Positions 1-36,038 of a stretch of DNA of 36,038 nucleotides are shown here, piece by piece. Each line of letters opens with the position of its first letter. Position 1 is the stretch's first letter. The notes under the pieces were generated by a model that was not told the DNA's origin, did no database searches, and saw nothing but the letters and a program-made list of their open reading frames with translations. Both the position numbers and the translations under genes were made by a program. The stretch covers positions 1 through 36,038 of the forward strand of contig JAHIRY010000010.1 in assembly GCA_018818405.1 (NCBI GenBank), in the 5' to 3' direction. Source of the DNA: Patescibacteria group bacterium. GTDB taxonomy: Bacteria; Patescibacteriota; Patescibacteriia; UBA11705; JABHMO01.

Positions 1-66
1 GGCGTGACGGAATTCATTACCTCATTTTATTTTGAAAATAGGTTCTAACTTGGTATAATAAGTGCA

Positions 67-128
67 CCATGAACCACTCGCTTTTTTAAATATAATCATG
101 TTTCAGTGAAATTTGCTCGGGTTCATGG
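67..128. repeat. Palindromic-ended repeat, copy 1 (inverted relative to copies 2 and 4)
   Basis: CCATGAACC...GGTTCATGG ends; reverse complement matches copies 2 and 4 nearly throughout; right end overlaps the encoded CCA of tRNA-Val(GAC). Confidence 0.8.
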
Positions 129-202
129 TGGGCAATAGAGGAGTCGAACCTCTGACCTTCTCGACGTCAACGAGACGCTCTAACCAACTGAGCTAATTGC
201 CC
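126..202 (-). tRNA. tRNA-Val(GAC), CCA encoded
   Basis: Reverse complement GGGCAATTAGCTCAGTTGGTTAGAGCGTCTCGTTGACGTCGAGAAGGTCAGAGGTTCGACTCCTCTATTGCCCACCA folds as a cloverleaf; anticodon loop TTGACGT. Confidence 0.95.
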
Positions 203-224
203 GTGAAGTACATGCATTCGCATG

Positions 225-249
225 ACTTCACGGCAAGCCGTGATTTTTT
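225..249 (+). terminator. Rho-independent terminator-like hairpin
   Basis: TCACGGC-AA-GCCGTGA followed by TTTTTT. Confidence 0.6.
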
Positions 250-310
250 GCGAAGCGATGCCTTATTTAAATTTATATCAAATACAATAGATAGTCAAAA
301 AAATGGCGGG

Positions 311-448
<138 letters not shown>

Positions 449-469
449 CTGAAGTACATGCTTCGCATG

Positions 470-495
470 ACTTCAGGGCTAGCCCTGATTTTTTT
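470..495 (+). terminator. Rho-independent terminator-like hairpin
   Basis: TCAGGGC-TA-GCCCTGA followed by TTTTTTT; covaries with the hairpin at 225..249. Confidence 0.6.
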
Positions 496-549
496 GCGAA
501 GCAAGATTTTTTTATGCGATAAAATCGCATTAGTCAATGAAATTGCTTG

Positions 550-608
550 CCATGAACCGGAGCAAACTTCAGTAATACTTTATTTAAATTAAAGAAGCGA
601 CCGGTTTC
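550..608. repeat. Palindromic-ended repeat, copy 3 (degenerate right end)
   Basis: CCATGAACCGGAGCAAACTTCAGTAA...AAGAAGCGACCGGTTTCTG resembles copies 2 and 4; not next to a tRNA. Confidence 0.6.
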
Positions 609-631
609 TGACAATATAAAATAATGGCTTG

Positions 632-695
632 CCATGAACCGGAGCAAATTTCACTTAAACGTATGATTATAATTAAAAAAGCGACTGGTTCATGG
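632..695. repeat. Palindromic-ended repeat, copy 4
   Basis: CCATGAACCGGAGCAAATTTCACTTAAACGTATGATTATAATTAAAAAAGCGACTGGTTCATGG; right end overlaps the CCA of tRNA-Ile. Confidence 0.8.
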
Positions 696-769
696 TGGGC
701 CTGCTGGGACTTGAACCCAGGACCCCCACTTTATAAGAGTGGTGCTCTAACCGGCTGAGCTACAGGCCC
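693..769 (-). tRNA. tRNA-Ile(UAU), CCA encoded
   Basis: Reverse complement GGGCCTGTAGCTCAGCCGGTTAGAGCACCACTCTTATAAAGTGGGGGTCCTGGGTTCAAGTCCCAGCAGGCCCACCA; anticodon stem CCACT/AGTGG, loop CTTATAA. Confidence 0.9.
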
Positions 770-842
770 GAAATAAAAATTAAACAATTGAATTGTTATT
801 GATAATTTTCGGTTATTATCGTGAGAATCGTATCAAAAATAT

Positions 843-1997
843 TCATTTTTGTCGAATGAATGAAATTCTCGACATTATTGGCCGTTTACTGATTTTTTTC
901 AATTTTTCCAGAATCTCCTGAATCGGACAATCAAGTTTTATTTTTAGCGGATTTTTTGTTCCTGACTCAGAAATGTTGGAAAATATATTTTTCAGATCAA
1001 TGTTTTTTTCCGATTTGAGCAGGCAAAATTTTTCATTCTCTTTCTCGTAAAATAGCGCGGTCAATTCGATCGTCGGAATGCAAGCGATCAATTCTTCGAT
1101 CAACGCGGGCAGATCTTTTTCCGTCGCTCCTGTTGCTGAAAATTCTTCTTCCTTTATTTCCGCCCAAGCGATCTTCTGATTTTCATCTGTTTGCAGATTC
1201 AAGAGAACTCGTCCCCAGAGTCTCATGCTGTTGACCGTTTTTGTCTGATACAACTTGCGCACAATCATCTCGCGTTCTGCGCCGGCGGCGAGCAGACAGC
1301 TGGCAATGTGCAGAGTTTTCGGCGTCACGCTCGGAATTTTAAAACTTTTCGTTTTTTCAATCATGCCGGCCAACAGGCAAGTGGCGATCGATTCATCCAT
1401 GAAATTCGAATCCAGCATTTCAATCATTTCGTAAATTATTTCCGAAATCGATATTGCCGTAATGTTGATCAAATTCAGCTGGCCGTAATGTTCATTTTCC
1501 GGAGAATGGTCAATGTTGATTATCGGAGTTTGATAAAAAAAATCAGCGTTTTCTTCGAATAATGCGCCCATTGATTCCAGATCAGGCGCATTGAGCGCGA
1601 CAATCAGATCATGTTTGTAAACCGAATCAAATATTTTGACATCATCTTTCAATAAATTTATTTTCGTTCCGTCCACAAAAATATTCAATCGTCCGCCGGA
1701 GATTTCATGCTTGATTTCCGGCTCCGCTATTTTTTCCGCGTCAAGACTGATGACGAATTTTTTCAATCCGCAAACATTGTTTTTGATCGATTCCGCGCCG
1801 GCAAGAAAATTGAAAACATGCTCAGCCGGCAATTCCGGACAAATGATGTCAGTATTTTTTCCCATTTTTTGCAATATTTTCGACAGCGCGAGACCGGCGG
1901 AAATTGCGTCTCCCGACGGATTGGCTTTGCAAACGATTACCGGGTTTCGGCTTCGCCGGAGCAGTTCATACAATTGCTGTTGCTGGTTGAACGACAT
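843..1997 (-). CDS. DHH-family phosphoesterase-like protein (NrnA-like), active-site motifs degenerate
   Basis: 384 aa; motif relics NPSGDAISAGLAL, NAPDLESMG, IDHSPENEHYG, AGMIEKTKSFK in the NrnA/RecJ-like order. Confidence 0.75.
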   Translation of the reverse strand: MSFNQQQQLYELLRRSRNPVIVCKANPSGDAISAGLALSKILQKMGKNTDIICPELPAEHVFNFLAGAESIKNNVCGLKKFVISLDAEKIAEPEIKHEISGGRLNIFVDGTKINLLKDDVKIFDSVYKHDLIVALNAPDLESMGALFEENADFFYQTPIINIDHSPENEHYGQLNLINITAISISEIIYEMIEMLDSNFMDESIATCLLAGMIEKTKSFKIPSVTPKTLHIASCLLAAGAEREMIVRKLYQTKTVNSMRLWGRVLLNLQTDENQKIAWAEIKEEEFSATGATEKDLPALIEELIACIPTIELTALFYEKENEKFCLLKSEKNIDLKNIFSNISESGTKNPLKIKLDCPIQEILEKLKKISKRPIMSRISFIRQK

Positions 1998-2149
1998 ATT
2001 TTGATGAAGAAAAAAGTTAACTATTCATATGCTGACAAGTATAGCAAATCTGAAATGTTAGGTGAAAGTAAAGTTTATATAACAACGATTGCGATGTCAA
2101 GCATATTGCCGTTGCCAATGCTGATTTTCGTTGAAATTGTCAAATTTAT

Positions 2150-2178
2150 TGTAATTGCACGGATTTTATGATAAAATT
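2150..2178 (+). promoter_or_regulatory. Putative sigma70-type promoter upstream of valS
   Basis: TTGTAA, 17-nt spacer, TAAAAT, 36 nt before the valS ATG. Confidence 0.45.
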
Positions 2179-2214
2179 AATTTGTTTTAAAGCCTATAAT
2201 CGAATTTAAATTTT

Positions 2215-5200
2215 ATGGAAATTCCAAAAACATACAGCCCGAAAGATTTTGAAGATGATATTTACAAAGACTGGGAAGCGCAAGAACTTTTCAATCCGGA
2301 CAAAATCAAACCGCGACGAAAAGAACATTTTTCCATTGTTCTGCCTCCCCCGAATGTCACCGGCACTTTGCATCTCGGCCACGCGTCAATGCTCGCGATC
2401 GAAGATTTGTTTGTTCGCTACAAAAGGATGCAAGGTTTTGACACCGCCTGGATTCCGGGAACTGATCACGCGGCCATTGCCACGCAAAATGTTGTTGAAA
2501 AAAAATTGTGGAAAGAAGAAGGAAAAACCCGGCACGATTTGGGCAGAGAAAGATTTTTGGAAAGAGTGGAAGCATATGTGGAAGATTCAAAAAATATAAT
2601 TCACAATCAGATTCGCAAAATGGGTGCGAGTCTTGATTGGAGCCGTGAAGCATACACTTTGGACGAAACCAGAGCGCGCGCCGTGCGTAAAGTTTTCAAG
2701 ATGATGTACGATGACGGTTTGATTTACCGCGGCTACAGAATTGTGAATTGGTGTCCGCGCTGCAAAACGACTTTGGCTGATGATGAAGTCGATTACAAGG
2801 AACAATCCGCCAAACTTTACACTTTCAAATACGACAAAAATTTTCCGTTCGCCATTGCCACGACCAGACCGGAAACAAAACTCGGAGACGCGGCCGTTGC
2901 CGTTAATCCGAATGATGAACGATATCAAGAATATATCGGCCAAATTTTTGATGTTAATTTTTGCGGAGTTGATTTGAAAATAAAAATCATCGCCGACGAT
3001 GCTGTTGAATCCGAATTCGGCACCGGCGCGCTCGGCGTCACTCCTGCGCACAGCGCGGTTGATTTTGACATGGCGCAAAAAAATAATTTGGAAATTATAA
3101 AAGTGATTGATGAAGACGCGAAAATGACGGACAAAGCGGGAAAATTCGCGGGAATGTCCGTTGAAGAAGCGAGAGAAAAAATCTCGGCTGAACTCGAAAA
3201 AAACGGATTGCTGGAAAAAACCGAAGAGCTCATCAATAATTTGTCTGTTTGTTATCGCTGTAAAAGCGCGATCGAACCGTTGACATCTGATCAATGGTTT
3301 ATCAATGTCAATAAAAAATTCAAAGTCCGCGGTTCTGAAATGAAAAAATCCGCGGGAAAAGAAGCGAGTTTGAAAGAACTTTCGCTCTCTGTTGTAAAAG
3401 ATAAAAACATAAACATAATTCCGGAGCGGTTTGAAAAAACATATTTTCATTGGATGGAAAATTTGCGCGATTGGTGCATTTCCCGCCAGCTCTGGTTCGG
3501 CCATCAAATTCCGGTTTGGTATTGCGAAGATTGCGCTGAATATGTTGTCACCGAACTTTCCGCCACCGAACTTTTCGTCATGCGCCACGGCGAAGCGAAA
3601 AATAATGTGCTCGACCAATTGAATTCTGATATTGAAAATCAAATAAACGGATTGACGGAAAAAGGAAAAGAACAAGTTGAAGCTGTTTTTGAAAAATTGA
3701 AAAATGAAAAAATCGGCGCGATTTATTGTTCTGATTTCAGGCGAACGAAAGAAACAGCTGCGATTATAAATGAAAAATTGAATTTGCCGATCATCGAAGA
3801 TCCTCGGCTGAGAGAAGTCGGCGTCGGTGAATTTGAAGGAAAACATGATGCGGAACTCGCAGCCTTCAGACAAAACAATTTCGCGCAGTGGCAAAATGAC
3901 AATCCGCACGGAATAGAATCTTTTGAAAGTTTGAAAACAAGAGTTTTCGCCTGTTTGGAAGAAATTGCGGAAAAATTTCCCGGCCAAAAAGTTTTAATCA
4001 TCACGCACGGCGATGTCTGCCGCATTGTTCAAGGTTTCAGAAAGAACATTGCCGATGAAAAACTTTTCAAAATGGATTATCCGCTGACCGGAGAGTATTT
4101 GCATTTGAAATTCGCGCCAATAAAATGCAAGTGCGGTTCGCAAAATTTGAAACAAGACGAAGACACTCTCGACACTTGGTTTTCAGCCGGACTTTGGACA
4201 TTCTCGACTTTGCTGGAAAAAGATTTTGAAACTTTCGACAAAAAAGAAAATCCGCTTTTAAAAAGATTTCATCCGACAACGGTTCTCGAAACCGGCTACG
4301 ATATTTTATTTTTCTGGGTCGCGCGCATGATTCTCATGACAACTTATGCGACGGGCGAAGTTCCGTTTGAAAATGTTTATTTGCACGGACTCATCCGCGA
4401 CAAAGAAGGCGACAAAATGTCAAAATCAAAACCCGAAACAGCGATCGATCCGCTCGACGCCGGTCGGAAATACGGATTTGACGCAGTGCGTTTGTCTCTG
4501 CTCATCGGCAATACGGCGGGCAATGATATTCGTTTATATGATGAAAAGATTGAAGGTTATCGAAATTTTGTGAATAAACTTTGGAATATTTCAAGATTTA
4601 TTTTGATGGAGCAAGGCGGGCGAGATAAGCAAGCAAGCGAGATAAGCGAGTTAAGCAAAACGCTGGCGGATCGATGGATTATTTCGAGATTCAACAAGTT
4701 GATTCGAGAAGTGACTAAATTGTTGGATGAATATAATTTTTCTTCTGCCGGCGAATTACTGCGCGAATTCACTTGGAATGATTTCGCGGATTGGTATTTG
4801 GAAATTTCCAAAGTGGAACAAAACAAAGAAGAGATGTTGAAATATATTTTTAAAAATTTGTTGAAGCTCTGGCATCCGTTCGTGCCGTTTGTGACGGAAA
4901 CAATTTGGAAACAAATGAATCCAAAAGAAAAATCGCTTATGATTTCCGAATGGCCGGAATTTGCTGAAAAAGCAATTGATGAAAACTCGGAAAAAGAATT
5001 TGAATCGGTTAAAGAATTGATAATCAAAATAAGAAATGTTCGCTCTGAAAATAAAGTTCAACCGGCAAAGAAAATAAGAATCTCAATAATTTCCGACAAT
5101 GAAAATTTAATAAAGGAACAGCGGGAAAATATCACTGCTTTGTCTCGAGCTGAAGTATTAACATTCACTCGGCAGGAACAGGAAAAATTCATAAAGGATT

Positions 5201-5445
5201 TTGTGCCCATGGGAGAAATATATTTTTATATGACTGATTTGATTGATCCTGAAAAAGAAAAGGAAAGAATTGAAAAAGAAAAAAATAATTTGGAAAACTA
5301 TATTTCAGGAATGGAAAAAAAATTGAGCAATGATGAGTTCGTTAACAACGCGCCAAGGCCGGTTGTTGAAGGAGAACGGCAAAAGTTGGCTGAGGCGCGG
5401 GAAAAGCTGGAGAAAATACTCGAACAGCTCGGGGCGTTGAAATAA
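2215..5445 (+). CDS. valS: Valyl-tRNA synthetase with internal histidine-phosphatase domain
   Basis: PPPNVTGTLHLGHA (HIGH), TTRPETKLGDAAVAV (CP1 editing), ISRQLWFGHQIPVWYC, DKMSKSKPETAIDP (KMSKS), anticodon-binding region and C-terminal coiled coil; insert FVMRHGEAKNN...ITHGD within the same ORF. Confidence 0.95.
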   Translation: MEIPKTYSPKDFEDDIYKDWEAQELFNPDKIKPRRKEHFSIVLPPPNVTGTLHLGHASMLAIEDLFVRYKRMQGFDTAWIPGTDHAAIATQNVVEKKLWKEEGKTRHDLGRERFLERVEAYVEDSKNIIHNQIRKMGASLDWSREAYTLDETRARAVRKVFKMMYDDGLIYRGYRIVNWCPRCKTTLADDEVDYKEQSAKLYTFKYDKNFPFAIATTRPETKLGDAAVAVNPNDERYQEYIGQIFDVNFCGVDLKIKIIADDAVESEFGTGALGVTPAHSAVDFDMAQKNNLEIIKVIDEDAKMTDKAGKFAGMSVEEAREKISAELEKNGLLEKTEELINNLSVCYRCKSAIEPLTSDQWFINVNKKFKVRGSEMKKSAGKEASLKELSLSVVKDKNINIIPERFEKTYFHWMENLRDWCISRQLWFGHQIPVWYCEDCAEYVVTELSATELFVMRHGEAKNNVLDQLNSDIENQINGLTEKGKEQVEAVFEKLKNEKIGAIYCSDFRRTKETAAIINEKLNLPIIEDPRLREVGVGEFEGKHDAELAAFRQNNFAQWQNDNPHGIESFESLKTRVFACLEEIAEKFPGQKVLIITHGDVCRIVQGFRKNIADEKLFKMDYPLTGEYLHLKFAPIKCKCGSQNLKQDEDTLDTWFSAGLWTFSTLLEKDFETFDKKENPLLKRFHPTTVLETGYDILFFWVARMILMTTYATGEVPFENVYLHGLIRDKEGDKMSKSKPETAIDPLDAGRKYGFDAVRLSLLIGNTAGNDIRLYDEKIEGYRNFVNKLWNISRFILMEQGGRDKQASEISELSKTLADRWIISRFNKLIREVTKLLDEYNFSSAGELLREFTWNDFADWYLEISKVEQNKEEMLKYIFKNLLKLWHPFVPFVTETIWKQMNPKEKSLMISEWPEFAEKAIDENSEKEFESVKELIIKIRNVRSENKVQPAKKIRISIISDNENLIKEQRENITALSRAEVLTFTRQEQEKFIKDFVPMGEIYFYMTDLIDPEKEKERIEKEKNNLENYISGMEKKLSNDEFVNNAPRPVVEGERQKLAEAREKLEKILEQLGALK
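4618..4661 (+). repeat. Short degenerate GCGAGATAAGC-type repeats within valS
   Basis: gggcgagataagcaagcaagcgagataagcgagttaagc, encoding GRDKQASEISELSK. Confidence 0.5.
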
Positions 5446-5483
5446 AAGTATTGTTTCTTGTAGCGCAACTGAAAATTATAAAT

Positions 5484-6323
5484 ATGGTGAATAAGAATCA
5501 ATCATTGGCGATTTTCGAAAATTTCAAAATTCGCCGGCATTACGATGAAAAAACTGAAACATGGTATTTTTCCGTTGTCGATATTATTTTTGCATTGACA
5601 GAAAGCAGTAATCCTACCGATTATTTAAAAAAGTTGAGAAAGCGAGATATGGAACTCGGAAATTATGTGGTGACAAATTGTCCCCAGGTAGAAATGATTA
5701 CAACAACAGGTAAAAAGAGAAAAACACTCGCAGGTACGGTGGAGCATTTGTTAAGAATAATTCAAGCGGTTCCGTCAAAAAAAGCCGAACCGATTAAACT
5801 CTGGCTGGCAAAAGTCGGATATGAGCGAATGCAAGAAATGGTTAATCCGGAAATCGCATTAAATCGTTCGCGTGAATATTGGCAAAAACAGGGAAGAAGC
5901 GAGAAGTGGATTCAACAGCGAATGTCAGGACAGGAAACCAGAAACAAGCTGACGGATTATTGGGCTGAGAATGATGTGAAAAAAGGCAATGAATTTGCGA
6001 TTTTGACAAATATTATTCACGAAGAATGGAGCGGTTTAACAGTTCAAGAACATAAAAAATCAAAGAGTTTGAAAACGCAAAATTTGCGAGATCACATGAG
6101 CGAAGCTGAACTTATTTTTACGGCGCTAGCGGAATTGTCCACCAGAGAGATTGCGAATGCCATGAAAGCGTGCGGACTGGAAGAGAATAAACTGCCGGCA
6201 AAGAGAGGCGGTAAGATTGCCAAGGGCGCGCGAATTGCCTTGGAAAAAAAGACAGGCAAAAGCATAATAACCAATGAAAATTTTTTGTCGCCGGCAAAAG
6301 TGAACCGGCGGAAATTAAAATAA
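5484..6323 (+). CDS. Bro-N / antirepressor-like domain protein
   Basis: N-terminal WYFSVVDIIFALTESSNPTDYLKKLRKRD resembles Bro-N; ATG at 5484 preferred over the 5451 start. Confidence 0.75.
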   Translation: MVNKNQSLAIFENFKIRRHYDEKTETWYFSVVDIIFALTESSNPTDYLKKLRKRDMELGNYVVTNCPQVEMITTTGKKRKTLAGTVEHLLRIIQAVPSKKAEPIKLWLAKVGYERMQEMVNPEIALNRSREYWQKQGRSEKWIQQRMSGQETRNKLTDYWAENDVKKGNEFAILTNIIHEEWSGLTVQEHKKSKSLKTQNLRDHMSEAELIFTALAELSTREIANAMKACGLEENKLPAKRGGKIAKGARIALEKKTGKSIITNENFLSPAKVNRRKLK

Positions 6324-6448
6324 GGATAGAAAGTTGAAAAATCTTCGCAGAAAATAAAAAAAAACGAGAGGGAGCAGCCTTCGGACGAAACCTTGGGCGT
6401 GTCCTCTCATCATGATATTGCAATAATAACAAATTATTTATAGATAGT

Positions 6449-7645
6449 ATGTCAAAAATGAATATTGAAACAAATGCGGAAAAAATCAATGAACTTTTAA
6501 CTCGCGGAGTTGAAAATATTTTTCCCAACAGAGAATTTTTGGAAGAGAAATTAAAAAAAGGCGAACAGTTAAAATTGTATTTGGGAATCGATCCGACCGG
6601 TCCGACTCTGCACCTCGGCCATGCGATCAATTTGATGAAAATGAAGCAATTCCAAGAACTCGGCCACAAAGTGATTTTGCTGATCGGCAGTTTTACCGCC
6701 ATGATCGGCGATCCGACTGACAAAATGGCGGTGAGAAAGCCGTTGACTCGCGAACAAGTGCTGGAAAATTGTGAAAAATACAAAGAACAAGCTTCGGTTT
6801 TGCTGAATTTTGACGGAGAAAATCCGGCGGAATTGAAATACAATGACGAATGGCTGGGAAAGTTGAATTTCGGTGAGATTTTGGATATCGCCTCTCATCT
6901 CACGGTTCAGCAATTGCTGGAGCGCGACATGTTTGAAAAAAGAATGAAAGACGGAAAGCCGATCGGGCTTCATGAATTTTTATATCCGCTGATGCAAGGT
7001 TATGATTCCGTTGCCATGGAGGTTGACGGCGAAGTCGGCGGCAATGATCAGACTTTCAACATGCTTGTCGGCAGAAATCTTTTGAAAACAATGAAGCATA
7101 AAGAAAAATTCGTTTTGACGAATAAATTGCTGGTTGATCCGACCGGAAAGAAAATGGGAAAAACCGAAGGAAACATGATTACATTGGAAGATTCGGCCAA
7201 TGAAATGTTCGGCAAGGTCATGGCTTGGCCGGATGAAATGATTTTACCGGGTTTTGAACTTTGCACTTCGGTCGAAGATCTTTCAACTCTTGAAAATCGG
7301 TTGAAATCAGGTGAAAATCCGCGCGATTTGAAATTGGAATTGGGTGAAAAAGTTGTGGAAATTTATCACGGCGCGGAGGAATCGAAAAAAGCGCGGCAAA
7401 ATTTCATTGATACATTTTCAAAAAAAGAAACGCCCGATGAAATGCCGGAATCGGATCTGGCGGGAAAAAATATTGTCGATGTTCTAGTCGAAAGCGGACT
7501 GGTTCCGTCAAAATCGGAAGCAAAGAGAACAATCGAGCAAAAAGGCGTGTATCTCAATGACGAGGTAGTGGAAAATTTTGAAACAAATGTTGAAAGCGGC
7601 GATATCATTAAAAAAGGAAAAAGGTTTTTTGTGAGAATAGTATAA
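6449..7645 (+). CDS. tyrS: Tyrosyl-tRNA synthetase
   Basis: YLGIDPTGPTLHLGHAINL, VGGNDQTFNMLVGR, DPTGKKMGKTEGNMI and C-terminal S4-like domain. Confidence 0.95.
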   Translation: MSKMNIETNAEKINELLTRGVENIFPNREFLEEKLKKGEQLKLYLGIDPTGPTLHLGHAINLMKMKQFQELGHKVILLIGSFTAMIGDPTDKMAVRKPLTREQVLENCEKYKEQASVLLNFDGENPAELKYNDEWLGKLNFGEILDIASHLTVQQLLERDMFEKRMKDGKPIGLHEFLYPLMQGYDSVAMEVDGEVGGNDQTFNMLVGRNLLKTMKHKEKFVLTNKLLVDPTGKKMGKTEGNMITLEDSANEMFGKVMAWPDEMILPGFELCTSVEDLSTLENRLKSGENPRDLKLELGEKVVEIYHGAEESKKARQNFIDTFSKKETPDEMPESDLAGKNIVDVLVESGLVPSKSEAKRTIEQKGVYLNDEVVENFETNVESGDIIKKGKRFFVRIV

Positions 7646-7657
7646 GCTACTGATTTG

Positions 7658-7694
7658 CTACATGATTTACTGATTCGTTACTGATTTACGTGAT
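7658..7694. repeat. Left arm of 37-bp imperfect inverted repeat
   Basis: ctacatgatttactgattcgttactgatttacgtgat; 33/37 identical to the reverse complement of 8216..8252. Confidence 0.8.
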
Positions 7695-7783
7695 TGTGGT
7701 TTTGATTTGTAAGGAGTAATGTTTAATTGTCATACTGAGCTACTGATGCGTTTCGTATAATTAGTAAATAATATTAATAGTAG

Positions 7784-8176
7784 ATGCAGAAGAAGGTTGA
7801 TTCAAAATATATTTATTCCGACTTGAGTCGTGAAATTATCGGTATTTGTTTTTCTGTGTATAATGAATTGGGTGCATATAGATATGAAAAAATTTATCAA
7901 AAAGCAATGGCGATTGAATTTGAGAGGAGAAATATAAAATTTGAATCAGAAGTGCCCGCGAAAATATTTTATAAAGGCGTTAATATTGGAAAAAGAAGAT
8001 TCGATTTTGTTGTTGATAGCAAGGTTGTGGTTGAATTGAAAGTTAGAGGTTATCCAAAGAAAACGGATTATGAGCAAGTTCATGAATATTTGAAAATTTC
8101 AAAATTAAAATTAGGCTTATTGATATTTTTCTCCGGCAAAAATGTAAAAATTAGAAGAATAATCAACCTTTATTAA
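7784..8176 (+). CDS. GxxExxY-family protein (PD-(D/E)XK-like)
   Basis: SREIIGICFSVYNELGAYRYEKIYQKAMAIEFERR...FDFVVDSKVVVELKVRG. Confidence 0.8.
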   Translation: MQKKVDSKYIYSDLSREIIGICFSVYNELGAYRYEKIYQKAMAIEFERRNIKFESEVPAKIFYKGVNIGKRRFDFVVDSKVVVELKVRGYPKKTDYEQVHEYLKISKLKLGLLIFFSGKNVKIRRIINLY

Positions 8177-8215
8177 TTTACCGCATGACGGCTGTAGATT
8201 TCAGATGCGCATATT

Positions 8216-8252
8216 ATCATGTAAATCTGTAATCAATCAGTAAATCATGTAG
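8216..8252. repeat. Right arm of 37-bp imperfect inverted repeat
   Basis: atcatgtaaatctgtaatcaatcagtaaatcatgtag pairs with 7658..7694 at 33/37 positions. Confidence 0.8.
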
Positions 8253-8269
8253 TCTCAACCAATCGTTAT

Positions 8270-8737
8270 ATGAAAATTCTCGTTTTTACTGAAGGAACAA
8301 TTTTAATGCATCCGTCCGAAGACAAGCTCAATGATTTCGCGAGTTATATCCCGATAAAAAGCGCGGTTGCAAAATTGACCGGCTGGGTGGAGCAAGGCGC
8401 GGAAATTTCTTATCTGACTTCGCAGACGAAATTCCTTGAAATAAAGCAGACCAAAGATGTTCTGAGTAAATTCGATTTTCCCGGAGAAGTTGTCCGGGCG
8501 CGCCAGGGCGATGAAACTTACAAACAAGTTGTCGAAGAAGTGAAACCGGATATTTTCATTGAAGATGACTGCAAGAGCATTGGCGCCGATGAAATGGTTT
8601 CGCCGAAATTGAAAGCTGATTTGAAAATACATTCGATCGTTGTCCCCGAGTTTGGCGGCATTGATCATCTGCCCGACAAATTGGAAGATCTGGCGGAATT
8701 CGGGAAAAAACAAGAAATTGTAAAAGAAGAAATATGA
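8270..8737 (+). CDS. Uncharacterised HAD-like protein
   Basis: 155 aa; VFTEGT near the N-terminus and IFIEDDCKSIGADEM late, suggestive of HAD motifs I and IV; overlaps the argS start. Confidence 0.5.
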   Translation: MKILVFTEGTILMHPSEDKLNDFASYIPIKSAVAKLTGWVEQGAEISYLTSQTKFLEIKQTKDVLSKFDFPGEVVRARQGDETYKQVVEEVKPDIFIEDDCKSIGADEMVSPKLKADLKIHSIVVPEFGGIDHLPDKLEDLAEFGKKQEIVKEEI

Positions 8738-10467
8738 AAAAATTAAAAGAACAACTGGCGGCCGAACTGTCGAAAATATTCGGCATGATTATTTCGGTTG
8801 AAGATTTGTTAAAAACGCCGAGCCTTGAACTCGGAGATATTGCGTTCAATATATCCGGAATTGCGCAAACGAAGAAAAAGAATCTGCTTCTTGTAAGAGA
8901 TGAGTATAGTTCTGGGCTGACAAACTTGATGAATAAAATTCCGGAAATTGAATCCATTCAAACTCATGGCGCATATATTAATTTTTATATAAAGGATGAG
9001 TATTTCGCGAAAAGTGTTTTTGAAACAGAAATGAAACAGCCGGCAAAGAGCTTGACGGAATCCGAATTAACAGCGGACATTCCGGAAAAAATAATGATTG
9101 AATATTCTCAGCCGAATACGCACAAAGAATTTCATATCGGACATTTGCGCAATGCCTGTCTGGGAGCCGCGCTGGTGAATATCAACCGAGCGTTGGGCAA
9201 AAAAGTTGTTGCCGCCAATTATATCGGCGACAGCGGAGTGCATATCGCGAAATGTTTGTGGAATCTGACGAAATTTCATTCCGGCGATACTATTCCTGAA
9301 AATAAAGGAGAATATTTGGGAGCGCTTTATTCGGAAGCGGCGCAACGATTGGAAATCGATGAAGAGGGCCGAGCTGAAGTTTCTCAAATCCAAAAAGAAT
9401 TGGCGGAAAACAATCCAGAATCGGAAATGGTAAAACTCTGGATCGAAACAAAAGATTGGAGCATGGAATCGTTCATGAGAATTTATGATTTGCTGAAAAT
9501 AAAATTCGATGTTTGGTTTTGGGAAAGCCGGGAAGAAATCGAAGGAAGAAAATTGATTGAAAAAATATTGCAAGAAAAAACAATTCCGGAAATAAAGAAA
9601 AGCGAAGGCGCGATCATCGCCGACCTGAGCGAATACGGCCTGGATGTTCTGGTCTTGGTAAAATCCGACGGCAATGTGCTGTATGGAACGAAAGATCTTC
9701 CTCTCGGCATGAAAAAATTTGATGAATACAAAGTGGATAAATCAATTTATGTTGTTGACAAGCGACAGTCGTTATATTTGAAACAAATTTTCAAGTTGTT
9801 GGATTTGCTCGGTTATGATAAAAAAGAAAAAGTCCATGTCCCCTATGATTTCGTCACATTGCCCGAAGGCGCGATGGCTTCGCGAAAGGGAAATGTCATC
9901 GCTTTTGAAAAGTTTTTTGCGGAAATCATGAAGCAGACAACCGAAGAAACGGAAAAGCGCCATGCTGACTGGTCTGCGGAAAAAGTGCGTGAAACAGCGG
10001 AAAAAATCGCTTTGGCCGCCCTCAAATTCAGCATGCTGAAATACGACAATAACAGCGTAATAGTTTTTGATGTGAAAAAAGCGCTGGCGCTGGAAGGAGA
10101 CACCGGACCGTATATTTTGTATTCCATCGCTCGCATCAATTCAATTTTAAGACAAATCGAGGAAAGTTCTTCTGAACGAAAAATTGATTATTCATTATTG
10201 AAGACAAAAGCGGAAAAGAAATTGATTCGCCAGCTGGCAAAGTTTGCTGAAGTCGTGGAAAATTCGGCCGAGGAAAATGCGCCAAGCAAAATTTGCACAT
10301 ATTTACTGGAGGTCGGTCAATATTTTAATACTTTTTACCATGAATGTCCGATTTTGAAAGAAGAAGAAAATTTGAAGCAAGCGCGATTGGCGCTCGCCGA
10401 AAAGACAAAAAAAATATTGGAGAGCGGGCTTGACTTGTTGAATATCGAACAAGTGAAAGAAATGTGA
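8734..10467 (+). CDS. argS: Arginyl-tRNA synthetase
   Basis: EYSQPNTHKEFHIGHLRNACLG, ANYIGDSGVHIAK, LYGTKDLPLG, GAMASRKGNVI, and DALR-like C-terminus. Confidence 0.95.
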   Translation: MKKLKEQLAAELSKIFGMIISVEDLLKTPSLELGDIAFNISGIAQTKKKNLLLVRDEYSSGLTNLMNKIPEIESIQTHGAYINFYIKDEYFAKSVFETEMKQPAKSLTESELTADIPEKIMIEYSQPNTHKEFHIGHLRNACLGAALVNINRALGKKVVAANYIGDSGVHIAKCLWNLTKFHSGDTIPENKGEYLGALYSEAAQRLEIDEEGRAEVSQIQKELAENNPESEMVKLWIETKDWSMESFMRIYDLLKIKFDVWFWESREEIEGRKLIEKILQEKTIPEIKKSEGAIIADLSEYGLDVLVLVKSDGNVLYGTKDLPLGMKKFDEYKVDKSIYVVDKRQSLYLKQIFKLLDLLGYDKKEKVHVPYDFVTLPEGAMASRKGNVIAFEKFFAEIMKQTTEETEKRHADWSAEKVRETAEKIALAALKFSMLKYDNNSVIVFDVKKALALEGDTGPYILYSIARINSILRQIEESSSERKIDYSLLKTKAEKKLIRQLAKFAEVVENSAEENAPSKICTYLLEVGQYFNTFYHECPILKEEENLKQARLALAEKTKKILESGLDLLNIEQVKEM

Positions 10468-10553
10468 GCCGGCTTGCGTTCAGCCGAATATTGCATTAAA
10501 ATAATTTTGTTCCTTGGAAGGGAAAAACTTATTAATTATTAACAAAAAAGGTT

Positions 10554-10976
10554 ATGTTCAAAATAAGCGACGAAGCCTATGCCAACGGCAATGGCGCGGA
10601 AGACACTATCATCGGCAGTTCGATAAAAGTGGAAGGTGATTTGGTCAGCTCCGGCAATATTGTAGTGGAAGGCGAAGTTACGGGAACAATCAAAACGGAG
10701 AAAACATTAAAAGTCGGCGAAGGCGCGAAAATCGTGGCCAATGTATCGGCGCGCGAAGCTTATATTTCCGGAAAAGTACAGGGAAATATTGAAGTTCAAG
10801 ACAAAATCGAACTGGCGAGCACCGGTGAAATCAACGGCGATATTCAATCGAAATCATTGATTATTCTCGCCGGCGCGGTTTTTAACGGCAAATCAACCAT
10901 GGCGGATGTGCGGACAATAGCTGAACCGGAGCAAGAACAAGGAAATGCTGAAAATGATTACGAGAGCGAGGACTAA
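10554..10976 (+). CDS. Bactofilin family protein
   Basis: IIGSSIKVEGDLVSSGNIVVEGEVTGTIKTEKTLKVGEGAKIVANVSAREAYISGKVQGNI, beta-helix bactofilin pattern. Confidence 0.9.
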   Translation: MFKISDEAYANGNGAEDTIIGSSIKVEGDLVSSGNIVVEGEVTGTIKTEKTLKVGEGAKIVANVSAREAYISGKVQGNIEVQDKIELASTGEINGDIQSKSLIILAGAVFNGKSTMADVRTIAEPEQEQGNAENDYESED

Positions 10977-10999
10977 AGAAATTCTGAAAAAACGGCTCT

Positions 11000-11788
11000 A
11001 TGTATTATTATATTTATGATACTTTTTTGGATGAGAAAAAGTATGAAAAAATAATAGACAAATTAAAAACACGGCTTTTGGATTTGGACATTCAGGGAAA
11101 GCACGAAAAACTGACATTGCTGAAAAATGTGGAAGAATTGATCGGCGATGAAGTGAAGCGCGGAACAACAACGGTCGTGGTTGTCGGCAATGACAAAACT
11201 TTTTTAAAAGTCATCAATGTTGTTGCGAAGAATAATGTCACTCTGGGAATAATTCCTATCGGAGAGGGCAATGATCTGGCAAGATATCTCGGAGTTCCCG
11301 AGGGAGAATCAGCCTGCGACATTCTGGCGGCAAGAAAAATAATTAAATTTGATTTGGGAAAAATCAATTCATATTATTTTTTTACAAACATGAAAATCAA
11401 CAAAAATTTGCCGCGCATGTCCATTGAAAAAGATGAATACAAAATAATTCCCGGCGTCACCTGCTATGAAGTGGAAATATGCAATTTTTATTATCCGCGA
11501 AAAGATGAAATTCCGGACAAAGCATACAAAAAATGTTCGGTGCGCGACCGAAAACTGGAATTGTTCATCAAGACAAAAGTAAAAGCAAAGGGCTGGCTGC
11601 ATGACAAAGTTGTCGGAATGAAGATTGACAGTGTTTTTCAGGGAGACAAGTTTGATATCAAAAGTTTTGAATACTTGCCGGTGGTTCTGGATGATTATAA
11701 AATTATGAAAACGCCGGTTATCGTGGAAGTTGAGCCGGAAAAATTGAATGTAATCGTGGGAAAGGAAAGAGCTGATACAATAATTTAA
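11000..11788 (+). CDS. Diacylglycerol kinase catalytic-domain-like protein
   Basis: TTTVVVVGNDKTFLKVIN and IIPIGEGNDLARYLGVP resemble DAGK_cat GGDGT and GTGND segments. Confidence 0.7.
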   Translation: MYYYIYDTFLDEKKYEKIIDKLKTRLLDLDIQGKHEKLTLLKNVEELIGDEVKRGTTTVVVVGNDKTFLKVINVVAKNNVTLGIIPIGEGNDLARYLGVPEGESACDILAARKIIKFDLGKINSYYFFTNMKINKNLPRMSIEKDEYKIIPGVTCYEVEICNFYYPRKDEIPDKAYKKCSVRDRKLELFIKTKVKAKGWLHDKVVGMKIDSVFQGDKFDIKSFEYLPVVLDDYKIMKTPVIVEVEPEKLNVIVGKERADTII

Positions 11789-11862
11789 ATAATAATTAAT
11801 AATCGCGGTCTCGGTGATTTATTTTTCAAATAGACCTCGAGCGCCGTGATAATAAAAAAAAT

Positions 11863-12048
11863 ATGATGCCAAAACTAAACAAAGAAACCTGCATCGGCTG
11901 CGGATCATGCGTTTCCATTGCGCCCGATGTTTTCAAAATGGGCGATGACGGCAAAGCGGAAGTTATTGCCGGCGATTTCGCCGGAAAAGAAGAAATGATC
12001 AACCAATCGAAAGACGCTTGCCCTGTTCAAGCGATTAGTGTAGAATAA
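11863..12048 (+). CDS. Ferredoxin (single Fe-S cluster type)
   Basis: CIGCGSCVSIAPDVFKMGDDGKAEV...CPVQAISVE. Confidence 0.9.
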   Translation: MMPKLNKETCIGCGSCVSIAPDVFKMGDDGKAEVIAGDFAGKEEMINQSKDACPVQAISVE

Positions 12049-12118
12049 ATTTTCAAGAGATATGAAGCGGTGAATTTTAATTTGCCGCTTCATAGCGCGC
12101 GATTGTAGTTTAAATTAA

Positions 12119-12205
12119 GCCCAGGTGGCGAAACTGGTACACGCACTACCTTGAGGTGGTAGCGCCCGCAAGGGCATGGAGGTTCAACTCCTCTCCTGGG
12201 CACCA
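12119..12205 (+). tRNA. tRNA-Leu(GAG), CCA encoded
   Basis: GCCCAGGTGGCGAAACTGGTACACGCACTACCTTGAGGTGGTAGCGCCCGCAAGGGCATGGAGGTTCAACTCCTCTCCTGGGCACCA with long variable arm. Confidence 0.95.
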
Positions 12206-12346
12206 ATTTGAAAGCAGACTTCGTTTATTGGCTGGTTTGTATTAAAGCAGAGCCAGCGCAAGCTGATCTTCTGGAAAGAAGAATAATTACCGAAAAGTAA
12301 TCAATCATACGGAATAAATAAATTAATAGTATTAACTGACAAAAAC

Positions 12347-13621
12347 ATGATCAAATTTTTCGGAAAAATTATTTCTCTGGCGTCGCTTTCATTGTTCGTT
12401 TTTTTTGGTTTTGCCGGAGGAGCTTCCGCGCAAACCGAACTTTTGTTCGGTCAAAATCATTATTATACGGTAATTTTTCGCGGTAATGGAGAGGCCATTA
12501 CCTACGCAAAAATAGCGATTACAAATTCTGACGAAAAACCTTTGACAGAGTTTTTATTTGAAATACCGAAAGTGTCTCCCGAGGAAATGGTCATTTACCA
12601 AATGAAGCTTCCTCAAGAGTGCGTCAATTACGACTACACAGATCCGGCGCGTCCGTGTTTGGAATATCGCGATCCCGACTATGCGCAACAATACTATTAT
12701 GCCGGCAATGGAAATGGCAAAACCGAATATCAAAAAATTCAATATACAAAATCCGGAAATCTTTATCGCCTTATCTTGCCAACTCCGGTTGAATCCTACA
12801 AATCTACTGCGATTATCATCGCTTATGCCGCAAAAGGTTATGTCAGCGAGAGCCTCGGCCTTTACAAATTTAATTTTGAAACAATAAAAGTTCCTTCAAG
12901 GATTCAACAAATCAGAGTCGCGGTAGATGTTGACAGCGATCTTTTACTAAAAGGCAAACGCGCGTCTGTCAATTATAATGCAACCGGACTTCAATCAAGC
13001 GAGCTTTCCGCGTCCGTGGGAATTTCCGATCGTAATTTAGACAACGTGGTTGGAATGATCGGTTCGTATGCTCCATTTGTAAAGGACGCGAAAAATCTTG
13101 CGCCAAACGAAAGTTATTTAGTCAAAGGACAGTACTCGACAAGCTGGTTTAGATTGTATTTGAGTTCAATTCTTTTAGTAATATTCGGTATTGCCGCCAT
13201 ATTCGTTGGCGTATATTTCTTATCAAAATTTTTGAAGCGGCGCGGCGGAAAAAATGAACAGCCGACAATCGGAACCGGTCAGCAAATAGTTTCTCGAAAT
13301 CAGCAAAGCTCAATCAGTATATTGAATCTCACCAATGCGTCAGTCAGTTTTCTTTCCGCTATTTTGGTTGTTGGTTTAACGTACTTGTTTAGCTTTGTAT
13401 CAGAATCCAACTTATTCCGCGCTTTCAATCCGGATCTCATTTTTGGAATTGTCGCTATCATCACAATAATTCTTTTGTACGCGCTGGTAATTTTCGGACC
13501 GGCAATAATCGTAGCAATCAAACACGGCTGGAAATCTCTTATTTCGATTTTGATTGCCGAGTTTTTGTGGTTTGTGATGTTCCTTGCGATTTACTTCGCG
13601 CTTTTCCAATCGGGATTTTGA
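12347..13621 (+). CDS. Exported/membrane protein of unknown function
   Basis: 424 aa; N-terminal signal peptide ending ...GGASAQ, extracellular domain, hydrophobic C-terminal segments. Confidence 0.75.
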   Translation: MIKFFGKIISLASLSLFVFFGFAGGASAQTELLFGQNHYYTVIFRGNGEAITYAKIAITNSDEKPLTEFLFEIPKVSPEEMVIYQMKLPQECVNYDYTDPARPCLEYRDPDYAQQYYYAGNGNGKTEYQKIQYTKSGNLYRLILPTPVESYKSTAIIIAYAAKGYVSESLGLYKFNFETIKVPSRIQQIRVAVDVDSDLLLKGKRASVNYNATGLQSSELSASVGISDRNLDNVVGMIGSYAPFVKDAKNLAPNESYLVKGQYSTSWFRLYLSSILLVIFGIAAIFVGVYFLSKFLKRRGGKNEQPTIGTGQQIVSRNQQSSISILNLTNASVSFLSAILVVGLTYLFSFVSESNLFRAFNPDLIFGIVAIITIILLYALVIFGPAIIVAIKHGWKSLISILIAEFLWFVMFLAIYFALFQSGF

Positions 13622-13783
13622 ATTCAATCATTCTATTTCCTGAAGTCAATCTCGTTTTATAAAGTATAAGTTTTGAGATTCCGCTTCGCTTGTCGGTATG
13701 TTTGTATCAACGCGGAGCAAGATCGAAGGGACGGTTTTGGAAGAAAGTTTTTTTATCGGAAAATCAATTAAGATTTGGAACAA

Positions 13784-13812
13784 GAATCAGCGCAAACGCT
13801 GATTCTTTATTT
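13784..13812 (+). terminator. Rho-independent terminator
   Basis: GAATCAGCG-CAAA-CGCTGATTC followed by TTTATTT. Confidence 0.7.
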
Positions 13813-13816
13813 GAGA

Positions 13817-13845
13817 TTGACTTAAATTTGAGAATATTGTAATAT
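13817..13845 (+). promoter_or_regulatory. Putative sigma70-type promoter
   Basis: TTGACT, 17-nt spacer, TAATAT upstream of the zinc-ribbon gene. Confidence 0.6.
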
Positions 13846-13879
13846 TACTAATCCAGATTGAACCAAAGGAGGAGCGTCC

Positions 13880-14119
13880 ATGTCCGGAATCACTTGTCCG
13901 AAGTGCGAAAATAAAATGGGAAGTCTGGCGAATTTTTGCAACCAATGCGGAACCAAGCTTCCGCCGCCGAACGAGCCGATCGATCTTGATGAAAAAGAAG
14001 GCGCAAAGGAAAATTTCGCTGAAGGCAAATATTTCGGCATGTGCGGCACAGCAAGCCACGGATTTCAGCGCAAGCTCGCGGATGCGAAATTTTGCATTAT
14101 CTGCGGGCGGAAAATTTGA
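13880..14119 (+). CDS. Small zinc-ribbon protein
   Basis: CPKCENKMG...FCNQCGTKL and a second FCIICGRKI; strong SD aaggagg upstream. Confidence 0.8.
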   Translation: MSGITCPKCENKMGSLANFCNQCGTKLPPPNEPIDLDEKEGAKENFAEGKYFGMCGTASHGFQRKLADAKFCIICGRKI

Positions 14120-14141
14120 TTGGATCAACAAGGAGGATCGG

Positions 14142-14597
14142 ATGAAAAAAATCGCGTTGGTTTCTTACAACAGATTCATTCGGGGAGAAAATGGCTGGCA
14201 CGAGCGGGAAGGAAGGAAAGTATTTCTTTTACACGAAACAAGGGACATTCAAATCCAAATTTCCGAAATAAAGAAATTGAAACCGTTTGTTAATCCTGTT
14301 GTAGCAAAAATCGAGGAAAATTGGAAAGAATTGCAAACGATTCTGCCGATTATCGACCAGTTGGTCATCTATGTCGGCGCGAGCGGATCGGAAAGAGCGA
14401 TCGAGTTGGCGGCTGATTCTGATTTCCCATTGGAAAAATTGACCTTCGTCATGTGCGATTGCTTTCTGCCTGAAAAAATCAACCTTTTGGAGCGAAAAGG
14501 ATTTCAATCGGTTCGAGTTCTGATGTGTGATTGCGGCGGTACTCAGGAAATGAGGAAAATTTTTTACAATTTTTTAGAGAACGGTACTTTGGATTAG
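14142..14597 (+). CDS. Hypothetical protein with two MCDC motifs
   Basis: 151 aa from ATG at 14142 with SD aaggagga; preferred over the 13986 start, which overlaps the zinc-ribbon gene. Confidence 0.75.
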   Translation: MKKIALVSYNRFIRGENGWHEREGRKVFLLHETRDIQIQISEIKKLKPFVNPVVAKIEENWKELQTILPIIDQLVIYVGASGSERAIELAADSDFPLEKLTFVMCDCFLPEKINLLERKGFQSVRVLMCDCGGTQEMRKIFYNFLENGTLD

Positions 14598-14604
14598 CGT
14601 AACG

Positions 14605-14638
14605 CTTCTTGTCTTTCACCTGAGACAAGAAGTTTTTT
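14605..14638 (+). terminator. Rho-independent terminator
   Basis: CTTCTTGTCT-8 nt loop-AGACAAGAAG followed by TTTTTT. Confidence 0.9.
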
Positions 14639-14683
14639 ATTTTCAGTGCGATTGTGGTATGATAAAATTAATATAAAAAATTT

Positions 14684-14923
14684 ATGATTGCAAGAATAAT
14701 AATCGGATTGATCGCGTGCGGCATTGGTTTTATTTTCGTGAGAAAGCCGGATTGGGCGCTGGAATTTATCGGCTATATTGATTTTGCGGAAAAGGCGATG
14801 ATGGGCGGCAGCCGGACATTTTACAAATTGCTCGGCATTGTAATAATTTTGATCGGATTTTTGATTATCACGAATTTATATAGCGATTTAATGAATTGGA
14901 TGGTCGGATCTGTCGTGAAATAA
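14684..14923 (+). CDS. Small membrane protein
   Basis: 79 aa with two hydrophobic segments. Confidence 0.6.
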   Translation: MIARIIIGLIACGIGFIFVRKPDWALEFIGYIDFAEKAMMGGSRTFYKLLGIVIILIGFLIITNLYSDLMNWMVGSVVK

Positions 14924-14934
14924 CTCGATTGGTT

Positions 14935-15297
14935 ATGAAAGGATTCAGGAAAAAGCTCGGCGCCTGGGGCGAGGAATTGGCGAGAAAGTATTTTGAAGAA
15001 AAGGGCTATGAATTCGTTGCCTCCAATTGGCAAAAAAAGTCAGGCGAAATAGATTTGATCTGCCGAAAAGAAAATGAAATCGTTTTTGTGGAAGTAAAGA
15101 CGCGGACAACGCCGGCATTCGGCTGGGGCGAGGACGCGGTGACGAAAAAAAAGAAGGAAAAAATCTCGCAAACAATGGACTTTTTTTTACTGGAAAATGA
15201 AAATTATAATGGGTTTTTCCCTCGTTTTGATATTTTGGTGGTGGAAATCTTCTCGCTCCGACCGCGGTTTGTTCATTTTGAAGATGTGGAGCTTTAA
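14935..15297 (+). CDS. YraN / UPF0102 family endonuclease-like protein
   Basis: GAWGEELARKYFEEKGYEFVASNWQKKSGEIDLICRKENEIVFVEVKTRT; start at MKGFRKK. Confidence 0.9.
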   Translation: MKGFRKKLGAWGEELARKYFEEKGYEFVASNWQKKSGEIDLICRKENEIVFVEVKTRTTPAFGWGEDAVTKKKKEKISQTMDFFLLENENYNGFFPRFDILVVEIFSLRPRFVHFEDVEL

Positions 15298-15348
15298 TCG
15301 CAAAAAATATTTTTTAAAATATTCCTTAAATAAATAACCAATGATTTT

Positions 15349-15681
15349 ATGACAAGCAAAATGCAATTTGACGCAAAAGATGTTCGGGACAACAAAACAA
15401 TCGCCGCCTTGAGTTATGTCGGCGTTTTGTGTTTATTTCCTTTATTTTTAAAGAAAGACAGCCGTTATGTGCAGACTCACGCGAAACAAGGATTGGCTTT
15501 GTTTTTGGCGGAAATAATTATTTGGGTGCTGAATATTCTGCCGTTTATCGGACCGTTCATCTGGATGTTGTTCAGTCTGGTTTTTGTCGCTGTTTCAATT
15601 ATCGCGATAATAAAAACAATGCAGGGCGAGTACTGGGAAATTCCGGTTGTCAGCCAATACTCCGAAAAAATAAAAATATAA
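15349..15681 (+). CDS. DUF4870-like membrane protein
   Basis: DNKTIAALSYVGVLCLFPLFLKKDSRYVQTHAKQGLALFLAEIIIWV. Confidence 0.7.
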   Translation: MTSKMQFDAKDVRDNKTIAALSYVGVLCLFPLFLKKDSRYVQTHAKQGLALFLAEIIIWVLNILPFIGPFIWMLFSLVFVAVSIIAIIKTMQGEYWEIPVVSQYSEKIKI

Positions 15682-15689
15682 AAAAAATT

Positions 15690-17120
15690 ATGAAAAGGAC
15701 CAAAATCGTCTGTACTCTCGGACCCACTTCGGAAACAAAACAAATAATAAAAACATTGATCAAAAACGGAATGAATGTCGCGCGTCTGAATTTTTCGCAC
15801 AATGTCCATGAGTATCATTTGAAAGTAATAAAAAACATTCGCGAAGCGGCCAAAGAATCAAAAGCGACCGTGGCGATTCTGCAGGATTTGCAAGGTCCTC
15901 GGATCAGATTGGGCGATTTGCCCGAGGCGGGAATTCAGCTGGTAAAAGGAAAGGAAGTGATTCTCACGACTTCAAAAAAAGCCGGTGAAAACAAAATTCC
16001 CGTCACTTACGAAAACATGCATCTCGATGTTGAGCCGAACCAGCGGATATTGATCGCCGACGGTTTGATTGAAGTTGTAATAAAGGAAGTGAAGGGAAGA
16101 GATGTTTATTGCATTGTGAAAAACGGCGGACTGGTGACTTCTCACAAAGGAATGAATTTGCCGGACACGAATGTGACCGTTCCTTCGCTTTCCGAAAAAG
16201 ACAAAGAAGATTTATTTTTCGGAATAAAAAACAAAGTTGATTTTGTCGCTTTGTCGTTCGTGCGCAGCGCGAAGGAAGTTTATGATTTGAAATATTTGAT
16301 CAAGAAATATTCTCAGCAATTGAAATTGGATTCTCCGCATGAAATAAAAATTATCGTGAAAGTTGAAAGAATGGAAGCGATAAAAAATTTGGATGAAATA
16401 ATCGAAGCGACCGACGGCGTGATGGTGGCGCGCGGAGATTTGGGAATAGAGTTGCCGGCCGAAGATGTTCCTCTGATCCAGAAAATGATAATCGACAAAT
16501 GTCTGCAAGCGGCCAAGCCGGTGATTGTCGCCACGCAAATGCTTGATTCCATGATCAATAATCCGCGTCCGACCAGAGCCGAGGTCAGCGATGTGGCCAA
16601 TGCGGTAATCGATCACACTGACGCGGTTATGCTTTCCGGCGAAACGGCCAATGGAAAATTTCCGGCGGAAACAGTGGATGTTATGGCGAAAATTATCAAT
16701 AAAACGGAAGCATCAACTTATGATGATATCGTTTTGCAGGATAAACTGAAAAAAATAATTTCCACCGGCGAAGCGGTGAGCAGTATCGCAAAGATGCTGG
16801 CCAATCATCTGGACGCGAAATTAATTTTAGTCGCTTCATTGTCCGGAGATTCCGCTCGCATCGTTTGCCGTTATCGTCCGGAATTGCCGATGCTCGTCGC
16901 TTGCGACGATGAAAGAATCCAACGGCAGCTTATGTTGTCATGGGGAATCATCCCGTTTATATTGCCTCATTGCGAATCATTGGAAGAATTGATTGACCGA
17001 TCCATCGGATTTATAAAGAAAAAAAAGTTCGCCAAAAAGGAAGAAACAATTATAATTATTGCCGGCGAACCGGTCGGCGTGAGCGGAAATGTCAATTTGG
17101 TGGAAATAAAAGAAATATAA
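15690..17120 (+). CDS. pyk: Pyruvate kinase
   Basis: MKRTKIVCTLGPTSETK, NVARLNFSHN, LQDLQGPRIRLG, VMVARGDLGIELP, ATQMLDSMINNPRPTRAEVSDVANAV; start at 15690, not 15429. Confidence 0.95.
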   Translation: MKRTKIVCTLGPTSETKQIIKTLIKNGMNVARLNFSHNVHEYHLKVIKNIREAAKESKATVAILQDLQGPRIRLGDLPEAGIQLVKGKEVILTTSKKAGENKIPVTYENMHLDVEPNQRILIADGLIEVVIKEVKGRDVYCIVKNGGLVTSHKGMNLPDTNVTVPSLSEKDKEDLFFGIKNKVDFVALSFVRSAKEVYDLKYLIKKYSQQLKLDSPHEIKIIVKVERMEAIKNLDEIIEATDGVMVARGDLGIELPAEDVPLIQKMIIDKCLQAAKPVIVATQMLDSMINNPRPTRAEVSDVANAVIDHTDAVMLSGETANGKFPAETVDVMAKIINKTEASTYDDIVLQDKLKKIISTGEAVSSIAKMLANHLDAKLILVASLSGDSARIVCRYRPELPMLVACDDERIQRQLMLSWGIIPFILPHCESLEELIDRSIGFIKKKKFAKKEETIIIIAGEPVGVSGNVNLVEIKEI

Positions 17121-17123
17121 ATT

Positions 17124-19499
17124 ATGAAAAGCCGCAAAGATAAATACATTTTGTTTTTTTCGGAAATCGGAAAAAAAGATATCAGCCTTGTCGGCGGAAA
17201 GAATGCGGCTCTGGGTGAAATGTACGGAAAAATAAGCAAGCTCGGAATCAATGTTCCGAACGGTTTTAGCGTGACAGCCAAAGCGTATTTTGATTTTATC
17301 AAAGAATCGAAACTGAACGGAAAAATCGCTGATATTCTCAGCGGACTGGACACGCGGAATGTTGAAGATTTGCAAAATCGCAGCGAACAAGTTCGAAATT
17401 TGATCACGCAAGCTGAGTTTTCGGAAATTTTGAAAAAACAAATTATCGAAGCATACGAGAAATTGTCAGCGCATTACAAAACGAAAAATTTGTCAGTGGC
17501 TGTTCGCAGTTCAGCGACAGCGGAAGATCTGCCGATGGCTTCATTTGCCGGACAGCTGGAATCGTATTTGAATATTTCCGGCGAACGGGAATTGCTATCG
17601 CATATTCGAAAAAGTTTTGCCTCTCTTTTCACTGATCGCGCCATTTCTTATCGGGAAGACAAACATTTTCCGCTCTGGCGCGTCGGCGTTTCCGTGGGCG
17701 TGCAAAAGATGGTGCGGAGCGACAGAGCTTCCGCCGGCGTAATGTTCACGCTGGAAACGGAAAGCGGTTTTCGCGATCTGGTGATGATTGACGCGGGCTG
17801 GGGATTGGGAGAAAATGTGGTAAAAGGAAGAATTTCTCCTGATGAATATTTTGTTTTCAAAAAAACTCTTAATAAAAAATTCAAACCGATTATAAAAAAG
17901 TTTATCGGAGAAAAAGAATGGACATTGCGGTATTCGGAAAAAAACGCGAAGACAACGAAAAATATTTTGACGAAAAAAGAAGACAGAATCAAGACAGTTT
18001 TGTCTGATGAAGAAATACTAATACTGGCGCGCTATGGAATGGCAATTGAAAATCATTTCAAAAGGCCGATGGATATTGAATGGGCGAAAGACGGAGCTGA
18101 CAAAAAAATTTACATTGTGCAGGCCAGACCGGAAACGGTTCATACGCAAAAACTTCAGCACATCGCAACAGAGTTTAGTTTAAAAGAAAAATCAGAAAGC
18201 TTGGTCAGCGGAGTCTCCATCGGCAGAAAAATTTCCACCGGCATTATTAGAGTGATCAAATCGGAAAAAGAATTGTCATCTTTCCATCCGGGCGAAATCT
18301 TGGTTGCAAAATCAACTGATCCGGCCTGGGAGCCGATAATGAAAAAAGCGGCCGCCATTATCACTGATTCCGGCGGGCGGACTTGCCACGCGGCCATTGT
18401 CAGCCGCGAGCTCGGAGTTCCTTGCGTTGTCGGAACGGGAAATGCGACCGAAATTCTGAAAACCGGACAAAAAGCCACTGTTGATTGCGCGTCCGGCGCG
18501 CAAGGAAAAGTTTATTCCGGCTGGTTGAAATTTGACGTGAAGAAAATCAATTTGAAGAAAATAAAACTTCCTTCAAAAGTTGATATCATGATGAATATCG
18601 GCTCTCCGGAAATCGCTTTTGTCGATTCATTCCTGCCGAACAGGGGAGTCGGACTCGCCCGCGAAGAATTCATCATCAGCAATTATATAAAAGTGCATCC
18701 GCTGGCATTGCTCGATTATCTGAATTTGCCGGCAGGATTGAAAAATAAAATTGAAAAGATTTCCCCTTCGCACGAGAACAAAGCGCAATTTTTCGTTGAC
18801 AAGCTGGCCGAGGGAGTCGGACAGATCGCGGCCGCTTTTTTTCCGAAAGAAGTGATTGTCCGTTTTTCCGATTTTAAAACCAATGAATACCGAAGCTTGC
18901 TCGGCGGAAATTTGTACGAACCGGCGGAAGCCAATCCCATGCTCGGCTGGCGCGGCGCGTCTCGCTATTATGATGAAAAATTCAAAAAAGCTTTTGTCCT
19001 GGAAATAAATGCGATCAAAAAAGTGATCAATGAATTCGGTTTGAACAATGTCAATGTAATGATTCCGTTTTGCCGGTCAGTGGAAGAAGCGAAAAAAGTG
19101 ATTCAAATTCTCGCTGAAAACGGATTGAAAAGAAATAAAAATTTCAAAATATATTTGATGTGCGAATTGCCGGTCAATATTATTCTGGCGGAAGAATTTT
19201 TAAAATTGGTTGACGGCTACAGCATCGGAAGCAATGATCTGACGCAATTGATTTTGGGCGTTGACCGCGATTCCGCGCTGGTTAGCGAAATTTATGATGA
19301 ATTGAATCCGGCTGTATTGCGAAGCATTTCTCAAGTGATAAAAATTTGCCGGAAGAAAAAGAAAAAAATAGGAATTTGCGGTCAAGCGCCGTCTGATTTT
19401 CCCGAATTCGCCCGCTTCCTCGTAAAAAATAAAATCAACAGCATGTCGCTGACGCCCGACTCGGTAACCGACGTGATTTCGAACATCAGGAAAATTTAA
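17124..19499 (+). CDS. ppsA: Phosphoenolpyruvate synthase
   Basis: LVGGKNAALGEMYGKISKLGINVPNGFSVTA, AITDSGGRTCHAAIVSRELGVPCVVGTG (phospho-His), CGQAPSDFPEFARFLV. Confidence 0.95.
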   Translation: MKSRKDKYILFFSEIGKKDISLVGGKNAALGEMYGKISKLGINVPNGFSVTAKAYFDFIKESKLNGKIADILSGLDTRNVEDLQNRSEQVRNLITQAEFSEILKKQIIEAYEKLSAHYKTKNLSVAVRSSATAEDLPMASFAGQLESYLNISGERELLSHIRKSFASLFTDRAISYREDKHFPLWRVGVSVGVQKMVRSDRASAGVMFTLETESGFRDLVMIDAGWGLGENVVKGRISPDEYFVFKKTLNKKFKPIIKKFIGEKEWTLRYSEKNAKTTKNILTKKEDRIKTVLSDEEILILARYGMAIENHFKRPMDIEWAKDGADKKIYIVQARPETVHTQKLQHIATEFSLKEKSESLVSGVSIGRKISTGIIRVIKSEKELSSFHPGEILVAKSTDPAWEPIMKKAAAIITDSGGRTCHAAIVSRELGVPCVVGTGNATEILKTGQKATVDCASGAQGKVYSGWLKFDVKKINLKKIKLPSKVDIMMNIGSPEIAFVDSFLPNRGVGLAREEFIISNYIKVHPLALLDYLNLPAGLKNKIEKISPSHENKAQFFVDKLAEGVGQIAAAFFPKEVIVRFSDFKTNEYRSLLGGNLYEPAEANPMLGWRGASRYYDEKFKKAFVLEINAIKKVINEFGLNNVNVMIPFCRSVEEAKKVIQILAENGLKRNKNFKIYLMCELPVNIILAEEFLKLVDGYSIGSNDLTQLILGVDRDSALVSEIYDELNPAVLRSISQVIKICRKKKKKIGICGQAPSDFPEFARFLVKNKINSMSLTPDSVTDVISNIRKI

Positions 19500-19502
19500 A
19501 AT

Positions 19503-19898
19503 ATGAAAAAATTCAGTATAAAAAATTTGGAGTTCATTCCCGCGGGGCATGAAGATCCGCAAAATCCCGGCGTGTTGAAGAAAGTTATTTTTAATGTTGA
19601 TGAGCTCAGGATTGAAGGCGTTGTTCAAATGATAAATTGGGCGAAGATGGAAGCGGGAAAAAGTTTCGCGCGGCATTATCATGAATATATGGATGAGATT
19701 TTCATTGTGCTGTCGGGAAAAGCGGAAATTAATATTGACAAGGAAAATTCAATTCTTGACGCCACGGATACTGTTTATATTCCGCAGGGCGCTGAACATG
19801 AAATGAAGAATATTTCAGCGGACGCTCTGGAATACATCGCGATCGGCATAGTCAGCCAACCGGGCGGAAAAACCATAGTCGTGGATAAATCAGAATGA
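19503..19898 (+). CDS. Cupin domain protein
   Basis: FARHYHEYMDEIFIVLSGKAEINIDKE...YIPQGAEHEMKN. Confidence 0.85.
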   Translation: MKKFSIKNLEFIPAGHEDPQNPGVLKKVIFNVDELRIEGVVQMINWAKMEAGKSFARHYHEYMDEIFIVLSGKAEINIDKENSILDATDTVYIPQGAEHEMKNISADALEYIAIGIVSQPGGKTIVVDKSE

Positions 19899-19924
19899 AT
19901 AAAAAACAAAAATAAAAAATTAAC

Positions 19925-21052
19925 ATGAAAAAAATATATTTTGCGGAAGCGGTCGCGACTCTCATCGGAACGATTATCGGCGCCGGAGTTTTGAGTTTGC
20001 CGTTTGCCATTGCCGCGGTCGGACTTATTCCCGGATTGATTTTGCTTTGCGTCTTGGGCAGTGTCGTACTGATTACAAATTTGATGGTGGCGGAAATTAT
20101 TCTGCGCACGCGGGCGCGGCATCAGCTGGCCGGTTACGCGAAAAAATATTTGGGATCTCGGTTTTACAAATTGCAAACTTTTAATTTGGTTATCGGCGGT
20201 TTTGGCGCTCTTCTGGCGTATATTATCGGCGAGGGCGCGATACTTTCCTCCTTGCTGGGCGGAGACAAATTCGTTTACAGTCTGATTTTTTTCGCTGCCG
20301 CCGCGATTGTTCTTTTCTTCGGATTGAACGCGGTAAAAGTGTTTGAATTGTGGCTGGTTGTCGGATTTGTTATTGTCATAATGGTGATTTGGGGCGCGAG
20401 CGGCGGAGCGATTGATATTTCGAATTACAATTATATTGATTTGAGCCAATGGTTTATTCCTTACGGCGTGATTCTTTTCGCAATGAGCGGAGCGGCTTCG
20501 GTCGTCACCATGCGGGAAATTTTAAAGCAAGAAGAAAGGCAATTGAAAAAAGCCGTTGTGCTGGGAACAATTATTCCAATAATAATTTATATTATTTTCG
20601 CTTGCATTGTCATTGGCGTCACCGGAAGAAACACGACTGAGGTCGCGACTGTCGGTCTGGGAAATGTAATCGGACCGTACATGATAATTTTTGGAAATTT
20701 GTTTGCCTTTTTCGCCATTGGCACCAGTTTTCTCACCATTGGCTTGATTATTCGGGATTTTTTTCATTTGGATTTGAAATTATCAAAATTTTCTTCCTGG
20801 ATTATTACAATGAGCGTGCCATTGATTTTATTTTTGGCCGGCATTAGAGATTTTATTGAAACAATTGGCATTGTCGGCGGTTTTACCGTCGGTTTCACCA
20901 GCATCATAATAATTTTCACTTTTTGGCAAGCAAAGAAAAAAGGCGATCGCGCGCCGGAATTTTCTCTGCCAAAATTTAAAATCGCCGGCTGGTTTTTCAT
21001 AATGATTTTTTTCTTGGGAATGGCGTATGTTGTTTATGATTTGATCCATTGA
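19925..21052 (+). CDS. Amino acid permease (aromatic amino acid/HAAAP-like)
   Basis: ATLIGTIIGAGVLSLPFAIAAVG start and many hydrophobic helices. Confidence 0.8.
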   Translation: MKKIYFAEAVATLIGTIIGAGVLSLPFAIAAVGLIPGLILLCVLGSVVLITNLMVAEIILRTRARHQLAGYAKKYLGSRFYKLQTFNLVIGGFGALLAYIIGEGAILSSLLGGDKFVYSLIFFAAAAIVLFFGLNAVKVFELWLVVGFVIVIMVIWGASGGAIDISNYNYIDLSQWFIPYGVILFAMSGAASVVTMREILKQEERQLKKAVVLGTIIPIIIYIIFACIVIGVTGRNTTEVATVGLGNVIGPYMIIFGNLFAFFAIGTSFLTIGLIIRDFFHLDLKLSKFSSWIITMSVPLILFLAGIRDFIETIGIVGGFTVGFTSIIIIFTFWQAKKKGDRAPEFSLPKFKIAGWFFIMIFFLGMAYVVYDLIH

Positions 21053-21206
21053 AATGAATTGATTCCAAATTAGCAAATTTTGTTTTAGGAATTAAGCAAT
21101 ATTTCTTGGAATAAGTCAATTTCCTCGAAAAAGCTTTCAGTTATAAACGGATTGTTCCGCGCTTGTATCCCTCAATTTTTTATGATAATCTGGCAGAGAC
21201 ATCACT

Positions 21207-22721
21207 ATGACTCCGACTAACATAAAATATCGAATTTTAGAAATAATTCCCGGCGCATTGGTCTGGATGACTTTTATTTTCGCGCTTGTTTTCTCATTTG
21301 TTCGGCCGCTCTGGGTTATTATATTCATTATCATTTTTGACTTGTATTGGCTGCTTCGAGTTTTGTATTTTGTTTTTTATGTGAATATTTCCTACAAAAA
21401 ATACAAGTCAGCGCTTCGCATCGACTGGTTTGAAAAAGTGCGTGAAATCAGCCGTTGGCGGGAATATTATCATATTATTTATCTGCCGACAGCCGGCGAA
21501 TCAGTGGAAGTCCTGCGCACGACATTCAACAGTCTTTGTTCCGGCACATATCCGACCAACAAGATGATTGTCGTTTTGGGCGGAGAAGGACGAATGGAAT
21601 CTGATTTTTTGCCCAAAGCCGAGCAAATAAAAAAAGAGTTTGAAAAGAAATTTTATAAATTGTTGATCACAATTCATCCTGACGGATTGCCGGATGAATT
21701 AAAGGGCAAGGGTGCGAATGCCAATTGGATGGGCTACAGATCTCTGGAATTGGTTGATGAGCTGGGAATTCCATATGACAATTTGATTGTTTCCTATTTT
21801 GACTGCGATACTTGCGTCAATAGGCAATATTTCGCATATTTGGCTTACAAATATTTGACGAATCCAAAACCAACGCGCACATCATATCAGCCGGCGGTTT
21901 TGTACAACAATAATATCTGGGATGCTCCGGCAGCCATGAGAGTGACCGCGTTCGGCACCATTTTCTGGCTTTTGTCCGAATTGATGCGGCCGGAAAGAAT
22001 GTACACATTTTCTTCGCACAGCATGAGTTTTCGCGCGCTTTTGGATGTTGGATTTTGGCAAAAAGATATTGTCACCGATGATTCCAGAATTTTTTTGCAA
22101 TGTTTTTTTCGCTATGACGGCGATTATTCCGTTGAACCGATGTATATTCCGGTTTCCATGGACACTGTAATGTCTGATAATTATTGGCAAGGATTCAAGA
22201 GTTTGTACAAACAACAGCGCCGCTGGGGCTGGGGAGTGGAACATTTTCCGTACATGCTGTGGAAATTTCGCAATAATAAAAAAATTCCTTGGTTAAAAAA
22301 ATTGAAATACACTTGGAATTTGGGCGAAGGAATGTATTCCTGGGCAACATCGCCGATTCTGATTTTCATTCTCGGGAGATTGCCGCTTCTCGTTGCCGGC
22401 CATAGCATTGTTTCCACATCAATACTGGTTCAGAACGCGCCTTATGTTTTGGAATGGCTCATGACCGCGGCCATGCTTGGCATCTTGGTTTCCGCTATAA
22501 TCAGTATTTTGCTCTTGCCTCCGCGTCCGCGAAAACACAAGAAGTGGAAGTATTCAATTATGCTTTTGCAATGGATTCTCCTGCCTGTCACGCTGATCAT
22601 CTTCGGTTCAATTCCGGCGATCGAAGCGCAAACCAGACTCATGCTCGGGAAAAAATATCATTTGGGATTTTTCGTAACGCCGAAGGCGAGAAAGCAAGAC
22701 GAGCGAGACAAGCAAGACTAG
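21207..22721 (+). CDS. Membrane-bound GT2-like glycosyltransferase
   Basis: 504 aa; N- and C-terminal hydrophobic segments, SYFDCDTCVNRQYF, DDSRIFLQCFFRY, QQRRWGWG (QxxRW-like). Confidence 0.8.
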   Translation: MTPTNIKYRILEIIPGALVWMTFIFALVFSFVRPLWVIIFIIIFDLYWLLRVLYFVFYVNISYKKYKSALRIDWFEKVREISRWREYYHIIYLPTAGESVEVLRTTFNSLCSGTYPTNKMIVVLGGEGRMESDFLPKAEQIKKEFEKKFYKLLITIHPDGLPDELKGKGANANWMGYRSLELVDELGIPYDNLIVSYFDCDTCVNRQYFAYLAYKYLTNPKPTRTSYQPAVLYNNNIWDAPAAMRVTAFGTIFWLLSELMRPERMYTFSSHSMSFRALLDVGFWQKDIVTDDSRIFLQCFFRYDGDYSVEPMYIPVSMDTVMSDNYWQGFKSLYKQQRRWGWGVEHFPYMLWKFRNNKKIPWLKKLKYTWNLGEGMYSWATSPILIFILGRLPLLVAGHSIVSTSILVQNAPYVLEWLMTAAMLGILVSAIISILLLPPRPRKHKKWKYSIMLLQWILLPVTLIIFGSIPAIEAQTRLMLGKKYHLGFFVTPKARKQDERDKQD

Positions 22722-22740
22722 CGAGACTAGCGAGACTAGT
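22687..22740 (+). repeat. GCGAGACTA-type short tandem repeat at the end of a glycosyltransferase gene
   Basis: gcgagaaagcaagacgagcgagacaagcaagactagcgagactagcgagactag. Confidence 0.8.
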
Positions 22741-22802
22741 GAAATGTGTAGCGGATCGGGGGCGACCCGCCGAGATGATCTATATTAATAACAAAACCAA
22801 AT

Positions 22803-23795
22803 ATGCCTCGCGTTTCAATAAATTTGGTCACCTGGAACGGTGAAAAATACATTGAAAATTGTTTGAATTCCATTTTTCGCCAGACTTTTTCCGATTTTTC
22901 CCTCGTTCTGATTGACAATGGTTCAAATGACAAAACATTGGAATTGATCGCCGAACGTTTTCCTCATTTGCCGATAGTAAAGCACAAAGAAAATCTCGGA
23001 TTTGCCAGAGCGTACAATCAGACGATTCATTGGAGCCGGACCGAATATGTTTTATGTTTGAATCAAGATGTTGTTCTCGAACCGAATTATCTCGAAGAAT
23101 TGGTTCGTTTCATGGATGAACATCCGCAAGCCGGTTCTGTCAATGGAAAAATTTTGCGCATGGCTGACAATGAAAATACAAAATACATTGATTCTGTCGG
23201 ATTGAAAATTTACAAGAGTTATCGTGTGATCGATCGCGGAGCCGGTGAAGTGGATGCCGGACAATACGACGCGGTCGAAGAAGTTTTCGGAATTTCCGCG
23301 GCTGTTCCGTTCTATCGCCGCATCGCGCTGGATTCGGTTGCATTTGAAAAAGAATATTTTGACGAAGATTTTTTCAGCTACAAAGAAGATGTTGATCTGG
23401 CGCATCGCCTGCGTCTGGCCGGCTGGACCAGCTGGCTCGTTCCGAGCGCCGTGGCTTATCATGATCGCAGCGTGAAAACGCCGGCGAACAAAATGACAAA
23501 AATGGAAATAGCGAGAAACCGTCAGCGAAAATCAAGATTCGCCAATTTTTATTCTTATCGCAATCATTTGTATTTCATTATAAAAAATATTCCGCGATTT
23601 AATTTTTCTTTTGTCTGGCCGGTATTCTGGTATGAAGCGATGAAAGGTGTTTATGTTGTTTTTTGCGAAACGAGAAATTTGCGCGCGTGGTCTGATGTAA
23701 TAAAAAATTGGAAGCGATTGAAAACAAAAAGAAACGCCATTCGGCAAAATATAAAAATAAATCCGGAAGACATTTCAGAATGGATGAATCAATAA
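22803..23795 (+). CDS. Family 2 glycosyltransferase
   Basis: VSINLVTWNGEKYIENCLNSIFRQTFSDFSLVLIDNGSNDKT; LNQDVVLEPNYLEELV; EDVDLAHRLRLAGW. Confidence 0.9.
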   Translation: MPRVSINLVTWNGEKYIENCLNSIFRQTFSDFSLVLIDNGSNDKTLELIAERFPHLPIVKHKENLGFARAYNQTIHWSRTEYVLCLNQDVVLEPNYLEELVRFMDEHPQAGSVNGKILRMADNENTKYIDSVGLKIYKSYRVIDRGAGEVDAGQYDAVEEVFGISAAVPFYRRIALDSVAFEKEYFDEDFFSYKEDVDLAHRLRLAGWTSWLVPSAVAYHDRSVKTPANKMTKMEIARNRQRKSRFANFYSYRNHLYFIIKNIPRFNFSFVWPVFWYEAMKGVYVVFCETRNLRAWSDVIKNWKRLKTKRNAIRQNIKINPEDISEWMNQ

Positions 23796-23807
23796 TTATT
23801 TAAAGCT

Positions 23808-24593
23808 ATGGAACTCTCCATTATTATTGTCAGCTACAAAATGAGCGGGCTGATAAAGAATTGCATCAAGACGATTTTGGAATCTGCGCTTGATTTTTCG
23901 TTTGAGATAATTGTGGTGGACAATGGTTCGCAAGATAATATCGCTGACATGATGAAAAAAAATTATTCGAGCGTGAAATTGATTTTGTCGGAAAAAAATA
24001 GGGGAATGGGCGCGGGCAACAATCTGGGGATAAAAGAAGCAAAAGGAAAATATATTCTCGTGATGAATCCGGATATTTTCGTGTTCAAGGATTCGTTGAA
24101 AAAATTGATTGAATTCATAAAACAAAAACCGGACATTGGATTGGTTGCTCCGCGACTCTTGAATCCTGACCGCACGCTTCAATACACTTGTTATCGCCGG
24201 CACAATTTTTTGACGCCGCTCTATCGCCGGACTTTTTTCGGCAAATTTTCTTTTGGCAAGCGCGAGATTGATCGTTTTCTCATGTCTGATTTTGATCATG
24301 CTTCCACTCGGGAAGTTGATTGGATTCAGGGTTCTTGCGTTTTGGTTCCGCGTGAAGTGTTTGACGAAGTCGGTTTGTTTGACGAACGTTTTTTTATGTA
24401 TTTTGAAGACACTGACCTGTGCCGCCGAATAAAGCTGGCCGGATACAAAAACATTTATTTTGCCGGGGCTGAAGTGATTCATCTGCACACGCGCCAGTCG
24501 GGCGGCGGAATGCTTCAAATATTTTCAAACAAATTGACGCGCACTCACATCTTGAGCTGGTTGAAATATTGGTACAAATGGGGCATCAGCTGA
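23808..24593 (+). CDS. Family 2 glycosyltransferase
   Basis: LSIIIVSYKMSGLIKNCIKTILE; VVDNGSQDN; VMNPDIFVFKDSL; FEDTDLCRRIKLAGYK. Confidence 0.9.
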   Translation: MELSIIIVSYKMSGLIKNCIKTILESALDFSFEIIVVDNGSQDNIADMMKKNYSSVKLILSEKNRGMGAGNNLGIKEAKGKYILVMNPDIFVFKDSLKKLIEFIKQKPDIGLVAPRLLNPDRTLQYTCYRRHNFLTPLYRRTFFGKFSFGKREIDRFLMSDFDHASTREVDWIQGSCVLVPREVFDEVGLFDERFFMYFEDTDLCRRIKLAGYKNIYFAGAEVIHLHTRQSGGGMLQIFSNKLTRTHILSWLKYWYKWGIS

Positions 24594-24627
24594 GAATTGT
24601 GATATAATTAAAATATAAAGAAAATAT

Positions 24628-25020
24628 ATGGAAAATAATCAAGAAAATCAAAATAAAATGATCGAAGAAATTTTTGAAATGGTCGTTTTTATAAAAGATC
24701 AGGCGGCAACCCAGTCGAGCGTGGATGAAGGATTCAAGTGCATGGATGAAAGATTTGATCAAGTTGATGAAAAATTTAAAAGCGTGGATGAAAGATTCGA
24801 TTCCCTTGATTCCCGGCTGAAGAAAGTTGAATCCACAATGGTGACAAAAGATTATCTGGACGACAAATTGGCTGATCTGCGCGGAGATCTTGTCGTTATG
24901 ATGAGAAAAGAAGACACTAAATTGAAAACATTGGTGGAAATTTTGGAAGAGAAAAATTTGCTGACGGAAACGGACAAGCAAAAGATTTTCAGCCTTGAGC
25001 CGTTTGCCCGAATAAATTAA
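24628..25020 (+). CDS. Coiled-coil protein of unknown function
   Basis: Heptad-like repeats CMDERFDQVDEKFKSVDERFDSLDSRLKKVE; TATAAT at 24603..24608. Confidence 0.75.
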   Translation: MENNQENQNKMIEEIFEMVVFIKDQAATQSSVDEGFKCMDERFDQVDEKFKSVDERFDSLDSRLKKVESTMVTKDYLDDKLADLRGDLVVMMRKEDTKLKTLVEILEEKNLLTETDKQKIFSLEPFARIN

Positions 25021-25035
25021 TAAAAAAATAAAAAG

Positions 25036-25060
25036 GATTTGTTTGGACAAATCTTTTTTT
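25036..25060 (+). terminator. Rho-independent terminator
   Basis: GATTTGT-TTGG-ACAAATC followed by TTTTTTT. Confidence 0.85.
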
Positions 25061-25087
25061 GTTGAAAATATGGAATGATTGTATAAT
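25059..25087 (+). promoter_or_regulatory. Putative sigma70-type promoter for the DUF4012 gene
   Basis: TTGTTG, 17-nt spacer, TATAAT, shortly before the ATG at 25101. Confidence 0.5.
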
Positions 25088-25100
25088 GATATAAGAAAAT

Positions 25101-27077
25101 ATGATGATTCCGGAAAAACAAAATTTCATTCCGCCTTCAAGGTTTGATTTCAAAAACAAACTTTATGTTCTGGCTAAAATTTTTTTGATTCCAGTAAAAT
25201 TACTGCCGTATTTTTTGTTTGGATTTTTGTTTCTGGCGGTTGTCGCTGTCTTGGTCGGAGTTTTGTCGCTCTTGCCGTATTTTGTTCCCTTGAAAGCCGT
25301 TTACACCGAAAGTCTGGCCGGACAAGCGCATTTAAATTCAGCTGAAGCGTTTATCCGAACGCAAAAATTCAGCTCGGCCGGTGAAGAATTGGGATTGGCG
25401 GAAAAAAGTTTTTCCGACGCGCGGATCAATTTGTTGCTGGTGGAAAAAGCGGTAATTTTTAAAAATGAATATTTGAGCAATCAGCTTTCAGTCGCGAACA
25501 ATATATTGTTTATCGGCGAGAATCTGTCGCGGTCATTGAAACAAATCACGGGAATCGGTCAACAAGTCCTTGATATTTTGCAAACGGAAAATATCAGTTT
25601 CAGCAAAATAACCGGCGAACAAAAAGTTCAAGTTCTTTCCATAATCACGAATTCGATCAATGAATTGGAATCCCTGGAAAAAGATTTTGCCGAGGCTGAC
25701 GATCGATTGGGGGAAATCAGCCGGCTTCATCCGCTGTTTGTGTTCAATTCCGCGTTAGAACCCCTGCAGGAAAGAATTCCGCAATTGCGGCAGAGCATGC
25801 AAGGAATTGTGACAGTCGGAAAAATGCTGCCAGCCTTTGCCGGATATCCGAAGGAAATCACTTATTTGCTTTTGATGGAAAACAACAGGGAAATGCGTCC
25901 GAGCGGCGGATTTATCGGCACTTACGGAATTCTGGATATTAAAAACGCGAATATTGAAAAAATTTTCACTGACAACAGCTACAATCTGGATGTGCTGGCT
26001 GAACCGTATTTGAATATTCCCGCGCCCGAGCCGATCCGAACCTACATGAAACAGGAGAAATGGTTTTTTCGCGATTCGAATTGGTGGCCGGATTTTCCGA
26101 CTTCAGCGCAAAAAGCGGAATTCTTTTATAGTGAAGAAGGCGGAGGCGAAGTCGATGGCGTGATCGCTTTTACGCCGACCGTTCTCGAAGAAATTTTAGG
26201 CGTACTCGGAGAATTTTCCATTGACGGATTGACATTCAACAAAGCGAATTTCTGGGATCAGCTGGAATATCAGGTGGAATACGGTTATTACAAGCAGGGA
26301 ATTCCGGTGGAAGAACGAAAAGACATTATCGGCGATTTGGGGCGGGCGATCATGGCTCGATTGTATGAACTGCCGATGAATCAATGGCCGGCGCTGATCA
26401 ATGTTGTTCGAACGCAAACCGAGGAAAAGCAAATATTATTGTATTTCAATGATCCGGCGCTGCAAGCGTTGGCAATGGAAAATGATCTGGCCGGCGAAGT
26501 GAAAGATTTTTCCGGCGATTATCTCATGCTGGTTGACGCGAATTTGGCTGCCTTGAAAACCGATTCGGTGATGGACAGAACTTTGCGTTATAGTGTGACT
26601 GAAAATGATAATGGGGATTTCATTGCCGAAGCGCGCGTGAATTATCAAAACCTCGGGGACTTTACCTGGAAGACGACGCGCTACCGCAGTTACACTCGGC
26701 TCTACGCGCCCGAATCGAGCGAATTGCTTTCAATGAAAATCGGCAACAAAGAAATCAAAAAAGAAGATGTGGATATTTACAATGAATTCGGAAAAATCGC
26801 GTTTGGAATTTTTTTCGAAGTTGAACCGAAAACATCAAAAGAAGTCGTGTGGCGCTACAAATTGCCGGCAAAAGTGGTTGAAAAAATAAAAGCCGGCGAA
26901 TATAATCTCTTGGTTCAAAAGCAGGCCGGCATTCCGAAAATAAATCTTCAGCTGGAGATGAATTTCAAGCAACGAATAATAAACAAAGAAAATATTTCTT
27001 TTGTCATTGATTCTCAAAAGGCAAAACACGCCGAGGTTCTAACGAGAGACAAGAGTTATTCGATTTCACTGGAATAA
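25101..27077 (+). CDS. DUF4012 domain-containing membrane protein
   Basis: N-terminal TM; KEITYLLLMENNREMRPSGGFIGTYGILDIKNANIEKIFTDNSYNLD is typical of DUF4012. Confidence 0.85.
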   Translation: MMIPEKQNFIPPSRFDFKNKLYVLAKIFLIPVKLLPYFLFGFLFLAVVAVLVGVLSLLPYFVPLKAVYTESLAGQAHLNSAEAFIRTQKFSSAGEELGLAEKSFSDARINLLLVEKAVIFKNEYLSNQLSVANNILFIGENLSRSLKQITGIGQQVLDILQTENISFSKITGEQKVQVLSIITNSINELESLEKDFAEADDRLGEISRLHPLFVFNSALEPLQERIPQLRQSMQGIVTVGKMLPAFAGYPKEITYLLLMENNREMRPSGGFIGTYGILDIKNANIEKIFTDNSYNLDVLAEPYLNIPAPEPIRTYMKQEKWFFRDSNWWPDFPTSAQKAEFFYSEEGGGEVDGVIAFTPTVLEEILGVLGEFSIDGLTFNKANFWDQLEYQVEYGYYKQGIPVEERKDIIGDLGRAIMARLYELPMNQWPALINVVRTQTEEKQILLYFNDPALQALAMENDLAGEVKDFSGDYLMLVDANLAALKTDSVMDRTLRYSVTENDNGDFIAEARVNYQNLGDFTWKTTRYRSYTRLYAPESSELLSMKIGNKEIKKEDVDIYNEFGKIAFGIFFEVEPKTSKEVVWRYKLPAKVVEKIKAGEYNLLVQKQAGIPKINLQLEMNFKQRIINKENISFVIDSQKAKHAEVLTRDKSYSISLE

Positions 27078-27156
27078 TTGCAGGAAATGACGCCAAATTG
27101 TTGTAAGGCCAATGTTTTTTAATTTTGCCTGCATATATTCAAAATATCCTGATAAA

Positions 27157-27181
27157 ATCCTCGAAAAGCGAGGATTTTTTT
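27157..27181 (+). terminator. Rho-independent terminator
   Basis: ATCCTCG-AAAAG-CGAGGAT followed by a T-run. Confidence 0.8.
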
Positions 27182-27238
27182 AATGTTTTTATATTTTCTC
27201 TTCATGTGCTAAAATGTCCGTATTAAATCAACTTCTCT

Positions 27239-30200
27239 ATGAAATACACTCCATTGCATGTTCACAGCCACTACAGCCTGCTGGACGGATTGTCAAAGCT
27301 GGAAGATCTGGTGCAAAAAGCAAAGGATGAGGGAATGACCGCGATTGCGCTCACCGACCATGGAGTAATGCATGGAGCGATTGAGTTTTATCAGAAATGC
27401 CGGGCCGCCGGCATAAAACCGATTATCGGCGTGGAAGCTTATATTGTGGAAGACAGAAAAAAGAAAGTCGCCTCCGAAGAAGAGCGTTTTCATCTGATCT
27501 TGCTGGCAAAAAATTATGAAGGCTACAAAAATTTGATCAAGCTGACTTCCATCGCGCATCTCGAAGGATTTTATTACAAACCGAGAATCGACTGGGAAAT
27601 TCTACGGCAATACAGCGGCGGAATTGTTTGCACTTCCGCTTGTCTGCAGGGAGAAGTGTCTCGCGCCATATTAAAAGGCTGGAATGATGAAAAAATCGAC
27701 GAAGTGATCGCCCGATATATTGAAGTTTTCGGCAGAGAAAATTTTTATCTGGAAGTCCAGCATCATCCGAATCTGCCTGACCAGAAAAAAGTAAACGATA
27801 AAATTTTCGAAATGGGAAAAAGATTGGAAATTCCGATAGTCGCAACCAATGACACTCATTATGTGAATTCCGAAGACGCGGAAGCGCATGATATTTTGAT
27901 CTGCCTGCAGACAAAGAAAACAATCAACGAACCTAACAGAATGTCATATCTGGGCGAGGATTTTTCTCTGCACACTTGCGCGCAAATGTCTGATATATTT
28001 CGCGGCAATCCGGAAGTTCTGGAGAATACGAATAAAATCGCGGAGCAATGCGATCTGGAAATTCCGCTCGGACAAATTCAATTGCCATACTTTGAAGTTC
28101 CCGCCGGATTAACTGATTTTGAATATCTGAGAAATCTTTGTTATGAAAATATTCAACCGCGTTTCAACTTTGATTTTAAAAAAGAAAATTTGAGCGAAAC
28201 GGAAAAAGTAGTGATTGAACGACTTGAATATGAATTGGAGATAATTAAAAATACCGGCTATGCTTCTTATTTTTTAATTGTTCAGGACTTTATCAATTGG
28301 GCGAAGAACAATGGAGTTGTAGTCGGACCGGGCCGCGGTTCCGCCGCCGGAAGTTTGGTCGCGTATCTTGTCAGCATTACCAATCTCGATCCGCTCAAAT
28401 ACGATCTTTTGTTTGAAAGATTTTTAAATCCCGCCCGCGTATCCATGCCTGATATTGATACTGATTTTGCGGATGTTCGGCGCGATGAAGTTTTGAAATA
28501 TGTGGAACAAAAATACGGCAAAGATCATGTGGCGCAAATTATCACTTTCGGGACAATGGCCGCGCGCGCCGCTGTTCGCGATGTGGGACGAGTCCTGGAA
28601 ATGCCGTACAGCTTTTGCGATCAAATATCAAAATTGCTGCCGGGCAACATGAAATTGCATGACGCTGTCACTCGCGTGGCTGAAGTGAAAGAACTTTACG
28701 ACAAAAATCCTGACGCAAAAAGAATAATTGATTTCGCGAAAAAACTCGAAGGTGTCGCCCGTCACGCTTCCACTCACGCCTGCGGCGTTGTGATCAGTCA
28801 GAAACCGCTGGATGAATATTGTCCCTGCCAGTTTTCGCGGGACAAGGAAGACGCCATTGTCACGCAATATTCTCTTCATCCGATCGAAGATCTCGGACTT
28901 TTGAAAATGGACTTTTTGGGTTTGAAAAATTTGACGATCATTGAAACCGCGGTAAATATCATTGAAAAAATTTACGGAAATAAAATAGAAATCGACGACA
29001 TTACTCTGGAAGATGAAAAAGCGTACAAACTTTTTCAAGACGGATTGACCACCGGCGTTTTTCAATTTGAATCCAGCGGAATGAAACGATATTTAAAGCA
29101 ATTGGCTCCTTCAAACATTGAAGATTTGATCGCCATGGTGGCGCTCTACCGTCCGGGTCCGATGGATCTGATTCCCGATTACATTGAGAGAAAACACGGC
29201 CGTCAAAAAGTCGAATATGTTCATCCGAAGCTGGAGAGCAGTCTGGCGAAAACTTTCGGCATTGCCATTTATCAGGAACAAGTAATGCAAATCGCCCGCG
29301 ATCTTGCCGGCTTTTCACTCGGCGAAGCTGATGTCCTGCGCAAAGCCATGGGAAAAAAGAACGCAGAACTTTTGGCCGAACAAAAAGAAAAATTCATCAA
29401 AGGCTGTATTTCTCAGGGAATAGACGCTGAAGTTTCAAAAAACATTTTTGCGTTTATCGAGCCTTTCGCCGGATACGGATTCAATCGCAGCCACGCCGCT
29501 TGTTATGCTTTTATCGCTTATCAAACTTCATTTTTAAAAGCGAATTATCCGGCGGAATTCATGGCCGCGCTGCTGACCGCCGATCATGACAATATGGAGC
29601 GCGTTGCCATTGAAATAGATGAATGCCGAAAAATGGGAATTGAAATTTTGCCTCCGAGCATCAATGAAAGTTATACGACATTTACGGTTGTCGCTGATTC
29701 GGTGAAGAGCGGAACTCCGCGCATTCGTTTCGGATTGAACGCGATCCGCAATGTCGGACAAAATGTGGTGAAATCGATTATTCATGAAAGAAAGCAAAAC
29801 GGCGCCTACGAAAATTTGGAAGATTTTCTCGGCCGTCTCACCAGCAAAGATTTAAACAAAAAATCATTGGAAGGATTGATAAAAAGCGGAGCGCTCGATA
29901 TTTTCGGCGAGCGAAATCAATTGATGGAAAGCATGGACAAGCTGATTTTGTATGTAAAAGAAATGGAACATTCCAGAAATATCAATCAGACGAGTTTGTT
30001 CGGTTCCGGAAGCGGAGCGGAATTATCCCCGCCGAGAATTCTTTTGCGCGAAGAATCGCCGGCAAAAAAATCTTTGCTTTTGTCGTGGGAAAGAGAATTT
30101 CTCGGACTGTATGTGTCCGAACATCCGTTCAGTCTTTTTGAAAAAAAATTGGCTGAAGTAATTTTGCCGCTGATTCGGCTGAAAGAAATTTTCGATGAAG

Positions 30201-30781
30201 AGCGGATTGTCCGCGTCGGCGGAATTGTGAGAAGCATGAAAAAGATCATGACAAAAAAAGGCGATCCAATGCTTTTCGTCATGCTGGAAGATGGAATAAC
30301 TTCCGTGGAAATTTTGGTTTTTCCCAGATTGTACAAAGAACAGGAATCTCTGTGGAAAGAAGAAAAAATCGTGGTGATCGAAGGAACGGTTTCGCTCAAA
30401 GACGGAGAACAAAAAATTTTGTGCAACAAAGTCTGGGAGCTCGAGGAAAATAATTTTGACGAAGCGGTGCGCGCGATCGCCAATTCGCCGTTTCAGGAAA
30501 ACAATCGCCGGAAATTTTGGAACAAAGAAAAAACAGCCATTGAAAAGAAAACAAAACCCGGCGCAGTCACCATCAATTATCCGATCGGCGCGACCAAGGC
30601 GACAGCTGACAAAATAAAAATGTTTTTCATGACAATTCCCGGAAACGACCAAGTCTTCCTGAAAATTCAGGACAAATTGATAAAAACCGATTTTTTGATC
30701 AATGTAAATGAAGACACCGCGCGCCAGCTGGAATCAATCCTGGGCAGGGGAGCGATCGGCGGGAAAAAAGACGGCGAATAG
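27239..30781 (+). CDS. dnaE: DNA polymerase III subunit alpha
   Basis: PHP domain LHVHSHYSLLDGLSKLEDLV; VVGPGRGSAAGSLVAYLV; PDIDTDFADVRRDEV; GYGFNRSHAACYAFIAYQTSFLKANYPAEFMAALL; C-terminal OB-like region. Confidence 0.97.
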   Translation: MKYTPLHVHSHYSLLDGLSKLEDLVQKAKDEGMTAIALTDHGVMHGAIEFYQKCRAAGIKPIIGVEAYIVEDRKKKVASEEERFHLILLAKNYEGYKNLIKLTSIAHLEGFYYKPRIDWEILRQYSGGIVCTSACLQGEVSRAILKGWNDEKIDEVIARYIEVFGRENFYLEVQHHPNLPDQKKVNDKIFEMGKRLEIPIVATNDTHYVNSEDAEAHDILICLQTKKTINEPNRMSYLGEDFSLHTCAQMSDIFRGNPEVLENTNKIAEQCDLEIPLGQIQLPYFEVPAGLTDFEYLRNLCYENIQPRFNFDFKKENLSETEKVVIERLEYELEIIKNTGYASYFLIVQDFINWAKNNGVVVGPGRGSAAGSLVAYLVSITNLDPLKYDLLFERFLNPARVSMPDIDTDFADVRRDEVLKYVEQKYGKDHVAQIITFGTMAARAAVRDVGRVLEMPYSFCDQISKLLPGNMKLHDAVTRVAEVKELYDKNPDAKRIIDFAKKLEGVARHASTHACGVVISQKPLDEYCPCQFSRDKEDAIVTQYSLHPIEDLGLLKMDFLGLKNLTIIETAVNIIEKIYGNKIEIDDITLEDEKAYKLFQDGLTTGVFQFESSGMKRYLKQLAPSNIEDLIAMVALYRPGPMDLIPDYIERKHGRQKVEYVHPKLESSLAKTFGIAIYQEQVMQIARDLAGFSLGEADVLRKAMGKKNAELLAEQKEKFIKGCISQGIDAEVSKNIFAFIEPFAGYGFNRSHAACYAFIAYQTSFLKANYPAEFMAALLTADHDNMERVAIEIDECRKMGIEILPPSINESYTTFTVVADSVKSGTPRIRFGLNAIRNVGQNVVKSIIHERKQNGAYENLEDFLGRLTSKDLNKKSLEGLIKSGALDIFGERNQLMESMDKLILYVKEMEHSRNINQTSLFGSGSGAELSPPRILLREESPAKKSLLLSWEREFLGLYVSEHPFSLFEKKLAEVILPLIRLKEIFDEERIVRVGGIVRSMKKIMTKKGDPMLFVMLEDGITSVEILVFPRLYKEQESLWKEEKIVVIEGTVSLKDGEQKILCNKVWELEENNFDEAVRAIANSPFQENNRRKFWNKEKTAIEKKTKPGAVTINYPIGATKATADKIKMFFMTIPGNDQVFLKIQDKLIKTDFLINVNEDTARQLESILGRGAIGGKKDGE

Positions 30782-30828
30782 CGCGCGTTTAATTTTGCCA
30801 ACGAAAAAAATTTTTGAATAAAAAAAAC

Positions 30829-30851
30829 GGGATTCTCATCCCCGATTTTTT
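30829..30851. terminator. Bidirectional terminator between convergent genes
   Basis: Poly-A, GGGAT-TCTC-ATCCC, then poly-T, between dnaE (+) and the ATP-grasp gene (-). Confidence 0.7.
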
Positions 30852-30917
30852 TTCCTGTAAGTTTTGTTGTTATCGATAAAAGCAGTTAGCCAACTGATTT
30901 GTGAATGAAAAGATTCA

Positions 30918-32048
30918 TTAAATATTTTTTTCTTTAACGATTAATTTCAATTCGTCGACGATCATATTGATCAATTCTTTTGCTTTTCGTTCATTTATCG
31001 CTTTTTTGTGATTCCAGTCGAGTCCGGGCCGGTCGTTTCCTTCGATGAAATACAGGTTGCCGCTGTCGCTTCGAATAAAATCCAGCGCGTATAGCGAATG
31101 TTTCAGATTTAATTTTTTCTTCAAACTTTTAATTATTTTCCCGGTCATTGCCAGCACTTCTCTCGGGATCTCGTTTATGGGAATGTAAATCAAATCTCCG
31201 CCTTGATGTTCATTGCATTTGAAACTTCCTTTTTTTGCGATTCTTATGTATGTTTGTATTATTTCATCATTCAGAACAATTACCCGCAAATCAATAAGTC
31301 CGCCGGATTTTCCGAAAACAAATCCGTCATTGCAATCAATGAACGGTTGCATAATGTAGGATGATATTTTTTTTCTTTTTTTATCGGATTCAAATTGCCG
31401 AGTGATTTCATCTCCGTTCGCAATGCCTGACTTGTCAAAGTTTACTTTAAATATTTTAAGACCGCTGGATCCGGTTTTATCTTTGATTATGTAGCTGCCG
31501 TTAAAATCATTTTTGTATTTGCTTTTTTTTAGTAATGAATCCATTTCGCCTTTTGCAGTGTTTACTTCGCGCGCCGAGAGATTTTTCACTTCCACCGTGG
31601 GAATGGCAAATTCTTTGAAATGTTTGTAAGTGTTCAGTTTATTTTGAAAAATATCTTTTAATCGTTGATTGTTGAAAAGATAAATGGATTTTGAATCAGT
31701 CAGCAATTTGAGTTTCAGTTTTTGCTTTTGAGTCGTTGGCGTGAATTTATATAAAAATATTTTTGAATGCGCTTTGCCGCAATTTCTTTTCCAGCCCTTG
31801 TCGTATGTCCAGAAACTTTGGAAAAGACCTTCTCCTATAATATCATCGGAAGTGGCGAAAGCGGCCTTGATTCCCATCTTTTTGCATCTCGATAAGAAAT
31901 ATCGATAGCTGTCATTGTAAATTTCATTTTTGCTGTTGGCGGAAAAGGGGACAGCTTCTTTGTAATTGCCGTTTCTTGCGCTTTTTGCGATCGCGCCCGA
32001 GTAGGCGACAATTAAATCAAAGATTGTTGTGTTGTCAGCGTCTGTCAT
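30918..32048 (-). CDS. ATP-grasp domain protein
   Basis: SYIIKDKTGSSGLKIFKVNF, SYIMQPFIDC, LIDLRVIVLND, YALDFIRSDSGNLYFIEGNDRPGLDW. Confidence 0.7.
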   Translation of the reverse strand: MTDADNTTIFDLIVAYSGAIAKSARNGNYKEAVPFSANSKNEIYNDSYRYFLSRCKKMGIKAAFATSDDIIGEGLFQSFWTYDKGWKRNCGKAHSKIFLYKFTPTTQKQKLKLKLLTDSKSIYLFNNQRLKDIFQNKLNTYKHFKEFAIPTVEVKNLSAREVNTAKGEMDSLLKKSKYKNDFNGSYIIKDKTGSSGLKIFKVNFDKSGIANGDEITRQFESDKKRKKISSYIMQPFIDCNDGFVFGKSGGLIDLRVIVLNDEIIQTYIRIAKKGSFKCNEHQGGDLIYIPINEIPREVLAMTGKIIKSLKKKLNLKHSLYALDFIRSDSGNLYFIEGNDRPGLDWNHKKAINERKAKELINMIVDELKLIVKEKNI

Positions 32049-32122
32049 TGTTTGGCTGTAAATAATTATGGTTTAATCGCCTGGTTGCAATTCAAAATTT
32101 GGCGCGAGTAAAATCCTTCGCT

Positions 32123-33421
32123 TTACCATTTTTTTGGACTGCGTTTGAATCTGTTTCCCGATTTTGCGTTTTTGGAAAAATAATTTTTATTTTTTGATGC
32201 GGGAAAAGATTTATGTTTAAATCCGGCATTGTTGCCGAAAGGTTTCTGCGGCAATGGTCTGGCTGACGGACCGACTGCGTTTTTCGCGGTTTCTGAATGA
32301 AATGAATGATCCATGATCGGTATTTTCTGTCCTATCAATGTCTCAATATCTCTGAGAAAATTTCTTTCATCAGCCGCGCAAAATGAAAATGCCGTTCCCT
32401 CGGCGCCCGCTCGCGCGGTTCTTCCGATTCTGTGAATATAACTTTCCGCTTCGTTTGGCAGTTCAAAATTTATAACATGCGAGATATTATCAATATCAAT
32501 TCCTCTGGCGGCAATATCGGTCGCGACCAATATTTTAATTCTGCCGGTTTTGAAATCATGAATCGCTTTGGTTCTCGCGTTTTGCGATTTATTTCCGTGA
32601 ATCGCGGTGGCTGATATCTTGTTTTTGCTGAGGAATATCGCCACTTTATTCGCTTTGTGTTTTGTTCGAGTGAAAACCAAAACGCTGGCAAGATTTTTTT
32701 GCCGCAGGAGTTCGAGCAGGAGATTTCCTTTTGAAGATGAGTCAATGAAAAATACGTATTGTTTTATCCTCTCAACCGTCTTTGTTTCGGGAGCGACATC
32801 CACCTGAATCGGATTTTTCAACAGACTTTTTGCCAGGTTGTTGAACGGCGTTGACATTGTTGCCGAGAAAAATAATGATTGTTTTTGGGACGGCAATTTC
32901 GTGATGATTTTTTTGATATCAGGGAGAAAACCCATATCAAGCATTCTGTCCGCTTCATCCAAGACAAAAAATTCCACATTATCGAGATTGAGTCTTTTTT
33001 GCTGCAGCAAGTCCAGCAATCTGCCCGGAGTTGCCGCAAGAATATCAATTCCGCCGGACAATGCCTGCACCTGCCGTCCTTGTCGAACTCCTCCGAAAAT
33101 TACAGTGTGCCTAAAATTGAGAAATTCGCCGTACGCGGAAAAACTGTCTCCGATTTGCGCGGCCAGTTCTCTCGTCGGAGCGAGCACCAGAGCTTGAATT
33201 ACCCGCGGATGTTTTTCCGTCATCTTTTGCAATATCGGCAAAATAAAGGCCGCTGTTTTGCCAGTGCCCGTTTGCGCGATGCCGATCAGATCTTTGCCGG
33301 ACAATAGGCCGGGGATTGATTGTGCTTGGATGGGAGTGGGAATCGTATATCCTTGTTTTGCTATCGCTCTTTCGAGTTGAGGAATTAAATTCAGATCCTT
33401 AAATGATATTGTGTTTTCCAT
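32123..33421 (-). CDS. DEAD-box RNA helicase (RhlE-like)
   Basis: PTPIQAQSIP, AQTGTGKTAAF, PTRELAAQI, TPGRLLDLL, LDEADRMLDMGF, FSATMS, ATDIAARGIDI, YIHRIGRTARAG. Confidence 0.95.
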   Translation of the reverse strand: MENTISFKDLNLIPQLERAIAKQGYTIPTPIQAQSIPGLLSGKDLIGIAQTGTGKTAAFILPILQKMTEKHPRVIQALVLAPTRELAAQIGDSFSAYGEFLNFRHTVIFGGVRQGRQVQALSGGIDILAATPGRLLDLLQQKRLNLDNVEFFVLDEADRMLDMGFLPDIKKIITKLPSQKQSLFFSATMSTPFNNLAKSLLKNPIQVDVAPETKTVERIKQYVFFIDSSSKGNLLLELLRQKNLASVLVFTRTKHKANKVAIFLSKNKISATAIHGNKSQNARTKAIHDFKTGRIKILVATDIAARGIDIDNISHVINFELPNEAESYIHRIGRTARAGAEGTAFSFCAADERNFLRDIETLIGQKIPIMDHSFHSETAKNAVGPSARPLPQKPFGNNAGFKHKSFPASKNKNYFSKNAKSGNRFKRSPKKW

Positions 33422-33728
33422 TATAGTTTAAAATAGTTCTTTGTTTATTAAATTTGCGTATATTATTGCACTGGAGGAGGGAAGTTTGCCTTTGCATAAT
33501 AAAAGCATACTTTGAAATGGTATGCTAGTACAAGAAAGTTGGCTGTTTATGGTTGAACTTTTGTTCTTAACTTACGGAATAAATATAACAAATATACTGG
33601 GAAATGTCAAGCCCGGCTGCCATTTCCGTATCAAAAAGAGTTTTTGACGATTTTTTCTGAGCATCTGCGGCAATCCGTCAAAGAAAATAAAAAACGGAAT
33701 TTTTCGTCCGGTTTTATGCGCTGTTTTA

Positions 33729-33763
33729 TGTTGACGGCGATATAATTAGTTAAGTGATGTAAA
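33729..33763. repeat. 35-bp direct repeat, copy 1
   Basis: tgttgacggcgatataattagttaagtgatgtaaa; differs at one internal position from 35369..35403. Confidence 0.85.
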
Positions 33764-33766
33764 TTT

Positions 33767-34075
33767 CTATTTTTCTTTATTGATCCACTTTTTATTAATC
33801 GCTTCTTCTAAATCGATCCCGAGTAAATGCGCGTTAACTATTGCCATTCCCACGACATCCGCCAATTCCTTTGCTAATTCTTTTTTTGAAATTTCCTCAG
33901 GCACATGTTTTTCCGGGCGGCTTTTTTTCCTGTGAATTAACACGGCTTGGGCAAATTCACCGACTTCCTCATATAATTTCAACAACGCAAAATCTTCATC
34001 GATTTGTACATTGTATTTTTGTCCGTAGTCCATGGCATTTTCTATGACGCTCTGTTGTAATTCATTAAAATCCAT
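33767..34075 (-). CDS. MazG-like NTP pyrophosphohydrolase
   Basis: LLKLYEEVGEFAQAVL and KKELAKELADVVGMAIVNAHLLGIDLEEAINKKW. Confidence 0.8.
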   Translation of the reverse strand: MDFNELQQSVIENAMDYGQKYNVQIDEDFALLKLYEEVGEFAQAVLIHRKKSRPEKHVPEEISKKELAKELADVVGMAIVNAHLLGIDLEEAINKKWINKEK

Positions 34076-34244
34076 AAAGTAAAATTAAAATTTATTTCAG
34101 CTAACGTTTCGCGTGTATGAGAAGTTTTTGTGGATGAAATGAAACGAAAATTTGGGTGAAGTAAACGGGGAAAATTTTTTTTCGTTTCAATTAAAATCGT
34201 TTGGGGGCATTTTATTCGTCATTCAATATTTTTATTATTGGGGT

Positions 34245-34754
34245 CTATTTTTTCCTCGAAATAAATTTGATAAAATTTTCCGTAATTTCTTTTAACTTCT
34301 CGAACTTATAGCTATGGCCTTCTTGATGTGATTCTGACTTAATGTTCACTGCTTTATTGAAATTATACAGTGCCCATCCGGCATTACTCCTGAATCTTTC
34401 GCGACTTAATTTGTAATTTGGAAAATGCTCATTAAACCATTTTTTGTATTCTTTTTTCTGGATACTTCGAAATCTAAAATTGTTTATTTGGTGAAAATAA
34501 ATATAACTAACAAGGGCAATCCTTTTGTTGCCATTTTCAAAATAATGACTGGTGCTTAGTGCTATAAAAAGGTAGACCGCCTTCTTGTGATAATCTGGAT
34601 AATACCTTGTTTGTATTCGTTGAAGTAAACTTTTGAGTTGATCTATCCCGCTTTTATCTTTTTCATATAAAGGTTTTTTGACATCGTCATAAACCAGCTT
34701 TCTAATGTCCTCGAAAAGGAAATCAATGTAATCTTCGAGTTTGGGATAGATCAT
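34245..34754 (-). CDS. Doc-like Fic-fold toxin
   Basis: KAVYLFIALSTSHYFENGNKRIALVSYIYF resembles the Doc HxFxxGNKR motif. Confidence 0.7.
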   Translation of the reverse strand: MIYPKLEDYIDFLFEDIRKLVYDDVKKPLYEKDKSGIDQLKSLLQRIQTRYYPDYHKKAVYLFIALSTSHYFENGNKRIALVSYIYFHQINNFRFRSIQKKEYKKWFNEHFPNYKLSRERFRSNAGWALYNFNKAVNIKSESHQEGHSYKFEKLKEITENFIKFISRKK

Positions 34755-34930
34755 TACTGATTTGATAATTTTTTTATTACATCTCCGAAATTTCTAGAGA
34801 TATAAGAGGAGGCCTCCTTTTTAACTTTATAGAGACCTTTAATTTGCCCTTTTTTGCCATGCTTTGCAGTTTTTTTCTGGATGGCATAGGATTTATTATT
34901 CCTAGAATTTATTATTTTCTTTGTGACCAT
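34754..34930 (-). CDS. Small basic ORF, candidate antitoxin of the Doc-like toxin (absent from the supplied ORF track)
   Basis: Manual translation MVTKKIINSRNNKSYAIQKKTAKHGKKGQIKGLYKVKKEASSYISRNFGDVIKKLSNQ; TAA overlaps the downstream ATG by 1 nt (TAATG). Confidence 0.7.
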   Translation of the reverse strand: MVTKKIINSRNNKSYAIQKKTAKHGKKGQIKGLYKVKKEASSYISRNFGDVIKKLSNQ

Positions 34931-35045
34931 AGTTATTGAAGTATAGCATGAATTAGAATAACCCCGAATTCATTTATTATTTTTGATAAATAAAAAGTTT
35001 TGAATTATGGCGTCTAATGCTACTGGATACACGCCGTTCGTATAA

Positions 35046-35075
35046 TAAAAGCATACCACAAACCGGTATGCTTTT
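35046..35075. terminator. Long perfect hairpin with flanking A/T runs
   Basis: AAAAGCATACC-ACAAACC-GGTATGCTTTT; related hairpin at about 33499..33526. Confidence 0.6.
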
Positions 35076-35328
35076 ACAGGTGAGATCCGCGAAGCGTCGT
35101 GTTGGGATTTTATTCCCGCCGCCTAACGCGCGGATTTCTTGTCATATACGTAAAACATTAAAAACCGTACCGTGCAACACGGCCGGCTGCGAGATTAAGG
35201 CCGAAGATTTTTCAGAAGAAAAGCCGGGAAGGAAAATCATACAAAGTTGCTCCGGTAGCGACAATGAACAAAATGACGCATGTTATTTATTCGGTTTGGA
35301 CAAACCGAAAACCGTTTGAAGAAAAACA

Positions 35329-35356
35329 AAACTAGGATTTATTGTCCTAGTTTTTG
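35329..35356. terminator. Rho-independent terminator
   Basis: AAACTAGGA-TTTATTG-TCCTAGTTT with T-run on + and A-run before it. Confidence 0.75.
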
Positions 35357-35368
35357 TCCACAATTTTG

Positions 35369-35403
35369 TGTTGACGGCGATATAATTAGTTATGTGATGT
35401 AAA
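35369..35403. repeat. 35-bp direct repeat, copy 2
   Basis: tgttgacggcgatataattagttatgtgatgtaaa matches 33729..33763. Confidence 0.85.
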
Positions 35404-35514
35404 ATTCTTTTTCTTTTTTAAATTTGCTTTTATTATAAATAATAAATAAGTTTTTTTATTTTTGATTTTGGGCAGAGGGGTAATGGGTGAATGCCCAAAA
35501 TCCAAAACTCCTTA

Positions 35515-36038
35515 TTAACTCTTGCTATTAAAAAGTTCAACGTAATCTTTGTAAATATATGATTGTCCATATTTCTTATCTTTATCTTTTGGCGACAAAA
35601 TTTCCATTTCAATAAATCTGTCAATTACTGTTTGTGCGCCTGCGCGTGTAAAGCCTGTCCAATTCTGTATAATATTTACATTTACAATCGGCTGTCCATA
35701 AAGTTTTGGCAAAATAATTGTCGCGCTTTCAGAGGCGCGCTTGCCGAGCTTCTGAATTTTTATCATATCCCTTTGCTTCAAAACAGTGATTTTACCAACA
35801 ATATCAATAGCCTCATTCGCTATTTCAATAACACCATCTAAGAAAAAATCAATCCAATCATGAACATCGCCATTATGATAGCCAAATAATTTTTCGTAAT
35901 ATAATTTTTGGTGCTTTTTAAAAAAAGATGACAAAAACAAGACAGGTTTTTCCAAATAATCTTCTTTCCATAAATAAAAAGTGATTAACATTCTTCCCGT
36001 TCTTCCATTTCCATCTAAAAATGGATGGATTGTTTCAA
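35515..36038 (-). CDS. Fic family protein, truncated at the window edge (N-terminus outside)
   Basis: Reading past the track ORF start to the edge gives ...ETIHPFLDGNGRTGRMLITFYLW, a canonical Fic HPFxDGNGRxGR motif; C-terminal winged-helix-like part. Confidence 0.85.
   Translation of the reverse strand, partial: ETIHPFLDGNGRTGRMLITFYLWKEDYLEKPVLFLSSFFKKHQKLYYEKLFGYHNGDVHDWIDFFLDGVIEIANEAIDIVGKITVLKQRDMIKIQKLGKRASESATIILPKLYGQPIVNVNIIQNWTGFTRAGAQTVIDRFIEMEILSPKDKDKKYGQSYIYKDYVELFNSKS

Follow-up and report, generated by a model that had tools for sequence, protein, structure and literature searches.

Histidine phosphatase domains nested in valyl- and isoleucyl-tRNA synthetases of Patescibacteria

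Few enzymes are as conserved or as well studied as the aminoacyl-tRNA synthetases. In bacterial valyl-tRNA synthetase (ValRS; TIGR00422; T. thermophilus, 1gax), the catalytic, editing, anticodon and tRNA-binding-arm domains follow each other in this order. The ValRS described here, encoded in a stretch of 36,038 nucleotides of Patescibacteria DNA (the window), keeps that order but, unlike the bacterial enzyme, has an enzyme domain of approximately 190 residues between the 2 Cys pairs of zinc knuckle 2. The CP1 editing domain of the Ile, Val and Leu synthetases is likewise a hydrolase inserted into the catalytic core of these same 3 enzymes; however, CP1 is ancestral and deacylates tRNA, whereas the phosphatase-fold insert is lineage-specific and sits in the following connective peptide. 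NCBIfam NF040702 (ileS_w_GNAT), known to us by its model name only, also pairs a branched-chain synthetase with an additional catalytic domain, but that domain is an acetyltransferase and thus belongs to another enzyme family than the window insert. In mycobacterial MutT1, which combines NUDIX and histidine phosphatase domains, a histidine phosphatase is coupled to nucleotide clean-up, but no synthetase is involved, and the sequence match to the window insert is very weak. Phosphatases of the PhoE/alpha-ribazole phosphatase CobC type (PF00300; 1h2e, 6e4b) share with the insert the fold, the RHG motif, the Arg, the Glu and the second His; unlike them, the insert is nested in a synthetase, has an NSD-type loop in place of the xQGxxDxPLT-type loop, and carries HGD at the second His. 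A 2026 survey of domain insertions lists the synthetases with the editing domain as their inserted module (PMC13114784), and in the open-licence literature we found no paper linking a histidine phosphatase with isoleucyl-tRNA synthetase (IleRS) or ValRS in nested form. Each of the component families is known; the phylum-wide pattern appears to be new. What is unexpected is that a probably active metabolic enzyme is nested in synthetases, was acquired many times within a single phylum, occupies several sites and reaches 3 copies in a protein.

The window is contig C33 of a nearly complete genome of 1.06 Mb. Its valS gene is uninterrupted, as stated in the preliminary description, and forms a single frame of 1076 amino acids that is free of stops from start to end (Table 1). 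Pfam finds tRNA-synt_1 split by His_Phos_1, confirming the predicted nesting, followed by Anticodon_1 and Val_tRNA-synt_C, and the NCBIfam valS equivalog (NF004349) scores 1020.7 bits, over its cut-off, in 2 pieces of which the best covers residues 5–449. The protein has the HIGH and KMSKS motifs, the editing domain and the Val-specific C-terminal arm of a ValRS. The editing domain appears intact except for an Asp-to-Ser change after PAH (TPAHD to TPAHS, window 3037–3063). TPAHS occurs in most of the CPR ValRS examined, whether the insert is present or absent; loss of the editing Asp linked to the insert is ruled out, since Ser is found alike in filled and in most empty CPR ValRS. The window ValRS is a class Ia synthetase that is normal apart from a complete PhoE/CobC-like histidine phosphatase in the loop of zinc knuckle 2, and very likely still charges tRNA-Val. 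On the KMSKS side, residues 701–780 (window 4315–4554) are 89%–92% identical to L007, L008 and L012, compared to approximately 60% for the rest of the host; from this stretch, it is possible that valS is a mosaic.

Table 1. Features of the valS gene and its nested domain; coordinates are those of the window, residue numbers those of the 1076-residue protein.
Feature	Coordinates	Strand	Basis
valS, valyl-tRNA synthetase with nested phosphatase, 1076 aa	2215..5445	+	ORF, Pfam, NCBIfam
HIGH motif (HLGH, aa 53-56), catalytic domain	2371..2382	+	sequence; 1gax alignment
CP1 editing domain core (TTRPET...FGTGALGVTPAHSAVD, aa 216-283), host part	2860..3063	+	Pfam, comparison with kin
Zinc knuckle 2, first half: C437-E-D-C440	3523..3534	+	1gax alignment
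Nested histidine phosphatase insert, aa 446-633	3550..4113	+	Pfam, alignment, insert model
His_Phos_1 (PF00300) match, aa 453-620	3571..4074	+	Pfam, 135.8 bits, E 1.9e-39
R457-H458-G459: predicted phosphate-binding Arg and nucleophile His	3583..3591	+	alignments
Arg510, predicted second catalytic Arg	3742..3744	+	alignments
Glu534 (LREVG), predicted general acid	3814..3816	+	alignments
His598 (THGD), predicted second catalytic His	4006..4008	+	alignments
Zinc knuckle 2, second half: C638-K-C640	4126..4134	+	1gax alignment
KMSKS motif (aa 734-738)	4414..4428	+	1gax alignment

The proposal that a full histidine phosphatase lies inside the synthetase is borne out by the His_Phos_1 match, which far exceeds the PF00300 gathering score of 21.7 bits and contains the RHG, the Arg, the acid and the second His. 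In the alignment with 1gax, the match to T. thermophilus ValRS ends at residue 422, after WYCEDC, and restarts at residue 435, before the second Cys pair, so that approximately 12 residues of the T. thermophilus enzyme are replaced by approximately 190 in the window ValRS. This alignment agrees with the earlier view that the insert splits a zinc knuckle; the second Cys pair, however, had been taken for CxxC and is in fact CxC in the window protein. The knuckle cysteines are lost in several relatives with the window-type insert (L007, L008, L011 and L012). Within the host, the insert follows the editing domain and precedes the second half of the catalytic fold. The corresponding stretch of IleRS is CP2 (PMC10485003), a name that may be extended to the region of the ValRS insert.

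Modelled alone, the insert gave a pLDDT of 85.2 and a pTM of 0.84, and Foldseek returned the phosphatase PhoE (1h2e) as the best PDB match (E 3.7e-14, TM 0.80), placing the model in the phosphoglycerate mutase-like alpha/beta fold. The model of the whole protein, built from 8 sequences only, has a pLDDT of 59.6, too low to support estimates of domain docking or distances. Phosphoglycerate mutase models all score the insert below their cut-offs (NF038349, 93 versus 225 bits; TIGR01258, 38.8 versus 81.7 bits; GpmB, 66.3 versus 261 bits), and a glycolytic mutase was rejected on this ground. The models for alpha-ribazole phosphatase CobC (TIGR03162, 106.8 versus 162.9 bits) and PspA-type phosphoserine phosphatase (NF045917, 74.4 versus 350 bits) likewise stay below cut-off, and because none of these equivalog models is reached, we class the insert at the level of the superfamily. 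A position in a connective peptide next to the editing domain, in 2 closely related synthetases, would suit a phosphatase directed at tRNA, either clearing phosphate from damaged tRNA ends or acting on the 3' end as it swings between the synthetic and editing sites. Such a role is nevertheless very unlikely, as the nearest characterised relatives (PhoE, CobC, PspA and GpgP) use small molecules and no specificity for Ile or Val tRNAs is known.

Judged by the insert, close kin of the window ValRS are in records of Candidatus Falkowbacteria and other Patescibacteria. A window-type insert is present at the same position in 8 relatives (47%–63% identity), and the named records that have it stem from several separate projects. 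The RHG, Arg510, Glu534 and His598 are invariant across these kin, in line with the earlier claim of intact catalytic residues; neither an artificial joining of 2 genes nor loss of the catalytic His was seen among the homologues. Beyond the fact that every sequence is metagenome-assembled, nothing was found to support an assembly chimera or a misread frame, and we give this explanation practically no credence: the frame is continuous, the flanks align on both sides, and independent Falkowbacteria genomes share the architecture, which is present in 7 named records and many further genomes. Insert and host have diverged to a similar degree (37%–63% versus 47%–68% identity, with the close pair L009/L010 left out). 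Values of dN/dS for the insert are 0.09–0.33 in the 4 computable pairs, with dS saturated in 2 pairs, and between the window and L005, dN is lower in the insert (0.23) than in the host (0.40). The intact catalytic set and this purifying selection together make it very likely that the insert is an active enzyme, as had been proposed, and neither a mutase nor a relic. It would be a phosphomonoesterase, with His458 as the nucleophile, Arg457, Arg510 and His598 as phosphate ligands, and Glu534 as the acid.

The pattern is wider than the single gene first noted. A search with the insert gave matches within long frames in 35 of 93 related genomes, and when PF00300 was searched in the class (287 genomes) and the phylum (241 genomes), the matches listed included many further cases. 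Approximately 100 long frames with PF00300 matches were retrieved for examination; host identity was assigned from motifs and reading, and Pfam was run on 7 examples. All examined Patescibacteria frames of at least 600 amino acids with His_Phos_1 are ValRS (33 domains) or IleRS (81 domains). The architecture is phylum-wide, occurs in both synthetases and at several sites, and involves several phosphatase subtypes; in Patescibacteria, domains of this kind have repeatedly entered the same connective-peptide region of the two enzymes. With few exceptions, the IleRS inserts occupy the homologous loop of the zinc knuckle, flanked by WGTPLPVWxC and DLHRPYIDE. Those of ValRS are mostly in the knuckle, with 3 at a second, different site. 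Taken over both hosts, insertion is usually in this same knuckle but also at 2 or more other sites, and up to 3 domains occur per protein. Tandem pairs are present in family f148 (L137–L139 and L154–L156) and in the ValRS L149. A 1572-residue IleRS (L145:2667-7382) has 3 histidine phosphatases: in the knuckle, at the equivalent of the second ValRS site and further downstream.

Conservation across this set is high. The nucleophile His, the second Arg and the second His are present in all 114 synthetase-borne domains, and the complete Arg-His-Arg-Glu-His set is exact in 108 (111 if Asp is allowed for Glu); the exceptions are 3 ValRS inserts that lack the first Arg (VHG) and 3 IleRS inserts with Asp for Glu. 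Of 87 synthetase-borne domains (taken from the IleRS, window-type and site-B sets, with second tandem copies excluded), 62 have HGD at the second His, compared to 5 of 44 free-standing ones.

To follow the history of the inserts, we used quick maximum-likelihood trees without bootstrap. In the tree of 166 domains, many of whose inner branches are weak, the window type forms one ValRS clade. This clade lies within a large group that is nearly all synthetase-borne (66 IleRS, 12 ValRS and 2 free-standing domains), and several other groups hold additional inserts from both synthetases. The clades of synthetase-borne domains are largely host-specific. On the ValRS host tree, built without the inserts, the filled or empty state needs 18 changes, 14 of them forced by well-supported branches, and the window-type insert alone needs at least 4. 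The inserts of the window and L005 are sisters, yet their hosts are distant from each other, and an empty ValRS (L109) is among the near kin of the window host. Because insert type conflicts with host phylogeny in this way, the simplest reading is that the insert was gained, lost and exchanged repeatedly and independently of the host, and spread by homologous recombination through the conserved synthetase flanks is plausible. Repeated gain and loss could also be expected of a structural or neutral passenger: a permissive loop would tolerate the compact domain, which would spread by recombination, have an incidental activity and perhaps bring some benefit for stability or oligomerisation. The knuckle loop varies in length in its empty state too (25–63 amino acids), and the VHG inserts have lost a catalytic residue, both of which are consistent with such a passenger; retention of the catalytic residues in nearly all of the domains across large divergence, and the dN/dS values of the insert, argue against it and make it quite unlikely.

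Histidine phosphatases are not the only enzymes found in these synthetases. A profile search gave PF06821 matches in approximately 20 long frames. Of the frames scanned, L214, L215, L217, L218, L220 and L227 are leucyl-tRNA synthetases (LeuRS) with an RBBP9-like serine hydrolase located before, inside or after the editing domain, and one of them (L217) has a NUDIX domain besides. Most of the remaining long frames have HIGH and KMS motifs, which taken alone are consistent with LeuRS. In the surveys for NUDIX and HAD domains, free-standing matches were too numerous for an estimate of insertion frequency. Given the inserts of HAD, NUDIX and RBBP9-like families, the phosphatase case belongs to a wider tendency to insert small hydrolases into the Leu, Ile and Val synthetases. 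Individual frames noted in the course of these searches are a ValRS with HAD_2, an RBBP9-like serine hydrolase and His_Phos_1 (L134:1827-5657), a ValRS-like frame with HAD and NUDIX domains (L232:2365-5955), and a glycosyltransferase frame with a serine hydrolase match inside (L225:2908-5883).

The preliminary description had suggested, as speculation, removal of a nucleotide or phosphorylated by-product, regulation of charging, or a reshaped editing or catalytic geometry. Could the phosphatase act in cis, on a product or a ligand of the synthetase? Targets would be by-products of charging (AMP, PPi or Ap4A-type nucleotides) or nucleotide-like inhibitors of the Leu, Ile and Val synthetases, and the purpose built-in clean-up or resistance. 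The exclusive use of Ile and Val synthetases as hosts among the examined frames, the presence of further hydrolases of phosphate compounds (NUDIX and HAD) among the inserted families, a pace of gain, loss and exchange that resembles that of detoxification genes, and host-specific clades with a derived HGD motif in common all point this way. However, such by-products are common to all synthetases, which leaves the restriction to Ile and Val unexplained, and the several hydrolase chemistries have no obvious single target in common, so that we regard a role in cis as possible but doubtful, although it is the main rival of our preferred reading. An extended version, in which rapidly swapped phosphatases, NUDIX, HAD and serine hydrolases would form a multi-enzyme platform with one common purpose at the synthetase, for example the destruction of nucleotide-like inhibitors or of toxic by-products of Leu, Ile and Val charging, seems unlikely; if true, it would be an extra layer of protection beside editing.

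Tentatively, with a probability of roughly 0.4, we prefer to see the phosphatase as a phosphomonoesterase module that is tethered but works largely on its own. Compact hydrolases would find permissive insertion sites in the connective-peptide loops of the Leu, Ile and Val synthetases, and in these small genomes the synthetase would also carry a house-cleaning phosphatase whose substrate is a small phosphorylated metabolite. We favour an autonomous module because there are several hydrolase families, several sites and apparent exchangeability, and because at most one of the Ile and Val synthetases is filled per genome: none of the 93 genomes has both filled (chance 0.019 if independent, phylogeny ignored). 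Strict mutual exclusion is ruled out by G488, a genome outside the class with both IleRS and ValRS filled, which itself counts against a carrier role. Free-standing His_Phos_1 relatives are somewhat rarer in filled genomes (16 of 32) than in unfilled ones (41 of 57; p 0.065, phylogeny ignored), a weak deficit that speaks for an autonomous module, but half of the filled genomes still hold one, which speaks against it. Restriction to Ile and Val synthetases (Leu for the other hydrolases) is not explained by carriage unless permissive sites are exclusive to these enzymes, and the host-specific clades with their derived HGD signature suggest a specific shared job instead. The biochemistry of Patescibacteria is poorly known, and the nested phosphatases offer a concrete way into it.

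A profile built on the fused region of IleRS scores 188 bits on the window ValRS; the IleRS of that genome is empty, and the profile matches it as 2 flanking pieces. With this profile, no fused match was obtained in 399 and 397 genomes from the phyla of the Ruminococcus and Nocardioides records, where the best 6 candidates per genome were scored and the positive control came from a separate search; the fused architecture is likely absent from those 2 phyla. In G000, partial free-standing His_Phos_1 matches in the first 300 bases of contigs C16 and C8 (L002 and L003) cover complementary halves of the family and are probably one gene divided by the assembly. Mutase-like His_Phos domains are also fused in 3 frames of 486–552 amino acids, with flanks that by eye resemble a 2-hydroxyacid dehydrogenase (L169 and L170) or the start of pyruvate kinase (L171). 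In the window, the frame directly after valS (5451–6323) has a weak Bro-N match, under the Pfam cut-off, and at 15429–19499 a pyruvate kinase gene is directly followed by a gene of the pyruvate phosphate dikinase/PEP synthase type.
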